Shown: piece by piece, positions 1-64,000 of the stretch
How the letters are laid out: every line of letters begins with the position of its first letter
How positions within the stretch are numbered: position 1 is the first letter of the stretch
Notes under the pieces: generated by a model
The model's database searches: none
What the model was told of the DNA's origin: nothing
Seen by the model: the letters and a program-made list of their open reading frames with translations, nothing else
Assembly (NCBI RefSeq): GCF_002198675.1
Contig: NZ_MWLL01000178.1
Span: 1 to 64,000 of the forward strand
Direction of reading: 5' to 3'
Origin: Kineosporia sp. R_H_3
GTDB lineage: Bacteria > Actinomycetota > Actinomycetes > Actinomycetales > Kineosporiaceae
Length of the DNA stretch: 64,000 nt
Made by a program: the position numbers and the translations under genes

Positions 1-92
1 CCCCCACCCCGCTCATGCTCGCGCTGGGTACCGGTTTCGAGCCGTCAACGACCCGAGAACGGTACGCACCGCGAGCATGAGCGGGGTGGGGG
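1..92. repeat. Long inverted repeat / extended hairpin at window edge
   Basis: Bases 1-23 and 70-92 are perfect reverse complements (23 bp) around a 46-base centre. Inside it, 28-33 pairs with 60-65, so almost all 92 bases can fold into one imperfect hairpin. It starts 8 bases past the stop of the methyltransferase gene read on the minus strand. It is therefore probably that operon's terminator, perhaps a bidirectional one. The left arm touches the window edge, so the repeat may be longer. There is no T-run. A small mobile-element relic is possible but unsupported. Confidence 0.7.
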
Positions 93-99
93 GACGGCG

Positions 100-1056
100 T
101 CACAGGCGGTCGAGGACGAGCCAGCCGCCGTGGTGCTCGTCGACCTGGGCCACCCACCCGTCGGCGCGCAACGACTCCCCGGCGCGGCGGAGGTCGTCGA
201 GGCCGATCGTCCGGACGTGCCCGAAGGTCGGGTCCGCCTCGTCCTCGATCGGCACGGCGACGACGACGCAGCGCCGGGCGAGCCGGGTCGCCTCCGCGAG
301 GATGCGCTCCCCGTGGGCGGCGTCGACGTGCTCGAGCAGGTGCAGCACCGTGACGACGTCGACGGACCGGTCCGGCAGCGGCACCCGGGCCGCGTCGCTC
401 GCGAGGGTGCGCACCGGCGTCCCCAACCGGCGGGACATGACGTCGAGCAACCGGGCGGTGCCGGGCGCGACGTCGCACGCGAGCACGTCCCGGACCGCAC
501 CGGCCCGGCCGTCCGCGACCCGCAGCGGGAGGAAGCCGAAGCACGACCCGAGGTCGAGCAGACTGCGCGCACCGGCCTGCGCGACGAGCGCCTCGGCCCG
601 CACGTAGATCGGCGCGAACTCCGCGAGGGTGCCGGCGGCGGCCGTGCGGGCAGCGGTCCCCGTGCCGTCCGTCAGCTCGCCGAGGCGGTGCAACGTGTTG
701 CGGTAGAACGCCTCCCACGCCGTGCCCGGGTCCTCGTGGCACGTGAGGACGACGCCCGTGACGATGCTCTCGAAGGCGTCCGCGCCGACGACCCAGCCCG
801 GTGCGAAGAGCTCGTCGGCGACGAGCGCGGAGACGTCGGCCGACACCGACGTCGTCCCGAGCCCGTGGACGACGAGCAGCCGCCCGCCGAGCCGCCCGAT
901 GCCGAAGTGCGTCGTCCGGCCGACCCAGCGCTCCGGGCCGACGAGGGCCATCGGCCGGCGCCGCACGACGACGACCGCCTCGTCGACGTACCGGCCGTCG
1001 GGCGCGGGGCGGAACGGGTCGAAGGACATCGGCTCACCGGCAGGCAGCGCGCTCAT
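100..1056 (-). CDS. mftM: SAM-dependent methyltransferase, MftM-like (mycofactocin)
   Basis: This 318-aa class I SAM methyltransferase has a motif I LDLGSCFGF at residues 167-175, a D at about 195 that would hold the SAM ribose, and LHLLEHV at 238-244. The first ~150 residues form an extra domain absent from minimal methyltransferases. Family knowledge: MftM methylates the oligoglucose chain of the redox cofactor mycofactocin, and in mycobacteria it lies near the mycofactocin-dependent methanol dehydrogenase rather than in the core mft cluster. The same neighbourhood is seen here. The ATG overlaps the VWA gene stop by 4 bases, so translation is probably coupled. The core mft genes are not in the window. 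The family assignment rests on context plus fold; a generic methyltransferase remains possible. Confidence 0.68.
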   Translation of the reverse strand: MSALPAGEPMSFDPFRPAPDGRYVDEAVVVVRRRPMALVGPERWVGRTTHFGIGRLGGRLLVVHGLGTTSVSADVSALVADELFAPGWVVGADAFESIVTGVVLTCHEDPGTAWEAFYRNTLHRLGELTDGTGTAARTAAAGTLAEFAPIYVRAEALVAQAGARSLLDLGSCFGFLPLRVADGRAGAVRDVLACDVAPGTARLLDVMSRRLGTPVRTLASDAARVPLPDRSVDVVTVLHLLEHVDAAHGERILAEATRLARRCVVVAVPIEDEADPTFGHVRTIGLDDLRRAGESLRADGWVAQVDEHHGGWLVLDRL

Positions 1057-2567
1057 GCGCCCGGCGCCAGGCGGTCGAGGCCGGACAGGTCCCGCACGAC
1101 CTGCACCCGCGAGCAGTGCTCGGCGTAGAGCGGCAGGTCGCAGCGGCCCAGCCGCCACGAGTACGACGGCTCCGGCGTGAGCCATACCGTCTCCCGCACC
1201 CGACGGGTCATCTCCTCGAACGCCGCCACGTTCGGGTCGTGCCCGTTGCCGCGGCCGTCCCCGAGGACGACGAGCGTCGTCCGCCGGGTGAGCGCCGTGC
1301 CGTTCTCCTCGACGAAAGCACCGAAGACGCTGCCGTAGTCGGAGTCCGCGTCGACGTCGAGCACGCCACCGGCCGGCAGCCCGGCGACGACGAGGCCCAG
1401 CGCGTCCTCGGGGTGCCGCTCCGCGAACAGGTCGGTCGTCTCGACGGCGTCCGCGACGAACGCCCACGACCGCACCTGCGACACGAGGCTGCTCAGGCCG
1501 TGGACGACGTGCAGCGTGAACCGGGACGTCGCCCGCACCGAGAGCGAGACGTCGACGAGGACGACGAGCCGCGGCCGGTCGTGCGGGCGCGACACCGTGA
1601 CCGGCCGGAACGGGATCCCGTCGTAGCGCATGCTCTGCCGCATCGTCCGGCTGCCGTCGACCCGGCCCGCGGCACTGACCCGGCGCCGGGCACGCGGCGC
1701 ACCGTGCATCGTCCGGACGAGGCGGCGCAGCGACTCCTCGAGGTCGGCGCGCTGCTCCTCGTCGAACGGGTCGTGCACCGGCGCCGGCGTCAGGCCCTGC
1801 GACTCGACCTCGCGGTCGAGGGCGAGGAGCTTCTCGAGGTGGTCCTTGAGCCGCTCCGGCAGGCCGTCGAGCAGCCCGCCGATCCGGCGCCGCAGCCGGG
1901 CCAGCTCCTCGGCGTCGAGGTCGCCGTCCGACCCGACCTCGCCCGCGAGCCAGTCGAGCAGCGCGAGCTCCTGCGCGACGGAGAGCATGACGTCGAGCGC
2001 CGGCCGGTCCGAGCGCACGAGGTCGCCGGGCGCACCGGCGCCGTGCAGCCGCGACACGGTCAGCTCGACCCGGGCCGCCTCGCCGAGCACGCTCGTCCGA
2101 TCCGTCGACAGGACGATCTCGTCGGTGAGCGCGGCGAGGTCGATCTTGTTGGCCTCCTGGTGGAGGTTGTACTGCTCGGCGAGGTCCTGCTCGTCGAAGT
2201 AGTCGCGGATGTCGGCGGGCTTGCCGTGCGAGTGCCCCTGCTGCGGCGTCCTCGACGGCTCCTCGGAGAGGGTCATCGCCTCGGTCTCGCCGCCGTCGTC
2301 GAGGTCGTCGTGGGTGTGGCCGTGCCCCTCCGGCGCGGGCGGCAGCACCGGTCGCAGCCGGAAGAACGCGTCGAAGACCCGGTCGAACGCGGGTTGGTCG
2401 CGGCGGTCCTTGACGAGGGTCACGGCGAGGGCGTCGCGCAGGACGTCGCGGTCCGCGAGCACGCCGGGGACGGCCGCGACCCGCACCGCGTCGAGGGTCT
2501 CCGAGACGGAGATCCGCACCCCCACGAGCCGCAGGAGCCGGACGAACCGGTGGACGGCGCCCTCCAT
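1053..2567 (-). CDS. CoxE-like VWA domain protein with His-rich segments
   Basis: This is a 504-aa protein. Its C-terminal half (about 285-500) is a CoxE-type von Willebrand A domain with the MIDAS start DVSLS at 339-343 and a later GDGRGNG loop. The N-terminal half is helical and carries two short histidine clusters, H82/H84/H86 and H112/H114. Family knowledge: VWA proteins of this type work with a MoxR-family AAA+ ATPase to mature or activate metalloenzymes (CoxD/CoxE, CbbQ/CbbO). The partner ATPase gene ends 2 bases upstream, and the methyltransferase gene overlaps its stop. I infer an activation or metal-loading role for the neighbouring methanol dehydrogenase. The target is not proven. 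Confidence 0.85.
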   Translation of the reverse strand: MEGAVHRFVRLLRLVGVRISVSETLDAVRVAAVPGVLADRDVLRDALAVTLVKDRRDQPAFDRVFDAFFRLRPVLPPAPEGHGHTHDDLDDGGETEAMTLSEEPSRTPQQGHSHGKPADIRDYFDEQDLAEQYNLHQEANKIDLAALTDEIVLSTDRTSVLGEAARVELTVSRLHGAGAPGDLVRSDRPALDVMLSVAQELALLDWLAGEVGSDGDLDAEELARLRRRIGGLLDGLPERLKDHLEKLLALDREVESQGLTPAPVHDPFDEEQRADLEESLRRLVRTMHGAPRARRRVSAAGRVDGSRTMRQSMRYDGIPFRPVTVSRPHDRPRLVVLVDVSLSVRATSRFTLHVVHGLSSLVSQVRSWAFVADAVETTDLFAERHPEDALGLVVAGLPAGGVLDVDADSDYGSVFGAFVEENGTALTRRTTLVVLGDGRGNGHDPNVAAFEEMTRRVRETVWLTPEPSYSWRLGRCDLPLYAEHCSRVQVVRDLSGLDRLAPGA

Positions 2568-2569
2568 CG

Positions 2570-3892
2570 TCAGCGGCCCTTGCCCGGCGGCTTGCCGGAC
2601 GGCGTCCCGGAGCCCTTGCGGCCCAGCGCCGCCGCGAACGACCGGCCGCCCTGGCCGGGCCCGACGGTCCGCCGTACCGCCGGTTGCTCCCCGGCGGTCG
2701 GGCTGCCGTAGTACGCCTCGTCGTGCCGGCCGGGCAGGTCCTTCGCGGCACGCACCGCGCGACCGTCGACGTCGCCGTCCGCCGGGTGCGAGTGGGTGCC
2801 CGGGCCGTGGTCGTGGTGCGGCTCCCCCGGGCCGTGCGAGTGCCCGTGGCCGTGCGAGTGGCCGTGGTCGTGCGCGTCGAGGGACGACGGCACGACCGCG
2901 TTCGGGTCGCTGAACGCGGGCAGGGTGTCGAGCGCCCGCTGCAGGTCCCGCTGGTACTTGAGGACGACGTTCGCCGTGTCCGACAGAACCGCCGCGGTGA
3001 GCTCCTCGACGCCGAGGACGGCGAGGGTGCGCGCCCAGTCGACGGTCTCGGAGACGCTCGGCGCCTTGCGCAGGTCGAGCCCGCGCAGCGAGCGGACGAC
3101 GTCCACGAGCCGGCGGGCGAGCGCGTCCGGCAGCCCGGTGTCCTTGGAGCGCACGATCTCCAGCTCGCGCTCCGGGCTCGGGTAGTCCAGGTACAGGTGC
3201 AGGCAGCGCCGCTTGAGCGCGGCGGACAGGTCCCGCGTCGTGTTCGACGTGAGGATCACGTAGGGCTGGTGGACGGCGCGGAAGGTGCCGAGCTCGGGCA
3301 CCGAGACCTGGAACTCCGCGAGCAGCTCGAGGAGCACGGCCTCGAGCGCCTCGTCCGCCCGGTCGATCTCGTCGACGAGCAGGACGACGGGCTCGGGCGA
3401 GCGCACCGCCTCGAGCAGCGGGCGGGCCGCGAGGAAGGTCTCGGAGAAGAACGCGCTGTCCTGCTCACCGATCCGCTCGACCGCCTCGCCGATCGTCGTC
3501 GTGTCCGCGACGACCTCGGAGATCTTGTCCCGCAGGAGCTGGGTGTAGAGCAGCTGCTTGCCGTAGTCCCACTCGTAGAGGGCCTTGGTCTCGTCCTGGC
3601 CCTCGTAGCACTGCAGCCGCAGCAGCCGCCGTCCCGTCACCGCGGCGAGCGTCGCCGCGAGCTGGGTCTTGCCGACGCCGGCCGGCCCCTCGAGGAGCAC
3701 CGGCCGACCGAGCCGGGACTGCAGGAACACCGTCGTCGCGAGCCGCCGGTCCGCGAGGTACCCGGCCTCCGCGAACCGGCTGACGACGTCCTCGACGTCG
3801 GCGAACTCGCCGGCGCCGAAGGACTGGTCACCGGCGGCCCGGGCGGCGGGCCCGTCGTGCCCGGTGGCGTGGCGGTGGACCTCGGAAGCCAT
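2570..3892 (-). CDS. MoxR-family AAA+ ATPase with His-rich C-terminal stretch
   Basis: This is a 440-aa AAA+ ATPase. Walker A is GPAGVGKT at 69-76 and Walker B is LLVDEID at 171-177. The sensor region TSNTTRDLSAALKRRC and a C-terminal helical lid follow. Residues 341-369 hold twelve histidines in 29 positions, mostly spaced as HxH, which looks like a Zn, Ni or Fe binding segment. MoxR ATPases remodel a partner enzyme, with a VWA protein as adaptor. The adaptor gene follows at a 2-base spacing, and the methanol dehydrogenase gene lies just upstream in the same direction. The His-rich tail is unusual for MoxR proteins as I know them. The gene starts at an ATG. Confidence 0.88.
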   Translation of the reverse strand: MASEVHRHATGHDGPAARAAGDQSFGAGEFADVEDVVSRFAEAGYLADRRLATTVFLQSRLGRPVLLEGPAGVGKTQLAATLAAVTGRRLLRLQCYEGQDETKALYEWDYGKQLLYTQLLRDKISEVVADTTTIGEAVERIGEQDSAFFSETFLAARPLLEAVRSPEPVVLLVDEIDRADEALEAVLLELLAEFQVSVPELGTFRAVHQPYVILTSNTTRDLSAALKRRCLHLYLDYPSPERELEIVRSKDTGLPDALARRLVDVVRSLRGLDLRKAPSVSETVDWARTLAVLGVEELTAAVLSDTANVVLKYQRDLQRALDTLPAFSDPNAVVPSSLDAHDHGHSHGHGHSHGPGEPHHDHGPGTHSHPADGDVDGRAVRAAKDLPGRHDEAYYGSPTAGEQPAVRRTVGPGQGGRSFAAALGRKGSGTPSGKPPGKGR

Positions 3893-3914
3893 GGCACTCC
3901 TCAGGATTCGCGGG

Positions 3915-3946
3915 CCCGCCCCCGCCCGTGCGGGAGCGGGGGCGGG
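3915..3946 (-). terminator. Strong hairpin between methanol dehydrogenase and MoxR genes
   Basis: The arms 3915-3925 and 3936-3946 are perfect 11-bp reverse complements, and a CCG/CGG pair extends the stem into the loop. The hairpin sits in the 64-base gap after the dehydrogenase stop. It has no T-run. It could be a partial terminator or an mRNA-stabilising stem that leaves the dehydrogenase message more abundant than its helper genes. Confidence 0.6.
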
Positions 3947-3956
3947 ACCGTGCGGG

Positions 3957-5249
3957 TCAGGACAGGAGGTCGTCGAGGTCGCCGGTCATGCAGTGCTCGA
4001 CGACGGGTCGGACCGTCTCGAACGTGCACTCCTTGGCGTTGCCCGGGGTGCAGGCGTCCCCGAGGACGTGGTGGGTGATCCGGTCCACGTCCTTCTCGTC
4101 ACCGGTGATGACCGAGGCGTTCTCGTAGAACTTCGTCGGGCCGACGCCGAGCCGGTTCTTCGAGTACGAGCTCTGGGTCACGTCGACGAAGCGCTCCGGG
4201 ATGCCCACGTCGCGCAGCAGCCGGATCGCCGCCGCGAGCGCGGCCTCGGCGGCCTGGACGTCGGTCATGCCGTGGGTGTCGATGCCCATCGCCCGGGCGA
4301 TCTCGGCGAAGCGCTTGTAGGCGACCGGCATGTTGAACGCCCACACCCGGGGCAGCGCGATGGCGTTGTTGAGCCCGTGGTGGGTGTCGTAGAACGCGCT
4401 CACCGCGTGCGAGATCGAGTGGATGATCCCGAGGCCGCCGGAGTTGAACGCCTGGGCGGCGATGTACTGGGCGTACATCATCCCCTCGCGGCCGGCGAGG
4501 TCCTGGCCGTTCCACACCGCGGCCCGCAGGTTCTCGGCGGTGAGCTTGATCGCGTGCAGCGCGTTGCCGAGCGACGGCTGGAAGTTCAGCCGCGAGACGT
4601 ACGGCTCGCTGGCGTGCGCGAGGACGTCGAAGCCGCATTGCGCCGTGTAGTCGATCGGGCAGTCGTAGTAGAGCACCGGGTCGTCGATGGCGAGCGTCGC
4701 GACCGAGGCGTCGTCGAAGGCGACGTACTTGTGCGGGTTGTCGGGGTCGGTCGTCGTGTCGGTGATGACGTACGCCCACGACGTCTCCGAGCCGGTGCCG
4801 GCCGTCGTCGAGACCGCGATGTGCGGCGGGTTCTTCGGGTTCTCGCTCTTGTTGAAGCCCTCGAACTCGTTGACGTTGCGGCCGTCGTGCGCGACGGAGA
4901 TCCGCGCGCCCTTGCACGCGTCGTGCGACGAGCCGCCGCCGATCGACACGAACGAGTCGCACTTGTTCTCCTGGTACAGCGCCACGGCGTCCATGACGTT
5001 GTAGTCCTTGGGGTTCGACTCGACCTTGTCGTAGATGACGACCTCGAGCCCGTGGTACTTCATCGACTCCGAGATCTTGTGGACGATGTCGGTGCCGCGC
5101 AGGCCGCTCGTCATGATGAGCGTCCGCCGGAAGCCCAGCTTGAGCGCCTCCGGCCCGATGAGCTCGTGCGCGCCGGGGCCGAGCATCGCCCGGGGGAACG
5201 GGTGGAACTCCTTGATGGGGAACGGCTTGAGCAGCTCTTCGACCTGCAT
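3957..5249 (-). CDS. mno: NDMA/mycofactocin-dependent methanol dehydrogenase (iron-ADH family)
   Basis: This 430-aa group III (iron-containing) alcohol dehydrogenase has GGGSSHDACKGARI in the nucleotide-binding lobe. The metal-binding lobe carries HASEPYVS, GIIHSISHAVSAF and DTHHGLNNAIALP, the conserved His/Asp ligand region. Family knowledge: actinobacterial Mno/Mdo enzymes oxidise methanol and other primary alcohols. They keep NAD(P) tightly bound and pass electrons to mycofactocin, or to NDMA in vitro. The MftM-like gene downstream fits this. An in-frame start 29 codons upstream exists, but the ATG at 5249 follows an AGGAGGAGG ribosome site and matches the family N-terminus. The substrate could be another short alcohol. 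Confidence 0.88.
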   Translation of the reverse strand: MQVEELLKPFPIKEFHPFPRAMLGPGAHELIGPEALKLGFRRTLIMTSGLRGTDIVHKISESMKYHGLEVVIYDKVESNPKDYNVMDAVALYQENKCDSFVSIGGGSSHDACKGARISVAHDGRNVNEFEGFNKSENPKNPPHIAVSTTAGTGSETSWAYVITDTTTDPDNPHKYVAFDDASVATLAIDDPVLYYDCPIDYTAQCGFDVLAHASEPYVSRLNFQPSLGNALHAIKLTAENLRAAVWNGQDLAGREGMMYAQYIAAQAFNSGGLGIIHSISHAVSAFYDTHHGLNNAIALPRVWAFNMPVAYKRFAEIARAMGIDTHGMTDVQAAEAALAAAIRLLRDVGIPERFVDVTQSSYSKNRLGVGPTKFYENASVITGDEKDVDRITHHVLGDACTPGNAKECTFETVRPVVEHCMTGDLDDLLS

Positions 5250-5368
5250 GGTCGGCCTCCTCCTGCTGGGGTTCGCTGGGGTGGCCTGGACCGTAAGCCG
5301 GTCACGGACGGCGGCAGAAGATGTGACGGCGAACACTCGACCCGGACCCGTCCAAGGGCCCGGACCGA

Positions 5369-5386
5369 CCTGCCCGAACGGGCAGG
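5369..5386. promoter_or_regulatory. Short perfect hairpin in the methanol dehydrogenase-dinB divergent region
   Basis: CCTGCCC (5369-5375) pairs with GGGCAGG (5380-5386) across a GAAC loop. It lies about 120 bases upstream of the methanol dehydrogenase ATG and about 80 bases upstream of dinB. It may be an operator or a leader structure. A possible minus-strand -10 (TACGGT) lies at 5290-5295. No regulator gene adjoins it. Confidence 0.35.
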
Positions 5387-5434
5387 CCCCACGGGCGACC
5401 CGGTCAGTGCGAGCGGACCCGAGAGGCCTGGTGT

Positions 5435-5457
5435 TCGAACTGGTGTTCGAATAGACT
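5435..5457 (+). promoter_or_regulatory. LexA (SOS) box plus -10 element of dinB
   Basis: TCGAAC-TGGT-GTTCGA at 5435-5450 is an exact match to the actinobacterial/Bacillus-type LexA operator. TAGACT at 5452-5457 fits a TANNNT -10 box, 6 bases ahead of the GTG at 5464. Transcription should therefore begin at or next to the start codon, giving a leaderless mRNA, and LexA bound at the box would cover the promoter. No Shine-Dalgarno sequence is present, which agrees with leaderless translation. Confidence 0.85.
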
Positions 5458-5463
5458 CGCGGC

Positions 5464-6744
5464 GTGCGCGTGACGCAGAAGCAGCCGAGAGCCGGGCCGA
5501 CGATCCTGCACGCCGACCTCGACGCCTTCTACGCCTCCGTCGAGCAGCTGCTCGACCCGGCCCTGCGCGGCCGGCCGATCGCCGTGGGCGGCAGCGCCGA
5601 CGGCGGGGTCGTCCTCGCGGCGTCCTACGAGGCGAAGGCGTTCGGCGTGCACGGCGGCATGCCCGGGTGGCGGGCCCGTCGGCTCTGCCCGGCGATCCGG
5701 TTCGTCGGCGGCCACTTCCGCGAGTACCAGCGCCTCGCGGACGACGTCATGACGGTGCTGCACGACTTCACCCCCGCCGTCGAGCGGATCTCCATCGACG
5801 AGGCGTTCCTCGACGTCTCGGGGGCGACGCACCTCTTCGGCCCGCCGACGGCGATCGCGCAGGCGCTGCGGCACCGGGTCCGCACCGAGGTCGGCCTGCC
5901 GATCTCGGTCGGTGCCGCGCGGACGAAGCACCTCGCGAAGGTCGCCTCCCAGGTCGCCAAGCCGGACGGGCTCGTCGTCGTCGAGCCGGACGACGAGCGC
6001 GAGTTCCTCGCACCCCTGCCGGTCGCGCTCATGTGGGGCGTCGGGCCGGTCGCGCAGCAGCGGCTCGCCGAGCGCGGCATCCGGACGATCGGCGACCTCG
6101 CCGCGACGCCGTCGTCCGCCCTGGAGCGGCTGCTCGGCGACGCCGTCGGCGCCAAGCTGAGCGCCCTGGCCCACAACGAGGACCCGCGCCGGATCGTCAC
6201 CTCGGCCCGGGCCCGCTCGGTCGGCGCCCAGTCCGCCCTCGGCCGCCGGACGCCCGAGGCCGAGCTCGTCCGCCGGGTCCTCACCCACCTCGCCGACCGG
6301 GTCGCGACCCGGCTGCGGGCCAAGGAGCGCGCCGGTCGCACGATCACCGTCCGGGTCCGCTACACCGGCATGCGCGCGGTCACGCGCTCGACGACGCTCG
6401 GCGCCGCGATCTCCTCGACGCTCTCGCTCACCGAGGTCGCCGAGCGGCTCGCCTGGCAGGCGATCGGTGACGAGACCGGCCCCACGCCGGAGATCACCCT
6501 GCTCGGGATCTCCGTCTCCAACCTCGAGCACCAGGGCGTCGTCCAGCTCGAGCTGCCCTTCCGGCCGGAGGACCCGCACCGGCCCGGGTCGCCGACCGGC
6601 TCGGCGCGCTGGGTCGTCGACCGCACCGTGGACGCCGTCCGCGAGAAGTTCGGCCAGCACGCCGTCGGCTACGCCCCGGTCGAGCTCGCCCGCGGGGCGG
6701 GCGTCCCCGACGAGTTCCGCGAGCTCGCCGAGCACGACCTCTAG
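5464..6744 (+). CDS. dinB: DNA polymerase IV (Y-family translesion polymerase)
   Basis: This is a 426-aa Y-family polymerase. Catalytic acidic residues are D18 (HADLDAFY) and D112/E113 (SIDEAFLDVSG), with Y23 in the steric-gate position. The thumb and little-finger domains follow, and QLELPF about 70 residues from the end looks like a beta-clamp binding motif. It copies past damaged template bases. The LexA site directly upstream indicates damage induction. It converges on the DUF2785 gene with a 12-base gap. The GTG at 5464 is preferred because it sits at the predicted transcription start; GTG at 5470 is a close alternative. Confidence 0.95.
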   Translation: MRVTQKQPRAGPTILHADLDAFYASVEQLLDPALRGRPIAVGGSADGGVVLAASYEAKAFGVHGGMPGWRARRLCPAIRFVGGHFREYQRLADDVMTVLHDFTPAVERISIDEAFLDVSGATHLFGPPTAIAQALRHRVRTEVGLPISVGAARTKHLAKVASQVAKPDGLVVVEPDDEREFLAPLPVALMWGVGPVAQQRLAERGIRTIGDLAATPSSALERLLGDAVGAKLSALAHNEDPRRIVTSARARSVGAQSALGRRTPEAELVRRVLTHLADRVATRLRAKERAGRTITVRVRYTGMRAVTRSTTLGAAISSTLSLTEVAERLAWQAIGDETGPTPEITLLGISVSNLEHQGVVQLELPFRPEDPHRPGSPTGSARWVVDRTVDAVREKFGQHAVGYAPVELARGAGVPDEFRELAEHDL

Positions 6745-6756
6745 GGCGGTCGACCC

Positions 6757-7599
6757 TCACGGGCGCAGCGGCGGCCACCACGGCGCGAGCGAGCGCAGGA
6801 CCGCCGCCCGGACGGCGTCCGCGGAGCTGCACAGGACCGGCGTCCCGACGAGGGTGACCGCCGCCCGGCTGTCGACGAGGACGTAGAGCATCTGCAACGC
6901 GCGCACCGTGTTCGACAGCCAGGCGGGCGTGCGGACGGACCCGCGGGCACCGGCGGTGACCCGGGCCTCGACGAGCGCGAACCAGCCGTCGACCGCGTCC
7001 CGGTCGACGTCGTCACGGCAGCACAGGCCGTACAGGGCCTGGGCGATCCGGGCGTCCTCACCGTCCGCGAACAGCGGCGTGGCCGGATCCAGCAGGCGGT
7101 CGAGCAGCGCCTGCGCGATCCGCCCGACGTCCGCCGCCGTCAGCCGCGGCGACAACGCGAAGATCCCGAGCGCGTCCGCCCCGTGCGCGGGCGCGTGCAA
7201 CCAGCCGCTGTCGTCGTCCCAGGCGCGCAGGTCGCCCTCGGAGGTGTACCAGGCGATCGTCGCCGTGAGCCACGCACGGACGACCCCCGTCGGGACGAGC
7301 GGCCCCGCGGTGACCGCCACCCGCCCCACCACCTCGGCGAGGGCCAGCACCGCGAAGGACCGCGCCTGCGGTCGCGGGTCGCCCAGCCGTGCCGCCAGCC
7401 GGTTCCCCAGCTCCTCCAGCTCCGTGTCGAGCACACCGCGCTCGACCCAGGTGGCGAGGACCGGGTAGGCCGTGCCGTCCCTCACCGCGAGGACGGGGCT
7501 CGTGAGCATCTCCTCGAGGTCGGCGAGGAGGTCCTCGAGCGGGACACCTGGTGGGACGCGGCACCCCGCGTCGATGACCTGCCCCCAGTCGACGATCAC
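6757..7599 (-). CDS. DUF2785 domain protein
   Basis: This is a 280-aa, probably cytoplasmic, alpha-helical protein with the DUF2785 pattern: an early RDGTAYPVLATWV stretch and SGWLHAPAHGADAL in the middle. The family has no established biochemical role. The open frame continues upstream to an ATG at 7737, but that would put coding sequence across the 7710-7727 dyad and would add Arg-rich, unconserved sequence. GTG 7599 follows AAGG at 8-base spacing and gives the usual family N-terminus (VDWGQVIDAG), so I chose it. It is transcribed divergently from the acyl-CoA dehydrogenase pair and may share their operator. Confidence 0.7.
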   Translation of the reverse strand: MIVDWGQVIDAGCRVPPGVPLEDLLADLEEMLTSPVLAVRDGTAYPVLATWVERGVLDTELEELGNRLAARLGDPRPQARSFAVLALAEVVGRVAVTAGPLVPTGVVRAWLTATIAWYTSEGDLRAWDDDSGWLHAPAHGADALGIFALSPRLTAADVGRIAQALLDRLLDPATPLFADGEDARIAQALYGLCCRDDVDRDAVDGWFALVEARVTAGARGSVRTPAWLSNTVRALQMLYVLVDSRAAVTLVGTPVLCSSADAVRAAVLRSLAPWWPPLRP

Positions 7600-7709
7600 G
7601 GCATCGACCTTGCCCGCCGGGAGGCGTCGAGGCAACCGGCTCGGCGGAATCCGCGTCACGGCTGGCCGGGCGCGACCTCCGAGCACGGCTCGCCACCCGC
7701 GGGGCCGTT

Positions 7710-7727
7710 GGCTACTCTTCAGTAACC
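7710..7727. promoter_or_regulatory. Dyad operator between DUF2785 gene and acyl-CoA dehydrogenase operon
   Basis: GGCTACT and AGTAACC form an inverted repeat (6 of 7 positions) around CTTC, a size and spacing typical of TetR-family operators. It lies 43 bases upstream of the first acyl-CoA dehydrogenase start. TetR regulators commonly control fatty-acid genes in actinobacteria, but none is encoded next to it. Confidence 0.45.
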
Positions 7728-7769
7728 GGTGACGCACGCCGGATCCCCCACCGGCGAGGGAGCTCGACG

Positions 7770-8924
7770 ATGAGACTGCGCCTGTCCGAGGCCGACGCGG
7801 CGTTCCGCGAGGAGATGCGCGCCTTCTTCACGACGCAGGTCCCCGAACGGATCCGGTCCGTCGTCGCGGAGCGCCGTGAGCTGAGCAAGGACGACATCGT
7901 CGAGACGCAGCGGATCCTCAACGCCGCCGGGCTCGCCGTCCCCGCCTGGCCGACCGAGTGGGGCGGCCGCGGCTGGACCTCGCTCCAACGGCACATCTGG
8001 CACGAGGAGATGCAGCTCGCGAACGTGCCGGCGCCGCTGGCGTTCAACACGTCGATGGTCGGCCCGGTCATCGCGACGTTCGGCAGCCAGGAGCAGAAGG
8101 AGCGGTTCCTCCCGGCGACGGCCAACATCGACATCTGGTGGTCGCAGGGCTTCTCCGAGCCGGACGCCGGCTCCGACCTCGCCTCGCTGCGGACGGCGGC
8201 CGTCCGGGACGGCGACCACTACGTGGTGAACGGCCAGAAGACGTGGACGACCCTCGGCCAGTACGGCGACTGGATCTTCACCCTCGTCCGCACCGACCCG
8301 GACGCCCCGAAGAAGCAGATGGGCATCTCGTTCCTGCTCATCGACATGACGTCGCCCGGGCTCACGGTGCGGCCGATCAAGCTCATCGACGGCGGCCAGG
8401 AGGTCAACGAGGTCTTCTTCGAGGACGTGCGCGTCCCGGTCGGCAACCTCGTCGGCGAGGAGAACAAGGGCTGGACCTACGCGAAGTTCCTCCTCGGCAA
8501 CGAGCGGGTCGGCGTCGCGCCGGTCGGCTCGACGAAGAGCGTGCTCGCCCGGGCCAAGCAGCTCGCGAAGGACCGCCTCGACGACCCGTTCGTCGCCGCC
8601 CGGTTCGCCGAGCTCGAGACCGAGCTGCTCGCGCTCGAGCTCACGGCGCTGCGCGTCGTCGCGAACTCTGCCGACGGCAAGCCGCACCCGGCGTCCTCCG
8701 TGCTCAAGCTGCGCGGCACCCAGCTCCAGCAGGCCGTCACCGAGCTGCTCGTCGACCTCGCCGGCCCCGGCGGCGTCGCCTCGGGCGCGGACGACGACTC
8801 GGCGGTGCCGCAGTGGGCCCGGGTCGCCACGCCGCGCTACCTCAACTACCGCAAGGCCTCCATCTACGGCGGCTCCAACGAGGTGCAGCGGCAGATCATC
8901 GCCGGCACCATCCTCGGGCTCTGA
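7770..8924 (+). CDS. Acyl-CoA dehydrogenase, PimC/FadE-like subunit
   Basis: This is a 384-aa acyl-CoA dehydrogenase. The N-terminal helical domain carries PAWPTEWGGRGW. The FAD and acyl contact region is WSQGFSEPDAGSDLASL, and the C-terminal domain ends IYGGSNEVQRQII. The position that holds the catalytic Glu in MCAD (IYEG) is Gly here. The gene follows a GAGGGAG ribosome site and is the first of a two-gene operon, 23 bases before the second dehydrogenase. Adjacent unequal FadE pairs in actinobacteria often form alpha2beta2 enzymes acting on CoA esters of dicarboxylic acids, steroid side chains or branched acids. The substrate is unknown here. Confidence 0.9.
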   Translation: MRLRLSEADAAFREEMRAFFTTQVPERIRSVVAERRELSKDDIVETQRILNAAGLAVPAWPTEWGGRGWTSLQRHIWHEEMQLANVPAPLAFNTSMVGPVIATFGSQEQKERFLPATANIDIWWSQGFSEPDAGSDLASLRTAAVRDGDHYVVNGQKTWTTLGQYGDWIFTLVRTDPDAPKKQMGISFLLIDMTSPGLTVRPIKLIDGGQEVNEVFFEDVRVPVGNLVGEENKGWTYAKFLLGNERVGVAPVGSTKSVLARAKQLAKDRLDDPFVAARFAELETELLALELTALRVVANSADGKPHPASSVLKLRGTQLQQAVTELLVDLAGPGGVASGADDDSAVPQWARVATPRYLNYRKASIYGGSNEVQRQIIAGTILGL

Positions 8925-8947
8925 CCGGCTCAGAAGGGCTGACGACC

Positions 8948-10105
8948 ATGGACTTCGAGCTGGACGACGAGCAGACGGCCCTGCGCGACGCGGTCCGCCG
9001 CCTGCTGGCGAGCACCTACGCGACGATCGACGGCCGCCGCGCCTCGACCGCCAAGGCACCGGGCTGGGACGAGGGGATGTGGGGCCGGCTCGCGGAGATG
9101 GGCGTGCTCGGCCTCCCGTTCACCGAGGAGGACGGCGGCATGGGCGCCGGCCCGGTCGAGGTGGCGCTGGTCGCCGAGCAGCTCGGGAGGGTCCTCGCGC
9201 CCGAGCCGTTCGCCGAGGCGGTCGTCCTCGCCGGCGGGCTGGTCGCCGCCGCGGGGAGCGCCGCGCAGAAGGAGCAGCTGCTGCCGGGCGTCGTCGACGG
9301 GACGACCGTCGCGGCGTTCGCGCACTTCGAGCCCGGCGCCGCGGCCGGCGCCCCGCCGCGCAGCGTGACGGCGACGCAGGACGGCGACGGCTGGGTGCTC
9401 GACGGCGTCAAGGAGCCGGTTCTCCACGGCGCGCAGGCCGGTCTGCTCGTCGTCTCCGCCCGGGTCGACGCCGACGGCACGGACCGCACGGGGCTCTTCG
9501 TCGTGGCGGCCGACGCCGCGGGGCTCGACCGGGTCGACTACCCGACGTACGACGGCACCCGGGCGGCCAGGGTCACCTTCGCCTCGACGCCGGCGACCCC
9601 GCTCGGTGCCGCCGGGGCGAACGCCTCGGACGTGGTCGCGCTCGTCACGGCTCACGCGCAGGTCGCGCTCTGCCACGAGGCGGTCGGTGCGATGGCGACG
9701 GCCCTCGACCTCACGACGGAGTACCTGCGGACCCGCAAGCAGTTCGGCGTCCCGCTCAAGACCTTCCAGGCGCTGACCTTCCGCGCCGCGGACATGTACG
9801 TCTCGCTCGAGCTCGCCCGGAGCATGGCGCTGTGGGCCACGCTCGTGCTCGCGGACGGCGACCCGGACGCCGCGGTCGTGGCGGCCACGCGGGCCGTCGT
9901 CCAGACGAGCGCCGCGGGCCGGCACATCGGCCAGGAGGCGATTCAGCTCCACGGCGGCATCGGCATGACCGCCGAGTACGCCGTCGGGCACTACACGACC
10001 AGGCTCACCGCGATCGACCAGCTGCTCGGCGGCCGGACGGCGCACCTGCGGGTGCTCGCGGACCACGTCGGCGAGTACGACGTCGTGGACCCGCTGGCCG
10101 TCTGA
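8948..10105 (+). CDS. Acyl-CoA dehydrogenase, PimD/FadE-like partner subunit
   Basis: This is a 385-aa acyl-CoA dehydrogenase homologue that is diverged from its upstream neighbour. An N-terminal helical domain (DEQTALRDAVRRLLAS) is followed by a poorly conserved middle sheet domain. The C-terminal domain carries the family pattern RKQFGVPLKTFQAL and IQLHGGIGMTAEYAVGHY. The weak middle domain and the tight pairing with a complete FadE suggest the second chain of a heteromeric enzyme rather than an independent one. It ends just before the convergent Cys/His protein gene. Confidence 0.87.
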   Translation: MDFELDDEQTALRDAVRRLLASTYATIDGRRASTAKAPGWDEGMWGRLAEMGVLGLPFTEEDGGMGAGPVEVALVAEQLGRVLAPEPFAEAVVLAGGLVAAAGSAAQKEQLLPGVVDGTTVAAFAHFEPGAAAGAPPRSVTATQDGDGWVLDGVKEPVLHGAQAGLLVVSARVDADGTDRTGLFVVAADAAGLDRVDYPTYDGTRAARVTFASTPATPLGAAGANASDVVALVTAHAQVALCHEAVGAMATALDLTTEYLRTRKQFGVPLKTFQALTFRAADMYVSLELARSMALWATLVLADGDPDAAVVAATRAVVQTSAAGRHIGQEAIQLHGGIGMTAEYAVGHYTTRLTAIDQLLGGRTAHLRVLADHVGEYDVVDPLAV

Positions 10106-10141
10106 CCGCCTCACGCGCCGCCGGGCCGGGGCGGCCGCCGC

Positions 10142-10498
10142 TCAGCCGTAGCGGTGGTTCTTCTCCGAGTGCCCGGACGGGCGGCTGCACGACTTGCCGC
10201 TCATGTTGCGGTGACCGCAGAGCGCCTCGGCGGGCTCGGCCTCGTCGCCCGGCGCCCCGGGGGCCGCCTCCGCGGCCGCGTCGGCCGCCGCCTCGGCGGC
10301 CGTCCGCGGCTTGGTCGACCTCGCCCGCTTGGGCTTCTCCGCCGCCGGTGCGCCGCCCTCGGCCGCCGGCGCCGCGGCGACCCGGGCCGTGGTGGCCGTG
10401 GGTGCACCACCAGCCGCCGAACGCTCGGCGGCCAGCTTCGACCTGTACTCGGCGAACCGGGCTTCTCTCATCGCGCGCTGCGCATCGACCTTGCTCAC
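10142..10498 (-). CDS. Small protein with Ala-rich linker and C-terminal Cys/His motif
   Basis: This 118-aa protein has a charged N-terminal helix (SKVDAQRAMREARFAEYRSKLAAER) followed by about 60 residues of Ala/Pro/Lys low complexity. The last 25 residues are dense in Cys and His: CGHRNMSGKSC, then RPSGHSEKNHRYG. The spacing (C-G-H, then C, then G-H, then H-R-Y) looks like a small zinc site. I know similar C-termini in uncharacterised actinobacterial proteins but no function. Lys/Arg-rich stretches make nucleic-acid binding possible. It stands alone, convergent with the dehydrogenase operon and 70 bases downstream of the macro-domain gene. Confidence 0.75.
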   Translation of the reverse strand: MSKVDAQRAMREARFAEYRSKLAAERSAAGGAPTATTARVAAAPAAEGGAPAAEKPKRARSTKPRTAAEAAADAAAEAAPGAPGDEAEPAEALCGHRNMSGKSCSRPSGHSEKNHRYG

Positions 10499-10568
10499 GC
10501 CGTCAGGCTAGACGGTCCCACCGACACCGGCTCTCCGCCGTCCACAGGCAGGCGTGTGATCTGCGGTG

Positions 10569-11237
10569 TCAGCGGGTCCGTGGCTGGATCCGGCCCGGCG
10601 TGTCGGTGTACAGCGCCTGGTGGTCGAACGACGCGTCCGCCCAGGAGCGGGGCAGGGTGATCGGGCCGCAGGCGCCTTCGAGGGCGGCCCGGACCTGCCG
10701 CGCGCACGTGGCGGCGCCCACCCGGCCGACCCCGGTCCCGAGCCCGGGCACGGCCACGGTGCGGACGACGTCGCGCACCGGGCGGCCGGCGTCCGGCCCG
10801 TCGGCCACGACGCCCCGCTCGACCAGGCGCAGAACGGCCCGCATCGCGAGATAGGGGTTCACGGTGTCCGGGGGCAGCTGCACGGGGACCCGCATGGTGG
10901 GGGCGAGGACGACGTACGGCACCGCCGGGTCCGCGGTGGGGACGAGGTCCGCGTCCCCGACGAGCAACTCGCCGTCGTGGCGGTGGAGGACGGCGGCCCT
11001 GGCGGCGTCCTGCAGCGCGGGACCGAACCGGTCCGCGTAGAGGGCGTCGAGACCGCCGTCCATGAACCCGAAGCTGTTCGCCGGGCTGACGAGGGCGTCC
11101 GCCTCCAGGTCGAGGATCGACCCCTGCCCGCCCGACACCCAGTCGCCGACGGCCTCCGCGACCTGCGCGTAGGCACGGGCCAGTGCCGGGTCGAGGGCGC
11201 AGAGCACGACCCGGAGGCCGGCGACGCGTGGCTGCAC
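10569..11237 (-). CDS. Macro domain protein (ADP-ribose binding)
   Basis: This is a 222-aa macro-domain protein. The conserved ligand loop is seen as DALVSPANSFGFMDGGLD, and VPGLGTGVGRVG forms the second phosphate-contacting loop. Such domains bind or hydrolyse ADP-ribose derivatives. GTG 11237 is preferred, with AGGA about 10 bases upstream; the open frame extends to 11366, but that N-terminus is Arg/Pro-rich and unlike the family. It is divergent from the VOC gene. No ADP-ribosyltransferase gene is nearby, so its substrate is unknown. Confidence 0.8.
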   Translation of the reverse strand: MQPRVAGLRVVLCALDPALARAYAQVAEAVGDWVSGGQGSILDLEADALVSPANSFGFMDGGLDALYADRFGPALQDAARAAVLHRHDGELLVGDADLVPTADPAVPYVVLAPTMRVPVQLPPDTVNPYLAMRAVLRLVERGVVADGPDAGRPVRDVVRTVAVPGLGTGVGRVGAATCARQVRAALEGACGPITLPRSWADASFDHQALYTDTPGRIQPRTR

Positions 11238-11272
11238 CCGCACATCCTGGCAGGAGGCGCCGACCCATTTGC

Positions 11273-11302
11273 TTGACCGTTGAACTAAGCCCTTCGTAGG
11301 GT
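11273..11302 (+). promoter_or_regulatory. Candidate sigma-70 type promoter of the VOC gene
   Basis: TTGACC (11273-11278) and TAGGGT (11297-11302) are separated by 18 bases and point at the VOC gene start at 11356. Between them lies TTGAACTAA, locally AT-rich against the surrounding GC. No regulator is identifiable. Confidence 0.55.
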
Positions 11303-11355
11303 CTCCCGGAGCATCGGAGGTCGCCCGACGGCGGCGCGGCACAGGAGGAGGACCC

Positions 11356-11820
11356 GTGCAGGTCAAGGAGCTGGGACACCTGGTCCTCTACGTGCGCGAC
11401 CTCGCGACGTCGGTGCACTTCTACCGCGACGTCCTCGGCTGGCGCCCCATCCTCGACGGCACCCTGGGGCCGAACCCGATGCCCGTCGCGGCGTTCAACG
11501 CCCCCGGCGGGCGCACCCACCACGAGCTGCTGCTCATCGAGGTCGGCCGGGACGCCGCCGCGCTCCCGCCGGGCCGCCGGGTCGGGATGTACCACTTCGG
11601 GCTCAAGGTCGGGACGTCGGACGACGAGCTGCGCGAGGCGCTCGCGACGCTGCGGGCGAACGACGTGACGGTGCTCGGCGCGAGCGACCACGGCATGACC
11701 CACAGCCTCTACATCGCCGACCCCGACGGCAACGAGATCGAGCTCTACATCGACGTCCCGGGCGTCGACTGGGACGACCCGGCGCTCATGGCCATGGAGA
11801 TCAAGCCGCTGCGGCTGTGA
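11356..11820 (+). CDS. VOC superfamily protein, extradiol-dioxygenase/glyoxalase type
   Basis: This is a 154-aa single vicinal-oxygen-chelate fold. Likely metal ligands are the His in GHLVLYVRDL, the His in GMYHFGLKV and the Glu in GNEIELYID, matching the 2-His-1-Glu set of catechol 2,3-dioxygenase relatives. The short length suggests a one-module dimer. The GTG start follows GGAGGAGG. It converges on the catabolic operon but lies on the other strand, with its own promoter. It could be a dioxygenase, a glyoxalase-like enzyme or a resistance protein; the sequence does not decide. Confidence 0.8.
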   Translation: MQVKELGHLVLYVRDLATSVHFYRDVLGWRPILDGTLGPNPMPVAAFNAPGGRTHHELLLIEVGRDAAALPPGRRVGMYHFGLKVGTSDDELREALATLRANDVTVLGASDHGMTHSLYIADPDGNEIELYIDVPGVDWDDPALMAMEIKPLRL

Positions 11821-11847
11821 CCGGGCGACCCGCGGCGGGCCGCCCGG
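11821..11847. terminator. Hairpin between convergent VOC and BKACE genes
   Basis: CCGGGCG (11821-11827) pairs with CGCCCGG (11841-11847), with further pairing possible in the 13-base loop. It starts one base after the VOC stop and ends 9 bases before the BKACE stop on the other strand, so it can end transcription in both directions. Confidence 0.55.
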
Positions 11848-11856
11848 CGCGCCGGG

Positions 11857-12792
11857 TCACACCTTGACCGAGTCCCGCCCCTTGAGCGCGAGCATCGCCC
11901 TCGCCTCGTCGGGCGTCGCGATGTCGTGCCCGAGCTCCCCGAGCAGCCGGGCGACCTTCGCGACCTGCTCGGCGTTGTTCTTCGCGAGCTCGCCGCGGCC
12001 GAGGTAGAGGTTATCCTCGAGCCCGACCCGGACGTTGCCGCCCATGAGCGCGGACGCCGTCGCGAACGTCATCTGGGCCCGGCCGGCACCGAACGCCGAG
12101 AGGTAGTAGTCCTCGCCGAAGAGCTTGTCGGCGATGGACACCATGTGCGTGAGGTTGTCGAGGTCGGCGCCGATCCCGCCGAGGATCCCGAAGATCGTCT
12201 GCACGAAGAACGGCGGCTCGGCGAGGCCGAGGTCGACGACGTGCGCGAGGTTGTAGAGGTGCCCGACGTCGTAGCACTCGAACTCGAAGCGGGTGCCGCG
12301 CTCCTTGCCGAGGAGCTGCAGCGTCGTCTCGATCTGGGTGAACGAGTTGGCGAAGATGCTGCCACGGCTGCCGAGGACGTACGGCTTCTCCCACTCGTGG
12401 AGCCACTCCCGGTCCCGCGCCGCGGCGGCCGCGAAGTTGAAGTTGATCGACCCCATGTTCAGCGAGGCGACCTCGGGCTCGAACTCCAGGGCGGCGGCGA
12501 GCCGCTGCTCGACCGTCATCGTGATCGCACCGCCGGTCGTGATGTTGATGACGGCGTCCGTGCCGTGCGCGAGCGCGGAGACGAAGGGCCGGTAGACCTC
12601 CGGGTCGGGCGAGGGCCGGCCGTCCTGCGGGTCCCGCGCGTGCAGGTGGAGGATCGCGGCGCCCGCCTCGACCGCGGCGGTGCCCTGCTCGACCATCTCC
12701 TCGGCGGTCACGGGCAGCCCCGGTGACATGGACGGCGTGTGCACCGAGCCGGTCAGGGCACAGGAGATGATCGTCTTCTTCGCTCGCTTCAC
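11857..12792 (-). CDS. Beta-keto acid cleavage enzyme (BKACE, DUF849 family)
   Basis: This is a 311-aa TIM-barrel protein of the BKACE family. The zinc motif LHLHARD lies near residue 50 of the mature frame. INITTGGAITMT, SLNMGSINF and GLEDNLYLGRGELAKNN match conserved barrel loops. Known reaction: a beta-keto acid plus acetyl-CoA gives acetoacetate plus a new CoA ester. GTG 12792 follows GGAG; the upstream Ser/Arg-rich extension is not coding. It is the last gene of the catabolic operon, 64 bases after the SnoaL-like gene. I infer that it processes a beta-keto acid formed from the ring-cleavage product. Confidence 0.9.
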   Translation of the reverse strand: MKRAKKTIISCALTGSVHTPSMSPGLPVTAEEMVEQGTAAVEAGAAILHLHARDPQDGRPSPDPEVYRPFVSALAHGTDAVINITTGGAITMTVEQRLAAALEFEPEVASLNMGSINFNFAAAAARDREWLHEWEKPYVLGSRGSIFANSFTQIETTLQLLGKERGTRFEFECYDVGHLYNLAHVVDLGLAEPPFFVQTIFGILGGIGADLDNLTHMVSIADKLFGEDYYLSAFGAGRAQMTFATASALMGGNVRVGLEDNLYLGRGELAKNNAEQVAKVARLLGELGHDIATPDEARAMLALKGRDSVKV

Positions 12793-12856
12793 GGTGCGCT
12801 CCAGGGGTGGGGATCGGTCAGAAGCCGGGTCAGAGCAGGGGCTGGGGGTCAGCGCG

Positions 12857-13276
12857 TCACAGGTCGCTGACGATCGTGTGCCGGACGACGCGCCACCGGT
12901 CGCCGTCGCGGACGACGACCTCCTCGAGGCGGCCGCTCGCCGCGACGACCGGACCGGCGTCGCCCGGCTCGAGCCGGAAGTAGTAGACGGTCGCGCGGAG
13001 CGGGCCGTCGGCGCCAGGTCCCTCGAGGACAAGGTTCGTCGCGTGGTGCTTGGTGGTCCGCCGGCCGTCGGGGGCGGGGGCCGGCTGCCGGGCCTCGTAG
13101 AGGGCCCGGATCCGCTGCGGGTCGTCGGTCTCCAGCCCGCCGGCGGCGACGGTCGCCCCGTCGAGGACCTGCATCACCGCGTCGAGGTCGCAGCGGTCGC
13201 ACGCGTCGAAGTAGCGGGCGAAGTGCTCCTGGAGCGAGGCGTAGACCCAGGCGTGGTCCGTGCCCGGCCCGTTCAC
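12857..13276 (-). CDS. SnoaL/NTF2-like protein
   Basis: This is a 139-aa cone-shaped alpha+beta-barrel protein of the SnoaL-like (NTF2) superfamily. It has an N-terminal helix (LQEHFARYFDACDRCD), then a strand pattern ending in GDRWRVVRHTIVSDL. KHHATNLVLEG places His in the usual pocket. Members are isomerases, dehydratases, dioxygenase small subunits or binding proteins, so a catalytic role is only inferred. The GTG start overlaps the SDR stop by 4 bases, so the two are probably translated together. In this operon it may act on the same intermediate as the SDR. Confidence 0.8.
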   Translation of the reverse strand: MNGPGTDHAWVYASLQEHFARYFDACDRCDLDAVMQVLDGATVAAGGLETDDPQRIRALYEARQPAPAPDGRRTTKHHATNLVLEGPGADGPLRATVYYFRLEPGDAGPVVAASGRLEEVVVRDGDRWRVVRHTIVSDL

Positions 13277-14013
13277 GACGTGCCCGCGGCCGCGCGCTCG
13301 GCGATGACGACGGCCCCGACCGGGACGACGTCGCCGTTGCCGGCGTCGTGCACGGCCGACCACATCTGCTCGGCGCACGTGTGCGGGCTGGCGAACTCGC
13401 CGGCCGCCTCGACCTGGCGGAAGTACGTGACGAGCGGGACCTCGGCGGGGTCCCGGGTCATGACGCTGCGGACGACGTCGGTGAGGACGGCGTAGGGCAC
13501 GACCGTGACGACCCGGTCGCCCGAGCCGGCCAGCTCGGCGGCGACGATCCGGCCCCAGTGCTGGACGCCGTCCTTGCCGGCGCAGTACTGGGCCATCCCG
13601 GGGACGTCCTTGCCGGCGGCGGGCGAGCCGACGAGCACGAGGGTCGCCCTGACCCCGCGGCCCCGGCAGGCGCGCAGGAACGCCTGCCCGAGCGCCGGTC
13701 CCGAGGCGGCGTTGAGCACGACGACGGACGCGTACCCGGCCGGGTCGAGATCGACGACACGGCCGACCGGGTCGCCGGTGCCCGAGCAGTGCACGAGGAT
13801 GGCGTGCTCCGGCTGCTCCGCGTCGAGCGCGGCCTCGACCGTGGCGACGACGGCGGGCCACTGCGCCGGGTCGCCGAGGTCGGCCTGCGTCCAGTGCCCG
13901 CCGGACGGCCTGCGGCTGAAGGTGTGCGGCGCGCGGACGTCGTCCGGCCGCAGGTCGAGGAAGGCGGCGCCGATGCCGCTCGAGGCACCGGTGACGAACA
14001 GGGACGTGGACAT
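13273..14013 (-). CDS. Short-chain dehydrogenase/reductase
   Basis: This is a 246-aa SDR. The nucleotide loop TGASSGIG lies at residues 8-15, a catalytic-type Ser sits in LVLVGSPAAG, and the YxxxK pair is in AQYCAGKDG. The ATG at 14013 places the loop at the normal SDR position; the long upstream frame does not. It probably oxidises or reduces a hydroxyl/keto group on a ring-cleavage product with NAD(P). It overlaps the SnoaL-like gene by 4 bases and follows the GntR gene after 86 bases. Confidence 0.88.
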   Translation of the reverse strand: MSTSLFVTGASSGIGAAFLDLRPDDVRAPHTFSRRPSGGHWTQADLGDPAQWPAVVATVEAALDAEQPEHAILVHCSGTGDPVGRVVDLDPAGYASVVVLNAASGPALGQAFLRACRGRGVRATLVLVGSPAAGKDVPGMAQYCAGKDGVQHWGRIVAAELAGSGDRVVTVVPYAVLTDVVRSVMTRDPAEVPLVTYFRQVEAAGEFASPHTCAEQMWSAVHDAGNGDVVPVGAVVIAERAAAGTS

Positions 14014-14099
14014 GGCTGCTCCCGGGGGCGGGGACGACGAGGGGCCAGATCGGGGAGGTGCCGAGCTGGTGCGGGATCGGGGCGCGACGCCGGTGGGCG

Positions 14100-14786
14100 T
14101 CAGGTCGCGTGGTCGAGCAGGACGTTCGTCGTGTGCGCGATGTGCGCGGAGAGCCGTTGCGCGGCGAGCTCGGCGTCCTTGGCCTGGACCGCCTCGAGGA
14201 TGCCCCGGTGCTCGCCGGCGATGTCGCGCTCGGTGTCGCCGCCGATCGGGTGCGACCAGCGGCGGTACAGCTCGGCGGAGTCGCGCAGGGACTCGGCGAA
14301 CTCCAGCAGACGCGCGCTGCCGCACGCCGCGAGGAGCTGGGCGTGGAAGACCTGGTGCGCCCGGGCCCACTCCTCCCGGAACAGGGGCGGGTCGCTGTCG
14401 TCGAACTGCGGCGTGTTCTCGAGCACGTAGTGCGCGGCGACGAGCCCTGAACGCCACTCGACGTCACCGCGCTCGACGGACCTGCGCAGGGCGAGCGTCT
14501 CGATGTCGAGTCTCGTCGAGGTGAGGTCGAGGAGGTCCTCGCGCGTGATCGGCGTCACCTGGAAGCCCTGCTGCGGCTGGGAGACGACGAGCCCCTGCTC
14601 GGCCAGCCGGGTCAGGGCCTCCCGGACGACGCTGAGGCTCACCCCGTACTCCTGGGCGACGACCGACGGGCTGAGCTTCTCGCCGGGGCGCAGCCGGCCG
14701 TTGAGGATGTTGCGACGGACCGCCGAGTGCACCTCCAGGACCCTGGTCTTGGCCTTCGGCTCCGCCACGATGTCGATGTTAGCCAT
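14100..14786 (-). CDS. GntR-family regulator with FCD domain
   Basis: This is a 228-aa FadR-subfamily GntR protein. The winged helix (residues ~20-85) carries LRPGEKLSPSVVAQEYGVS and VVREALTRLAEQGLV. The FCD effector domain follows, with the expected metal-binding His set in HQVFHAQLLAACG, GEHRGILEAV and AHIAHTTN. It overlaps livM by 8 bases and so is expressed with the operon. Such regulators usually repress their own operon until a carboxylate ligand binds. The dyad at 23036-23069 is a candidate target, but that link is an inference. Confidence 0.9.
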   Translation of the reverse strand: MANIDIVAEPKAKTRVLEVHSAVRRNILNGRLRPGEKLSPSVVAQEYGVSLSVVREALTRLAEQGLVVSQPQQGFQVTPITREDLLDLTSTRLDIETLALRRSVERGDVEWRSGLVAAHYVLENTPQFDDSDPPLFREEWARAHQVFHAQLLAACGSARLLEFAESLRDSAELYRRWSHPIGGDTERDIAGEHRGILEAVQAKDAELAAQRLSAHIAHTTNVLLDHAT

Positions 14787-15795
14787 GCGTCACCCCCTCG
14801 CCCGCCGGTGAGGTGATCTTCGCAGCCGTCGGGCCCGCCGCCCGCGACCGGGTCCGGCGCCCGGCGACCCGGGCGGCGGCGGCCTCGACGAGCCCGACGA
14901 CACCGCCCGGCGCGGCGACGATCACCGCGATGACGAGGACGCCGGACAGGAGCGCCTGGACGACGGGCTGGTCCTCGAGGGAGCGGTCGAGCAGGTAGTA
15001 GACGACGAACGCGCCGACGACCGGGCCCCAGACCGTCCCCATGCCGCCGATGACGACCATGACGAGCGCGGTGACGACCCACTTGAGGCCGAACATCGAG
15101 TTCGGCTCGATGGACACCTGGTTGAGCGCGACCGTGCCGCCGACGAGCCCGGTGAGGAAGGCGCTGAGCACGAGCGCCCACCGCTTCACGCCGACCGCCG
15201 AGACCCCGAGCGCGGCCGCGGCGCCCTCGTCGTCCCGGACCGCCATGAGTCGCAGCCCGAAGCTCGACCGGACGACGAGCGAGACGGCGACGCACGTGAG
15301 GACGGCGACCGCGGCGACGACACGGAACTTCACGGCCCGGTCCGGCACCGCCTCGAGCGGGATGTTGAGGCCGCGGCTCTCCCCCGTCCACTCCCACGTG
15401 ACCATCCACGCGAGCGCCATGAGCGCCACGGCCGACGACCCGATCGTGAAGTACACGCCGGACAGGCGCAGCAGCGGGAACGAGAGCACCCAGGCCACCA
15501 GCGCCGCGAGCAGGGCGCCGCCGAGGAGCCCGGCCGCCCAGCCGGTACCGCCCTTGATGACGAGCATGGCGACCGTGTAGCCGCCCGCACCGACGAAGAC
15601 CGAGTGCCCGAGCGAGAGCTGGCCGCCGACGCCCCCGATGAGGTTCCAGGCCTGCGCCACCCCGACCCAGATGAGCAGGTTGAGCAGCACCTCCTGGGTG
15701 CCCCGCTCGACCCTGCCGGGCAGCAGCACGAGGACGACGAGGATCGCCGCCCAGCCGGCGAGCCCGACCAGGGTGCGACGGGTGGGGACGCTCAT
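14779..15795 (-). CDS. livM: Branched-chain amino acid type ABC transporter permease (LivM-like)
   Basis: This 338-aa inner-membrane permease has about nine hydrophobic segments. The family signature is visible in WNLIGGVGGQLSLGHS, LSGVYFTIGSSAVALM and the EAA-like loop RDDEGAAAALGV. The ATG at 15795 overlaps the LivH gene stop by 4 bases. It forms the import channel with LivH. In a catabolic operon, LIV-type systems often import aromatic or other carboxylic acids instead of amino acids. Confidence 0.92.
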   Translation of the reverse strand: MSVPTRRTLVGLAGWAAILVVLVLLPGRVERGTQEVLLNLLIWVGVAQAWNLIGGVGGQLSLGHSVFVGAGGYTVAMLVIKGGTGWAAGLLGGALLAALVAWVLSFPLLRLSGVYFTIGSSAVALMALAWMVTWEWTGESRGLNIPLEAVPDRAVKFRVVAAVAVLTCVAVSLVVRSSFGLRLMAVRDDEGAAAALGVSAVGVKRWALVLSAFLTGLVGGTVALNQVSIEPNSMFGLKWVVTALVMVVIGGMGTVWGPVVGAFVVYYLLDRSLEDQPVVQALLSGVLVIAVIVAAPGGVVGLVEAAAARVAGRRTRSRAAGPTAAKITSPAGEGVTHG

Positions 15796-16682
15796 GCGGG
15801 TGCCTTCCCGATCCGGAGCGGTCCGAGCCAGGCCGGCCGTGCGATCCCGCGCGGCCGGACGAGCAGGAGGACGAGCAGGAGGAGGTTCACCGCGATCGGC
15901 GAGTAGACCGGGCCGAGGAGCCCGCCGACCGCCACCGAGACGACCCCGACGAGGACGCCCCCGACGAGCGTGCCGGGCACGGACCCGACGCCGCCCATGA
16001 CGACGACCGTGAACCCGAGGACGAGCAACGGCAGACCGGCGTTCGGGTCGGCCGAGAACGCGGTGCCGTAGACGATTCCGGCGAGCGCCGCGATCGCGGC
16101 GGCGGCGCCGAACGTCAGGGCGTGCATGAGCGGGATGTCGATCCCGAGCGTGCCGGCCGTCGCCGGGTCGGCGGCGGACGCGCGCAGCGCCGTCCCGAAG
16201 CGGGTGCGGGTGAGCACCAGCTGGGTCCCGACGACCACGGCGACGGCCAGTGCGAACGCCACGACGTTGACCGCCTGGACGGTCAGGCCGAGGACGGTGA
16301 CCCCGCTGCGGCCCCACGGGGCGTCGAGCGACAGCGGGGCCGTGCCGAAGCCGAACGTGAACAGCCCCTGGCCGACGAGCAGCAGACCGAACGTCGCGAC
16401 GAGCGGTGCCTCGAGCGAGTGCCCGAGCAGCCGCTGCAGGAGCAGCCGCTGCGTGAGCGCGGCGACGAGGAACACCACCGGCCCCACGACGACGAAGGTG
16501 AGCAGCGGGTCGACCTGCACCACCCTGGTGACGACGATCGCGGCGTACGCACCGGCGAGGACGACGATGCCGTGGGCGAGGTTGACCACGCGCATGATGC
16601 CGAACACCAGCGACAGCCCGAGAGCGACGAGGGCGTAGAGCCCGCCGAGGAGGGCTCCGTTCACGAGGGCTTCGACGGACAT
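15792..16682 (-). CDS. livH: Branched-chain amino acid type ABC transporter permease (LivH-like)
   Basis: This 296-aa permease has about eight transmembrane segments. Its family start is GALLGGLYALVALGLSLVFGIMRVVNLAHG, and the cytoplasmic coupling loop includes RFGTALRASAADPATAGTLGI. It is one base from the binding-protein gene and overlaps livM by 4 bases, an arrangement that ties all three products to one importer. Confidence 0.93.
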   Translation of the reverse strand: MSVEALVNGALLGGLYALVALGLSLVFGIMRVVNLAHGIVVLAGAYAAIVVTRVVQVDPLLTFVVVGPVVFLVAALTQRLLLQRLLGHSLEAPLVATFGLLLVGQGLFTFGFGTAPLSLDAPWGRSGVTVLGLTVQAVNVVAFALAVAVVVGTQLVLTRTRFGTALRASAADPATAGTLGIDIPLMHALTFGAAAAIAALAGIVYGTAFSADPNAGLPLLVLGFTVVVMGGVGSVPGTLVGGVLVGVVSVAVGGLLGPVYSPIAVNLLLLVLLLVRPRGIARPAWLGPLRIGKAPA

Positions 16683-16683
16683 G

Positions 16684-17922
16684 TCAGCCCTGCGCCGCGA
16701 GCCCGGGGGCCGGGGCGAGGAACGTGCCCGTGGCCTGCTCCTTCGGCCAGACGGTCACCTGGTTCTTGCCCTGCCACTGGACGGCGGTCGCGGGGACGAC
16801 GGCACGGTGGTCGGGCCCGATGGTGATCTTCGCCCACACGGTGTCGAGCCCGTTCGTGGCGCCGAGCGCCTTGTTGATCGCGTCCGGGTCCGTGCTGCCG
16901 GCCCGGGTGATGGCGTCCGCCATGACCTGGACCATCGCGTAGCTCGCGACGACGGCCTGGGTGCCGAGGCCGTCACCGAACTTCGCCTTGTTGGCGTCGT
17001 AGACAGCCTGGCCGCCGACGTTGCCATTGGTCGGGGTCCACCAGCCGAAGACGGTGGCGCCCTCCGCGAGCGGGCCCGCGGCGTCCGGGAAGCCCACCGT
17101 GCCGCCCTTCTCGGGCCAGGCGGTCTTCGGCGCGTAGCCGAGGGACTTCATCTGCTTCCAGAGCGCGGCTGCGTCCGGGGGGATGACCTGCGCGATCATC
17201 ACCTCGGCGCCGGAGTCCTTGGCCTTCTGCACGAACTGGCTGAAGTCCGTCGTCCCGACCGGGAACTCGGCGCGGTAGACGACGGTGTACCCGGCCGCCG
17301 GGGCCTGCTGCTCCCACAACGCGCCCATCGCCTTGCCGTCCTCCTCCGTGTCGGTGAAGAGGGCGACCTTCTTGTTCGTCTCGACGAGGTCGGAGGCCTT
17401 GAAGTTGACGAGCGTCTGCTCGGTCTCGTCGACGAAGACGTCGTAGGCGTACTTCCAGCCGCCAGCGTTCGCGCCCTTCCAGGCGAGGGTCGGGGTGAGC
17501 GGGGAGATCGCCGGGATCTGCTCGGAGTCCGCGACGACTGAGAACGGGATCGTCAGCGGCGGTGTCACGGAACCGAGGAGGGCCACGGCCTTGTCGTCGT
17601 TGATGAGCGACTTCGCGGTGGACGTGACGACCGTCGGGTCGGACTTGCTGTCCTTGACGACGAGCTTCAGCGGCCGCTTCGTGCCGCCGACGTCGACGCC
17701 GCCGGCACCGTTGATCGCCGCGACGGCCTGCTCGTAGCCGGCCTGGATCGGCGGGCCGAAGATCCCGAGCGGCCCGGTGAGGGGCAGCGTCGTCCCCAGG
17801 ACGACCGGCTCGCTCGAGCCGCCGCCGGAACCGCTGTCGCTGCCGGAACCGCACGCGCCGAGCGCGAGCACCAGCGCGGTGCTCGCCGCGAGGGCCGCGA
17901 ACGCGGACTTCTTCGTCTGCAT
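16684..17922 (-). CDS. livK: LivK-like substrate-binding lipoprotein
   Basis: This 412-aa type I periplasmic binding protein starts with a Lys-containing n-region, a hydrophobic core and the lipobox LGAC near residue 26. A Ser/Gly linker and the two-lobed binding fold (VVLGTTLPLTGPLG, QAGYEQAVAAINGAGG) follow. It should be anchored outside the membrane and deliver substrate to LivH/LivM. ATG 17922 follows AAAGGT; the frame runs 24 codons further upstream without signal-peptide character. A 146-base gap with a hairpin separates it from the fused ATPase gene. Confidence 0.92.
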   Translation of the reverse strand: MQTKKSAFAALAASTALVLALGACGSGSDSGSGGGSSEPVVLGTTLPLTGPLGIFGPPIQAGYEQAVAAINGAGGVDVGGTKRPLKLVVKDSKSDPTVVTSTAKSLINDDKAVALLGSVTPPLTIPFSVVADSEQIPAISPLTPTLAWKGANAGGWKYAYDVFVDETEQTLVNFKASDLVETNKKVALFTDTEEDGKAMGALWEQQAPAAGYTVVYRAEFPVGTTDFSQFVQKAKDSGAEVMIAQVIPPDAAALWKQMKSLGYAPKTAWPEKGGTVGFPDAAGPLAEGATVFGWWTPTNGNVGGQAVYDANKAKFGDGLGTQAVVASYAMVQVMADAITRAGSTDPDAINKALGATNGLDTVWAKITIGPDHRAVVPATAVQWQGKNQVTVWPKEQATGTFLAPAPGLAAQG

Positions 17923-18025
17923 CGGGTGACCTTTCGTTGTGCCGCAACCGGTTTCGCCGGAGACGGAGGGGCTGACGGGGGCGTGCTGGAGCAAGACGTG
18001 CCGGCGGAGGACGTGCCGGGGTGCG

Positions 18026-18047
18026 CCCCGGACCGGTCGGTCCGGGG
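18026..18047 (-). promoter_or_regulatory. Hairpin between fused ATPase gene and livK
   Basis: The 10-bp arms 18026-18035 and 18038-18047 are perfect reverse complements with only two bases between them. The stem starts about 22 bases after the ATPase stop, in the only gap over 100 bases inside the operon. It may end part of the upstream message or protect the 5' end of a separately processed, more abundant livK message. Confidence 0.4.
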
Positions 18048-18068
18048 ACGGGTCGGGCAGGCGGCGGC

Positions 18069-19526
18069 CTAGTGGGCGGCGCCGAAGTACGCCTCGGACA
18101 GCCGGTCGGCGTCGTCGAGCGGGTGGGCCGGGCCTTCGTAGGTGACGCGGCCGCGGTCGAGCACGTAGGCGTGATCGGCGATCGAGAGGCTGCGGTGCGC
18201 GTTCTGCTCGATGAGCAGCACCGCGACCCCGGCCGCGCGGACCCGGCCGATCGCCTCGTAGACGGACTCGACGGCGACCGGGGAGAGCCCCAACGAGGCC
18301 TCGTCGAGGATGAGCAGCCGGGGCTGCGACATGAGCGCCCGGGCCATCGCGAGGAGCTGCTGCTGGCCGCCGCTCATCGTCCCGGCGCGCTGCGTCCGGC
18401 GCTCGGCGAGGATCGGGAACATCGCGCAGAGCTCGTCGGCCCGGGCGGTGCGGTCGGCGCCCGGCAGCGTGTACCCGCCGAGCAGGAGGTTCTCCTCCAC
18501 GGTGAGGTCACCGAAGATGCGCCGGCCCTCCGGGCAGCAGGCGACCCCGAACCGCACCCGCTGGTGCGGCGCGAGCCGGCCCACCGCCGTCCCGGACATC
18601 CGGACCTCGCCCGCGCTCGTCGGCAGCAGCCCGGTGATGACCCGGGTCATCGTCGTCTTCCCCGCGCCGTTGGCCCCGAGCACGGACACGACCTCACCGG
18701 CCTGGACCCGCAGGCTCACGCCGTCCAGGGCGACCGCCTTGCCGTACCGCGCGCTCACGCCGTCCAGCTCGAGGAGCGGCGGCTCCGCGCTCGGTGCCCG
18801 GTGCCGCTCCTCGGTGCGCACGGCGCCGGCGCCGGCGCCGAGGTAGATCGAGCGGACGACGGGGTCCGCGGCGACCTCCTCCGGCGTGCCCGTGGCGACG
18901 AGCTTGCCCCAGTCGATGACGACGACCCGGTCCGCGAGCTCGCGGATGACCGCCTCGACGTGCTCGACGACGACGAGCGCGACGCCCTCGGCGTGCACCT
19001 TGCGGACGATGTCGATCATCGCCTGCGTCTCGTGCTCCACGAGGCCGGCGCCGACCTCGTCGAGGAAGAGCACCCGCGGGTGCAGGGACAGCGCCCGGGC
19101 CAGCTCGAGACGCTTGAGGTCGAGCAGGCCGAGGCTGCCCGCCGGCCGGGCCGCCTTGTCCCGCAGGCCGCACAGCTCGAGGACGTCGACGTCGCGCAGC
19201 CGGTCCCCGCGGGCGAGGCTGCCGACGCGGACGTTCTGCTCGACGGTGAGCCGGCCGAACGGGCGCGGCACCTGGTTGGCCAGGGCCACCCCGGCGCGGG
19301 CCACCCGGTCGGTGGTCCAGCCGAGGATGGACCGGCCGTCGAGCAGGACGTCGCCGGAGTCGGGGCGGACCTCCCCGAGCAGCGTCTTGAGCAGCGTGCT
19401 CTTCCCCGCACCGTTGGGACCCATGACCCCGACGACGTCACCGGCCTCGATCCGGAGGTCCAGCCCGTCGAGGGCGGTGACGCCCCCGAACCGCTTGGTC
19501 AGGCCGCGGGCCTCCAGGAGCGCCAT
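18069..19526 (-). CDS. livGF: Fused LivG-LivF ABC transporter ATPase
   Basis: This 485-aa protein contains two complete ABC modules. Module 1 (about 1-235) is LivG-like with Walker A GPNGAGKS and Walker B VLFLDEVGAG. Its signature region reads SLGLLDLKRLELARAL, without the usual GG or GxQ signature core. Module 2 (about 250-485) is LivF-like with GANGAGKT, a canonical MSGGQQQ signature and LLILDEASLG. LivG and LivF are normally separate genes. The linker is Ala/Glu-rich. The ATG at 19526 lies 2 bases after the hydroxylase stop. The protein powers the LivHM/LivK importer. The abnormal first signature suggests unequal ATP sites. Confidence 0.9.
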   Translation of the reverse strand: MALLEARGLTKRFGGVTALDGLDLRIEAGDVVGVMGPNGAGKSTLLKTLLGEVRPDSGDVLLDGRSILGWTTDRVARAGVALANQVPRPFGRLTVEQNVRVGSLARGDRLRDVDVLELCGLRDKAARPAGSLGLLDLKRLELARALSLHPRVLFLDEVGAGLVEHETQAMIDIVRKVHAEGVALVVVEHVEAVIRELADRVVVIDWGKLVATGTPEEVAADPVVRSIYLGAGAGAVRTEERHRAPSAEPPLLELDGVSARYGKAVALDGVSLRVQAGEVVSVLGANGAGKTTMTRVITGLLPTSAGEVRMSGTAVGRLAPHQRVRFGVACCPEGRRIFGDLTVEENLLLGGYTLPGADRTARADELCAMFPILAERRTQRAGTMSGGQQQLLAMARALMSQPRLLILDEASLGLSPVAVESVYEAIGRVRAAGVAVLLIEQNAHRSLSIADHAYVLDRGRVTYEGPAHPLDDADRLSEAYFGAAH

Positions 19527-19528
19527 GG

Positions 19529-21121
19529 TCAGGCCACGACCGGCGAGGACGTCGACGAGGTGGCGTGCAGCGTCGCCCGCAGCGTGGTGACGGCGGCGTC
19601 CAGACCGGCCAGGGCACCGGCGTCGTAGACGTAGAAGTCCGGCCGCACGACGACGGTGTCGGCGCCGAGCCCGGCCAGCCAGGCCGCGTAGCCGCCGTCG
19701 ACGTCCACGAGGTCGCAGCCCTCGTCGGGTCCGATGCTCACGAGGACGGCGCCGTTCTCCCGCGCCCAGGCGAGGTTCTCGCCGCTCAGGGCGTCCGCCG
19801 GGGAGCCGGCCGTGCTGAGGATCACCCAGCCGTAGCCGACGACGTGGTCGAAGTAGTCCGTGACGCCGTCGCGCCGCACGCGGTACTGGTGCGACAGGTG
19901 CCCGGCGACCGGGTGGGTCCCGATCGTTCCGGCCGTGAGCGTCGGCGGCGGGGGCGGCGGGGGTGCGAGCGACGGGTCCTCGATCGCGGCCTTCATGGCG
20001 GCGTCGCGGCCGGCGGCGGCCTCCGGGTCGAGCACGCAGATGACCTCGCCGAGGCCGACCGCGAAGTTGACCCAGTACTGCATGTTGTTGCTGCGCTCGG
20101 GCCCGTAGGAGTCGAGCAGGTCGTCGGCGGCGCGGCCGGAGAGGACGGCGTCCAGCTTCCACGCGATGTTCTGCGCGTCCCGGATGCCCGCGCACATGCC
20201 CTGGCCCGCGAACGGCGGGGTGAGGTGCGCGGCGTCACCGGCGATGAGGACCCGGCCCTTGCGCCACTGCTCGGGCTGGGCCCACATCGCGCGGAACGTG
20301 TAGACCGCGTGCCGTTCGAGCACCGAGTTCTCCGGGGTGAGACCCCAGACGGACATCCGCCGCCAGGCGGTCTCCTCGGTGTTGAGCTGCTCGATCGTCT
20401 CGTGCGGCAGCCGCATGAACTCCCAGCGGCGCCGTCCGGGGCCGCCGGGCACGATCGTCGTCGGGGCCGCGGGGTTGCACCACTGCCAGGCCGGCGGGTC
20501 GAACGTCATCGGCTCGTTCGGGACCATGTCGACGATGAGCCAGTCGAACTGGAAGCCGAGGTCGTGCATCTCGGCCTTCATCCACCGCCGGACGAAGCTG
20601 TTGGCCCCGTCGGCACCGACGACGTAGCGGCCGCGGAACGTCCTGGTGGCCAGCGCCCCGGCGTCCTCGGGGCGCATCGAGCGCGCGGTGACCGTGACGC
20701 CGTCCGCGTCCTCGTCGATCTCCTGCGCCTCCCAGCCGCGGAAGACGGAGACGGTCGGCACGGTGTCGACGTAGGAGTTGAGCTCCTTCTCCAGCAGGGG
20801 CTGGGAGAAGAAGTTCGACGTGTGCCAGCCCGACGGCCCGACGCCCGACCAGTCGAGGTCGAGCAGGACCTCCTTGTCGGCGTCGACCCAGCGGTAGACG
20901 TTGTCGTACTGCTCGATGATCGGGTTGGTGCGGGAGTCGAGGCCGACCGTCTTGAACAGCCGGGCGATCTCGTGGTCGTAGTGGACCGCACGGGGCAGCG
21001 GGTAGGGCTGCGGCCACTTCTCGACGCAGGCCACGGTGTAGCCGGCCGCGCCCAGCTTCAGCGCGAGGTACTGGCCGACGGGGCCGTAGCCCACGATGAC
21101 GACGTCGAAGGTGTCGGTCAC
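19529..21121 (-). CDS. FAD-dependent aromatic hydroxylase (MhpA-like)
   Basis: This is a 530-aa class A flavoprotein monooxygenase. The FAD dinucleotide fold VIVGYGPVGQY lies near residues 9-19, the DG motif reads GRYVVGADGANSFVRR, and GDAAHLTPPFAGQGM binds the flavin ribityl. The C-terminus resembles the thioredoxin-like domain of phenol and 3-hydroxyphenylpropionate hydroxylases. The expected reaction is NAD(P)H-dependent ring hydroxylation of a phenolic acid to a catechol. GTG 21121 follows GGGAG and starts the protein at the FAD motif. It is 20 bases downstream of the extradiol dioxygenase gene, its likely next step. Confidence 0.9.
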   Translation of the reverse strand: MTDTFDVVIVGYGPVGQYLALKLGAAGYTVACVEKWPQPYPLPRAVHYDHEIARLFKTVGLDSRTNPIIEQYDNVYRWVDADKEVLLDLDWSGVGPSGWHTSNFFSQPLLEKELNSYVDTVPTVSVFRGWEAQEIDEDADGVTVTARSMRPEDAGALATRTFRGRYVVGADGANSFVRRWMKAEMHDLGFQFDWLIVDMVPNEPMTFDPPAWQWCNPAAPTTIVPGGPGRRRWEFMRLPHETIEQLNTEETAWRRMSVWGLTPENSVLERHAVYTFRAMWAQPEQWRKGRVLIAGDAAHLTPPFAGQGMCAGIRDAQNIAWKLDAVLSGRAADDLLDSYGPERSNNMQYWVNFAVGLGEVICVLDPEAAAGRDAAMKAAIEDPSLAPPPPPPPTLTAGTIGTHPVAGHLSHQYRVRRDGVTDYFDHVVGYGWVILSTAGSPADALSGENLAWARENGAVLVSIGPDEGCDLVDVDGGYAAWLAGLGADTVVVRPDFYVYDAGALAGLDAAVTTLRATLHATSSTSSPVVA

Positions 21122-21141
21122 GGTCTGCTCCCGGTCCTCGG

Positions 21142-22062
21142 TCAGCTCGCCTGGGCGGCGATGAGCTCGGCGATGTCGCTCGGCGGCATGAAGCCCTCGG
21201 GGACGGCGGGGCCCCAGCTGTAGAGACCGCTCTTGCCCTCGCACACCTCCGGCTTCCAGAGGTCGTCCTCGGTGATCTGGTCCATGTCGGCGTAGTACTC
21301 GCTGAAGGTGCCGGCCGGGTCCTTGAGGTACCAGAAGAAGTTCGAGCCGGCGTAGTGCCGGCCGAAGCCCCACCCCTTGCGCTCGTCCCGCCCGGCCAGC
21401 AGGCTCTCCGCGCCGCGGCCGATCTCGTCGACGTCGTCGACCTGCCAGGAGCTGTGGTGCGGGAACGACACCGGGCCGCCGAAGACCGCGACGTTGTGGT
21501 GGTCGGGCGAGCAGCGCAGGAAGGCGCTCTCCTTCGAGCCGGCGTAGTCGCTCACCTTGAAGCCGAGGCCGTCGACGAAGAACTTCAGCGAGGTCTCGGA
21601 CTCGCCCGACACGAGCGCGACGTGGCCGAGCCGGCGCGGACGCACCCGGCCCTCGCGGACGGTGCCGGCCGCGCGCTCGTTGACCCGCTCCGTGCGGCCC
21701 GGGGCGTTGACCGGGGCGCGCTCGGTCTCGTGCTGGACGACGCGGGGCTCGACGGCGATCTCGACCCGCGTCCGCATGACGGGGTCCGCCGTGACGAGCC
21801 GGTCGCCGTCCAGCGTGTGGTCGAAGCCGAGCTTCGCGAGCGAGGCCGCGATGCGCCCGAGGTCGTCCGGGTCGTCGGCGCCCAGGGTCACGCCGCTGAC
21901 GCGGCGGTAGGGGCCCTGCTCGACGTACAGCTGCCGACCGCCGTCGACGGTGGAGAGCGACCCGTCGCCGTTGTCGGTGAGGCCGAACTCGGTGTAGTAG
22001 GCGATCACCTCGGCGACGTTCGGGACGGCGTAGGTGAACGAGCTGACGCGGTGGAGGGACAT
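21142..22062 (-). CDS. Extradiol ring-cleavage dioxygenase (VOC, two-module)
   Basis: This is a 306-aa type I extradiol dioxygenase-like protein with two VOC modules. The catalytic half carries the probable Fe ligands: His in RLGHVALVS, His in FPHHSSWQVDDVDE and Glu in GTFSEYYADMD. GFGRHYAGSNFFWYLKDP is typical of the substrate lid of this group. It should open a catechol next to its hydroxyls. Pairing with an FAD hydroxylase and an FAH-family enzyme is a standard meta-cleavage layout. It starts at an ATG 10 bases after the FAH stop. The exact catechol is not predictable. Confidence 0.9.
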   Translation of the reverse strand: MSLHRVSSFTYAVPNVAEVIAYYTEFGLTDNGDGSLSTVDGGRQLYVEQGPYRRVSGVTLGADDPDDLGRIAASLAKLGFDHTLDGDRLVTADPVMRTRVEIAVEPRVVQHETERAPVNAPGRTERVNERAAGTVREGRVRPRRLGHVALVSGESETSLKFFVDGLGFKVSDYAGSKESAFLRCSPDHHNVAVFGGPVSFPHHSSWQVDDVDEIGRGAESLLAGRDERKGWGFGRHYAGSNFFWYLKDPAGTFSEYYADMDQITEDDLWKPEVCEGKSGLYSWGPAVPEGFMPPSDIAELIAAQAS

Positions 22063-22072
22063 CGGGGCCTCC

Positions 22073-22909
22073 TCAGAAGCCGTTGACGAGAGTGACGGAG
22101 AGGTCGCCGATGCCCTCGATGCTGCTCGTGAGGGTGCCGGGGACGAGGAAGCGCTTGGGCGTGCGGCCCATGCCGACGCCCTTGGGGGTACCGGTGAAGA
22201 TCACGTCACCGGGGTAGAGCGTCAGGGACTCCGAGAGCCGGCCGACCAGCTCGGCGACACCGAAGATGAGGTCGCTCGTGCGGCCGTCCTGCAGGACCTC
22301 GCCGTCGAGGGCGCAGCTGATCGCGAGGTCGTCCTTGTCGGCGAGCTCGTCGGGGGTGACGACGACCGGGCCGATCGGGCTGAAGCCGGGGTAGGACTTG
22401 CCGATCGCGAACTGCGGTGCCGGGCCGCGGCCCTGCACGGCGCGCCAGGACAGGTCCTGGCCGACGGTGAGGCCGGCGACGAAGTCCCAGCCCTTCTCGG
22501 CCGGCACCTTGTGCGCCTCGCGACCGATGACGACGACGAGCTCGACCTCCCAGTCGACGCCGTCGCTCGGCAGCTCCACCACGGCGTCCGGCCCGGCGAG
22601 CGAGGACTGGAACTTGGTGAACACCACCGGATGCTCCGGGATCGCCATGTTCGACTCGATCGCGTGCTCGCGGTAGTTCAGCCCGATCGCGACGATCTGC
22701 CGGGGGGCCGGCACCGGGGTGCCGAGACCGCCCGTGGCCGGGAAGGCCTCGGCGCCGAGGCCCTCGCCCGCCCAGGCGACGAACTCGTCCCAGCGGTCGT
22801 AGACCGCCTGCGGGTCCGGCGAGAACCGGCCGGCGCTCGCGGTGGCGACGTCCACCCAGCGGTCCCCGGCCGCGACCGCCAGCCGCCCGCCCACGTTTGC
22901 AACCCGCAT
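22073..22909 (-). CDS. Fumarylacetoacetate hydrolase family protein
   Basis: This is a 278-aa FAH-fold enzyme. Metal-site acidic residues lie in DWEVELVVVIGR and in VGQDLSWRAVQG. The core strings PVVFTKFQSSLAGP, IGKSYPGFSPIGP and GDVIFTGTPKGVG are conserved. The family includes acylpyruvate hydrolases and 2-hydroxypentadienoate-type hydratases, so either hydrolysis or hydration of the ring-fission product is possible. It is the first gene of the catabolic operon. ATG 22909 has GGAG upstream; the open frame beyond it covers promoter DNA. Confidence 0.9.
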   Translation of the reverse strand: MRVANVGGRLAVAAGDRWVDVATASAGRFSPDPQAVYDRWDEFVAWAGEGLGAEAFPATGGLGTPVPAPRQIVAIGLNYREHAIESNMAIPEHPVVFTKFQSSLAGPDAVVELPSDGVDWEVELVVVIGREAHKVPAEKGWDFVAGLTVGQDLSWRAVQGRGPAPQFAIGKSYPGFSPIGPVVVTPDELADKDDLAISCALDGEVLQDGRTSDLIFGVAELVGRLSESLTLYPGDVIFTGTPKGVGMGRTPKRFLVPGTLTSSIEGIGDLSVTLVNGF

Positions 22910-23035
22910 CGTCCGCTCTCCTCGACCTGTCGCGCGACGCGGGAGGGGCGCCCCGAGGGGTGCTGTCCTGCGCTCCGTCGCGCTGAACCTGTGTGCCGGG
23001 TCACAGGAAAGCACGGCCGATATCGACCCGACAAG

Positions 23036-23069
23036 AGAAAGTCGATTTTTGGTTGTCCATCGATTTTCT
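23036..23069. promoter_or_regulatory. 34-bp dyad upstream of the catabolic operon
   Basis: AGAAAGTCGAT (23036-23046) and ATCGATTTTCT (23059-23069) match as an inverted repeat at 10 of 11 positions around a 12-base spacer. The block is markedly AT-rich in a GC-rich window and lies about 130-160 bases upstream of the FAH start. It is a likely operator/promoter for the operon. The operon-encoded GntR protein is the obvious candidate ligand, though the spacing is wider than typical GntR sites. Confidence 0.55.
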
Positions 23070-23107
23070 GTAAAGGTTTCCGGTCGGCACAGTGGTTGAC
23101 GATGGTT

Positions 23108-23144
23108 GGTTATAGACTCTAACTTGTGGTTAGAACCTATAACC
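23108..23144. promoter_or_regulatory. Paired TetR-type operators upstream of membrane protein/tetR
   Basis: The arms 23108-23123 and 23129-23144 are inverted repeats (14 of 16 positions) around TTGTG. Each arm is also itself a partial 15-bp dyad of the form GTTA-N7-TAAC (23109-23123 and 23129-23143), centred 20 bases apart. This fits two side-by-side TetR dimers. It ends 17 bases before the membrane protein ATG, so it most likely mediates autoregulation by the TetR gene two places downstream. Confidence 0.65.
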
Positions 23145-23161
23145 GATCGACGGGAGTCGTC

Positions 23162-23836
23162 ATGAGCACCAGCACCCTGCGCCGTACCGCCCTCGTGGGT
23201 GGCCTCGCGTTCACCGCCACCTGGATCGCCGGGCTGCTCGTGGCCCCGGCGGGCACCGACGTCACGTCGACCGGCGCCGAGGTCGTCGCGGCGATCCGCC
23301 CGCACGCGGGCGCCACGGCGCTGCAGTACGGCCTCACCGAGCTCGTGCCGGCCGTCGTCCTCGCCCTCACCGTCGGCGCCGTCGCCGCGTACGCGGCGCG
23401 GGTCGGTACGGCGCGGGCCGACGAGCGGCTCGTCGCGACGGCCCGTCTGCTGCGCCGGACGGCTGTCACCGCCGGGGCCATCAGCGCGTTCCAGGGCGCG
23501 CTCGGTCTGGCGCTCGCGCTCGTCGCCGTGCCGCGCGGCGCGGACGGCGCGGCGGGCCTGCTCTTCGAGACCCTCAACCGGGCGGACGGCGTCAAGATGT
23601 TCGTCCTCGCCGGCATGGCGCTGCTCGGGGTCAGGCTCGGACGCCTCGGCGTGCTGCCGGCATGGCTCACGCCGGTCGCCGCCCTGCTCGCCGTCTCGGT
23701 CGCCGCCTCGGGCGTCGGCTACCTTCTGCTCGTGACCGCCCTCGCCGCCGCCGCGTACGTCTCGCTGCCGCTGCTCCTGGTCTGGGTGACGGGGTCCGGT
23801 CTCGCGGTCGCCCGCCGGCTCGGCGACGGCCGCTGA
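23162..23836 (+). CDS. Polytopic membrane protein of unknown function
   Basis: This 224-aa protein has about six hydrophobic segments: residues ~9-27, 47-75, 103-122, 146-160, 170-185 and 190-212. They are linked by short Arg-containing loops. I see no catalytic motif and recognise no named family with certainty; it looks like the small DUF-type membrane proteins paired with TetR genes. ATG 23162 is chosen because the upstream frame runs through the operator. The TetR gene starts one base after its stop, so the pair is one operon. Exporter or stress-linked roles are guesses. Confidence 0.8.
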   Translation: MSTSTLRRTALVGGLAFTATWIAGLLVAPAGTDVTSTGAEVVAAIRPHAGATALQYGLTELVPAVVLALTVGAVAAYAARVGTARADERLVATARLLRRTAVTAGAISAFQGALGLALALVAVPRGADGAAGLLFETLNRADGVKMFVLAGMALLGVRLGRLGVLPAWLTPVAALLAVSVAASGVGYLLLVTALAAAAYVSLPLLLVWVTGSGLAVARRLGDGR

Positions 23837-23837
23837 C

Positions 23838-24428
23838 GTGCCCCGCGTCGGGCTGACCCGCGACCGGGTCGCCGCGGTCGCCGCGGACCTCGTCGACGAG
23901 ACCGGCTTCGAGACGCTGTCGCTGTCCGCCGTGGCGAAGCGCGTCGGCGTCTCCCAGCCCGCGCTCTACAAGCACGTCCCCGGGCTCGACGCGCTGCGGC
24001 GCGACGTCGCGGTGCTCGCGGTCGGGGAGCTCGCCGAGATCCTGCGGGGCGCCCGAGCCGGGCTGCACGGCCGGGAGGCGCTGCGCGCGGTCTGCACCGC
24101 CTACCGGGAGTACGCCACGGCGCACCCGGGCCGCGCCGCCGCCTCGGTGCGTGCCCCCGCACCAGACGACGCGGACCACGCCGCCGTCGGCGCGGCCACC
24201 GTCGGCGAGCTGCTCGCGGTGCTCGCGGACTACGGGATCGGCGAGGGCGAGGAGGGCGTCCACGCCGTCCGCCAGATCCGTGCATGTCTGCACGGGTTCG
24301 TCACCCTCGAGGCGGGCAGCGGGTTCGGCCTCCCCGCATCGGTCGACGAGACGTTCTCCCGGCTCGTCGACGCGCTCGACGTCGCGTTCTCCTCGCGGCC
24401 GTCGGGGCACCGGTCGTCCCCGCGCTGA
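23838..24428 (+). CDS. TetR family regulator with WHG-type C-terminal domain
   Basis: This is a 196-aa TetR protein. The N-terminal helix-turn-helix (about 8-52) reads LTRDRVAAVAADLV, then VAKRVGVSQPALYKHVPG. The C-terminal ligand domain has AVCTAYREYATAHPGR and HGFVTLEAGSGFGLP, the pattern of the WHG subgroup. The GTG start lies one base after the membrane protein stop. The tandem dyads at 23108-23144 are its best candidate targets, and because that region is divergent it could also influence the catabolic operon. Confidence 0.9.
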   Translation: MPRVGLTRDRVAAVAADLVDETGFETLSLSAVAKRVGVSQPALYKHVPGLDALRRDVAVLAVGELAEILRGARAGLHGREALRAVCTAYREYATAHPGRAAASVRAPAPDDADHAAVGAATVGELLAVLADYGIGEGEEGVHAVRQIRACLHGFVTLEAGSGFGLPASVDETFSRLVDALDVAFSSRPSGHRSSPR

Positions 24429-24460
24429 CCCGGATGCCCGGCCTGCCCGGCCGGTGGTGC

Positions 24461-24477
24461 TGGCACCACTGGTGCCA
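24461..24477. promoter_or_regulatory. 17-bp near-perfect dyad upstream of secreted protein gene
   Basis: TGGCACCA and TGGTGCCA flank a single C at 24469. GTGGTG (24454-24459) and CACCAC (24476-24481) extend the symmetry. It lies between the tetR stop and the ATG at 24520. With a one-base centre it is a poor RNA hairpin but a good protein-binding palindrome. It may be an operator of the secreted protein gene or part of a tetR terminator. Confidence 0.45.
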
Positions 24478-24519
24478 CCACGACTGCGCCCGGCCGGCCC
24501 CTCGTCGGACGATCTGCGC

Positions 24520-25881
24520 ATGACGACAGCGAACCGACGGACGACGGCCCGGCGGGCGTCCTCCGTCCTCACGGCGGCCCTCGTCGCGACAGGCCTCACG
24601 GCCACGACGGGTGCCTCACCGGCCCACGCCGCAGACCCGCCGCTGCGCCCCGTCCTCGTGTGCGAGCCCGGGGTCTGCATCCTCGACGCCTCCGGCCGCG
24701 ACTCCGACGGGGACGGCTGGTCCGACGCCGACGAGACGTCGGCCGGCTACGACCCGAAGGACCCCGCGAGCCACCCCTCGGTGCTCCAGATGATCGACGT
24801 GTGGGTCCGCGGCGAGGTCCGGCCGGACGGCTTCGGCCTGCGCGAGGTCGTCGTCCTGCCGGAGACCGCACCGGACGGATCCGCGCTCGACGGGAAGATC
24901 ACGGGGATCGGCCCGGAGCGCAAGGACGCCATGACCCGGCTCGGGCTGACGAACGACCGGCTCGCCGGGCTCGACACGAGCAACGGCCTGCGCGCCGTCC
25001 TCGACCTGGGCGGGGCGAGGACGAGCGCGGGCTCCGTCCCGGTCTACGTCGGTGGCGTCGAGCTGTCGACGATCGGCATCGTCTACTCCTCCTCGACCGG
25101 GCACGCCGACGGCTCCGCCGATGCGGTCTGGGTGCTGGGAGGCAAGTCCGGCTCGATGCACCTCGACCCGCCGTACGTCGACCCCAACGGCTCGGTGAGC
25201 ACGACGATCCACGTCCAGACGACCACCACCGACCCGAAGACCGGAGGCTCGACGAGCACCGAGACGGACTCCGCCGGCACCTCCCACCCGAACGGCAGCG
25301 CCGCATCACTGACCATCACCACGACGGAGAAGAAGGACCCGAACGGCAAGGTGGTCTCGACGACGAAGACCGAGACGACGACGATCGTCGCGTCGGACGG
25401 GACCAAGACCGAGACGACCAAGACGACGACCACGGAGCAGAACGGCGAGGGCACCGTCACGACCGAGTCGAGCTCGACGACGGTCACCGACAAGGACGGC
25501 AAGGTCGTCAAGAAGACCTGCAGCCCGAGCCCCTGCGAGATGACGGGCACGGAGATCGACCCGGCGCCCCAGTACGTCCCCGGCCAGGTCGTCGTGGCCA
25601 CCCCCGAGCAGTCCCGGGCGCTCGAGGTCAGGTTCGGCGGCTACACGCGCAAGGGTGAGACGCCCGTCCTCGACAGCGACTCGACGCCGTCCTGGCCGCT
25701 GTACTCGCGGCTCAACCCGGGCACGATCCTCGTCGACCCGAACAACGACATGGTCTGGGGCGTCGACCTCAGCGCCGTGCCGGACGTCGACAAGTTCGGC
25801 GGCAACGTCACCTTCGCCCCCGGCGTGAACCACCCGGACACGACGTGCATCCCGAGCGTCACGACGCCGTGCCCGTCGTGA
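24520..25881 (+). CDS. Secreted protein with calcium-loop motif and Thr-rich region
   Basis: This 453-aa protein has an Arg-rich start, a hydrophobic core and a probable cleavage site after AHA at residue 37. A DSDGDGWSDADE loop at 61-72 resembles thrombospondin type 3/EF-hand calcium repeats. A globular part follows to about 220. Then comes roughly 120 residues rich in Thr, Ser, Lys and Glu (TTTTDPKTGG, TETTTIVASDGTKTET, TTVTDKDGKV). The C-terminal 100 residues have four Cys, in two CxxxxC-like pairs. There is no anchor or LPxTG, so it is probably released or wall-associated. The function is unknown. The Thr-rich part looks like an O-glycosylatable stalk. Confidence 0.8.
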   Translation: MTTANRRTTARRASSVLTAALVATGLTATTGASPAHAADPPLRPVLVCEPGVCILDASGRDSDGDGWSDADETSAGYDPKDPASHPSVLQMIDVWVRGEVRPDGFGLREVVVLPETAPDGSALDGKITGIGPERKDAMTRLGLTNDRLAGLDTSNGLRAVLDLGGARTSAGSVPVYVGGVELSTIGIVYSSSTGHADGSADAVWVLGGKSGSMHLDPPYVDPNGSVSTTIHVQTTTTDPKTGGSTSTETDSAGTSHPNGSAASLTITTTEKKDPNGKVVSTTKTETTTIVASDGTKTETTKTTTTEQNGEGTVTTESSSTTVTDKDGKVVKKTCSPSPCEMTGTEIDPAPQYVPGQVVVATPEQSRALEVRFGGYTRKGETPVLDSDSTPSWPLYSRLNPGTILVDPNNDMVWGVDLSAVPDVDKFGGNVTFAPGVNHPDTTCIPSVTTPCPS

Positions 25882-26039
25882 CGGCACGGGGCTGCCGCCG
25901 GCGCGGGGCCCCGGGTCGGAGGTGGTGGCAGCACCACTGACGCGGGCCCCGCACCAGGGGCAGGATCTGCAGCGGGGCACCGGGTGGGCGACCCGGTGCC
26001 GACGGCTCGGCGGCCGACGCCGCGGGGGCCGCACGTGTC

Positions 26040-26076
26040 GAGGGCGGGTCGGGCGCGGGGGCGCCGGCCCGCCCTC
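26040..26076 (-). terminator. Hairpin after Nudix gene
   Basis: The 9-bp arms 26040-26048 and 26068-26076 are perfect reverse complements, with GC-rich pairing possible in the loop. The hairpin begins one base beyond the Nudix stop on the minus strand. No T-run follows, as is common in actinobacteria. Confidence 0.6.
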
Positions 26077-26077
26077 G

Positions 26078-26662
26078 TCACGTCCCGGCGCCGCCGGTCA
26101 GGACGTCGGTCGCCGCGAGCGCACGGACGAACCGTTGCAGGTGGGGTTCCGTCGCACCGGCCGCCGCGGTCGCCACCTCGTGCGGCGTCCACCACCGGAC
26201 GCCGCGCAGCTCACGCCCGTCCCACGTCAGGGGCGCCGCAGGATCGGCCCGCAGCACGTACCAGAGGCTCACGTCGACGTGGCTGTCCGGCCCGGTCGTC
26301 GACGTCCACGTGAGCAGCACCGGGCGGGGCAGCAGGAAGTCCGCCTCGAGGCCGAGCTCCTCACGGACCTCGCGCCGCACGGTGTCGGCCGGGTCCTCCC
26401 CGGGCTCCACGTGACCGCCCGCCGGGAGCCACAGCCCCGAGCGCCGGTGGTCCACGAGCAGCAGCCGCCGGGACGCAGGGTCCACGACCGCGACGTAGCC
26501 GACGAGGTGCGGGGCGGGCGTCGCGGGCGGCACCCGACGGAACACGTCGTCCGTCGACGCCAGCCACTCCAGTGCCCTGGCGTGGTGCTCGGCCGAGACG
26601 GTGTCGAGCACCGGGATGTGCTCGACGAGGGCGGCGACGGTCGCGGCGGTGGCTACGGGCAC
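26078..26662 (-). CDS. Nudix hydrolase
   Basis: This is a 194-aa Nudix protein. The Nudix box spans residues 83-105 (G83, E89, then REVREELGL at 97-105), so all catalytic Glu residues are present. An N-terminal helical extension of about 50 residues precedes the fold. The family removes a nucleoside diphosphate-linked moiety; the substrate cannot be read from the sequence. It is monocistronic, with a terminator hairpin directly after the stop. Confidence 0.92.
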   Translation of the reverse strand: MPVATAATVAALVEHIPVLDTVSAEHHARALEWLASTDDVFRRVPPATPAPHLVGYVAVVDPASRRLLLVDHRRSGLWLPAGGHVEPGEDPADTVRREVREELGLEADFLLPRPVLLTWTSTTGPDSHVDVSLWYVLRADPAAPLTWDGRELRGVRWWTPHEVATAAAGATEPHLQRFVRALAATDVLTGGAGT

Positions 26663-26724
26663 GAGCCGACGCTAACCGCGGGCCCCGACAGCCGATCCGC
26701 GGGAACCCGGTGCGGCAGCGCCGG

Positions 26725-26856
26725 TCAGTGCTGGGCGAGCATCGTCAGCGTGTAGCCGAGCGCTCCGATGAAGGCGAGGAACGCCAGGGTCCCGGCGCTC
26801 ATGAGCAGGTAGGGCTTCGCGAAGGAGGGCTTGCGCCGGGTCGTCGTCGCGGTCAT
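26725..26856 (-). CDS. 43-aa single-span membrane peptide
   Basis: This small gene has an ATG at 26856 preceded by AGGAGA at ideal spacing. The peptide starts MTATTTRRKPSFAKPY, followed by one hydrophobic helix of about 20 residues (LLMSAGTLAFLAFIGALGYT) and a short tail ending AQH. The basic N-terminus predicts the N-in orientation. I do not recognise a family. It lies between the Nudix gene and the LuxR-type regulator, both also on the minus strand. The strong ribosome site and clean hydrophobic profile support a real gene. Confidence 0.65.
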   Translation of the reverse strand: MTATTTRRKPSFAKPYLLMSAGTLAFLAFIGALGYTLTMLAQH

Positions 26857-26985
26857 GTCGGTCTCCTGATGGACGAGGCTGCATGAGCGGTGGCACGCCC
26901 GACGGGGGGGGCGCTCTCCGAGGCTAGGCAGCGATCAGGCACCGGCGGCGGGACCTTCCTCCCGGCCGATCATGGCCGCAGCAGG

Positions 26986-27696
26986 TCAGCTGCCGCCGGC
27001 CTGCAGGTACGCGAGGACGGCGCTCACGCGCCGGTTCACGTCCCGGTCGTCGTAGAGCCCGAGCTTGGCGAAGATCGAGTTGATGTGCTTCTCGACGGCC
27101 CGGTGGGTGACGAAGAGCGCCTGCGCGATGGCGACGTTCGACCGGCCGGTGGCCACCGCCCGCAGCACCTCGACCTCCCGCTGCGTGAGCGTCGTGATCG
27201 GGGACGGTCCCGCCCCGGCGGGTGCGTCGTCCGGCTGCTCGGCCCGCCGGCGCACGAGCAGGCCCGCGACCTCGTCGTCGACGTAGGAACCCCCGGACGC
27301 CACCGCCTCCACCGCGGTGCGGAGCTCGCCGGGGTCGCTCACATGGTCCTTGAGGAGGTACCCGCGGCCCTGCGGGCCGGCCGCCATGAGCCGGGCCAGG
27401 TACGCCGGGTCGGCGAACTGCGACAGGACGACGACCCCGACCCAGGGGTGGCTGCCGCGCAGCCGCTCCGCGGCCGCGATGCCCTCGTCGCTGACCCCCG
27501 GCGGCATCCGGATGTCGGTGACGACGACGTCCCGCCCGCCCGGTGCGGCGAACACCCGGTCGACGACGTCGAGCAGCCCCTCGAGCGACGACGCGGTGCC
27601 CACGACCTCGAGGTCCGGCGTGAGGCCGAGCAGCGCCTCGACCCCGGCACGGACGACGGCGCTGTCGTCGGCCACGACCACGCGCGTCCCTGTCAC
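26986..27696 (-). CDS. NarL/LuxR-type response regulator
   Basis: This is a 236-aa two-domain regulator. The receiver (1-125) has the acidic pair DD in VVVADDSAVV, the phosphoacceptor Asp in VVVTDIRMP and the conserved Lys in YLLKDHV. After a linker, the GerE/LuxR helix-turn-helix (about 165-230) includes LTQREVEVLRAVATGRSNVAIA. GTG 27696 is chosen; TAGGAT at 27704-27709 can be read as a -10 box for a leaderless message or as a weak ribosome site. It is divergent from the receiver-only regulator/histidine kinase operon and is probably a second output of that kinase. Confidence 0.88.
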   Translation of the reverse strand: MTGTRVVVADDSAVVRAGVEALLGLTPDLEVVGTASSLEGLLDVVDRVFAAPGGRDVVVTDIRMPPGVSDEGIAAAERLRGSHPWVGVVVLSQFADPAYLARLMAAGPQGRGYLLKDHVSDPGELRTAVEAVASGGSYVDDEVAGLLVRRRAEQPDDAPAGAGPSPITTLTQREVEVLRAVATGRSNVAIAQALFVTHRAVEKHINSIFAKLGLYDDRDVNRRVSAVLAYLQAGGS

Positions 27697-27837
27697 GGTC
27701 GTGATCCTAGGGGCCTTCGGCGACACGCCGGGAGACCGGTGGCAGCGCAGTGGCGGGGCACGGTACGGGGCACGGTGGTGGCAGCACGATGGACCCCGCG
27801 CGGGCGGACCTGGATGATGACGCGGATGGGTGGGGAT

Positions 27838-28206
27838 GTGATCAAGGTGCTCGTGGTCGACGACCACGCGCCGTTCCGCGCAGCCGTGGGGGTGCTGTGC
27901 ATGGCCGACGGGGGGCTGGCGGTCGTCGCCGAGGCGGCGTCGGTCGCGGAGGCGCTCGAGGCGCTGTCCGCCGACCCCGACCTGGTCGTCCTCGACGTCA
28001 ACCTGGGCGGGGTCGACGGCACCGAGGGGGCCCGCCGGATCCGCGCGCTGCGGCCGGGGCTGCCCGTCGTCCTCTGCTCGACCGCGGCGCTCTCGGAGCT
28101 GCCGCCGATCCCGGACGACCCCGGCGTCACGTTCGTCCCCAAGCAGAACCTCGACGCGCACGTCCTCCACGAGTGGTTCGACCGGTGCCGGCAGCACCCG
28201 GGGTGA
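27838..28206 (+). CDS. Receiver-only response regulator
   Basis: This 122-aa protein consists of a single CheY-like receiver. It has DD in LVVDDHAPF, the phosphoacceptor Asp in LVVLDVNLGG, the conserved Thr in VLCSTAAL and the Lys in FVPKQNLD. There is no output domain. GTG 27838 follows GGTGGGG; ATG 27826 is a 4-codon longer alternative. The histidine kinase GTG overlaps its stop by 4 bases, so the kinase is its expected partner. It may act as a phosphate sink or relay that competes with the divergent LuxR-type regulator. Confidence 0.85.
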   Translation: MIKVLVVDDHAPFRAAVGVLCMADGGLAVVAEAASVAEALEALSADPDLVVLDVNLGGVDGTEGARRIRALRPGLPVVLCSTAALSELPPIPDDPGVTFVPKQNLDAHVLHEWFDRCRQHPG

Positions 28207-30719
28207 CCTGCACGACCGGGCCGGCCTGGCCGCCCCGGCGCCCGCTCACGGCCTCCGAGCGGCGGCTCCTGCAGATGATCGACAAGGGCTCCGTCGACGA
28301 CCTCGTCGCCCAGGCCCTCCTTCTCGCGATCGTCGTGTGGGTCGGCTCGCCCTGGCTGTGGGTGGGCTGGGCCTCCCGGTGGCTCGCCCTCGCCGGTGCC
28401 CGGCTGGCCCGGCGCGAGATCCTCGCCGACCGGACGCACCGCGCGCTGTTCCTCCTCGCGGTCGGGCACGGGCTCGCCGGGATCGGGGCCGTCGTCTCCG
28501 TCCCGGAGGCCGCGCCGCTCGTCATGCTCGTCATGTTCGGCGACCTCACGCTCGCGGGGTACACCGACCGTGGCGCCCGCCGCGGCTACTTCGCCCTCTG
28601 CCTCGCCAACGCCGCGCTCGTCGCCCTCGTGAGCCTCGGCGACTGGTCGGACGTCGCCGACCTCGCCCCGCGCTGGCTCTACGTCGTCGTCCTCGGTGCG
28701 CACGGCCTGGCGACCGGCACCGTCGCTGCGCGGATCGCCCGCGAGACGTACACGGTGCTGCGGGACCGGGGGGACCGGCTGCGCGCGCTCGCCGCGCGCG
28801 CCCGGGACGCCGACCGGGAGGGTCAGCTCGAGGTCGCCCGGGCGCTGTCCTCCTCGACGGCACGCGACCTGGCCCGGCTCGCCGACGTCGTCGCGGGGCT
28901 GCGGACCGAGCGGGACGCCGAGCAGGTCCGCTCGGGGGCCGCGGAGGGCAGCGCGACGGCCAAGAACGCCCTCGCCCGGCTCCGGGCGCTCTCCCACGGG
29001 GTCTTCCCGGACGTCCTGCACCAGCACGGCCTCGGGGCCGCGCTGCGCGCGCTCGACCACACGGAGCGGGCCGACCCGGCCGCACCCGGCGTCGTCGTCG
29101 CGCAGGACGCGCAGACCCGGCTGCCCCCGGACGTCGAGTCCGCCTTCTACGCGCTCGTCGCCGCCTGCCGGCGCGCCCGGCCCGGGGCGGGCCTCACCGC
29201 CGCGATCCGGCAACGCCGGGGGTACGCCGAGCTGCTGCTGACCGGTGACGGGCCCGGCACCGGGTCGGACGGCGACGGTCTCGAGGTGGACGACGACACG
29301 CTCGCCGCGCTGACCGACCGGGTCGACGGCGTCCGCGGGACGCTCGAGGTGACCCGGACGGACGGCCGGACCACCGTGCACGCGGCGGCCCCGCTCGACG
29401 TCGCGCCGTCCGGGACGGACGCCGACCCGCAGGCCGTCGCGATCCTCACCCGGTTCATCTCCTCGAGCACGCTGCTGTGCGCGCTCGGGCTCGTCGCGAC
29501 GAGCGCCGTGTGGGCGGTGACGCGGTTGCTCGCCGTCGGCATCATCGACGCGGTGCTCGTCGTGGTCATGGCGAGCGTCCTCGGTGCGGGAGCGCTCGAA
29601 CGGCGTGGCCGGCGCGGTGCGGCGCTCGGGCTGCTGTGCTTCGAGACGGCCTTCGCCGGGATCGTCGTCAGCGCCGCCATCCCGGCCTTCGCCCCGACGG
29701 CCGCCCTCATCGTCATGCTGCCGCTCATCCTCGGGCTGCCGTACCTGTCCCGGCGCGCCCTGGAGGCGATCGGGGTCGCCCAGACGCTCATCGTCGTCGG
29801 GGTGATCTGCCTGGGGGTCGCGGAGACCGGACTGGTCGACGCGGCCCTCCTGCCGCAGTGGGTCTACCTGTCGCTGCTCGCGCCGACCGTCGTCGCGGTC
29901 GGCCTGCTCGTCGTCGTCGCGCTCGGCGAGGGCCGGGCCGCGGTCGACGCCTCGAACGAGCACCTCCAGACCGCGCTCCTCGACCTGCTCAAGGACATCG
30001 ACGCGACCCGGCGCGGGATCGAGCGGGACCTCCACGACGGGGCGCAGCAGCATCTCGCGGCCCTCGCGATCCAGCTGCACGTCGCGGAACAGCTCGCGGC
30101 TCAGGCGGCGGCAGCCGGCACCGACGGACCGCGCCGCGGCCCCGGACCCCTTGCGCAGCAGCCGGTCCCGACCCCGGCGACCGGTGTGAGCACCCCGTGG
30201 CAGCGGCTCGGCGTCGTGCTGGACCGGGTCGCCGGCCAGGTCGAGCAGGCCCGCGAGGAGCTGGCCCTGCTCGTCGACGGGCGGTTCGGCGAGACGCTGC
30301 GCGAGATCGGCGTCGACGAGGCGCTGCGACGCTCGGCCGCGCTGGCCCGCCGCCCGGTGACGGTGAGCGCGCAGGGTGCGGACGACGTCCCCGCAGCGGC
30401 CGCGATGACCGCTTACTTCGTCTGCAACGAGGCCGTGCAGAACGCGACGAAGCACGCCGGCCCGGAGGCGTCCGTCGCCATCGACCTGCGCCTCGTCGAG
30501 GATGCGGACGGGCCCCGGCTGACGTTCCGGGTCAGCGACGACGGCCAGGGCTGCGACCCCGCCGTCCTGCACGCGGGCCGCGGGGTCGCCGAGCTCGTCC
30601 GCCGGGTCCGGGAGGCGGGCGGCGACCTCGTCGCGACGTCGGCCCCGGGCCGCGGCACCGCGCTCACCGGCTGGGTGCCCGCAGGCCCGCAGGTCGCCGC
30701 GGGCACCATGGTGGGGTGA
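28203..30719 (+). CDS. Membrane histidine kinase with duplicated, partly degenerate kinase core
   Basis: This is an 838-aa sensor kinase made of two similar halves. Each half has a membrane block of about five to six helices followed by a HisKA_3/HATPase-like core. In the first half (core ~170-400) the phosphoacceptor box reads VARALSSSTARDLA, with no ERDLHDG motif, and the ATP-binding boxes are eroded. In the second half, RDLHDGAQQHL places the phospho-His at about 611, the N-box is CNEAVQNATKHA (~740) and the G-box is DDGQGCDP with AGRGV. It overlaps its receiver partner and the AhpD-like gene by 4 bases each. The dead half may be a built-in regulator or ligand sensor. Confidence 0.85.
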   Translation: MTCTTGPAWPPRRPLTASERRLLQMIDKGSVDDLVAQALLLAIVVWVGSPWLWVGWASRWLALAGARLARREILADRTHRALFLLAVGHGLAGIGAVVSVPEAAPLVMLVMFGDLTLAGYTDRGARRGYFALCLANAALVALVSLGDWSDVADLAPRWLYVVVLGAHGLATGTVAARIARETYTVLRDRGDRLRALAARARDADREGQLEVARALSSSTARDLARLADVVAGLRTERDAEQVRSGAAEGSATAKNALARLRALSHGVFPDVLHQHGLGAALRALDHTERADPAAPGVVVAQDAQTRLPPDVESAFYALVAACRRARPGAGLTAAIRQRRGYAELLLTGDGPGTGSDGDGLEVDDDTLAALTDRVDGVRGTLEVTRTDGRTTVHAAAPLDVAPSGTDADPQAVAILTRFISSSTLLCALGLVATSAVWAVTRLLAVGIIDAVLVVVMASVLGAGALERRGRRGAALGLLCFETAFAGIVVSAAIPAFAPTAALIVMLPLILGLPYLSRRALEAIGVAQTLIVVGVICLGVAETGLVDAALLPQWVYLSLLAPTVVAVGLLVVVALGEGRAAVDASNEHLQTALLDLLKDIDATRRGIERDLHDGAQQHLAALAIQLHVAEQLAAQAAAAGTDGPRRGPGPLAQQPVPTPATGVSTPWQRLGVVLDRVAGQVEQAREELALLVDGRFGETLREIGVDEALRRSAALARRPVTVSAQGADDVPAAAAMTAYFVCNEAVQNATKHAGPEASVAIDLRLVEDADGPRLTFRVSDDGQGCDPAVLHAGRGVAELVRRVREAGGDLVATSAPGRGTALTGWVPAGPQVAAGTMVG

Positions 30720-31291
30720 CGACGCCCCGCCTGCCCCGCCTGCTGCCGGAGACCCTCGACGCCGAGCAGCGCGCCGTGCACGACGCGGTCGCCGGTGGGC
30801 GGCGCGCCCAGGGCCCGCAGGCGTTCCGGCTCGTCGACGACGACGGTGCCCTCGCCGGCCCGTTCAACGCCTTCCTCCTGCAGCCCCGCCTCGGCCTGCC
30901 GCTGCAGGCGCTCGGCACCGCCGTCCGCTACGAGACCGCGCTGCCCGACCGGGCCCGTGAGATCGCGATCCTCGTCGTGGCGCAGGTGCACGGGTCGGCG
31001 TTCGAGCTCGCCGCGCACGAGGCCGTCGGCCGGGCCGCAGGGCTCACCGACGACGAGCTCCAGGCGTTGCGGGACAGCCGCTTCGACGGCTTCGAGGGCG
31101 ACGAGCGGCTCGTCGCCGCGACGGCGCACACGCTCGCGACGGCCGGCGACCTCGACGACGACACCTACGCCCGCGCGGTCGCCGCGCTCGGCGAGGCCGG
31201 GCTCTTCGAGCTGCTCACGCTCGTCGGCTACTACGCCATGCTCGCGCTCCAGCTCCGCGTGTTCCGCGTCGACCCGCCGCGTCCCGCATGA
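30716..31291 (+). CDS. Carboxymuconolactone decarboxylase/AhpD-like protein
   Basis: This is a 191-aa all-helical CMD-fold protein with FNAFLLQPRLGLPLQAL and ALPDRAREIAILVVAQ, followed by SAFELAAHEAVGRAAG. The CxxC redox pair of true AhpD peroxidase reductases is absent (the segment has no Cys), so it is closer to lactone-decarboxylase-like members of unknown substrate. The GTG overlaps the kinase stop by 4 bases, placing it in the two-component operon. A hairpin follows the stop. Confidence 0.85.
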   Translation: MTTPRLPRLLPETLDAEQRAVHDAVAGGRRAQGPQAFRLVDDDGALAGPFNAFLLQPRLGLPLQALGTAVRYETALPDRAREIAILVVAQVHGSAFELAAHEAVGRAAGLTDDELQALRDSRFDGFEGDERLVAATAHTLATAGDLDDDTYARAVAALGEAGLFELLTLVGYYAMLALQLRVFRVDPPRPA

Positions 31292-31294
31292 TGG

Positions 31295-31322
31295 GCGCGG
31301 ACCGGGTCCGACCGGTCCGCGC
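31295..31322 (+). terminator. Hairpin after AhpD-like gene
   Basis: GCGCGGACC (31295-31303) pairs with GGTCCGCGC (31314-31322) around a 10-base loop, starting 4 bases after the stop at 31291. It probably ends the regulator-kinase-AhpD operon ahead of the penicillin acylase gene. Confidence 0.6.
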
Positions 31323-31357
31323 ACTCCCGCACTCCGCCGACCCGAGGGGCCGCCCCG

Positions 31358-33493
31358 ATGCCGACCGCCGAGATCCGCCGCGACCGCTGGGGCATCCCGC
31401 ACGTCCTCGCGCAGGACGCCGACGCGCTCGCGTTCGGGCAGGGCGCCGTCACGGCGCAGGACCGGGCCTGGCAGCTCGAGGTCGCCCGCCGGCGCAGCGA
31501 GGGCACCCTGGCCGCGGCGATCGGGGCGGACGGCACCGACTGGGACGTCCTCGCGCGCCGGATCGGCATCGACGCCCTCGCCCGGCGTGCCTACGCCGGG
31601 CTCGCCCCGGCGACGCAGCGGTGGGTCGACGCCTACGTCGAGGGCGTCAACCACGCCCGCGGCGCCGGGCTGGCGACGGCCCCGGAGCTCGACGCGCTCG
31701 ACCTCGCCTTCGGGTCGTGGCAGCCCTGGACCCCGCTCGGCGTCCTCGCGGTGCAGCACGCGCTCTTCGGCGCCTACCCCTCCAAGCTGTGGCGCCGGCA
31801 CGTCGCGGCCACCCTCGGGGACGACGCCGTGGCGCTCCTCGGCCGCGAGACGCCGCAGACCTCCGGCAGCAACGCGTGGGCGGTCACCGGCGCACTGACG
31901 AGCACCGGCGGCGCGCTCGTCGCCGGCGACCCGCACCGCGTCATCGAGGCCCCGGGGGTGTACCAGCAGGTCCACCTCGTCTGCACCGCGGCCGACGACG
32001 CGTTCGACGTCGTCGGGCTGGCCTTCCCGGGGGTGCCCGGCGTCCAGCACTTCGGGCACACCGGCCCCGCGGCGTGGGCGCTGACGAACGCGATGGCCGA
32101 CGACCAGGACCTCTACGTCGAGCACCTGCGGCGTGACGGCGACCGGGTGCTCGTCCAGGACGCGGGCGCGTGGGTCGATGCACCGTCGCACCGGGAGCGG
32201 GTCGAGGTCCGGGACGGCACCGACGTCGAGGTCGAGGTCGTCGCGACCCCGCGCGGCCCGCTCGTCCTCGGCGGCCCCGACGAGGACGGCCCGGACGGCC
32301 CCGGGGTCGGCCTCGCGCTGCGGACGCCGACCCGCGTGCTCGGCGACCTCGGGCTCGAGGCGCTGCCGCTGCTGCTGCGGGCCCGGACCGCCGCGGACGT
32401 CGAGGCGGCCTGGTCGCACTGGGTCGAGCCGGTGAACAGCGTGCTCGTCGCGGACGCCGCGGGCCCGGTGCGCCGGATCGTCGCCGGCCGGGTCCCCGCC
32501 CGTGCGGCGGAGAACCGGACCGGTCCCGTGCCCGGGGACGACCCGGCGGCCGCCTGGACGGGCTGGGAGCCGCTGCCCGCCGTCGACGTCGCCGCCCTCG
32601 GCGGGTTCGTCTCGTGCGCGAACGACCGCCGCCCGGGCGACACCGAGCACCTCGGCTCGGACTTCGCACCGCCGCACCGCGCCCGCCGGATCACCGCGCT
32701 CCTCACCGGTCTGCTCGCCGGCGACGGCGACGGCGACGGCCGGGTCGGGCCGGACGACTGCGCCCGGATCCACGTCGACACCCGGCTCGGCTCCTTCGAC
32801 GTGCTGCGCGACCTGGTCTCGGCGACGGCACCGGCGTCCGACCCGGCGGCCGCGGTCCGCGAGCGCCTGCTCGCCTTCGACGGCCGGATGGACGCCGGCA
32901 GCGCGGACGCAGCGCTGCTCTCCGCCTGGCGCACCGCCCTCGTCCGCCGGCTGGCCGACGACCCGGCGCTCGCACCGCTGCACCGCCCGCACGGCCGGCC
33001 CGCGCTGTACGCCTCCTGGCTCGACGTCCCGACCAAGGTCGGGCTGGCCCTGGAGACCCTCGTGCTCCGCGGCGCCGACCTCGGCCTCGACGTCCCCGCC
33101 GCCTCGGCCGCCGCGCTCGACGACGCCGCGGCCGTCGGCGACCGGGTCTGGGGCGACGTCCACGTGCTCGTCCCGGTCCACGCGCTGCGGCCCGGGCACC
33201 CCGCGGCCCCGGTCGTTCCACCGGCGGCCGTCGCCGGCGACATCGACTGCGTGCTCGCGGCGTCGTCCGTGCCGGGCGTGAGCGAGGTGTGCTCGCGCGG
33301 CCCGGTCGCCCGGTACGTCTGGGACCTCGCGGACCGTTCGGCGAGCCGCTGGGTCGTGCCGCTGGGCGCGAGCGGCCGGTGGGACTCGCCGCACGCGCTC
33401 GACCAGCTGCCGGTCTACGCGGCGGGCGACCTCGTCACCGTCGTCGACGACCTCGGGCAGACCCGGGCCGAACGGGTCGTCACGACCGGCTGA
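31358..33493 (+). CDS. Penicillin acylase family N-terminal-nucleophile hydrolase
   Basis: This 711-aa protein resembles penicillin amidases and acyl-homoserine-lactone acylases. The autoprocessing site and catalytic Ser are in SGSNAWAVTG (Ser171), giving an alpha chain of about 170 residues and a large beta chain. An AGDPH motif follows, as in the family. There is no signal peptide or membrane segment, although most relatives are exported, so a cytoplasmic amide hydrolase is suggested. A GDGDGDGRVGPDD loop near 465 looks like a calcium site. Its 3' end overlaps the convergent oxidoreductase gene by 14 bases. The natural substrate is unknown. Confidence 0.88.
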   Translation: MPTAEIRRDRWGIPHVLAQDADALAFGQGAVTAQDRAWQLEVARRRSEGTLAAAIGADGTDWDVLARRIGIDALARRAYAGLAPATQRWVDAYVEGVNHARGAGLATAPELDALDLAFGSWQPWTPLGVLAVQHALFGAYPSKLWRRHVAATLGDDAVALLGRETPQTSGSNAWAVTGALTSTGGALVAGDPHRVIEAPGVYQQVHLVCTAADDAFDVVGLAFPGVPGVQHFGHTGPAAWALTNAMADDQDLYVEHLRRDGDRVLVQDAGAWVDAPSHRERVEVRDGTDVEVEVVATPRGPLVLGGPDEDGPDGPGVGLALRTPTRVLGDLGLEALPLLLRARTAADVEAAWSHWVEPVNSVLVADAAGPVRRIVAGRVPARAAENRTGPVPGDDPAAAWTGWEPLPAVDVAALGGFVSCANDRRPGDTEHLGSDFAPPHRARRITALLTGLLAGDGDGDGRVGPDDCARIHVDTRLGSFDVLRDLVSATAPASDPAAAVRERLLAFDGRMDAGSADAALLSAWRTALVRRLADDPALAPLHRPHGRPALYASWLDVPTKVGLALETLVLRGADLGLDVPAASAAALDDAAAVGDRVWGDVHVLVPVHALRPGHPAAPVVPPAAVAGDIDCVLAASSVPGVSEVCSRGPVARYVWDLADRSASRWVVPLGASGRWDSPHALDQLPVYAAGDLVTVVDDLGQTRAERVVTTG

Positions 33494-34514
33494 CGCGGAC
33501 GAGGAGCTTGCCGAAGTTCTTGCCGCGCAACAGGTCGACGAAGGCCGCGGGGGCGTTCTCGAGCCCGTCGACGACGTCCTCGCGGTACTGCAGGCGGCCG
33601 GACCGGACCCACTCGCCGGCCTCGGCGTAGAAGGCCTTGCGCTGGTCGGCGAACTCGCTCTGGATGAACCCGCGGATCGTCAGGCTCTTCGTGAGGACCG
33701 CGCGCATGGTGCCCGTGAGCCGGTCCGGCCCGGGGGCCTCGCCGGTCTCGTTGTAGTGGGCGACGAGCCCGCACACGGGGACCCGGGCGAACGGGTTGAG
33801 CAGCGGGAGGACGGCGTCCCAGACCGCGCCGCCGACGTTCTCGAAGTACACGTCGACGCCGTCGGGGCAGACCGCCGCGAGCCGCCCGGCGAGGTCCGGC
33901 GCCCGGTGGTCGACGCACGCGTCGAAGCCGAGGACGTCGCGGACGTACGCGCACTTGTCGGGCCCGCCGGCGATCCCGACCGCCCGCGCGCCCTTGATCC
34001 GCGCGATCTGCCCGACCGCCGAGCCGACTGCCCCGCTCGCGGCCGCGACGACGACGGTCTCCCCCGGCTGCGGGCGACCGATCGTCAGCAGCCCCGCCCA
34101 GGCCGTGAAGCCGGGCATCCCGAGGACCCCGAGCGCGGTGGTCGGCGGCGCGACGTCCGGGTCGAGCCGGCGCAGCCCGGTGCCGTCGCTGACGTCGTAC
34201 TCCTGCCACCCCGAGTACGACAGCACGAGGTCGCCCTCGGCGAAGCGCCCGTCCCGGGAGCGGACGACGCGGGCCACCGTGCCGCCCTCCATGACCTGGC
34301 CGACCTCGACGGGGGCCGCGTACGACTTCGCCGCGCTCATCCGGCCCCGCATGTACGGGTCGAGCGAGAGGTGCTCGACGGCGAGCAGCACCTGCCCGTC
34401 CCCCGGCTCGGGGACGGGCACCGTCTCCAGCCGGAGGTCCGTGGGCACCGGCTCCCCGACGGGGCGGGCGGCCAGGACGATGCGGCGGTTCACGAGGTCG
34501 GTCACGCGCCCCAT
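33480..34514 (-). CDS. NADP-dependent MDR oxidoreductase (prostaglandin reductase/CurA-like)
   Basis: This is a 344-aa zinc-free medium-chain reductase. EHLSLDPYMRGRMS at about 48-61 and GMPGFTAWAGLL at about 133-144 are the family substrate-site signatures. The NADP loop AASGAVGSAVGQIA lies at about 158-171, and VDVYFENVGG follows. Such enzymes reduce the double bond of alpha,beta-unsaturated carbonyls and detoxify aldehydes. The ATG at 34514 is taken; GTG 34505 is possible. It lies 37 bases after the OpuAC gene on the same strand and may be the last gene of the cvn operon. It overlaps the acylase gene by 14 bases. Confidence 0.9.
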   Translation of the reverse strand: MGRVTDLVNRRIVLAARPVGEPVPTDLRLETVPVPEPGDGQVLLAVEHLSLDPYMRGRMSAAKSYAAPVEVGQVMEGGTVARVVRSRDGRFAEGDLVLSYSGWQEYDVSDGTGLRRLDPDVAPPTTALGVLGMPGFTAWAGLLTIGRPQPGETVVVAAASGAVGSAVGQIARIKGARAVGIAGGPDKCAYVRDVLGFDACVDHRAPDLAGRLAAVCPDGVDVYFENVGGAVWDAVLPLLNPFARVPVCGLVAHYNETGEAPGPDRLTGTMRAVLTKSLTIRGFIQSEFADQRKAFYAEAGEWVRSGRLQYREDVVDGLENAPAAFVDLLRGKNFGKLLVRVSRS

Positions 34515-34551
34515 TCTCGCCGCGCCGCAGGCGGCCGACCGACCGAGCCGG

Positions 34552-35532
34552 TCACTGCGTCGCGGGCAGCCACTTCCTCCACACCTTGGGGTGCTCGTCG
34601 AGCCAGGCCTTGGCGGCCTCGTCCGGCGGCGTCCCCGCGTTGATCGCCCGGGCGACCTCGTTCTGGTCGGCGTCCGTCCACTGGAAGTTCTTGATGAGCT
34701 CGGCGGCCGGGCTGCCGGACTGGGCGAACGTGCGGTTCATGATCTTGTCGAGGTCGAAGGGCTGGTAGTCGCACGCGACCGTCTTCGGGTCGGCGTCGCA
34801 GCCGGGCGTGTACGGGGGCAGGGTGATGTGCGCGAGCGGGAGCTCGGAGAGCAGCCACTGCGGGGAGTAGAAGTAGCCCAGGAGCGGGGTCTTGTCCCGT
34901 TCGGCGGCCCGGAACGCCTTGATGAGCGCGTCCTCGCTGCCGGCGTACACGACGGTGAAGTCGAGCCCGAGGTTGCGCAGCAGCGGGCCGTCGTTCGTCA
35001 CGAACGTCGGGTCGCCGCCGAGGAACTGGCCCTTGCCCTTGGAGTCCTCGGTCTTGAACAGCGGCGCGTACTTCTTGAGGTTGCGCCAGTCGGTGATGTC
35101 CGGGTACGTCTTCACCATCCACGGCGGCACGTACCACCCGATGACGCCCTTGTTGCCGGTCAGCCCGCCCTCGACGATGACGCGCTCGTCGTCGATGTAC
35201 TTCTTCTTGAGCTCGTCGTGGCCCCAGTTCTCGACGATCGCGTCGGTGCTCCCGGCGGCGACCTGCTTCCACGACTCGTCCTCCGCGGCCTTGCGGATCT
35301 TCACCGTGCAGCCGAGCTCGTTGACCGCGAGGTACCGGATCACGGCGAGGTTCGCGTCGTACCCGAGCCAGGCGTTCGACGCGAGCGTCACGGTGCCGCA
35401 CGCGGTCGGGGTCACGCCCGGCGCGGGTGCGACCGCGGGGGCCTGCCCGCCGCACGCGCCGAGCGCGAGGGCGGCCGCGGCGACCGGGACGAGCCGGGCG
35501 GCCGCGCGGCGCAGCAGGGTGGGTCGTGGCAT
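34552..35532 (-). CDS. Glycine betaine/choline-type substrate-binding lipoprotein (OpuAC/ProX), orphan
   Basis: This is a 326-aa binding protein with an Arg-rich start, a hydrophobic core and the lipobox LGAC near residue 27. The OpuAC domain shows WLGYDANLAVIRYLA and IVENWGHDE. Aromatic residues such as WYVPPWMVK and YSPQWLLSE could form the box that binds quaternary amines. No permease or ATPase gene adjoins it. It lies 50 bases downstream of cvnD on the same strand. It may feed a distant transporter or serve as an external sensor for the Cvn complex; the latter is an inference from position. Confidence 0.88.
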   Translation of the reverse strand: MPRPTLLRRAAARLVPVAAAALALGACGGQAPAVAPAPGVTPTACGTVTLASNAWLGYDANLAVIRYLAVNELGCTVKIRKAAEDESWKQVAAGSTDAIVENWGHDELKKKYIDDERVIVEGGLTGNKGVIGWYVPPWMVKTYPDITDWRNLKKYAPLFKTEDSKGKGQFLGGDPTFVTNDGPLLRNLGLDFTVVYAGSEDALIKAFRAAERDKTPLLGYFYSPQWLLSELPLAHITLPPYTPGCDADPKTVACDYQPFDLDKIMNRTFAQSGSPAAELIKNFQWTDADQNEVARAINAGTPPDEAAKAWLDEHPKVWRKWLPATQ

Positions 35533-35582
35533 GGCGGGTTTCCCTCTCCTGGGGCTGGTGCGGGCGTCCACGGCCGGCCGGG

Positions 35583-36152
35583 TCACAACCGGGCCATGGG
35601 TTCGGCGGCCTCGGCGAGCCGGCGCGTGATGAGCTCCTCGACGAGCGAGATGAGGACGGACTTCACCGACTCCCGGCTGCGCGCGTCGCAGCGCACCATC
35701 GGGATGTCGGGGGGCAGCTGGAGCGCCTCGCGGACCTCGTCGAGCCCGAACGCGGACTCGTCGGGAAACTGGTTGACGGCGACGATGAACGGCAGCCCGC
35801 GCTCCTCGAAGAAGTCGATCGAGGTGAAGCAGTCCTCGATCCGGCGGGTGTCGACGAGGACGACGGCACCGAGCGCGCCGTGGACGAGGTCGTCCCAGAG
35901 GAACGTGTACCGGGTCTGCCCCGGCGTGCCGAAGAGGTACAGCCGCAGCCCCTCGTCGAGGCTGATCCGGCCGAAGTCGAGGGCGACGGTCGTCGTGTGC
36001 TTGTTCGGGGTGCCGTCGAGGCGGTCGACCCCGGACGAGGCCTCGGTCATGTCGGCCTCGGTGAGCAGCGGCTCGACCTCGGAGACGGCCGCCACGAACG
36101 TGGTCTTCCCGACGCCGAAGCCACCGCTCACGACGATCTTCACCGACACCAT
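35583..36152 (-). CDS. cvnD: CvnD-type small GTPase of a conservon
   Basis: This is a 189-aa Ras-like/MglA-related GTPase. The P-loop GGFGVGKTT lies at 8-16, GTPGQ forms the switch II start, and NQFP takes the place of the NKxD base-recognition motif. It is the fourth gene of the cvnA-B-C-D set and starts 13 bases after cvnC. In Streptomyces such sets form membrane complexes likened to eukaryotic G-protein signalling and affect development or metabolism. ATG 36152 is chosen because the P-loop then begins at the usual place; the frame extends 12 codons further upstream. Confidence 0.92.
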   Translation of the reverse strand: MVSVKIVVSGGFGVGKTTFVAAVSEVEPLLTEADMTEASSGVDRLDGTPNKHTTTVALDFGRISLDEGLRLYLFGTPGQTRYTFLWDDLVHGALGAVVLVDTRRIEDCFTSIDFFEERGLPFIVAVNQFPDESAFGLDEVREALQLPPDIPMVRCDARSRESVKSVLISLVEELITRRLAEAAEPMARL

Positions 36153-36165
36153 CGGTGCCGAGTGG

Positions 36166-36594
36166 TCAGAGGGCGCGGACACGATCACGGATCCTTTCGA
36201 GCAGTCCCAACGAGATCTCCTCCACCTGGACCACGGACACCGTGCCGCTGTCGACGAGGTCGCCGACGAGCACCCGGACGACGCCGATCGGCTGGGCGAG
36301 CGCGACGGCGAGCTCGGCGAGCGAGGTGGGCCGGATCGTCAGCTCGACGATCCGCCGGGCCTCGAAGCGCAGCGTCCCGAGCGGGACACCCGGCACCGAG
36401 CGGACGAGGGACTCGATGCGCAGGTCCTCGCGGCTCGTCCGGGTCCGGCCGCCGGTGAGGAGGAACGGGCGGATGAGCAGGTCGTCGACGGCCCCGTCCG
36501 GCTCACCGTCGTCGGCGCCGTCCGGCACGGGCGCCGGCGACGTCGAGAGGTGACGTCCCGGGCCCGTCCCGGGCTGCTGCTCCGGCGGGCTCAC
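36166..36594 (-). CDS. cvnC: CvnC-type DUF742 protein
   Basis: This is a 142-aa protein. After a disordered Pro/Gly-rich start, the DUF742 domain (about 40-140) shows IRPFLLTGGRTR and LTIRPTSLAELAVALAQPIGVVRVLVGDL, a winged-helix-like fold. The GTG start overlaps the cvnB stop by 4 bases. It is a standard conservon component. Its biochemical role is poorly known; it probably bridges the sensor, the roadblock protein and the GTPase. Confidence 0.92.
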   Translation of the reverse strand: MSPPEQQPGTGPGRHLSTSPAPVPDGADDGEPDGAVDDLLIRPFLLTGGRTRTSREDLRIESLVRSVPGVPLGTLRFEARRIVELTIRPTSLAELAVALAQPIGVVRVLVGDLVDSGTVSVVQVEEISLGLLERIRDRVRAL

Positions 36595-37013
36595 GGGCGC
36601 AGCTGCCGCCGTGACGCCGCGATGAGCTCAGGCGTCAGCAGCGGCCCGAACCGCTTGGCGAGGGAGCCGATCTCGTAGCCGATGAGGCCGACGTCGCAGG
36701 CCCCCTCGGCGACGACACCGAGGCAGCTGCCGTCGGCGATGACCGACACGAGGAGGAACCCGCGTGTCATCTCGATCATGATGAGCTCGAGCCCGAGGAA
36801 GTCGTAGCGGCGCGACGCGCTGCGCCCCAGGCTCGCCAGGCTCGAGACGATGACCGCGAGGTGGTCCGCGTCGTTGCGCTCCAGCCCGTCGGAGGCCGCG
36901 ATGAGCAGGCCGTCCGAGGAGACGGCGACGGCCTCCCGGACCCCGGCGGTCTCCCGCACGAAGTTCCCGAGCAGCCACCCGAACTGCTGGTCGGCGTGGG
37001 CACCGATGGTCAT
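36591..37013 (-). CDS. cvnB: CvnB-type roadblock/LC7 protein
   Basis: This is a 140-aa roadblock/LC7 fold protein, with GVREAVAVSSDGLLIAASDGL in the central sheet and FLLVSVIADGSCLGVVA near the middle. It dimerises and usually acts as regulator of the paired GTPase, as MglB does for MglA. The ATG overlaps the cvnA stop by 4 bases, and its stop overlaps cvnC. Confidence 0.94.
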   Translation of the reverse strand: MTIGAHADQQFGWLLGNFVRETAGVREAVAVSSDGLLIAASDGLERNDADHLAVIVSSLASLGRSASRRYDFLGLELIMIEMTRGFLLVSVIADGSCLGVVAEGACDVGLIGYEIGSLAKRFGPLLTPELIAASRRQLRP

Positions 37014-39976
37014 GACCTCTCCTCCGTCTGGGTACCGGTCACCCGCTGGTGCTTGGGGACGACCGGCACGGCGTCGCCGCCCTCCGGGGCGTCCGGCGTC
37101 GTGTCCTCGAACCCGCGCTGCATGCCGGACCTCAGTGCCGAGAACCGGTTGCCGAGCCGGCCGGGGGCCGACTCCTCCACGGGCACCTGCAGGACGGGCG
37201 GCCCGGCGGGCGGCGGCCAGGCAGCGCCCGGGCCGCCGCCCGGGCCGGAACGGCCCGGCACCCGGTCGGCCGGTGCCCGCCCCGAGCGGGCGGTGGTGCG
37301 GGTGCTCCCCGGGACGCGGACCCGCAGCCCGTTGCGGGTGCGCAGGTCCGGGGTCCCCGGCGGGACGGCGACGCCGGGGACCCCGGGAACCCCGGGGACG
37401 GCGTCCTGCCGGACCGGCCGGTCGCCGTCCGCGACGGGCGGTGCCCACGGCCGGTCCTGGGTCGCCGGCCGGTCCTGGGTCGCGGCCGCGGGTGCGGGTG
37501 CGGGCCGGTCCGCCGGTACCGGCTGGGCGACCTGGGCGGCAGGAGGCGCGGGCGGCGGCGGGTACGTCATCCCGGTCGGGGTGGCGGGCGCCGCCGGAGC
37601 GGGGACGTTGAAGATGCTGCCGGGCGGGCGGACGGGGATCGGACCGGTCCCGGCGGCGGCGCGGCCGACCGGCTGCGCCGCGGGGTCCGCGATGGGGCCG
37701 GTCCCGGGTGCCGGTGCGTGGACCGCCGCTCCGTCGCGGATGTCGACGACGACGCGGTCGTCGGTGCGGCGGTCCTCGGCGTAGCGGTCGTCGGTGTAGC
37801 GGTCCCCGGCGGGCGGGGTGGCGTGCGCCCCGGACGCCGCGGGCACCTGACGGGCCGCGGCGGCGGCCTCCTCGTGCCGTTCCCGGACCGCCGTGAGGTC
37901 CACGGGGCCGGTGACCGTGGCGGTCACGGTGACCGGCACGCTGCGCGGCGCCTCGTGGGCGCCCCGGGCGTGGTCGGTCGCGCTGACGACGTGCCCGGAC
38001 TCGATCTGGCCCGGCCGCACGAGCAGCGTGTCCGGGATGTGGATCCGGGCCGTCACGCCGGTGACCGGCGACGGCAGGAGCTCGACCCGGACGCCGGCCT
38101 GCTCGGCGAGACGGCCGACGACGTAGTGCCCGAGGAACCGCGACGGGGTCACCATGAAGTCGCCCTCGCCGCGCAGGCGGCCGTTGGCGTCCTCGATGTC
38201 CTCGGGGGTCATGCCGATGCCCTGGTCGACGACGGCGATGAGGTAGTCGTCACCGAGCTGGCGACCGACGACCTCGACCTCGCAGTCCGGCGGGGAGAAG
38301 CGCAGGCCGTTCTCGATGAGCTCGGAGAGCAGGTGCGAGAGCGAACCGATGACGGCTCCGGAGACGAGGGTCTCGTCGACGCGGCGCAGCGCGACCCGGC
38401 GGTAGTCCTCGACCTCGGAGACGGCGGCCCGCATGACGTCCGCGATCGGCGCGGGCGTCGTCCACTGGCCGGGGCTCTGCGCACCGGTGAGCACGAGCAG
38501 GCTCGACGCGTTGCGTCGCATCCGGGTCGCGAGGTGGTCGAGCTCGAAGAGGTTCGCCAGACCCGTCGGGTCCATCTCCTCCTTCTCGAGGTTGGAGATG
38601 AACCGCAGCTGCTTGCGCACGAGGTTCTGGTTGCGGCGGCCGAGGTTGGTCAGCGCCTCGAGCGTCGCGCGCCGCTGCAGGGCCTGCTCGACGGCCAGCC
38701 GGTAGGCGGCCTCCTGGAGGTGGTTCAGGGCGGAGACGACGGAGCGGATCTCGGCGCTCGCCCGGCGCGGGGCGGCGACCGGTGCCGGCCTCGGCGGTGC
38801 GGGCTCGGCGCCGCCGCCGGACGGGTCGAACGCGCGCAGCCGCAGCATCGCGGCCGGGAGCCGCTCGTCGGCGACCGTCTCGGCCTCGGCGGCCAGGTCG
38901 GCGAGCGGGCGGCTCACCGACAGCGAGGCGAGGACGGCGAGGTAGATCGAGCCGCCGACGCAGAGGAGGACGACGACGAGCAGGCCGCCGAGCCGCAGCG
39001 TGGCCTCCCGCTGGAGCTCGAACGCCCGCAGCCGGATCGTCGACCCCACGTGCTCGCGGAGCGTGCCCATGTCGTCGAGGACGGTCGTGTGCGCCGACCA
39101 CCAGGACTGCGGGTTCACGACGACGGGCCGGCCGTCGGCAGCGAGGACCGCGACGTCCTCGAAGTAGTCGACGACGCGACCCGCACCGGTGTCGAGGAGG
39201 TAGCGCGCGGACGCCGTCTCCCGGGTGCCGGCGACCGCGAAGTACCGCTTCCACGCGTTCGCCTTCGAGGCACGCATCTCGGCGAAGGTGACGAACTCGC
39301 CGCGGCGGAAGCCACCGGCGGAGAAGACGCCGGACAGGAAGGCCCGTTCCTGGGCGGTGGCCTCGGACGCGTCCTGGAGCGCGGTCAGCACCGCGACGCC
39401 GGCGGCCAGCTCGGTGTCGCCGACGTCGGACAGCCCCAGGTCGAGCTGGGTCAGGCCCGCGATGCGGTCGGTGTAGAACGTGAAGGTCGCCTGCCGCGCG
39501 GCCGCTCCCGAGTCGGTCGCGGAGCGGACGGGCCCGAGGCCGTCGAGCGAGCGGAGCGCACCGCGGACCCGTGCCTCGACGTCACCGGAGCCGGCGACGA
39601 GCGCCGCGAGCTCGCGGCGCTGGGTGTCGACCGCCGCCCGGACGCGGGTGAGCTCGTTCGTGAAGCTCTCGTTGCCGCCGAGCACGAGGGAGGCGACACC
39701 ACGCTCGTCCTGGAGCACGCCGACGAGCGACTGGACGCCGAGGGCGATGCCGACGGCGCGCGACGTCGTCTGCGACTCGCGGTAGTCCCGGACGGGCTGC
39801 GCGGCGACGAGCGCGAGGAGGAGGACGACCGCGGCGAGCGGCAGCGCGAGGATCCGGGCCATCCGCCCCCGCATCGTCCGGGCCCGACGTCGGGGTCGTT
39901 CACGGCCGGCCCCGTCGGGCGGGTCGGCACGCTCCTCGACGTCGATCGCGATCGTGCTCGCGGTTCGCTGACCCAC
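37010..39976 (-). CDS. cvnA: CvnA-type nitrate-sensor-like histidine kinase
   Basis: This is a 988-aa sensor. A first membrane helix lies near 41-60, followed by a large external NIT domain (about 65-330, starting VQSLVGVLQDERG), a second helix near 340-360, a HAMP-like stretch, a helical region with NQNLVRKQLRFISNLE, the box FELDHLATRMRRNA and an ATPase domain (ENGLRFSPP, VVDQGIGM). After about 690, roughly 300 residues are Pro/Ala/Arg-rich and probably disordered, forming a docking tail. The GTG at 39976 follows GGGAG. It heads the cvn operon and is likely the membrane anchor of the signalling complex. Confidence 0.93.
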   Translation of the reverse strand: MGQRTASTIAIDVEERADPPDGAGRERPRRRARTMRGRMARILALPLAAVVLLLALVAAQPVRDYRESQTTSRAVGIALGVQSLVGVLQDERGVASLVLGGNESFTNELTRVRAAVDTQRRELAALVAGSGDVEARVRGALRSLDGLGPVRSATDSGAAARQATFTFYTDRIAGLTQLDLGLSDVGDTELAAGVAVLTALQDASEATAQERAFLSGVFSAGGFRRGEFVTFAEMRASKANAWKRYFAVAGTRETASARYLLDTGAGRVVDYFEDVAVLAADGRPVVVNPQSWWSAHTTVLDDMGTLREHVGSTIRLRAFELQREATLRLGGLLVVVLLCVGGSIYLAVLASLSVSRPLADLAAEAETVADERLPAAMLRLRAFDPSGGGAEPAPPRPAPVAAPRRASAEIRSVVSALNHLQEAAYRLAVEQALQRRATLEALTNLGRRNQNLVRKQLRFISNLEKEEMDPTGLANLFELDHLATRMRRNASSLLVLTGAQSPGQWTTPAPIADVMRAAVSEVEDYRRVALRRVDETLVSGAVIGSLSHLLSELIENGLRFSPPDCEVEVVGRQLGDDYLIAVVDQGIGMTPEDIEDANGRLRGEGDFMVTPSRFLGHYVVGRLAEQAGVRVELLPSPVTGVTARIHIPDTLLVRPGQIESGHVVSATDHARGAHEAPRSVPVTVTATVTGPVDLTAVRERHEEAAAAARQVPAASGAHATPPAGDRYTDDRYAEDRRTDDRVVVDIRDGAAVHAPAPGTGPIADPAAQPVGRAAAGTGPIPVRPPGSIFNVPAPAAPATPTGMTYPPPPAPPAAQVAQPVPADRPAPAPAAATQDRPATQDRPWAPPVADGDRPVRQDAVPGVPGVPGVAVPPGTPDLRTRNGLRVRVPGSTRTTARSGRAPADRVPGRSGPGGGPGAAWPPPAGPPVLQVPVEESAPGRLGNRFSALRSGMQRGFEDTTPDAPEGGDAVPVVPKHQRVTGTQTEERS

Positions 39977-40345
39977 CGCGGGGTCTCCCTTCGGCCGTCG
40001 GTCCTGGACACGACGACCGGTCGGCCGACGCGCGGACGCATCCCGACCGCGGAGGGTTCAGCACTCTCCACGGCCACGTTCGTGCGGGTCGCGCCTGGCC
40101 AGGTCGCTCCGGTCCGGGGTTCTGGGGACCGTCCACTCGTGTAGCGTCCGACACTCGCCGTACGCCCACGTCCCGCTACAGCGCGTTATGTTGGCACGGG
40201 ACAGAGCGGTATAGGTACGGATTTACAAGATCAAAATGCCTTCTTGTCAAAAAGATGTGCCATGTTACGTCACGGGTGCTGTCACATGCACGGTGCGTGA
40301 CCGAATCCCTCTCGATGACACTCTGTGTCGCGGAAGCCGGGCCCC
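39977..40345. other. Long non-coding stretch upstream of cvnA
   Basis: No gene is supported here. The part around 40180-40320 is clearly AT-richer than the rest of the window and holds the minus-strand promoter at 40222-40250. It also holds several TGAC/GTCA half-sites (40265-40310) and a 7-bp inverted repeat (TGTAGCG at 40140-40146, CGCTACA at 40174-40180). If the promoter is right, cvnA has a leader of about 240 bases whose function is unknown. Confidence 0.5.
40222..40250 (-). promoter_or_regulatory. Consensus sigma-70 promoter for the cvn operon
   Basis: On the minus strand TTGACA (40250-40245) and TGTAAA (40227-40222) stand 17 bases apart, with a perfect -35 and a fair -10. It is in AT-rich DNA and points toward cvnA. 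Confidence 0.65.
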
Positions 40346-40379
40346 GAGGACGGCGCCCGCCCGGGCGGACGCCGTCCTC
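40346..40379 (-). terminator. 34-base hairpin terminator after the 50-aa gene
   Basis: GAGGACGGCG (40346-40355) pairs with CGCCGTCCTC (40370-40379), and the centre CCGCCC/GGGCGG (40357-40368) pairs as well, so nearly all 34 bases are double-stranded. It begins 10 bases after the stop of the small gene and insulates it from the cvn promoter. Confidence 0.75.
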
Positions 40380-40389
40380 ACCGCCTGCG

Positions 40390-40542
40390 TCAGCGGCGGC
40401 GGCCCGTCGGCAGCGCCGGGACCATGGCCCCGAACGCGAGGTGCGCCGCGACGAGCGCGAGGCCGAGCGTCGTGAGGGAGAAGCCGACCGACAGGTCGAG
40501 CAGGGCGAGGACGAAGCAGACGAGCGCGGCGACGGCGAACAT
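40390..40542 (-). CDS. 50-aa hydrophobic membrane peptide
   Basis: The ATG at 40542 is preceded by AGGAGG with 7-base spacing. The peptide is MFAVAALVCFVLALLDL, then SVGFSLTTLGLALVAAHLAF, then GAMVPALPTGRRR: two closely spaced hydrophobic helices and a basic C-terminal tail. I recognise no family. The perfect ribosome site, the codon pattern (GC-rich third positions) and the dedicated terminator 10 bases downstream argue for a genuine gene. Confidence 0.68.
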   Translation of the reverse strand: MFAVAALVCFVLALLDLSVGFSLTTLGLALVAAHLAFGAMVPALPTGRRR

Positions 40543-40724
40543 CGGGAGGCCTCCTGGTCGTGGCCACCGACGTGCTGCCGGTGACTCGCCGCGGATCCTC
40601 CTCGTCCCGCCGCGCCCGACAAGTCGAGACGCCGCCCGGTGGCGGTGCGGGCCCGCACACCCGACGATCGAGGCCCGGGCGGCACCCGACCGCGGGCGCC
40701 CCCGCCGGACCGAGGGAGACAGGA

Positions 40725-41009
40725 ATGCGCGCGATCTGGAACGGCGTCGTCCTCGCCGAGACGGCGGACACCGTCGTCGTCGAGGGCAACCACTACTTCC
40801 CGCGGGAGTCGCTGCGGGCCGAGCACTTCGTCGAGAGCGACCGGCGGACGACGTGCCCGTGGAAGGGCGAGGCCGCCTACCTCAGCGTGCACGCCGGGGA
40901 CGCCGTGAACACCGACGCCGCGTGGTACTACCCGCAGCCGAAGGACGCCGCGGCGCAGATCCGGGGGCGGGTGGCGTTCTGGAAGGGCGTCGAGGTCGTC
41001 GACGGCTGA
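40725..41009 (+). CDS. DUF427 domain protein
   Basis: This is a 94-aa single DUF427 domain: RAIWNGVVLAETADTVVVEGNHYFP, CPWKGEAAYLSV and AWYYPQPKDAAAQIRGRVAFWKGVEV are all typical. The family forms a small beta barrel of unknown function and is common in actinobacteria. It follows a GGGAGACAGGA ribosome site. It stands alone between the divergent 50-aa gene and the aldolase gene. Confidence 0.92.
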   Translation: MRAIWNGVVLAETADTVVVEGNHYFPRESLRAEHFVESDRRTTCPWKGEAAYLSVHAGDAVNTDAAWYYPQPKDAAAQIRGRVAFWKGVEVVDG

Positions 41010-41128
41010 GGGCGCCCGACCGGCAGGCCTTCGTCCCCGTGCGGAACCGCCCGGCGGGACTACCGTCGGGAACGGACGGGTGACCACCACGGTCCACGCT
41101 CCGCGGGCCCGTCCGACGGAGGCCCGAC

Positions 41129-42016
41129 GTGAGCCACGACAAGCTCGAGAAGATGCGTACAGCCCACGGATTCGTCGCCGCGCTCGACCAGAGCGGCGGG
41201 AGCACCCCCAAGGCCCTGCGGCTGTACGGGCTCGACGAGACCGCCTACCGCGACGAGGCGCAGATGTTCGACCGCATCCACGAGATGCGCAGCCGGATCA
41301 TGCGCAGCCCGGCCTTCACCGGGGAGCGGATCCTCGGCGCGATCCTCTTCGAGCAGACGATGGACCGCGACGTGGACGGCAAGGGCGCCGCGGAGTACCT
41401 GTGGGAGGTCAAGGGCGTCGTCCCCTTCCTCAAGGTCGACAAGGGCCTCGCCGACGAGGCGGACGGCGTGCGCTGCATGAAGCCGATCCCCGACCTCGAC
41501 GCACTGCTCGACCGGGCGAAGAGCCACGGCGTCTTCGGCACGAAGATGCGCTCCGTCATCCAGGTCGCCGACCGCGCCGGTGTCGACGCCCTCGTCGCGC
41601 AGCAGTTCGAGCTCGCAGGGCAGATCCTCGACGCCGGCCTCGTGCCGATCGTCGAGCCCGAGGTCGACATCCACTCGCCGAGCAAGGGCGAGGCGGAGGT
41701 GCTGCTCGCGGCGGCGCTGCACCGGCACCTCGACGCCCTGCCCGAAGGCCGGGCCGTCATGCTCAAGCTCACGCTCCCCGACGTGGACGACTTCTACGCC
41801 GACCTCGTCGCGCACCCGCACGTGCTGCGGGTCGTCGCCCTCTCCGGCGGGTACACCCGGGACGACGCGAACGCCCGCCTCGCGCGTAACCACGGCGTCG
41901 TCGCCAGCTTCTCGCGCGCGCTCACCGAGGGCCTCACGGCGCAGCAGACCCAGGAGGAGTTCGACGCGATGCTCGAGGCGTCGATCGCGAGCATCTACGC
42001 GGCATCCGTCACCTGA
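41129..42016 (+). CDS. fda: Class I fructose-bisphosphate aldolase
   Basis: This 295-aa Schiff-base aldolase belongs to the bacterial class I group. The start is KLEKMRTAHGFVAALDQSGGSTPKALR. FLKVDKGL and MLKLTLPD contain the lysines of the active site, IVEPEVDIHS supplies the acidic residues, and ALSGGYTRDDANARL binds phosphate. It interconverts fructose 1,6-bisphosphate with two triose phosphates. The GTG at 41129 starts the family N-terminus. It is probably monocistronic. Confidence 0.93.
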   Translation: MSHDKLEKMRTAHGFVAALDQSGGSTPKALRLYGLDETAYRDEAQMFDRIHEMRSRIMRSPAFTGERILGAILFEQTMDRDVDGKGAAEYLWEVKGVVPFLKVDKGLADEADGVRCMKPIPDLDALLDRAKSHGVFGTKMRSVIQVADRAGVDALVAQQFELAGQILDAGLVPIVEPEVDIHSPSKGEAEVLLAAALHRHLDALPEGRAVMLKLTLPDVDDFYADLVAHPHVLRVVALSGGYTRDDANARLARNHGVVASFSRALTEGLTAQQTQEEFDAMLEASIASIYAASVT

Positions 42017-42154
42017 TCCCGGCACGGCCCGGTCCCGGCCGCCTCGGCTCCTCGAGGTCGACTCCTGGGCCGACTCCTCAAGCCTGCCGCCGCCCCGCCG
42101 ACGGGGGACGCGATCCCCGGGACCGGCGGGGCCGACCGACGCAGGGACGACGCC

Positions 42155-42703
42155 ATGGACATCCTCGACGCCGTCGCGGACACCTACCGCCGGCAGGGAC
42201 CGCTGCGGCAGCACGTCGCGGCCCGCAGCTTCCTCTCCGCCCTGCCTGCGGGCGTCGTCCAGGAGCAGCTCGGGACGTGCCTGGACGCGGGGGTGCTCGT
42301 GCCGGGCGACCAGGGCACGGTCCGGCTCTGCGACCGGCTCAAGGTCGCGGTGCTCACCCGGCCGGTGCTCGCGGCGTGGGTGCAGGAGGCCCGGACGGCT
42401 CCCGGGCCGCTCGGTGGCGCCCTCACCGAGGGCATCCGGGGCGAGCTGCGGGCCCTGGTCCGGTTCTGCCTGGGCGGCACCGACGAGGCCCAGCACCGGC
42501 GCGCCGTCGAGCTCACCGCCGTCCTCGCGACCGCGACGCTCGACGTCCAGGCGATCGACGTCGTCTCCGGGCTGCCGGGCACGACCCGCAGCCAGCTCCA
42601 GGACCTCGCGGCCGTCCCGGAGGGCAGCTGCCGGACGACGCACGAGCTGCTCGCGCGGATGCGCCGGTACGTCACCACCGAGTTCGTCGAGGTCGCGGGC
42701 TGA
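42155..42703 (+). CDS. Hypothetical protein, all-helical
   Basis: This 182-aa soluble protein begins MDILDAVADTYRRQGPLRQHVAARSFL and is mostly alpha-helical. The first 75 residues (LPAGVVQEQLGTCLDAGVLVPGDQGTVRLCDRL) could form a winged-helix-like unit, and the rest is a four-helix-like bundle. I do not recognise a family. The ATG follows a purine-rich stretch. It lies between the aldolase gene and the lipoprotein gene on the same strand, with gaps over 100 bases, so it is probably separately expressed. Confidence 0.65.
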   Translation: MDILDAVADTYRRQGPLRQHVAARSFLSALPAGVVQEQLGTCLDAGVLVPGDQGTVRLCDRLKVAVLTRPVLAAWVQEARTAPGPLGGALTEGIRGELRALVRFCLGGTDEAQHRRAVELTAVLATATLDVQAIDVVSGLPGTTRSQLQDLAAVPEGSCRTTHELLARMRRYVTTEFVEVAG

Positions 42704-42809
42704 CCGACGGGGACGCGGACCCGGCGGGACCGCCCGGCCGGACCCCGGCCGTTCGGCGGAGATCGGCCGGTCGCGCACGCTCACGTGTGCCGGCTTGCAA
42801 CACTGTCCT

Positions 42810-43361
42810 GTGAAGATCACTCGGGGGCGCTGCGGCGCCGGTGTCGTCCTGTCCGTCACGATCCTGCTCGGCCTCACCGGCTGCGGCTCGGGGTCGTCCA
42901 CGTCTGCGGGCGCGGGCGCGTCCGCCGCCGACACGTCCGCGGCAGCCACGCCGACCGCGGCGGAGAGCACGAGCGCCGCGGAGGACTCCGGCGGCGACGC
43001 GGGCGGCGACTACTGCGCCGTCGTCAAGGAGAACGTCGCCTACCTGACCGGCGGCGAGATCGGCAAGCTCGTCACGTCGGGCAAGAAGGCCGACTGGGAG
43101 AAGTACTTCGACATCACGGCGAAGGCGAACGACAAGCTCGTGGCCGCCTCCCCCGGCGAGATCCGGCCCGTCGTCGAGCAGCTCACGAAGGACTCCCAGG
43201 TGCTCCGGGGCGTCATCAAGGAGGCCGACTACGACATGGCCAAGGCCGGCGCGAGCGAGGTGCTCGCGTCGATCAACACCCCCGAGCACCTCGAGGCGGT
43301 CGACAAGTTCGCCGCGTTCACCAAGAGCGAGTGCGGTATCGACCTGCTCAAGCTGTCCTGA
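42810..43361 (+). CDS. Small lipoprotein of unknown function
   Basis: This 183-aa protein has a short Lys/Arg start, a hydrophobic core and the lipobox LTGC near residue 25. About 40 residues of Ser/Thr/Ala/Gly linker follow, then a helical domain (about 68-183) with two Cys residues (DYCAVVKENVAYL and SECGIDLL) that may form a disulfide. It should be anchored to the outer face of the membrane. The GTG at 42810 is used; no clear ribosome site precedes it, so it may be leaderless. The domain resembles no family I can name. Confidence 0.8.
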   Translation: MKITRGRCGAGVVLSVTILLGLTGCGSGSSTSAGAGASAADTSAAATPTAAESTSAAEDSGGDAGGDYCAVVKENVAYLTGGEIGKLVTSGKKADWEKYFDITAKANDKLVAASPGEIRPVVEQLTKDSQVLRGVIKEADYDMAKAGASEVLASINTPEHLEAVDKFAAFTKSECGIDLLKLS

Positions 43362-43431
43362 CGGGGCCGGCCGCCACCGACCGGCCGCCCCCGGCACCAC
43401 CTCGTCCGGCCCGGCGCCGGCGGGCCTGCCC

Positions 43432-44181
43432 TCAGGTCCGCCGGCGCTCGCGCACGAGGACGATCTGGTTCTGCCGCCGGAGCTCGAACAGCTCGGTCGC
43501 CTCGACGAGGTCGCTCAGCTTGCGGTAGCCGTAGTTGCGCGGGTCCAGGGACGCCTGGTTGCCGATCTGCTGGCCCACGGCACCGAGGTGCGCCCAGCCG
43601 TCGTCCCCGCCCGCCGCGTCGACGGCGGAGCGCAGCAGCCGGACCAGGCGGGTGTTGCTCCGCAGCTGCTTGGCGTCGGCGGGCCGCAGGACCGGCTCCA
43701 CGGAGACGTGCTCCGCCTCGGTCTCCTCCGCCACCGCCCCCGGCGCGGTGAGCCCCTCGATGTAGCTGAACTGCGAGCACGCGTTGACGAACGGGTCCGG
43801 CGTCTTCCGCTCCCCGAAGCCGTAGACCTTGAGGCCCTCGGTGAGCACGCGCATGACGAGCGGGGTGAAGTCGGCGTCGCTCGAGACGATCGCGAACGCG
43901 TCGAGGTTGCGCGCGTAGAGCAGGTCCATCGCGTCGATGACCATCGCCATGTCGGAGGCGTTCTTGCCCGCCGAGTACGCGAACTGCTGGATCGGCCGGA
44001 TCGCGTACGTGTGGAGCACGCCCTCCCAGCCCTTGAGGTGAGGGCTCTTCCAGTTGCCGTACGCGCGCCGCACGTTCGCCGTCCCGTGCCGGGCGACCTC
44101 GCTGAGGATGACGTCGATCTTGGCCGCAGGCGCGTTGTCCGCGTCGATGAGCAGCGCGATCCGACGTTCGCTCGTCTCCAT
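43432..44181 (-). CDS. NYN (LabA/DUF88-like) domain protein with OST-HTH/LOTUS C-terminus
   Basis: This is a 249-aa protein. The NYN (PIN-like RNase) domain, about 1-145, carries the expected acidic residues: LLIDADNAPAAK, the Asp pair in ASDMAMVIDAMDLL and IVSSDADFTPLV. The C-terminal ~65 residues (LLRSAVDAAGGDDGWAHLGAVGQQI, GYRKLSDLVEATELFEL) match an OST-HTH/LOTUS fold, which binds RNA. It is likely a metal-dependent RNase acting on a structured or G-rich RNA. It is monocistronic. The target is unknown. Confidence 0.88.
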   Translation of the reverse strand: METSERRIALLIDADNAPAAKIDVILSEVARHGTANVRRAYGNWKSPHLKGWEGVLHTYAIRPIQQFAYSAGKNASDMAMVIDAMDLLYARNLDAFAIVSSDADFTPLVMRVLTEGLKVYGFGERKTPDPFVNACSQFSYIEGLTAPGAVAEETEAEHVSVEPVLRPADAKQLRSNTRLVRLLRSAVDAAGGDDGWAHLGAVGQQIGNQASLDPRNYGYRKLSDLVEATELFELRRQNQIVLVRERRRT

Positions 44182-44258
44182 GGCGTACCCCCTCGCGGGT
44201 CAGGCTACGGCGGTCGGACCCTCGCACCGCACCGATCCGGCCACGACGGGCCGACCGG

Positions 44259-45344
44259 TCAGGCCACCTGCGCCCCGAGGACGTCCAGCGCGCGCAGGGT
44301 CACCCACTTCGACGGCCGGCCCTGCACCTCGACGTCGACCTCGGTCTTGCCGTTGTAGGCGTACTCGTTGACCCAGCGGCCGTCCGGCCGGCGGTGCCGG
44401 AGCAGCCAGGCGCGTGCGGCGTCCAGCCGCTCGTCGTCCCCGTGCCCGACCTCGGCGAGCGTCTCCAGGACCTGCAGGACGTCGCTGACGTAGCCGGACG
44501 GGAAGCCGAGCCGGAACCAGGACCGGCTGGGCCGGGTGTTGCCCCAGCCCATGGGGTAGTCGGCGACGGCCGGGTCGCGGGACAGCAGGAAAGCCACGGC
44601 CTCGTCGACGGCGCGCTGCACGATGGGCGACCTGCGCCCCGGCGGGATCCGCGCCAGCCCGCGCAGCTCCTTGACCGCCCCCCAGGCGCACGGCCGGCGG
44701 TCGTTCGCCCCGCACGCGAAGTGCGGCCCGCAGGTCGCGGACGCGTAGAAGCGGACGTCGCCGGAGCCGGTCACCGCGGCGGCGGCCCACTCCGCGGCCG
44801 CCATCACGCGCGGGTCGTCGCCCAGGCCCAGCCCCAGGAAGGCCCGCAGCAGGTTGCCGTTGAGGCAGTGCGCCACGGAGCTCGGCGGCGACGGCCGGTC
44901 CGCCCCCGCGCCCGACGCCCCGAACCCGCCGGACGACGTGGCGCAGCGGCCGAGCAGGTACTCGCACCCCCGCCGGACGCGCTCGTCGGCCGGGTCCGCG
45001 CCGAGCTGGTCGAGGAAGACGACCTGCCACACCGTGCCGCGGTACTTCGGCGAGTAGCCCGGGCCGGGCCGGACCCACCACCCCTGCGGGTCCTGGGCGG
45101 CGAGGATCGAGGCGATCGGGTCGCAGCGCATCGCCGCCGTCCGGGCCGCGACCACGTCGGGGTCCTCCCGGGACCGGCCGAGCAGCCGTTGCAGCGCGGC
45201 CGCCCGGACCGCCGGGTCCTGCGGCTCCAGCAGCCAGTCGACCAGGTCCGCGCGGGCGATTGCTCCGGTCACGACGACCACCCCGCAGGCATCGTCCGCC
45301 TCCGGACCGGCGCCCGGACCGGGACCTGGGGCTCCCGCGCCCAC
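44259..45344 (-). CDS. Alpha/alpha-toroid protein of the prenyltransferase/terpene-cyclase-like fold
   Basis: This protein of up to 361 aa has repeats of the type DPQGWWVRPGPGYSPKYRGTVW, GCEYLLGRC and RPDGRWVNEYAYNG, the QW-like helical pattern of squalene-cyclase and prenyltransferase toroids. Cys-rich parts (ATCGPHFACGANDRRPCAW) could hold a metal or an iron-sulfur cluster. No DDxD terpene motif is seen, so cyclase activity is unlikely. The start is uncertain: ATG 45344 gives a Gly/Pro-rich head, and GTG 45272 gives a cleaner start. It lies divergent from furA. Confidence 0.7.
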   Translation of the reverse strand: MGAGAPGPGPGAGPEADDACGVVVVTGAIARADLVDWLLEPQDPAVRAAALQRLLGRSREDPDVVAARTAAMRCDPIASILAAQDPQGWWVRPGPGYSPKYRGTVWQVVFLDQLGADPADERVRRGCEYLLGRCATSSGGFGASGAGADRPSPPSSVAHCLNGNLLRAFLGLGLGDDPRVMAAAEWAAAAVTGSGDVRFYASATCGPHFACGANDRRPCAWGAVKELRGLARIPPGRRSPIVQRAVDEAVAFLLSRDPAVADYPMGWGNTRPSRSWFRLGFPSGYVSDVLQVLETLAEVGHGDDERLDAARAWLLRHRRPDGRWVNEYAYNGKTEVDVEVQGRPSKWVTLRALDVLGAQVA

Positions 45345-45387
45345 GGGCGCGCCGGCGGCGCCCGTCGAGATGTCTCACTTCGAGACC

Positions 45388-45420
45388 AATCTTGACTCAC
45401 TCCAGATTACTGACCAGACT
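45388..45420 (+). promoter_or_regulatory. furA promoter with FurA-type operator
   Basis: TTGACT (45392-45397) and CAGACT (45415-45420) are 17 bases apart, placing the transcription start at or next to the furA GTG (45428), so the message is leaderless. AATCT (45388-45392) and AGATT (45404-45408) form an inverted repeat over the -35. The string TCTTGACT..TCCAGA matches, from memory, the conserved FurA site upstream of mycobacterial furA and Streptomyces furS. Autorepression relieved by peroxide is expected. Confidence 0.75.
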
Positions 45421-45427
45421 CGGGCGC

Positions 45428-45859
45428 GTGCACCCCGCCTTCGACGCCGAGCCCTTGCTCCGGGGGGCCGCTCTGCGCGTCACCCGGCCCCGGGTCGCGG
45501 TGCTGACCGCGGTGCACCAGCACCCGCACGCCGACACCGACTCGATCATCCGCGCCGTCCGGGCGGACCTGGCCGACGTGTCCACCCAGGCGGTGTACGA
45601 CGTGCTGCGAGCCCTGACCACGGCGGGCCTCGTGCGGCGCATCGAACCGGCGGGTTCCGCCGCGCGCTACGAGGCCCGGGTCGGGGACAACCACCACCAC
45701 GTCGTGTGCCGGTCGTGCGGCGACATCGCCGACGTCGACTGCGCCGTGGGCTACACCCCGTGCCTCACCGCCTCGCACGACCACGGCTTCTCGATCGACG
45801 AGGCCGAGGTCGTCTACTGGGGCCTGTGCCCCGACTGCTCCACGGCTCGTAGCTCCTGA
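45428..45859 (+). CDS. furA: FurA-type peroxide-responsive repressor
   Basis: This is a 143-aa Fur-family protein. The winged helix (1-80) shows RVTRPRVAVLTAVHQHPHADTDSI. The metal/dimer half has DNHHHVVCRSCGDIADVDC and GLCPDCSTA, giving two CxxC pairs for structural zinc and a His-rich sensing site. In actinobacteria this protein represses itself and the adjacent katG, and oxidation releases it. The gene precedes katG by 41 bases. GTG 45428 is chosen because it coincides with the predicted transcription start; the upstream frame covers the operator. Confidence 0.94.
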   Translation: MHPAFDAEPLLRGAALRVTRPRVAVLTAVHQHPHADTDSIIRAVRADLADVSTQAVYDVLRALTTAGLVRRIEPAGSAARYEARVGDNHHHVVCRSCGDIADVDCAVGYTPCLTASHDHGFSIDEAEVVYWGLCPDCSTARSS

Positions 45860-45885
45860 CAACTCCCCCACCGAACCGTTGGTAG

Positions 45886-48105
<2,220 letters not shown>

Positions 48106-48137
48106 CGTCACCTCACATCGGGACGACCGGCAGCACC

Positions 48138-48175
48138 CGGGGCCCCGGGCGGCGTACGCGCCGTCCGGGGCCCCG
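48138..48175 (+). terminator. katG terminator hairpin
   Basis: The arms 48138-48148 and 48165-48175 are perfect 11-bp reverse complements, and GGCG/CGCC (48151-48154 with 48159-48162) extends the stem toward a TACG loop. It starts 33 bases after the katG stop. Confidence 0.7.
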
Positions 48176-48261
48176 TCGGTTGCCGCCGACGAGCGACCAT
48201 CGCCCCGGTCCGCCGCCGTCCGCGCGACGTAGTCTCACGCGCGGAGGGGGAGGCGATCACC

Positions 48262-49722
48262 ATGCCTCGGTCGGTGCTGACCATGTCGTCGCGCGCCGCG
48301 CGATCCGGGCTCGTCGCAGTCGTCACGGGGGTGGTCCTCGCCGCGGGCCTGGCCGCACCGGCCGCGGCCGCCGTCCCGACCGCGCCCACCGGGGTGTGGG
48401 GCATCGGGTACGAGGGTGCCGTCCGGCTGACCTGGGTCGGCCCGGACGACGACGGCGGTGCCGCGATCACGTCCTACCTCGTCACGGACGACCTCGGCGG
48501 CTCGTGGACGCTCGACCCGGAGACGATCTACCCGACCGTCATCGAGGGCCTCCCGAACGGCGTCGCCCGGCGCTTCACCGTGACGGCGGTCAACGCCGAC
48601 GGAGCGGGGCCCGCCTCCGCGCCGTCGGCACCGATCACCCCGCACGCGCCGTACGCGGGTCCCGCCTGGACCGCGACCGGCTCGCTGCCGTCGGCCCGTG
48701 AGCACGCCGGTGCCGTCCTGCTCGGGACCGGCCAGGTGCTCGTCGTCGGCGGCGTCCGCCTCGACCCGACGACCTGGACCTCGCACCCGCTGGCCACGGC
48801 ACTGCTCTACGACCCGGCGACCGGCCGCTGGACGCGCACCGGCTCGCTGCCGGCGGCCAGGGCGCAGTTCGGCCTCGTCACGCTCGCCGACGGACGGGTG
48901 CAGCTCAGCGGCGGTATCGACGCATCGGGGACGCCGACGGCCACGACCTACCTCTACGACCCGGCGACCGGCGCCTGGAGCACCGGCACCCCGATGACGC
49001 TGCCCCGGGCCCACCACTCGGCGACCGTGCTGCCGAACCGGCAGGTGCTCGTCGCCGGCGGCGAGACCACCGGCCCCGCGGTGACCGCCACGGCGGAGAC
49101 GTACGCCCCCGCGACCGGGATCTGGCGCGCGACCCGGCCGATGCCGACGCCCCGGCACCGGCACAGCGCCGTCGCGCTGCCGGCGGGCAGCGCCGGTCAG
49201 GTGATCCTCGTGGGCGGCAACGACGGGACCGACGGGCTGCGGCCCACGGCCCTCTACGAGCAGGCGACCCGGAGCTGGGTGGTCGGGCCGTCCCTGCAGC
49301 GGCAGCGCACGACCGAGGACGTCGGCGACCCGACCGTGACGGCTCTGGCCGACGGCCGGGTCCTGGTCGCCGGTGGCTACCACGGCGGCGTGCTGCGGTC
49401 GGCGGAGGTCTACACGCCGTCGACGAACACGTTCGCCCTCACCCGGCCGCTGCGGTTCGCGCTCGAGGGCGACCACACCGCGACGCTGCTGACCGACGGG
49501 CGGGTGCTCGTCGTCGGCGGCATCGACGACTGGGGCGGGCTGCGGACGACGCAGATCTGGTCGCCGGTGACCGGCCGGTGGACCCGGGGCAACGACCTGC
49601 CGAGCGACCGGGCGTCGCACGTGGCGGTCCGGACCGGGAGCGGTGCGGTGCTCGTGGCCGGAGGCATGCGGTGGACCCCGGCCTACGGGTCGGTGCGGAC
49701 GGCGCTGCTCTACCAGCCGTGA
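48262..49722 (+). CDS. Secreted FN3-Kelch repeat protein
   Basis: This 486-aa protein has a signal peptide with probable cleavage after AAA near residue 37. A fibronectin type III domain (about 40-127) starts PTAPTGVWGIGYEGAVRLTW. About six Kelch blades follow (about 133-485), each with a VLVVGG or VLVAGG strand and a later Tyr-x-Pro-x-T-x-x-W pattern such as LYDPATGRWTRTG. The blades should close into a beta-propeller. Kelch propellers bind ligands or oxidise sugars, but no Cys-Tyr galactose-oxidase site is evident. It is probably extracellular and involved in surface binding. The ATG at 48262 gives the signal peptide; the ATG seven codons on is possible. Confidence 0.88.
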   Translation: MPRSVLTMSSRAARSGLVAVVTGVVLAAGLAAPAAAAVPTAPTGVWGIGYEGAVRLTWVGPDDDGGAAITSYLVTDDLGGSWTLDPETIYPTVIEGLPNGVARRFTVTAVNADGAGPASAPSAPITPHAPYAGPAWTATGSLPSAREHAGAVLLGTGQVLVVGGVRLDPTTWTSHPLATALLYDPATGRWTRTGSLPAARAQFGLVTLADGRVQLSGGIDASGTPTATTYLYDPATGAWSTGTPMTLPRAHHSATVLPNRQVLVAGGETTGPAVTATAETYAPATGIWRATRPMPTPRHRHSAVALPAGSAGQVILVGGNDGTDGLRPTALYEQATRSWVVGPSLQRQRTTEDVGDPTVTALADGRVLVAGGYHGGVLRSAEVYTPSTNTFALTRPLRFALEGDHTATLLTDGRVLVVGGIDDWGGLRTTQIWSPVTGRWTRGNDLPSDRASHVAVRTGSGAVLVAGGMRWTPAYGSVRTALLYQP

Positions 49723-49730
49723 GGAAGCGA

Positions 49731-49763
49731 GGGCCCCGGACGACGTGCACGCGTCCGGGGCCC
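49731..49763. terminator. Hairpin between convergent Kelch and DDN-like genes
   Basis: GGGCCCCGGACG (49731-49742) pairs perfectly with CGTCCGGGGCCC (49752-49763) around a 9-base loop. It lies 8 bases after the Kelch stop and 16 bases from the stop of the gene on the other strand, so it should act in both directions. Confidence 0.72.
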
Positions 49764-49779
49764 CGCGCCGTCCTCGGCG

Positions 49780-50196
49780 TCAGCGCTCCGGCGTCAGGGC
49801 GACGACGGGGATCACCCGGTCGGTCTTCGTCTGGTACTCGGCGAAGCCCGGCGACCAGGCGACGATCCGGTCCCAGGCCGCGGCGCGGTCCTCGCCCTCG
49901 AGCACCTCGGCCGCGGCCGCGTACTGCGCGAGCGCGTCGCCCTCCCAGCGGCGCACGTGCACCGTCGGGTTCGCGACGAGGTTGTGGAACCACGCGGGAT
50001 GGGTGTCCGCACCGGCCTTGCTGGCGACGACGAGCAGCCGGTCACCGTCGGGCAGGCAGGCGACCGGCGAGGTACGCCGCTGCCCGGTCCTCGCCCCGGT
50101 CGTGTCGAGCAGCACGAGGTTGTCGCGGTCGAACGTGTCCACGATCCGCGCGCGTCCCTCCAGGAACTGCTCGATGACGGCGTCGTTCCAGCCCAT
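49780..50196 (-). CDS. Deazaflavin (F420)-dependent nitroreductase/quinone reductase family (DDN-like)
   Basis: This is a 138-aa protein of the DUF385/DDN split-barrel family. VLLDTTGARTGQRRTSPVACLPDGD and VVASKAGADTHPAWFHNLVANPTVHV are the typical F420-pocket strings. Members use reduced F420 to reduce quinones or nitro compounds and may protect against oxidative stress, which fits a place near furA-katG. The ATG at 50196 follows GGAGG. F420 synthesis genes are not in the window. Confidence 0.9.
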   Translation of the reverse strand: MGWNDAVIEQFLEGRARIVDTFDRDNLVLLDTTGARTGQRRTSPVACLPDGDRLLVVASKAGADTHPAWFHNLVANPTVHVRRWEGDALAQYAAAAEVLEGEDRAAAWDRIVAWSPGFAEYQTKTDRVIPVVALTPER

Positions 50197-50343
50197 GCGT
50201 ACCTCCGGTGTCGGGGCTCCCCGGCGGAGCCGCACCCGACCCAACACCAGGCCGCCGCGTGGGCTTCCGAGGCACGCCGGGGCGCACCGCTTTGGTTCGC
50301 GGGCCGGGCGGCCGACGTAACCGACGTGGGTCCCGAGGCAGCA

Positions 50344-51930
50344 GTGACCGCTCCGTCGGCCGCCCCGGCGCTCGCTGCCGTGCGCGCCGGGCTCGCGGCC
50401 CGCCTCGACGACCTCGAGCGGCAGCGGTCGGCCGAGGTGGAGCAGCGGCTCCTCGGGGCGCGCGAGGTCGAGGACGAGGCGCTCGCGGCGGGTCTCGACG
50501 TCGAGGCCATGCGGGCCCGGCTCGTCGTCGCCGACATGCTGCTGCGCCTGGGTGACAGCACCCGTGCCGCCCAGCTCGCCGTCGAGGTCAACGGCTGGGC
50601 CACCCAGGAGGGTCCGCGCTCGCTGCGGTCGCGGAGCCACCTCGTGCTCTCCTCGCTGCTCGAGAGCATCGGGGACGCCGCGTCGTCGCTCGACCACGCC
50701 GTCCGGGCCCTGGAGCTGCTGGACGGTTCCACCCCGGCCCGTCAGCGCGGCAGCACCCTTCTGCGACTGGCGGACGCGGCCGCGCTCGTCGGGGCCGTGG
50801 ACGACGCCCGCAGGCGGTACCGGGAGGCCGGTGGCGTCTTCGCCGCGCTGCGGGACGAGGACCACCAGCTCATCGTCCTGAACAACCTCGCCGTCCTGGA
50901 GTACGAGAGCGGGGACGCGGCCGCCGCCCTCGTCGCGGCCGACCAGCTCGCGCAGCGGTGCGGCGAGGACGGGTTGGACGCGTCGTACGCCGACACCATC
51001 GCCCGCGCGCACCTCGCGGCGGGCGACCTGGCGACGGCCGAGCGGATGGTGCTGCTCGGGTTCCGGCTGCGACAGACGCAGGGCGAGGCCCAGGCGGTCA
51101 CCCCGGCGGAGCTCCTGCTCACGCACGCGGAGGTGCTGCTCGCGCTGGGCCGCGTCGACGAGGCCGCGCAACGGCTCGACGAGTGCACGCTCGTGTGCGA
51201 GGAGCGCGGGCTGCGGGCCGCCTTCGTCCAGACCCTCGAGCTGCGGGCCCGGGTGCACGCGGCCCGCGGCGACCTCGGTGCCGCGTACGCGACCCACCGC
51301 ACCTTCCACGCCGAGTACACGGCCGCCCGGTCCCACCAGCAGGAGGCCGCCGCCCGGACGCGGCAGGCCCTCGCTGAGACGGCGGAGGCGCGGGCCGAGG
51401 CCCGCCGGTTCCGTGAGCAGGCCCGCACCGACCCGCTCACCGACCTGCCGAACCGTCGCTTCGTCGACGAGGAGCTCCCCCGGTTGCTCGCCGAGGCCGC
51501 GCACGAGCCCGGGTGCGTGCTCGCGGCGGTCGTCGACGTCGACCACTTCAAGCAGGTCAACGACGGCTTCTCGCACGACGTGGGCGACGAGGTGCTGCGA
51601 CGGCTCGGGCAGCGGCTGGCCGCCGCCGCGGCCCCCCACGGTTTCGCCGCGCGGCTCGGCGGCGAGGAGTTCCTCGTCCTGCTCCGGTGCGACGACCCCG
51701 GCACCGCGGCGGCCCGGCTGGAGAGGTTGCGCGCGGGCGTGCAGGCGCTGCCGTGGCAGGAGGTCGCGCCGGGCCTCGGCGTCACCGTGAGCATCGGTGC
51801 CGGCCTCGCCGGCCCGGCGGACACCCAGGCGACCCTGCTGCGCCGCGCGGACGAGAACCTGTACCGGGCCAAGGCGCAGGGCCGGAACCGGGTCGTGGGC
51901 GTCACCGGCCCGGATCAGCGTGCGACGTAG
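50344..51930 (+). CDS. TPR-GGDEF diguanylate cyclase
   Basis: This is a 528-aa soluble protein. Residues ~30-320 are helical tetratricopeptide-like repeats (LLRLADAAALVGAVDDARRRY, LNNLAVLEYESGDAAAALVAA). A coiled coil rich in Ala, Glu and Arg (about 325-360) leads to the GGDEF domain starting DPLTDLPNRR. The active-site loop is GGEEF at about 439-443, so cyclase activity is plausible. No RxxD inhibitory site stands five residues before it. It should make cyclic di-GMP in response to a protein or peptide partner of the TPR part. GTG 50344 is chosen; GTG 50329 is possible. The 3' end overlaps the convergent gene by 16 bases. Confidence 0.88.
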   Translation: MTAPSAAPALAAVRAGLAARLDDLERQRSAEVEQRLLGAREVEDEALAAGLDVEAMRARLVVADMLLRLGDSTRAAQLAVEVNGWATQEGPRSLRSRSHLVLSSLLESIGDAASSLDHAVRALELLDGSTPARQRGSTLLRLADAAALVGAVDDARRRYREAGGVFAALRDEDHQLIVLNNLAVLEYESGDAAAALVAADQLAQRCGEDGLDASYADTIARAHLAAGDLATAERMVLLGFRLRQTQGEAQAVTPAELLLTHAEVLLALGRVDEAAQRLDECTLVCEERGLRAAFVQTLELRARVHAARGDLGAAYATHRTFHAEYTAARSHQQEAAARTRQALAETAEARAEARRFREQARTDPLTDLPNRRFVDEELPRLLAEAAHEPGCVLAAVVDVDHFKQVNDGFSHDVGDEVLRRLGQRLAAAAAPHGFAARLGGEEFLVLLRCDDPGTAAARLERLRAGVQALPWQEVAPGLGVTVSIGAGLAGPADTQATLLRRADENLYRAKAQGRNRVVGVTGPDQRAT

Positions 51931-52634
51931 ACCGTGTTCGCGGACCGGCCGCGGGTCAACGGGTTCGCGAAGGTGACGACATGCGCCTCGACGCGGTCGA
52001 AGACCGCGCGCAGCACCTCGAGGAACGCCTCGTCCGGCGGGTCGTCGGACCACAGCGCGAAGACCCCGCCGGGGTGCAGGTGCCCGGTCAGCCGTCGGAG
52101 CCCGTCGACGGTGTAGAACGCGGCGTGGCTCGGGTGCAGGACGTGGGCCGGGGTGTGGTCGATGTCGACGAGGACGGCGTGGAACCGCCGGCCCGGCGCC
52201 TCGGGGTCGTACCCGTCGTCCGCCGCGGTCGACGCGAAGAAGTCCCCGCGGACCAGCCGGACCCGGGGGTCGGCGGCCAGCCCGACGGTGTCCGGGAGCA
52301 GGTCGCGCTCGTGCCAGTCGACCACCTCGGCGAGCGCCTCGACGACGACGAGTGCCCCGACGCGGGCGTCCTCCAGCACGGTCCTCGCGGTGTAGCCCAG
52401 CCCGAGCCCGCCGACGACGACGTCGAGAGCGCCGCCGTCCGGGTCGGGGAGAGCGGCCAGACCGAGCCGGGCCAGCTCGACCTCGGCCACGGTGAACAGG
52501 CTCGACATGAGGAACTCGTCGCCGAGCTTGACCTCGAAGACGTCGACGCCGAGCGTCGGCTCGACCCGCCGGCGCAGGCTGATCTCGCCCATCGCCGTGG
52601 CGGCCCACGCGAGCTCCTCGAACCGAGCACCCAC
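51915..52634 (-). CDS. Spermidine-synthase-like methyltransferase-fold protein
   Basis: This is a 239-aa Rossmann protein of the spermidine synthase-like group. DVVVGGLGLGYTARTVLE is motif I, VVVEALAEVVDW carries the acidic residue of motif II, and VLVDIDHTP follows. The polyamine gate Asp/Tyr set of true SpeE is not obvious, so the substrate may differ. GTG 52634 follows GAGGGG; the longer frame to 52688 lacks a ribosome site. It overlaps the convergent TPR-GGDEF gene by 16 bases and is divergent from hsp20. Confidence 0.82.
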   Translation of the reverse strand: MGARFEELAWAATAMGEISLRRRVEPTLGVDVFEVKLGDEFLMSSLFTVAEVELARLGLAALPDPDGGALDVVVGGLGLGYTARTVLEDARVGALVVVEALAEVVDWHERDLLPDTVGLAADPRVRLVRGDFFASTAADDGYDPEAPGRRFHAVLVDIDHTPAHVLHPSHAAFYTVDGLRRLTGHLHPGGVFALWSDDPPDEAFLEVLRAVFDRVEAHVVTFANPLTRGRSANTVYVAR

Positions 52635-52778
52635 GGTGCATCCCCTCGTCGAGGCCGCGGCGGTGAGGTCACCCGGTCGGCGCGCCAAGGTACCGCGCAG
52701 GGATCGGCCGCACCCCCGGCGACCTGCCGTGACGGTGCGGGGACGACGCTCCGACGGGCCGGGCCGGACGCCGCAGAT

Positions 52779-52805
52779 CTGGCACTCTCCTACCGAGAGT
52801 GCTAA
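52779..52805 (+). promoter_or_regulatory. CIRCE element (HrcA operator) upstream of hsp20
   Basis: CTGGCACTC, nine bases, then GAGTGCTAA: the right arm is a perfect CIRCE half and the left arm matches the TTAGCACTC consensus at 7 of 9 positions, with the exact 9-base spacing. TAATCT at 52803-52808 may be the -10 box, so HrcA bound here would block initiation. It is 66 bases upstream of the hsp20 ATG. No hrcA gene lies in the window. Confidence 0.85.
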
Positions 52806-52870
52806 TCTCGATGCCGCACGGAGCCGCCCGCCAGGGTGGTGGGCGGTCCGATCTCGTGGAGGAGGACGCC

Positions 52871-53338
52871 ATGACCGTGCTTCGTTTCGACCCGTTCCGC
52901 GACCTCGACCGCCTCACCGAGCAGATGCTCGGAGTGCCCGCCGGCTCGGCCCGGGCACCGCGGTTCATGCCGATGGACCTCTACCGTTCGGGCGACCACT
53001 ACGTCGTCCACGCCGACCTGCCTGGCATCGACCCCGGGTCGGTCGACGTCAGCGTCGACAGCGGGACCCTGACGATCCGCGCCGAGCGCAGCGCCCGCAC
53101 CGAGCAGTCCGTGCAGTGGCTCGCGAGCGAGCGCTTCACCGGCTCCTTCATGCGGCAGCTGTCCCTCGGCGAGGGCGTCGACGCCGACCGCATCGCCGCG
53201 ACCTACGAGAACGGTGTGCTCACCGTGACGATCCCGATCGCCGAGAAGGCCAAGCCGCGCCGGATCGAGGTCGAGGTGCGCACCGAACAGAACGTCGTCC
53301 CCGGCTCCGCCGAGCAGGCCCAGGTGACGACGGGCTGA
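52871..53338 (+). CDS. hsp20: Small heat shock protein Hsp20
   Basis: This is a 155-aa alpha-crystallin-type chaperone. The N-terminus FDPFRDLDRLTEQML is typical. The alpha-crystallin domain (about 38-140) contains DLYRSGDHYVVHADLPGIDP and the strand ENGVLTVTIPIAE, whose IPI serves as an IxI-like motif. It holds unfolding proteins for refolding by other chaperones. GGAGGAGGA precedes the ATG. CIRCE control indicates heat induction through HrcA, and a terminator hairpin follows. Confidence 0.95.
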   Translation: MTVLRFDPFRDLDRLTEQMLGVPAGSARAPRFMPMDLYRSGDHYVVHADLPGIDPGSVDVSVDSGTLTIRAERSARTEQSVQWLASERFTGSFMRQLSLGEGVDADRIAATYENGVLTVTIPIAEKAKPRRIEVEVRTEQNVVPGSAEQAQVTTG

Positions 53339-53374
53339 CCCCGTCCGCACGCGGGAGCGCAACGCAGGGCGCAC

Positions 53375-53402
53375 GGCCCGGCCCGGTCGTCCGGGCCGGG
53401 CC
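53375..53402. terminator. hsp20 terminator hairpin
   Basis: Perfect 12-bp arms (53375-53386 and 53391-53402) enclose a TCGT loop, 37 bases after the hsp20 stop and 18 bases before the stop of the convergent MCP gene. It can serve both genes. Confidence 0.75.
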
Positions 53403-53420
53403 GCGCGGCCCGGTGCGACG

Positions 53421-55475
53421 TCAGGTCCCGACGCGGACGTGGTCGAGGAGCTCGGCGAGCGCCGCGGGATCGCTGCCGTCGAAGGCCAGCCCGAGGTGCG
53501 TCCCCCGGCCACCGGGGGCCGTCCGCGCCACGTGGGCGGCGACCGGCCGGCTCCCGCCGGGAACGGCCACCCGGACCGCCGTCCCGACCGGCACCGGGTC
53601 GGCGACCTCGACGCGGGCGCCCGACGGGCTCACGTCGAGGACGCGTGCCTCGGTCGGGGGCGGCCCGCCGTCCCGGGTCAGGACGACCGTGCCGGAGCCC
53701 GGGAAACGTTCGTGACCGCGCCGCTCGATCGTGTCGGTGACGGTGCTCAGGTCGCCGACGCGCTGCATGGCCTCGCGGAGCCGGTCGTCGAGGCCGGCCA
53801 TGGTCTCCCGCTGCTCGGCGGTGATGCCGAGCAGCTCGCCGGCCTGGGTCCGGACCCCGCCGACGACCGTCGACAGCTCCTCGATCGCGCCGGTGAGCGC
53901 CGAGACGTCCTGCTGCAACGCGGTCAACGTCCCGGTGATCTGACCCGTCGAGGTCGCCGTGCTCGCCGCGAGCTGCTTGACCTCGTCCGCCACCACGGCG
54001 AAGCCGCGGCCCGCGTGCCCGGCACGCGCCGCCTCGATGGTCGCGTTGAGGGCCAGCAGGTGGGTCTGCGCGGCGACGGTCGCGATCGTGTCGATGATGC
54101 CGCCGACCTGACGCAGGTTCGTCGTGGCGTCGTCCGCGGTCCGCTGGCCCGTCGCGACGACGGCCTGGGCGGTGCGGGTCACCTCCGCGGCCGCGGACGC
54201 ACGGTCGTCGATCGCCGTCACGGTCGTGCGGACCGCCTCGGCGCGTGCCGTGACCTCCCGCAGCTCCACCATCACGGCGACGACGGTGTCGTCGACCGCG
54301 GCCTGCGCCCGCTCCCGGAGCATGCGGGCCGAGGCCCGCTGCTGCTCCTGGGCCTCACGCGCCTGCTGCTCACGCTCGGCCGTCGCCCCGGCGAGCGCCT
54401 CGTCCTGCGCGGCGAGCGAGTCGAGCATCCGGTTGATGTCCAGGCTCAGCCCGGCCAGGGCACCTGAGCCCTGCTCGGCGACCCGGACCGAGCGGTCGCC
54501 GGTGAGGACGACCTGCTCGGTGGCGGCCCGCAGCGGGCGGACGCGGCGGCGGACCTCGCGGGACGACGTCCACAGGGCCACGCCGAGGACGAGCAGCCCG
54601 AGGCCGCCGGTCAGGGTCATGAGCCGGGTCGACACCCGGACGGCCTCGGCGTGGATGGGCCGGGGACGGTCGGCGCGCAGGACGACGGCGCCGCCCCCGA
54701 CGGCCGGCACCCGGACGCCGAGGTCGATGCGGCCGTCGTCCCGGACCTCGGTGCTCACGCCCAGGTCGCCGAACCGGCTGGCCAGCGTCGCGGCCGACCG
54801 GACCGCCGCGGCCTCCGTCCTGACCCCGAGCGGCATCGACAGCTCGTCGCCCAGTGCCGCCGCCCCCTGCCCGGTCAGCGCCCGCAGGAAGACGAGGCCG
54901 CCGACGTCGGCGCCGCGGGCGTCGGAGCGGCGCGCGGCGAAGCCGCAGAAGACGTACGCCTCGGTCGCGGCCCGGACCGTCCCGCAGCGGCCGTCACCGG
55001 CCTGCGCCGAGCGGTCGTAGAGGGCGCCGAGCACCCGGGCGTCGAGCCCTGCCGGCAGGGCGGCGTACTCGTCGCCGGCCGCGAGCCCGCCGGCCCGCAC
55101 CGCACCGTCGAGGCCGACCGCCACGACGCCGTCCAGGCCGTAGATGCCCCGCACGTCGGCCGGTGGGAAGTCGCTCGCGAACGCCGCCCGGTCGCCCTTC
55201 GCCAGGTCGGCGTACGAGGCGTCCCAGATCGAGTTCGTCGCCCCGTAGTTGCGCAGCAGCGACATCCAGGACTCCAGCCCGACCCGGATCCGCTCGGCGT
55301 CCTGGGACACCTGGGTCGCCTCGAGCCGGTCGAAGGCCGACGTCGCCACCTGCCGCTGCGCGAGGAAACCCAGCCCCATCAACGACGCCACGGCGACCGA
55401 GGCGACCGCCGCGGAGCTCCCGAGCATCCGCGCGAGCCGGGACCGTCCGTTCAGTGCACTCACGCACCTGTGCAT
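53421..55475 (-). CDS. Methyl-accepting chemotaxis-like receptor with CHASE4 and C-terminal PilZ domain
   Basis: This is a 684-aa receptor. A membrane helix at about 18-38 is followed by an external CHASE4-like domain (about 45-275), a second helix near 285-305, a HAMP segment and a coiled-coil signalling domain with the hairpin tip [36 protein letters not shown] split across about 480-515. The last ~95 residues ([35 protein letters not shown]) form a PilZ domain with the DxSxxG motif, which binds cyclic di-GMP. ATG 55475 is taken; GTG 55463 follows AGG and is possible. No che or flagellar genes lie here. Confidence 0.88.
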
Positions 55476-55537
55476 CGTCCGCAGGCGAACGACTCTTGAG
55501 GCCGACGGTCCGCGCACCACGGCGCAGGCAGTCTGGA

Positions 55538-55559
55538 CGGCAGGACATCTGTCCTGCCG
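55538..55559. promoter_or_regulatory. 22-bp perfect dyad between MCP and DUF6069 genes
   Basis: CGGCAGGACA (55538-55547) and TGTCCTGCCG (55550-55559) are perfect reverse complements around TC. It lies in the divergent gap, about 60 bases upstream of the receptor start and 85 upstream of the membrane protein start. It is a good candidate operator, or a short hairpin. TAGCGT at 55601-55606 could be the plus-strand -10 box. Confidence 0.5.
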
Positions 55560-55643
55560 GACCGTGGATCCGCGGCCCTGCCGCGGCCCTGCACGCCTGC
55601 CTAGCGTCGACAGCGACACCGGACGACGCACGGAGGAACCGTC

Positions 55644-56072
55644 ATGACGACCGCACCCACGACCACCGGCGGCAGGCAGACCCTCTGCGGGGACGACCGC
55701 AGCATCCTGCGATCCCTGTCCGTCACCGTCCCGGCGGCGGCCGGCGCCGCCCTGGCCCTCTGGGCGGCCGCCCGGCTTGCCGGCGTGGATCTCACGGTGC
55801 GCACCGGCGACGGGACGACGACCGTCGGCTGGCCGGCCGTGCTCCTGGCGAGCGCCGTCGCCACCGCGGCCGGGACGACGACCCTCGTCCTCCTGCACCG
55901 CCGGCTGCGTCGCGGGCGGACGATCGGCTTCTGGCTCGCCACCGTCGTGCTGCTGCTCTCGCTGGTCGTCGGACCGCTCGGTGCGACGACGACGGCCGCC
56001 GCCTTCGTCCTCGGCACGATGCACGCCGTCGTCTGGGGCGTCCTCGTCGGACCGGTCCGCCGGCGGCGCTGA
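55644..56072 (+). CDS. DUF6069-like four-helix membrane protein
   Basis: This is a 142-aa membrane protein with helices near 27-47, 63-84, 96-112 and 115-135. The pattern [27 protein letters not shown] followed by a short polar hairpin ([11 protein letters not shown]) and [14 protein letters not shown] is typical of DUF6069 proteins of actinobacteria, whose role is unknown. GGAGGAACC precedes the ATG. The downstream histidine kinase starts 40 bases after the stop on the same strand, so it may be part of the same unit. Confidence 0.78.
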
Positions 56073-56112
56073 ATACTGGACCGGACACCGGGGCGATGCG
56101 GGGGGAGGGCCG

Positions 56113-57327
56113 ATGAGCGCGCAGGAGCGTTGCGCCACGGAGCAGGGCATGCCGCGGTGGGTCCGCAGCCGCGGCGCGCTGCTCGGCGCGATGGCGGTCT
56201 GGCTGCCGCTCCTGCTGGCTGAGCCGGCCGCCCAGGTGGCCGGGCTGCGGCCGGCGTGGCCGTCGTGGCTGGGGCTGGCCGTGGCCGCGGCCGCGTTCCT
56301 CGGGTGCGGCGTCGTCGGCAGCACGCCGCGGCGGACGGCCCGCGGCGCGCACCCGGTCGGCACCGCCCTGCTCGTCGTCCTGGCGGTCACGACACTCCTC
56401 CTGGTGAGCCGCTCCGCCGACTCGGCGGCGCTCTTCTCGCTGCTCGTCATCGCGGCCGTCGTGGTGCTCGACGGCCGGCCGGGGCTCGTCGCGGTGGGCG
56501 TCGTGACGGCCCTGTCCGCGGTCACCGTGTGGGCGGCCGGCGGGACGGCGGGGCGGCTCAGCGGGACCGTCGTCGTCACCGCCCTGTCGGGGCTGGGCTC
56601 CTGGACCTTCCGACGGTTGTTCGCCGTCATCGCCGAGCTCGCCGCGACCCGTGAGGCGCTCGCGCGGGTCGCGGTCGAGCAGGAGCGGGAGCGCTTCTCC
56701 CGGGACCTGCACGACCTGCTCGGCCACACGCTGTCGGTCGTCGTCGTCAAGGCGCAGGCGGTGCGGCGGCTGGCCGCGCGCGACGCCGGGGCTGCCGCGC
56801 AGCACGGCGCCGACATCGAGGTGATCGGCCGCCGCGCGCTCTCGGAGGTACGCCAGGCGGTCGCCGGCTACCGCGGCACCGGCCTGGCGGCCGAGCTCGA
56901 CCGGGCGGTCGGTGCACTGGCCGCCGCCGGGATCACGGCGACCGTGACCGGGGCGCCCGCGTCCGGTGCGCTGCCGGACGAGGTCGACGAGCTGTTCGGC
57001 TGGGTCGTCCGCGAAGGGAGCACCAACGTCATCCGGCACTCGGGGGCGCGGCGGTGCGTCGTCACGTGCTCGCAGACCGCCGGCACGGCCCGGATCGCGA
57101 TCGCGGACGACGGCCGCGGCGTCGCAGCGGCCGGGACCGCGGCGACGGGTGCGGCGACGGGTGCGGCGACGGGCCCGCGCGGCAACGGGCTGGCCGGTCT
57201 GCGCGAGCGTGTCGGGGCGGCGGGCGGGCGACTCGCGTCCGGACCCTCGGACTCCGGGTTCGACCTGTCGGTCGAGGTGCCCGTCCCGCAGCCCCTCCCG
57301 CAGCAGGCGGTCGGGGCGGCCCGGTGA
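56113..57327 (+). CDS. DesK-like sensor histidine kinase
   Basis: This is a 404-aa kinase with about six membrane helices in the first ~170 residues, then a HisKA_3 domain with [14 protein letters not shown] (phospho-His near 200). The HATPase domain follows, with [21 protein letters not shown] and [14 protein letters not shown] four-unit Ala-Thr-Gly repeat (TGAATGAAT) interrupts the ATP lid and comes from a short DNA direct repeat near 57145-57175. Its GTGA overlap with the response regulator gene marks a two-component pair. The stimulus is probably membrane-related, as in DesK, but is unknown. Confidence 0.92.
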
Positions 57328-57929
57328 TCAGGATCCTCCTCGCCGAGGACCAGGCGATGCTCCGCGGGGCGCTCGCCGTCCTGCTCGACCTCGAGCCCGA
57401 CCTGGAGGTCGTGGCACAGGTGGGGCGGGCCGACGAGATCGTGCCGGCGGCGCTGCGGACCGCGCCGGACGTCGCGCTCCTCGACATCGAGCTGCCCGGG
57501 GGCAACGGCATCGACGCCGCGCGGGACCTGCTGGCCGCGGTGCCGGCCTGCGCCGTCGTCATCGTCACGACGTTCGCGCGACCCGGCTACCTCCGGCGTG
57601 CGACGGACGCCGGGGCGCGGGGCTTCCTCGTCAAGGACGGGCCCGTCGAAGGCCTCGCGGAGGCGGTCCGGACCGTCGTCGCCGGCGGGACCGTCGTCGA
57701 CCCCGAGCTCGCGACGAGCGCACTGACCGCCGGCGCGAGCCCCCTGACCGAGCGCGAGCGCGCCGTCCTCGCGGCGGCCGAGGACGGCTCGACGGTCCTC
57801 GACATGGCGAACCGCCTGCACCTGTCCCGGAGCACGGTCCGCAACTACCTCTCCGCGGCGATCGGCAAGACCGGGACGCGCAACCGGATCGAGGCCCTGC
57901 GCGCCGCGCGCGACCGCGGCTGGCTCTGA
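57324..57929 (+). CDS. DesR-like NarL-family response regulator
   Basis: This is a 201-aa regulator. The receiver shows AED in ILLAEDQAML, the phosphoacceptor Asp in VALLDIELPGG and the Lys in GFLVKDGPV. The C-terminal LuxR-type helix-turn-helix (about 135-198) reads LTERERAVLAAAEDGSTVLDMANRLHLSRSTVRNYL. The GTG overlaps the kinase stop by 4 bases. It is the partner of the kinase and may control the DUF6069 gene just upstream, as such pairs often control a neighbouring membrane protein. Confidence 0.93.
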   Translation: MIRILLAEDQAMLRGALAVLLDLEPDLEVVAQVGRADEIVPAALRTAPDVALLDIELPGGNGIDAARDLLAAVPACAVVIVTTFARPGYLRRATDAGARGFLVKDGPVEGLAEAVRTVVAGGTVVDPELATSALTAGASPLTERERAVLAAAEDGSTVLDMANRLHLSRSTVRNYLSAAIGKTGTRNRIEALRAARDRGWL

Positions 57930-58080
57930 CACGGTCGGCGACCGGTCCCGGCCGGGACGTTCCGCAGGTGGCGCCGCCGACCGCCCGGAGAACAATGGGA
58001 GTGCTCGCACGCGACCGCGCCACGCGCCATCCGGACCGGGACGGTCCGGCACCGGCCGGCCGGGTGCAGAAGGAGGAGCC

Positions 58081-58470
58081 ATGACTCCCAGCGCCCCGAG
58101 CACCGCGGACCTGCGGCGCGGCACCGCCGAGCGGGCCTACGCGCAGCTCGGCCACTCGCCCTCACCTCGCCCGCTCCTCGCGGTCCACTGCGCGGCCGCC
58201 CACCACGTCGCCACCCTCTACGCCACCCCCGCGGGCGCCGTGTTCGTCTCGGTGCCGTGGGCCCACGGCCACGGCGACCGCGACCGGCACGACGCCGCGC
58301 ACCACGGCGGCCACCGGGACCGGCCCTACGTCGACTGGGTCGACCCGGACGGCGGGGGCACGCTCGACGACCCGCTGCCGGCCGGCTGCGAGTGCGGGCC
58401 CCGGTCGCTGTCCCGGCGGCTGCTCCTCAAGGCCGTCGCGGCCGGGGAGCGCCGGATGGTCATCGACTGA
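58081..58470 (+). CDS. Hypothetical His-rich protein
   Basis: This 129-aa soluble protein has an AAGGAGGAG ribosome site. The centre is rich in His and Asp (WAHGHGDRDRHDAAHHGG HRDRPYVDW region, about 60-85), and a CECGP pair stands near 103-107, so metal binding is plausible. The C-terminus SRRLLLKAVAAGERRMVI looks like a helix and strand. I recognise no family. It is monocistronic, with its own upstream spacer of about 150 bases. Confidence 0.7.
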   Translation: MTPSAPSTADLRRGTAERAYAQLGHSPSPRPLLAVHCAAAHHVATLYATPAGAVFVSVPWAHGHGDRDRHDAAHHGGHRDRPYVDWVDPDGGGTLDDPLPAGCECGPRSLSRRLLLKAVAAGERRMVID

Positions 58471-58494
58471 CCGGCGCCGCGCACGTCACGGCCG

Positions 58495-58860
58495 TCACTC
58501 GACGAAGTCGGCCGCGAGGTGCTCCGGCGCGCGCATCCGCCAGGCGTCGGTGACGAGCTCGGTGAGGCGCGCGACGTCCACCGTCCCGAGCCGCAGCATG
58601 ACCAGCGGCACGTCGCCGTAGCCGGGCGCGGTGAAGAACCTCTCCGGCTCGCCGAGCAGGAGTGCCTGCTTCTCGTCCTCGTCGCCGACGAACAGGACGG
58701 CGACGTCGGTGCGGATCTCGCGCGGTCTGCCGGGCCGGCGCTCGGGGTACGACCACACGAAGCCCTTGCCGCCGACGCGGAAGTCGAAGCCGGCGCTCGG
58801 CACCTCCTCGACGTGGGGCAGCGCGCGGGCCAGCCGGCGCACGTCGTCCGCGTCAGCCAT
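58495..58860 (-). CDS. MmcQ/YjbR family protein
   Basis: This is a 121-aa YjbR fold protein. ADADDVRRLARALPHVEEVPSAG, then FDFRVGGKGFVWSYP and LVTDAWRMRAPEHLA, are characteristic. The fold is called DNA-binding-like, but no function is established. The ATG at 58860 gives the family N-terminus. It ends 24 bases from the convergent His-rich gene. Confidence 0.88.
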   Translation of the reverse strand: MADADDVRRLARALPHVEEVPSAGFDFRVGGKGFVWSYPERRPGRPREIRTDVAVLFVGDEDEKQALLLGEPERFFTAPGYGDVPLVMLRLGTVDVARLTELVTDAWRMRAPEHLAADFVE

Positions 58861-58951
58861 CGGGAACCGTTCTGCCGGAGGTCTTCTGCATCCCTCAGAC
58901 GCTACCCCGCCGGGCACGTCCCCCGACCGGTCCGGACCCGGGCGCGCGCCG

Positions 58952-60220
58952 TCAGCCGAGCGGCGCCATCCGGCGCAGCAGGCTCCTCGACGCGCGGACG
59001 ACGACGTCCCGGTCGTGCGTGACGACGTAGCGGAAGCGGCGGTCCCGGTCCCGGACCCCCGGGCACGTCGTGGCGTCGTCGAGGTCGAGCGCCACGAGCG
59101 CCCCGGCGAAGTGCGGGCCGAGGCAGGCGACGACCCACTGCCGGGCGAGCGGGTCGTCCGCCGCGAGGTCGGCCCCGCGCACGCCCGGGACCGGCTCCGC
59201 CCGCATCCCCGCGCCGAACGCGCCGACCAGGGAGCAGTGCTGCGCCAGCCGCCCGTAGCGGTCGGCGGTGGCCGGGGTGAAGTGCGTCGCGTCCTCGAAG
59301 GTCGACAGCACCACGGGCGGCTCCGCCGCGGTGAGCGGGTGCCGCTCCAGGTGGTGGCTGATCGGCAGCAGGAGCTCCTTGGTCGCCGCCCGCGAGGGCC
59401 TGCCGCGGACGGCGTCCCACGGGTCCGCCGGGTCCGTCCACGGTGCGCGGCCGAACGCGTGGTCGTGGCGGGCGGGCCGCATCCGGTCGGGGAGCTCCGC
59501 GGGCCGCCCGAACAGCCAGCCCTGGCCGAGGTGGGCGCCCAGGGCGAGCGCCCGGCGCAGGTGCTCCTCGGTCTCGATCCCCTCGGCGAGGACGAGGGCG
59601 CCCGACCTCTCGGCCTGCGCGTTGACCGCGTTGACGACGGCGGCGACGTCGTCGGTGGTCCGCTCCTGGACGAGCCGCAGGTCCAGCTTGACGACGTCGG
59701 GGTCGACGAGCGGCAGCAGCGCGAGCGACGCCGGGTCGGCCCCGACGTCGTCCATGGCGATCCCCCACCCGTGCCGGCGTGCCTGCTCCACGGTCGCGAC
59801 GAGCGCGGCCGGGTCCGCGACGAGGGACCGCTCGGTCAGCTCGACGACGACCTGCAGGCGGTCCAGGGCCTGCTCGAGCAGGGCAGCCAGGTGGTCCGGC
59901 CAGGGCAGGCCCAGCCACCGCGGCTCCACGTTGACGAACAGGGGCACCGAGGCGGGGAGCCGGCGCCGCAGCGCGCCGCGGAACGCCGCCGCCTGGCAGC
60001 TCTGGTCCAGCAGCCCCTCGAGGCCGGCGGCCCGGGCCGCGGCGAAGAGCGCGGGCGGTGCCTCCAGTCCGGAGCCGGCGGGCCCACGTGCCAGTGCCTC
60101 GAACGCGACCGTCCGGCGGTCGACGAGGTCGACGATCGGTTGGTAGACGCTGCGCACGCCGGCGACCAGGGGCAGCACGGAGGCAGCCGCCCGCTCGCCG
60201 GATCCGGTCACCGCGCCCAC
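58952..60220 (-). CDS. EAL-DICT cyclic di-GMP phosphodiesterase
   Basis: This is a 422-aa soluble protein. The EAL domain (about 15-250) has E41-A42-L43 in FEALARG, the Asn in FVNVEPRWL, ELTERS, the DD pair in AMDDVGAD, the Lys in VKLDLRLV, AEGIET and GQGWLFG. All metal and catalytic positions look intact, so it probably hydrolyses cyclic di-GMP. The C-terminal part (about 275-415) matches the DICT sensory domain that accompanies EAL, GGDEF and two-component proteins. The start is GTG 60220. It opposes the TPR-GGDEF cyclase encoded 8 kb away. Confidence 0.9.
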   Translation of the reverse strand: MGAVTGSGERAAASVLPLVAGVRSVYQPIVDLVDRRTVAFEALARGPAGSGLEAPPALFAAARAAGLEGLLDQSCQAAAFRGALRRRLPASVPLFVNVEPRWLGLPWPDHLAALLEQALDRLQVVVELTERSLVADPAALVATVEQARRHGWGIAMDDVGADPASLALLPLVDPDVVKLDLRLVQERTTDDVAAVVNAVNAQAERSGALVLAEGIETEEHLRRALALGAHLGQGWLFGRPAELPDRMRPARHDHAFGRAPWTDPADPWDAVRGRPSRAATKELLLPISHHLERHPLTAAEPPVVLSTFEDATHFTPATADRYGRLAQHCSLVGAFGAGMRAEPVPGVRGADLAADDPLARQWVVACLGPHFAGALVALDLDDATTCPGVRDRDRRFRYVVTHDRDVVVRASRSLLRRMAPLG

Positions 60221-60269
60221 CCGTGACCTATCGGCGCGCGGCGACCGCGGCTGAGCCGCCCGGTGCCCC

Positions 60270-60330
60270 GTGACGCCACCGGGCCGCCCCGATCACCCGT
60301 CCGGGGGCACGCGGCGCCCGGCGGCGTCAC
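60270..60330 (-). terminator. Large hairpin after DUF899 gene
   Basis: GTGACGCCACCGGGC (60270-60284) pairs with GCCCGGCGGCGTCAC (60316-60330) at 14 of 15 positions around a 31-base loop, with partial pairing further out. It lies 21 bases after the DUF899 stop on the minus strand and upstream of the EAL-DICT start. Confidence 0.6.
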
Positions 60331-60351
60331 CGTGGGGCGGGGAGCCCGGGC

Positions 60352-61038
60352 TCAGGCGTCGGCGCCGTACAGCGCCGCGATGTCCTGCGAGCTCGCCCAG
60401 CCTCCGTAGGTCGGCCCCTGCGGCCAGCCCTCGGGCGAGTCCTGCCACTCCTCCCGCCGGCCGTAGGGCAGCAGGTCGATGAGAGCGAACGTGTAGCTGA
60501 GCTGCTCGGTGCCGCGGCCGTTCGTGTGCCAGGTGCGGTAGACCGCGTCGCCGTCCCGGAGGAACACGTTGACGGCGAACCCGCCGCCGGGCGGCGCGCC
60601 GACGTCCGTGCCGAACGGGCTGTTCGCCGTCGAGTACCAGGTCATGGTGTTGCCGACGCGCCTGCGGTAGGCGAGCGCCTCGTCGATCGGTCCCTGCGTC
60701 ACGACGACGAACCGGGCGTCGTAGCCGGCGAGGACGTCCAGGCGGGTGAACTGGGCGGTGAACCCGGTGCAGCCGCCGCACTGCCAGGTCTCGCCGGGGA
60801 ACCACATGTGGTTGTAGACGATGAGCTGGGACGCGCCGCCGAAGACGTCGGCGAGCCGGACCGGGCCCTCCTCGCCCTCGAGGGTGTAGTCGGGCATCCG
60901 GACCATCGGCAGCCGGCGGCGCTGCGCGGCGACGGCGTCGAGCTCGCGGGTCACCGCCTTCTCGCGGATCCGCAGCGCGTCGAGCTGACGCTGCCAGGTG
61001 GCGGCGTCGACGATCGGGGGCAGAGCGGTGGCGGACAT
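60352..61038 (-). CDS. DUF899 thioredoxin-like protein
   Basis: This is a 228-aa thioredoxin-fold protein of the DUF899 family: LRIREKAVTRELDAVAAQRRRLP in the N-terminal helix, YNHMWFPGETWQCGGCTGF around the CxxC-like pair, and HTNGRGTEQLSYTFALIDLLPYGRREEWQDSP near the end. All are hallmarks. The CGGC pair suggests a disulfide or thiol reaction, but the family function is unknown. The ATG at 61038 follows GAGGAGG; the longer frame has no support. Confidence 0.9.
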   Translation of the reverse strand: MSATALPPIVDAATWQRQLDALRIREKAVTRELDAVAAQRRRLPMVRMPDYTLEGEEGPVRLADVFGGASQLIVYNHMWFPGETWQCGGCTGFTAQFTRLDVLAGYDARFVVVTQGPIDEALAYRRRVGNTMTWYSTANSPFGTDVGAPPGGGFAVNVFLRDGDAVYRTWHTNGRGTEQLSYTFALIDLLPYGRREEWQDSPEGWPQGPTYGGWASSQDIAALYGADA

Positions 61039-61226
61039 GGTCCTCCTCGCCGGTCGGAGCGGGTCGCCGGGCGCGACCTCCCCGTGCAGACCGGCCCCGC
61101 ACCACCGACTCATCGGCCCTGCGCGCGGCGTCACGCGCCGTGCGTCGTCACGGGACGATCGACCCGGGGACCGGCGGCACGACGGTGCCTAGGCTGGCCG
61201 CGCCCGCGCCGGACGGGAGGGTCCCC

Positions 61227-64000
61227 GTGTCCACACAGTCCACCGCTCAGTCCCCCGACCAGTCCCCCGACCGGTCCCCCGACCGGTCCCCCGGGAAGGC
61301 CGCCGCGCACCATCGGTACCCCGGTCTTCCCGCCGTCATCAACGGCAACGGGGCGGTCGCCCACGTCATGTCGCACGTGTGCGGCGGGGTCATCGGGTAC
61401 CCGATCACGCCGTCCACCGAGATCTCCGAGCTCTTCGAGGCCGCCAGGGCCCAGGGCGGGCTCAACGTCTGGGGCAAGCACCCGTTCTTCTTCGAGCCCG
61501 AGGGCGAGCACTCGGCGCAGAGCGGCGCGCTGGGCGCGGCGCTGACCGGCGGGCAGTTCATCTCCAACGCGTCGTCGAGCCAGGGCATCCTCTACGCGAT
61601 GGAGTCGCACTACGTCACCGTCGGCAAGAAGATCGGCGGTTTCGTGCTCCAGGTGGCGGCGCGCGTCGTCTCCAAGCACTCCCTCAACGTCATGGCGGGC
61701 CACGACGACGTCTACGCCCTGCTGTCGTCGGGGTACACGGTCCTGTTCGGGGCCAACCCGCAGGAGGCCGCCGACCTCGCCGCGATCGCCTACCGCACCT
61801 CGGCGCTGTCGCTGATCCCCGTCGCCAACGCCATGGACGGCTTCTCGACGAGCCACATGCTCAGCGAGGCGCTCATGCCGGAGCCCGAGCTGCTCCGCGA
61901 GTACCTCGGCGACCCGGCCGGCCGGATCCCGGCGCCGACCGTGGCGCAGGAGATCCTCTTCGGCGCCAAGGGTCGTGTGCACCAGCTGAAGAGCTACCTG
62001 GACCGGCACTCCGGCGACCTGCGCCCGGAGCACCTGGCCGCCCTCACCGACTGGCTCGACGCGAACGCGGAGGCCGTCGAGCCCGACGGCGCCGGAGACC
62101 TCGTCGAGCAGACGGAGCGCTGGGTCCCCGCTGACCTGCACGCGCAGTGGCGCCGGCAGTGGGTCAACGCGTTCGAGCGCGGCACCCGCCAGCTCGTGCC
62201 GGCGCTCGTCGACGTCAACAACCCCGGCCTGACCGGGCCGGTACAGAACCAGCCGGACTTCCAGGCCGGCTCGGTGGACCACCGGACGCACTTCGCCGCC
62301 GCCGTCCCGGACCTGGTGCGGCAGGCGATGTCGGAGTACTCCGGGCTCACCGGCCGGACGTACGCCCCCGTGCACACCTACGACTGCGACGACGCCGACT
62401 ACGTCATGGTCGGGCTCGGGTCGGTGACGGACGACGTCCGCGCCGTCCTGCCGCACCTGCGCGCGCAGGGCCTCAAGGTCGGCCTGGTCGCCGTCAAGCT
62501 GCTCCAGCCCTTCCCCGAGGCGGAGGTCGTCGAGGCCCTGCGGGGCAAGAAGGCCGTCACCGTCCTCGAGCGGTCCGACCAGACCGCCCTCACCTCGTTC
62601 GTCACCCAGGCGCTCTTCCGGGCCCGGGAGAACGCCCGGACCGGCACCGACCGGCACCCGGGCGTGCCGCCGGCCGACGAGGTGCCGGTGCTGACGACCG
62701 CGATCTTCGGGCTCGGCGGCCACGACCTGCAGCCGCGGCACCTCGTCGCGGCGTTCGAGAACATGGCCGCCGGCGCCCCGGCACCGTTGGTGTACCTGGG
62801 GTCCCAGTTCTTCGACCCGGGCTCGCGGGGCCGGATGGCCGAGCTCCAGGAGCGGCTGCGGGCGGCGTACCCGGAGACCGAGCTCATGGCGCTGGAGACC
62901 GGGCCGAACCCGGTGCTGCTGCCGGAGTCGGCGATCCGGATCCGGTTCCACTCGGTCGGCGGCTACGGCACGATCGCGACCGGCAAGCTGCTCACCGACA
63001 TCCTCGCCGGCGTGCTCGGCATGCACTCGAAGTCCGCCCCGAAGTACGGGTCGGAGAAGAGCGGCGCCCCGACGAACTACTACATCACCCTGAGCCCCGA
63101 ACCGGTGCTGCTGACGAACGCCGAGCTCGAGGACGTCGAGGTGGTCATCTCGCCCGACCACCGGGCGTTCATCCACACCAACCCGCTCAAGGGTCTCGTC
63201 CCCGGCGGCACGTTCATCCTGCAGTCGAGCCTGAGCAACGAGGAGGTCTGGCGCGAGCTGCCGTCGTACGCGCGCCGGACGATCCGCGAGAAGCGGATCC
63301 GGCTGCTCGTCGTCGACGCCTTCAGCGTCGCCCGGCGGCACGCCCCGACCTCGGACCTCGAGACCCGGATGATGGGCATCGCCTTCATCGGCTCGGTCGC
63401 CGCGCACGTCGACCGGGTGTCGGCGGGTGCCGCCGAGGAGGTCATCCTCGACAAGGTGCACGCCCAGATCGTCAAGAAGTTCGGTCGCAAGGGCGACGCC
63501 GTCGTCGAGGGCAACATGGCGGTGATCCGGGACGGCATCGAGGCCACCCGGGTCGTCGACCTCGACTCCCCTGAGCTGCTCGCCCTCGACGACAAGCCGT
63601 TGCCGCGGACGTTGCTGGCCGGCACCGGCGTCTCGGCGTCGATGTGCTCGAGCACGACGGCCGCCGCGTCGAGCGGCCTGTTCGACCCCGCCTACTACGA
63701 GGACATCACAGCCCGCCCGTTCCGCGAGGGCACCATCGGCGAGGCACCGGTGTTCCCCGGCGCCGGGCTCTTCATGCCTGCGGGGACGGCGGCCCGCAAG
63801 GACAAGGGCCTGTTCCGCAGGACGGTTCCGAGCATCGACGTGAGCACGTGCACCGGCTGCATGGAGTGCGCGCTCGTCTGCCCGGACGCCGCGATCCCGA
63901 ACACCGTGCACGAGGTGCACGAGCTGCTGCTCGCCGGGATCGCCGCCGTGGACGTCACCGACGCCCAGCGGGAGGCCCTGCGCGGCCTCGTCTACGGGCT
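61227..64000 (+). CDS. NifJ-type pyruvate/2-oxoacid:ferredoxin oxidoreductase (partial, cut by window end)
   Basis: This open frame runs to the window edge (about 924 codons seen; family length near 1170-1200). Domain I starts after a Ser-Pro-Asp repeat with NGNGAVAHVMSHVCGGVIGYPITPSTEISELFE. Domain II follows. The gamma domain reads IRFHSVGGYGTIATGKLL, with SGAPTNYYITLSPEP. CTGCMECALVCPDAAI starts the two-cluster ferredoxin domain. The C-terminal thiamine-diphosphate domain is beyond the window. It oxidises a 2-oxoacid to acyl-CoA and reduces ferredoxin. GTG 61227 has GGGAGG upstream. It is unexpected among so many aerobic genes. Confidence 0.92.
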   Translation, partial: MSTQSTAQSPDQSPDRSPDRSPGKAAAHHRYPGLPAVINGNGAVAHVMSHVCGGVIGYPITPSTEISELFEAARAQGGLNVWGKHPFFFEPEGEHSAQSGALGAALTGGQFISNASSSQGILYAMESHYVTVGKKIGGFVLQVAARVVSKHSLNVMAGHDDVYALLSSGYTVLFGANPQEAADLAAIAYRTSALSLIPVANAMDGFSTSHMLSEALMPEPELLREYLGDPAGRIPAPTVAQEILFGAKGRVHQLKSYLDRHSGDLRPEHLAALTDWLDANAEAVEPDGAGDLVEQTERWVPADLHAQWRRQWVNAFERGTRQLVPALVDVNNPGLTGPVQNQPDFQAGSVDHRTHFAAAVPDLVRQAMSEYSGLTGRTYAPVHTYDCDDADYVMVGLGSVTDDVRAVLPHLRAQGLKVGLVAVKLLQPFPEAEVVEALRGKKAVTVLERSDQTALTSFVTQALFRARENARTGTDRHPGVPPADEVPVLTTAIFGLGGHDLQPRHLVAAFENMAAGAPAPLVYLGSQFFDPGSRGRMAELQERLRAAYPETELMALETGPNPVLLPESAIRIRFHSVGGYGTIATGKLLTDILAGVLGMHSKSAPKYGSEKSGAPTNYYITLSPEPVLLTNAELEDVEVVISPDHRAFIHTNPLKGLVPGGTFILQSSLSNEEVWRELPSYARRTIREKRIRLLVVDAFSVARRHAPTSDLETRMMGIAFIGSVAAHVDRVSAGAAEEVILDKVHAQIVKKFGRKGDAVVEGNMAVIRDGIEATRVVDLDSPELLALDDKPLPRTLLAGTGVSASMCSSTTAAASSGLFDPAYYEDITARPFREGTIGEAPVFPGAGLFMPAGTAARKDKGLFRRTVPSIDVSTCTGCMECALVCPDAAIPNTVHEVHELLLAGIAAVDVTDAQREALRGLVYG
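61248..61295 (+). repeat. Four 12-base tandem repeats inside the NifJ-type gene start
   Basis: Four 12-base units, C(A/G)GTCCCCCGAC with the last ending GGG, encode a Ser-Pro-Asp-Gln/Arg run right after the start codon. The run precedes the conserved domain and is probably a disordered head that can vary in length. Confidence 0.85.

Follow-up and report, generated by a model that had tools for sequence, protein, structure and literature searches.

The start of contig NZ_MWLL01000178.1 of Kineosporia sp. R_H_3, whose first 64,000 nucleotides form the window analysed here, raises the question of what a methanol dehydrogenase gains from the MoxR ATPase and VWA protein encoded directly behind it, both of which carry clusters of histidines. 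The original prediction was that this pair is a dedicated metallation or cofactor-loading machine for a mycofactocin-dependent dehydrogenase, linked in one run with an MftM-like methyltransferase. The four-gene, same-strand run is confirmed, as mdo, moxR, vwa and mftM all lie on the minus strand in open frames, each with an ATG start and a TGA stop; they are separated by 64, 2 and -4 bases, the last two values as stated earlier and the first given previously as 63. The same genome encodes MftC (631 bits, cut-off 265) and MftF (378 bits, cut-off 280). The genes of the locus are:

100..1056, minus strand: mftM, mycofactocin oligosaccharide methyltransferase, 318 aa, accessory (NF041255, 304 bits > 200)
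1053..2567, minus strand: vwa, full-length VWA partner, 504 aa, MadC-like (PF05762 VWA_CoxE; NF047783 MadC, 268 bits < 600)
2570..3892, minus strand: moxR, MoxR-class AAA+ ATPase, 440 aa, MadB-like (Pfam AAA_5; NF047784 MadB, 371 bits < 475)
3957..5249, minus strand: mdo, NDMA-dependent (group III, 'Fe-type') methanol dehydrogenase, 430 aa (TIGR04266, 680 bits > 625)
5250..5463, no strand: mdo-dinB intergenic region, expected place of the operon promoter from its position between divergent genes
5464-6744, plus strand: dinB, divergent from mdo (Pfam IMS)

The histidine clusters proved to be as described. Residues 341-369 of MoxR (HDHGHSHGHGHSHGPGEPHHDHGPGTHSH) hold exactly 12 His among 29 residues, as against 1.5% His in residues 1-330; at a background of 2.5% His the chance of such a stretch is about 2e-12, and the other stop-to-stop ORFs of at least 150 aa in the window reach at most 8 of 29. 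The HxHxH and HxH clusters of the VWA protein are likewise present, with His at positions 82/84/86 and 112/114. MoxR has its Walker A motif (GPAGVGKT) from residue 69 and its Walker B motif (VVLLVDEID) from residue 169, and NorQ and CbbQ are the best matches among its nearest solved structures, midasin aside, NorQ being the nearest bacterial one; for its VWA partner, no PDB entry shows detectable sequence similarity. The VWA protein appears to consist of an N-terminal helical domain, a His-bearing linker and a CoxE-type VWA domain, a layout taken from a low-confidence model (34 sequences, mean pLDDT 52) that is too poor to reveal a finger or to place the His stretches, the His regions lying within low-confidence segments. 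The MoxR model (12 sequences, mean pLDDT 59.5), in which the His tail also falls within a low-confidence segment, is too poor for placing that stretch and was used only for the confidence of the region. The relevant sites are:

4626..4628, minus strand: predicted metal ligand D208 of the dehydrogenase (ligand spacing as in B. methanolicus Mdh)
4614..4616, minus strand: predicted metal ligand H212 of the dehydrogenase (alignment)
4419..4421, minus strand: predicted metal ligand H277 of the dehydrogenase (alignment)
4377..4379, minus strand: predicted metal ligand H291 of the dehydrogenase (alignment)
2786..2872, minus strand: His-rich C-terminal tail of MoxR, by count (HxH kept in 93/93 clade tails)
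2310..2324, minus strand: HxHxH motif, VWA residues 82-86 (H82/H84/H86 in all 34 aligned clade members)
2226..2234, minus strand: HxH motif, VWA residues 112-114 (H112/H114 in all 34 aligned clade members)
1539..1553, minus strand: MIDAS DxSxS (DVSLS), VWA residues 339-343 (D339, S341 and S343 invariant in 15 diverse sequences)

The genes mdo, moxR and vwa form a near-obligate ordered unit, which is also plasmid-borne, and the pair is dedicated to the dehydrogenase. In one actinobacterial family the dehydrogenase is found in 61 of 151 genomes and a full-length VWA protein in exactly the same 61 (Fisher P 9e-44), with vwa lying 1,097-1,603 bp downstream of the dehydrogenase gene at 62/62 loci. 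MoxR and the dehydrogenase are present at all 75 assessable loci anchored on the VWA protein, and MoxR and the VWA protein at 60 of the 61 dehydrogenase-anchored loci with room on the contig for assessment; enzyme and VWA are also associated in a sample of the phylum (P 7e-25), and two annotated plasmid copies consist of mdo-moxR-vwa without mftM. The predicted dedication is thus borne out, and far from occurring mostly without the dehydrogenase, every complete full-length VWA protein accompanies it. Our own profile separates such proteins (at least 409 bits) from generic CoxE-like proteins (at most 256 bits, C-terminal part only). For the contig scan the first profile (A1) was replaced by a clade-B profile because it was too diverse. 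VWA His retention among 80 loci is partly selected for, because one of the two search peptides contains HxHxHDDL, a selection of which both MoxR-tail retention and the dehydrogenase-anchored loci are free. Seven genomes of the phylum sample seemed to have the VWA protein without the enzyme, six of them explained by contig ends, broken frames or misses at the first threshold. In genome G639 (locus L094) a partial VWA was detected, and neither MoxR nor the enzyme was found. Locus L086 has MoxR with the VWA on a different contig, and the outlying L087 has a short tail free of His.

The two histidine features co-vary, HxH being present in both the MoxR tail and the VWA linker in clades B, C and D, and in neither of them in clade A (Mycobacterium Mno) or subclade L055-57. 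The His-rich tail and the VWA HxH recur in 93 of 93 pairs of the same clade as the window, MoxR tails diverge in sequence yet retain His, and the most basal clade carries the motifs. Their expected persistence in relatives therefore holds for all members of the same clade and fails in the Mycobacterium Mno clade, whose pair lacks the His stretches, which indicates that these are not strictly needed.

In contrast to its dedication, the proposed specificity of the pair for mycofactocin dependence is not supported. Basal clade D includes 20 genomes, 8 of them at least 95% complete, in which neither MftC nor MftF scores above its cut-off but the VWA protein and, with few exceptions, MoxR and the enzyme are present; the VWA protein of this clade retains its His motifs. 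As enzyme and pair are kept there without detectable genes for mycofactocin synthesis, the pair follows the enzyme and not mycofactocin. Nor does mftM belong to the linked set as had been proposed: it occurs at 74/80 same-clade loci but at only 35/66 dehydrogenase-anchored loci, often on the opposite strand, and falls outside the conserved core.

Several lines of evidence concern metal. The group III Asp-His3 site is present in mdo with a spacing (4/65/14) equal to that of Asp193/His197/His262/His276 of B. methanolicus Mdh, and D208, H212, H277 and H291 are invariant among 144 aligned dehydrogenase sequences; by homology, the catalytic divalent metal of this client is most likely zinc. The clade D operon has a Nudix hydrolase gene directly downstream of vwa, a Fur-family regulator at 8 loci and a NicO-type permease with a His-rich loop at 16 loci, so that the company kept by the pair concerns metal, although the NicO family transports Ni/Co whereas zinc is expected here. 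In M. smegmatis, MSMEG_6240-6242 (mdo, ATPase and VWA position) are 3- to 4.6-fold down in zinc excess, the first two values being bracketed in the source table, and lower still in zur and smtB mutants, while the chelator TPEN raises MftM 7.4-fold; that study marks no Zur box on the MSMEG_6240-6242 operon (PMC7174638).

We consider it somewhat more likely than not that MoxR and the full-length VWA protein are a dedicated NorQ/NorD-like, ATP-driven maturase that loads the Asp-His3 metal of the dehydrogenase. Of the machine originally proposed, the dedication stands, the mycofactocin specificity does not, and the function is best read as metal handling, as suggested by the co-varying His motifs, the invariant ligands, the NicO and Fur genes of clade D and the zinc response of M. 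smegmatis (PMC7174638). MoxR hexamers would engage the VWA partner in the manner of NorQ and NorD, and the MIDAS face of the latter would hold the apo-dehydrogenase; ATP turnover would then strain the linker between the N-terminal and VWA domains and open the client, allowing the divalent catalytic metal to be inserted at the Asp-His3 site. The His stretches of MoxR tail and VWA linker may gather this metal and pass it on, which in lineages without them would have to come from another source, and mycofactocin, the electron acceptor of the dehydrogenase in most lineages, would not be the substrate of the machine. A broader version, to which we give slightly less than an even chance, is that the His-equipped pair inserts metal, as an obligate partner, into an entire class of group III alcohol dehydrogenases, and that it predates the use of mycofactocin by this class and in some lineages belongs to one metal operon with its own permease, Fur-type sensor and Nudix activator.

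Against metal loading stand the Mycobacterium pair without His stretches, the indirect nature of a zinc response seen in transcription, and the conserved linkage, which also fits an activase or assembly role. Moreover, no need for such a pair is known in FucO or B. methanolicus Mdh, other group III dehydrogenases with the same ligands, so a loader is not a requirement of the fold itself. An activase like CbbQ/CbbO would instead remodel the finished enzyme, ejecting tightly bound NAD(P)(H) that is wrong, reduced or damaged, or admitting the cofactor, with no metal insertion. This would suit an enzyme counted among the nicotinoproteins, which do not exchange their cofactor (Haft 2011, PMC3023750), as well as the view that CbbQO remodels and does not load metal (PMC12657314) and the clade D Nudix gene, since B. 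methanolicus Mdh has a Nudix protein, ACT, as its activator (PMC3602061); however, it leaves unexplained both the co-varying His motifs of the two proteins and the presence of a NicO permease and a Fur regulator in clade D, and we regard it as rather unlikely. Less likely again is a chaperone for assembly or proteostasis of a large oligomeric dehydrogenase, in which the His stretches merely buffer metal: MoxR proteins are in general often complex assemblers, the homologous B. methanolicus Mdh is decameric (PMC3602061), and mycofactocin mutants of M. smegmatis accumulate the dehydrogenase along with MSMEG_6241 (PMC8406134). Yet the His co-variation and the metal-gene neighbours would be left unexplained, and for decameric Mdh and 1,3-propanediol dehydrogenase, both related, no dependence on the pair is known.

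A role in loading mycofactocin onto the dehydrogenase, or in positioning it there, could be read from linkage of the pair to mftM and, at roughly half of the 36 clade-B loci chosen as representatives, also to mftC and the genes around it; the 20 clade D genomes largely refute this, and the two plasmid copies lacking mftM also count against it, making it very improbable. Most improbable of all is that the linkage reflects mere co-regulation and the pair serves a different enzyme: MoxR-VWA pairs are common and the same genome has further MoxR copies, but these and other Fe-type dehydrogenases lie on separate contigs, and a full-length VWA protein accompanies the enzyme in every complete case, the partial one at L094 alone standing by itself.

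As far as we know, group III alcohol dehydrogenases have been assumed to acquire their metal unaided; the broader version, if true, would provide what is to our knowledge the first metal loader dedicated to the Fe/Zn-type alcohol dehydrogenase fold. That NDMA-type enzymes form a separate class would also be easier to understand if they had a near-obligate ATP-driven partner, which would add two genes to be included when a methanol, ethanol or ethylene glycol oxidation route is moved to a new host. The long-standing question whether MoxR-VWA systems insert metal or remodel more generally could then be tested in M. smegmatis, whose operon is zinc-responsive, with a client that is soluble and easy to assay. 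The claim that this maturation step is undescribed holds in that no functional study was found in the literature searched, and not in that NCBIfam already names the Mycobacterium pair MadB/MadC; the search yielded no paper giving their function or the origin of the names.

The Mycobacterium Mno-linked MadB/MadC pair (NF047784/NF047783) has identical gene order and client and exceeds both cut-offs (543 > 475, 785 > 600), whereas the pair of the window falls below both and has His stretches in addition. CbbQ/CbbO, the Rubisco activase, shares the MoxR-VWA architecture, and CbbQ is among the nearest solved structures of MoxR, but it acts on another client, inhibited Rubisco, and we know of no His stretches in it. 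CoxD/CoxE, involved in CO dehydrogenase maturation (MSMEG_0748/MSMEG_0751), likewise combines a MoxR ATPase with a VWA_CoxE-domain protein adjoining a metalloenzyme; generic CoxE-like proteins, however, align with the VWA profile over its C-terminal part only, and in clade D the two systems are neighbours, each serving a client of its own. In the Mxa-type system, MoxR and VWA-type proteins serve the PQQ methanol dehydrogenase and its metal. A role in calcium is described for this MoxR system (PMC12657314), whose client differs in being a periplasmic PQQ-calcium enzyme of unrelated fold and cofactor. The Nudix activator ACT serves a homologous group III methanol dehydrogenase, and the clade D operon has a Nudix gene, but ACT is not ATP-driven and the operon of the window has none as far as the contig reaches. 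Closest is NorQ/NorD, which inserts Fe (PMC13036017) and in which a MoxR-class AAA+ ATPase, NorQ being the top fold match of the present one, is encoded beside a metalloenzyme client together with a protein comprising an N-terminal domain, a flexible linker and a C-terminal VWA-MIDAS domain, a layout that here comes from the low-confidence model; it differs in that the client here is a soluble group III alcohol dehydrogenase and that His-rich stretches are usual in both partners.

The four genes of interest lie on the minus strand of the window in the order mdo, moxR, vwa and mftM, separated by 64, 2 and -4 bases, each with an ATG start, a TGA end and no internal stop codon:

3957-5249, minus strand: mdo, NDMA-dependent methanol dehydrogenase (passes TIGR04266)
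2570-3892, minus strand: moxR, MoxR-class AAA+ ATPase with 12 His within residues 341-369
1053-2567, minus strand: vwa, full-length VWA partner with His at residues 82, 84, 86, 112 and 114
100-1056, minus strand: mftM, mycofactocin oligosaccharide methyltransferase (passes the MftM model)

Since contig C88 ends where the window begins, nothing is visible past mftM. A dinB-type DNA polymerase IV gene (5464-6744, plus strand) diverges from mdo, the two sharing a 214-base intergenic region. Mycofactocin synthesis is encoded elsewhere in the genome (MftC on contig C114), and the nearest named relative found, Kineosporia sp. A_224, has a 99% identical VWA protein.

The original prediction that MoxR and VWA accompany the dehydrogenase held from both directions in a neighbourhood survey. 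MoxR followed by VWA lies directly downstream of the enzyme gene, on the same strand, at 60 of the 61 loci with enough downstream contig (66 fetched), and MoxR and the enzyme were present at all 75 VWA-anchored loci with room upstream, out of 80 obtained by scanning named genomes (Gordonia, Nocardioides, Amycolatopsis, Mycolicibacterium, Pseudonocardia, Streptomyces, Janibacter and others). Within one family, the enzyme occurs in 61 of 151 genomes and the full-length VWA in exactly the same 61, adjacent at 62/62 loci. Generic CoxE-type VWA proteins are widespread, but their alignment to the profile is confined to its C-terminal part, and a clear score gap separates them from the full-length proteins. 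One locus (L070:2927-6176) carries a tandem pair of full-length VWA genes 3' of a single MoxR gene.

Pairs were assigned to the clades A (the Mno type of Mycobacterium), B (that of the window), B' (loci L055-57), C and D. MftC accompanies clades A, B and C in the phylum sample, except in one incomplete clade-C genome, while MftC and MftF gave no match above cut-off in 20 clade-D genomes, eight of them at least 95% complete. The pair is thus independent of mycofactocin, and the idea that it specifically serves mycofactocin dependence is not supported. Clade-D enzymes score about 496-537 bits, under the TIGR04266 cut-off of 625. The four predicted metal ligands are invariant across 144 aligned enzyme sequences and are spaced exactly as the residues that bind zinc in B. 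methanolicus Mdh (PMC3602061).

Downstream of the clade-D VWA gene are found genes for a Nudix hydrolase (18 loci), a Fur-family regulator (8 loci) and, at 16 loci, a NicO permease that has a loop rich in His. The best indirect argument for metal loading is this gathering of metal transport, metal sensing and His-bearing maturation proteins around one enzyme. In L078, L083, L085 and L091 the order after vwa is Nudix hydrolase (with zinc-ribbon-like Cys motifs), sometimes the regulator, then the permease. At L083:9768-15150 and L085:512-4808, genes for molybdenum hydroxylases similar to aerobic CO dehydrogenase diverge from the operon with their own CoxD/CoxE-like MoxR-VWA pair, placing two such systems side by side.

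The expected persistence of the His stretches was borne out in part. HxH motifs occur in both the MoxR tail and the VWA linker in clades B (93/93) and C (3/3) and in all scorable clade-D proteins (19 tails, 16 VWA), but in neither protein in clades A (30/30) and B' (3/3); the His-rich tail is also absent, in residue-by-residue alignment, from two MoxR paralogues of the window's genome. On a MoxR tree rooted with paralogues—a quick tree with long outgroup branches—clade D takes the basal position and both A and B' are nested, so the simplest history is joint loss on two occasions, in A and in B', though the motifs may instead have been gained independently in separate lineages. The tail sequences themselves are highly variable. 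L055, L056 and L057, a small subclade inside B lacking the motifs in both proteins and keeping MftM directly downstream, offer a natural comparison for the role of the His stretches. An outlier enzyme (L087, 453 bits), from a genome with MftC, accompanies a nearly tailless MoxR and a short VWA with an HHH motif.

The VWA gene was also found on four plasmids, and the two opened, from M. dioxanotrophicus PH-06 and Rhodococcus sp. ZPP, carry mdo, moxR and vwa without mftM; the Rhodococcus copy has in its vicinity IS256 transposases as well as a gene whose annotation reads methane/ammonia monooxygenase subunit C. The M. smegmatis operon spans MSMEG_6242 to 6238, where the annotation of 6241 is AAA ATPase and that of 6240 hypothetical protein (PMC7174638, PMC11303327); judging from gene order, MSMEG_6240 is probably the VWA gene. 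This operon responds to zinc excess, TPEN, zur deletion and smtB deletion (PMC7174638), which is consistent with metal loading and no proof of it.

The data show gene linkage, conservation of the motifs and of the ligands, and independence from mycofactocin; we infer that the pair forms a complex, binds the dehydrogenase as client and inserts a metal, whose identity is likewise inferred. In a mechanism modelled on NorQD (PMC13036017), the MoxR ATPase ring would impose a twist on its VWA partner, straining the linker between the two ends of that protein and opening the bound dehydrogenase so that metal can enter. The VWA His motifs lie in a low-confidence model segment (residues 71-114) between the N-terminal helical domain and the remainder, which on this weak model may correspond to the NorD linker, the part remodelled and required for insertion (PMC13036017). 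The Mycobacterium pair passes the NCBIfam models MadB and MadC and the window's pair fails them; a literature search, which missed most subscription journals and whose silence is not proof, returned no description of MadB/MadC function. MoxR-VWA maturation pairs are already known as a kind; the NDMA-type methanol dehydrogenase as their client is, as far as we found, new.
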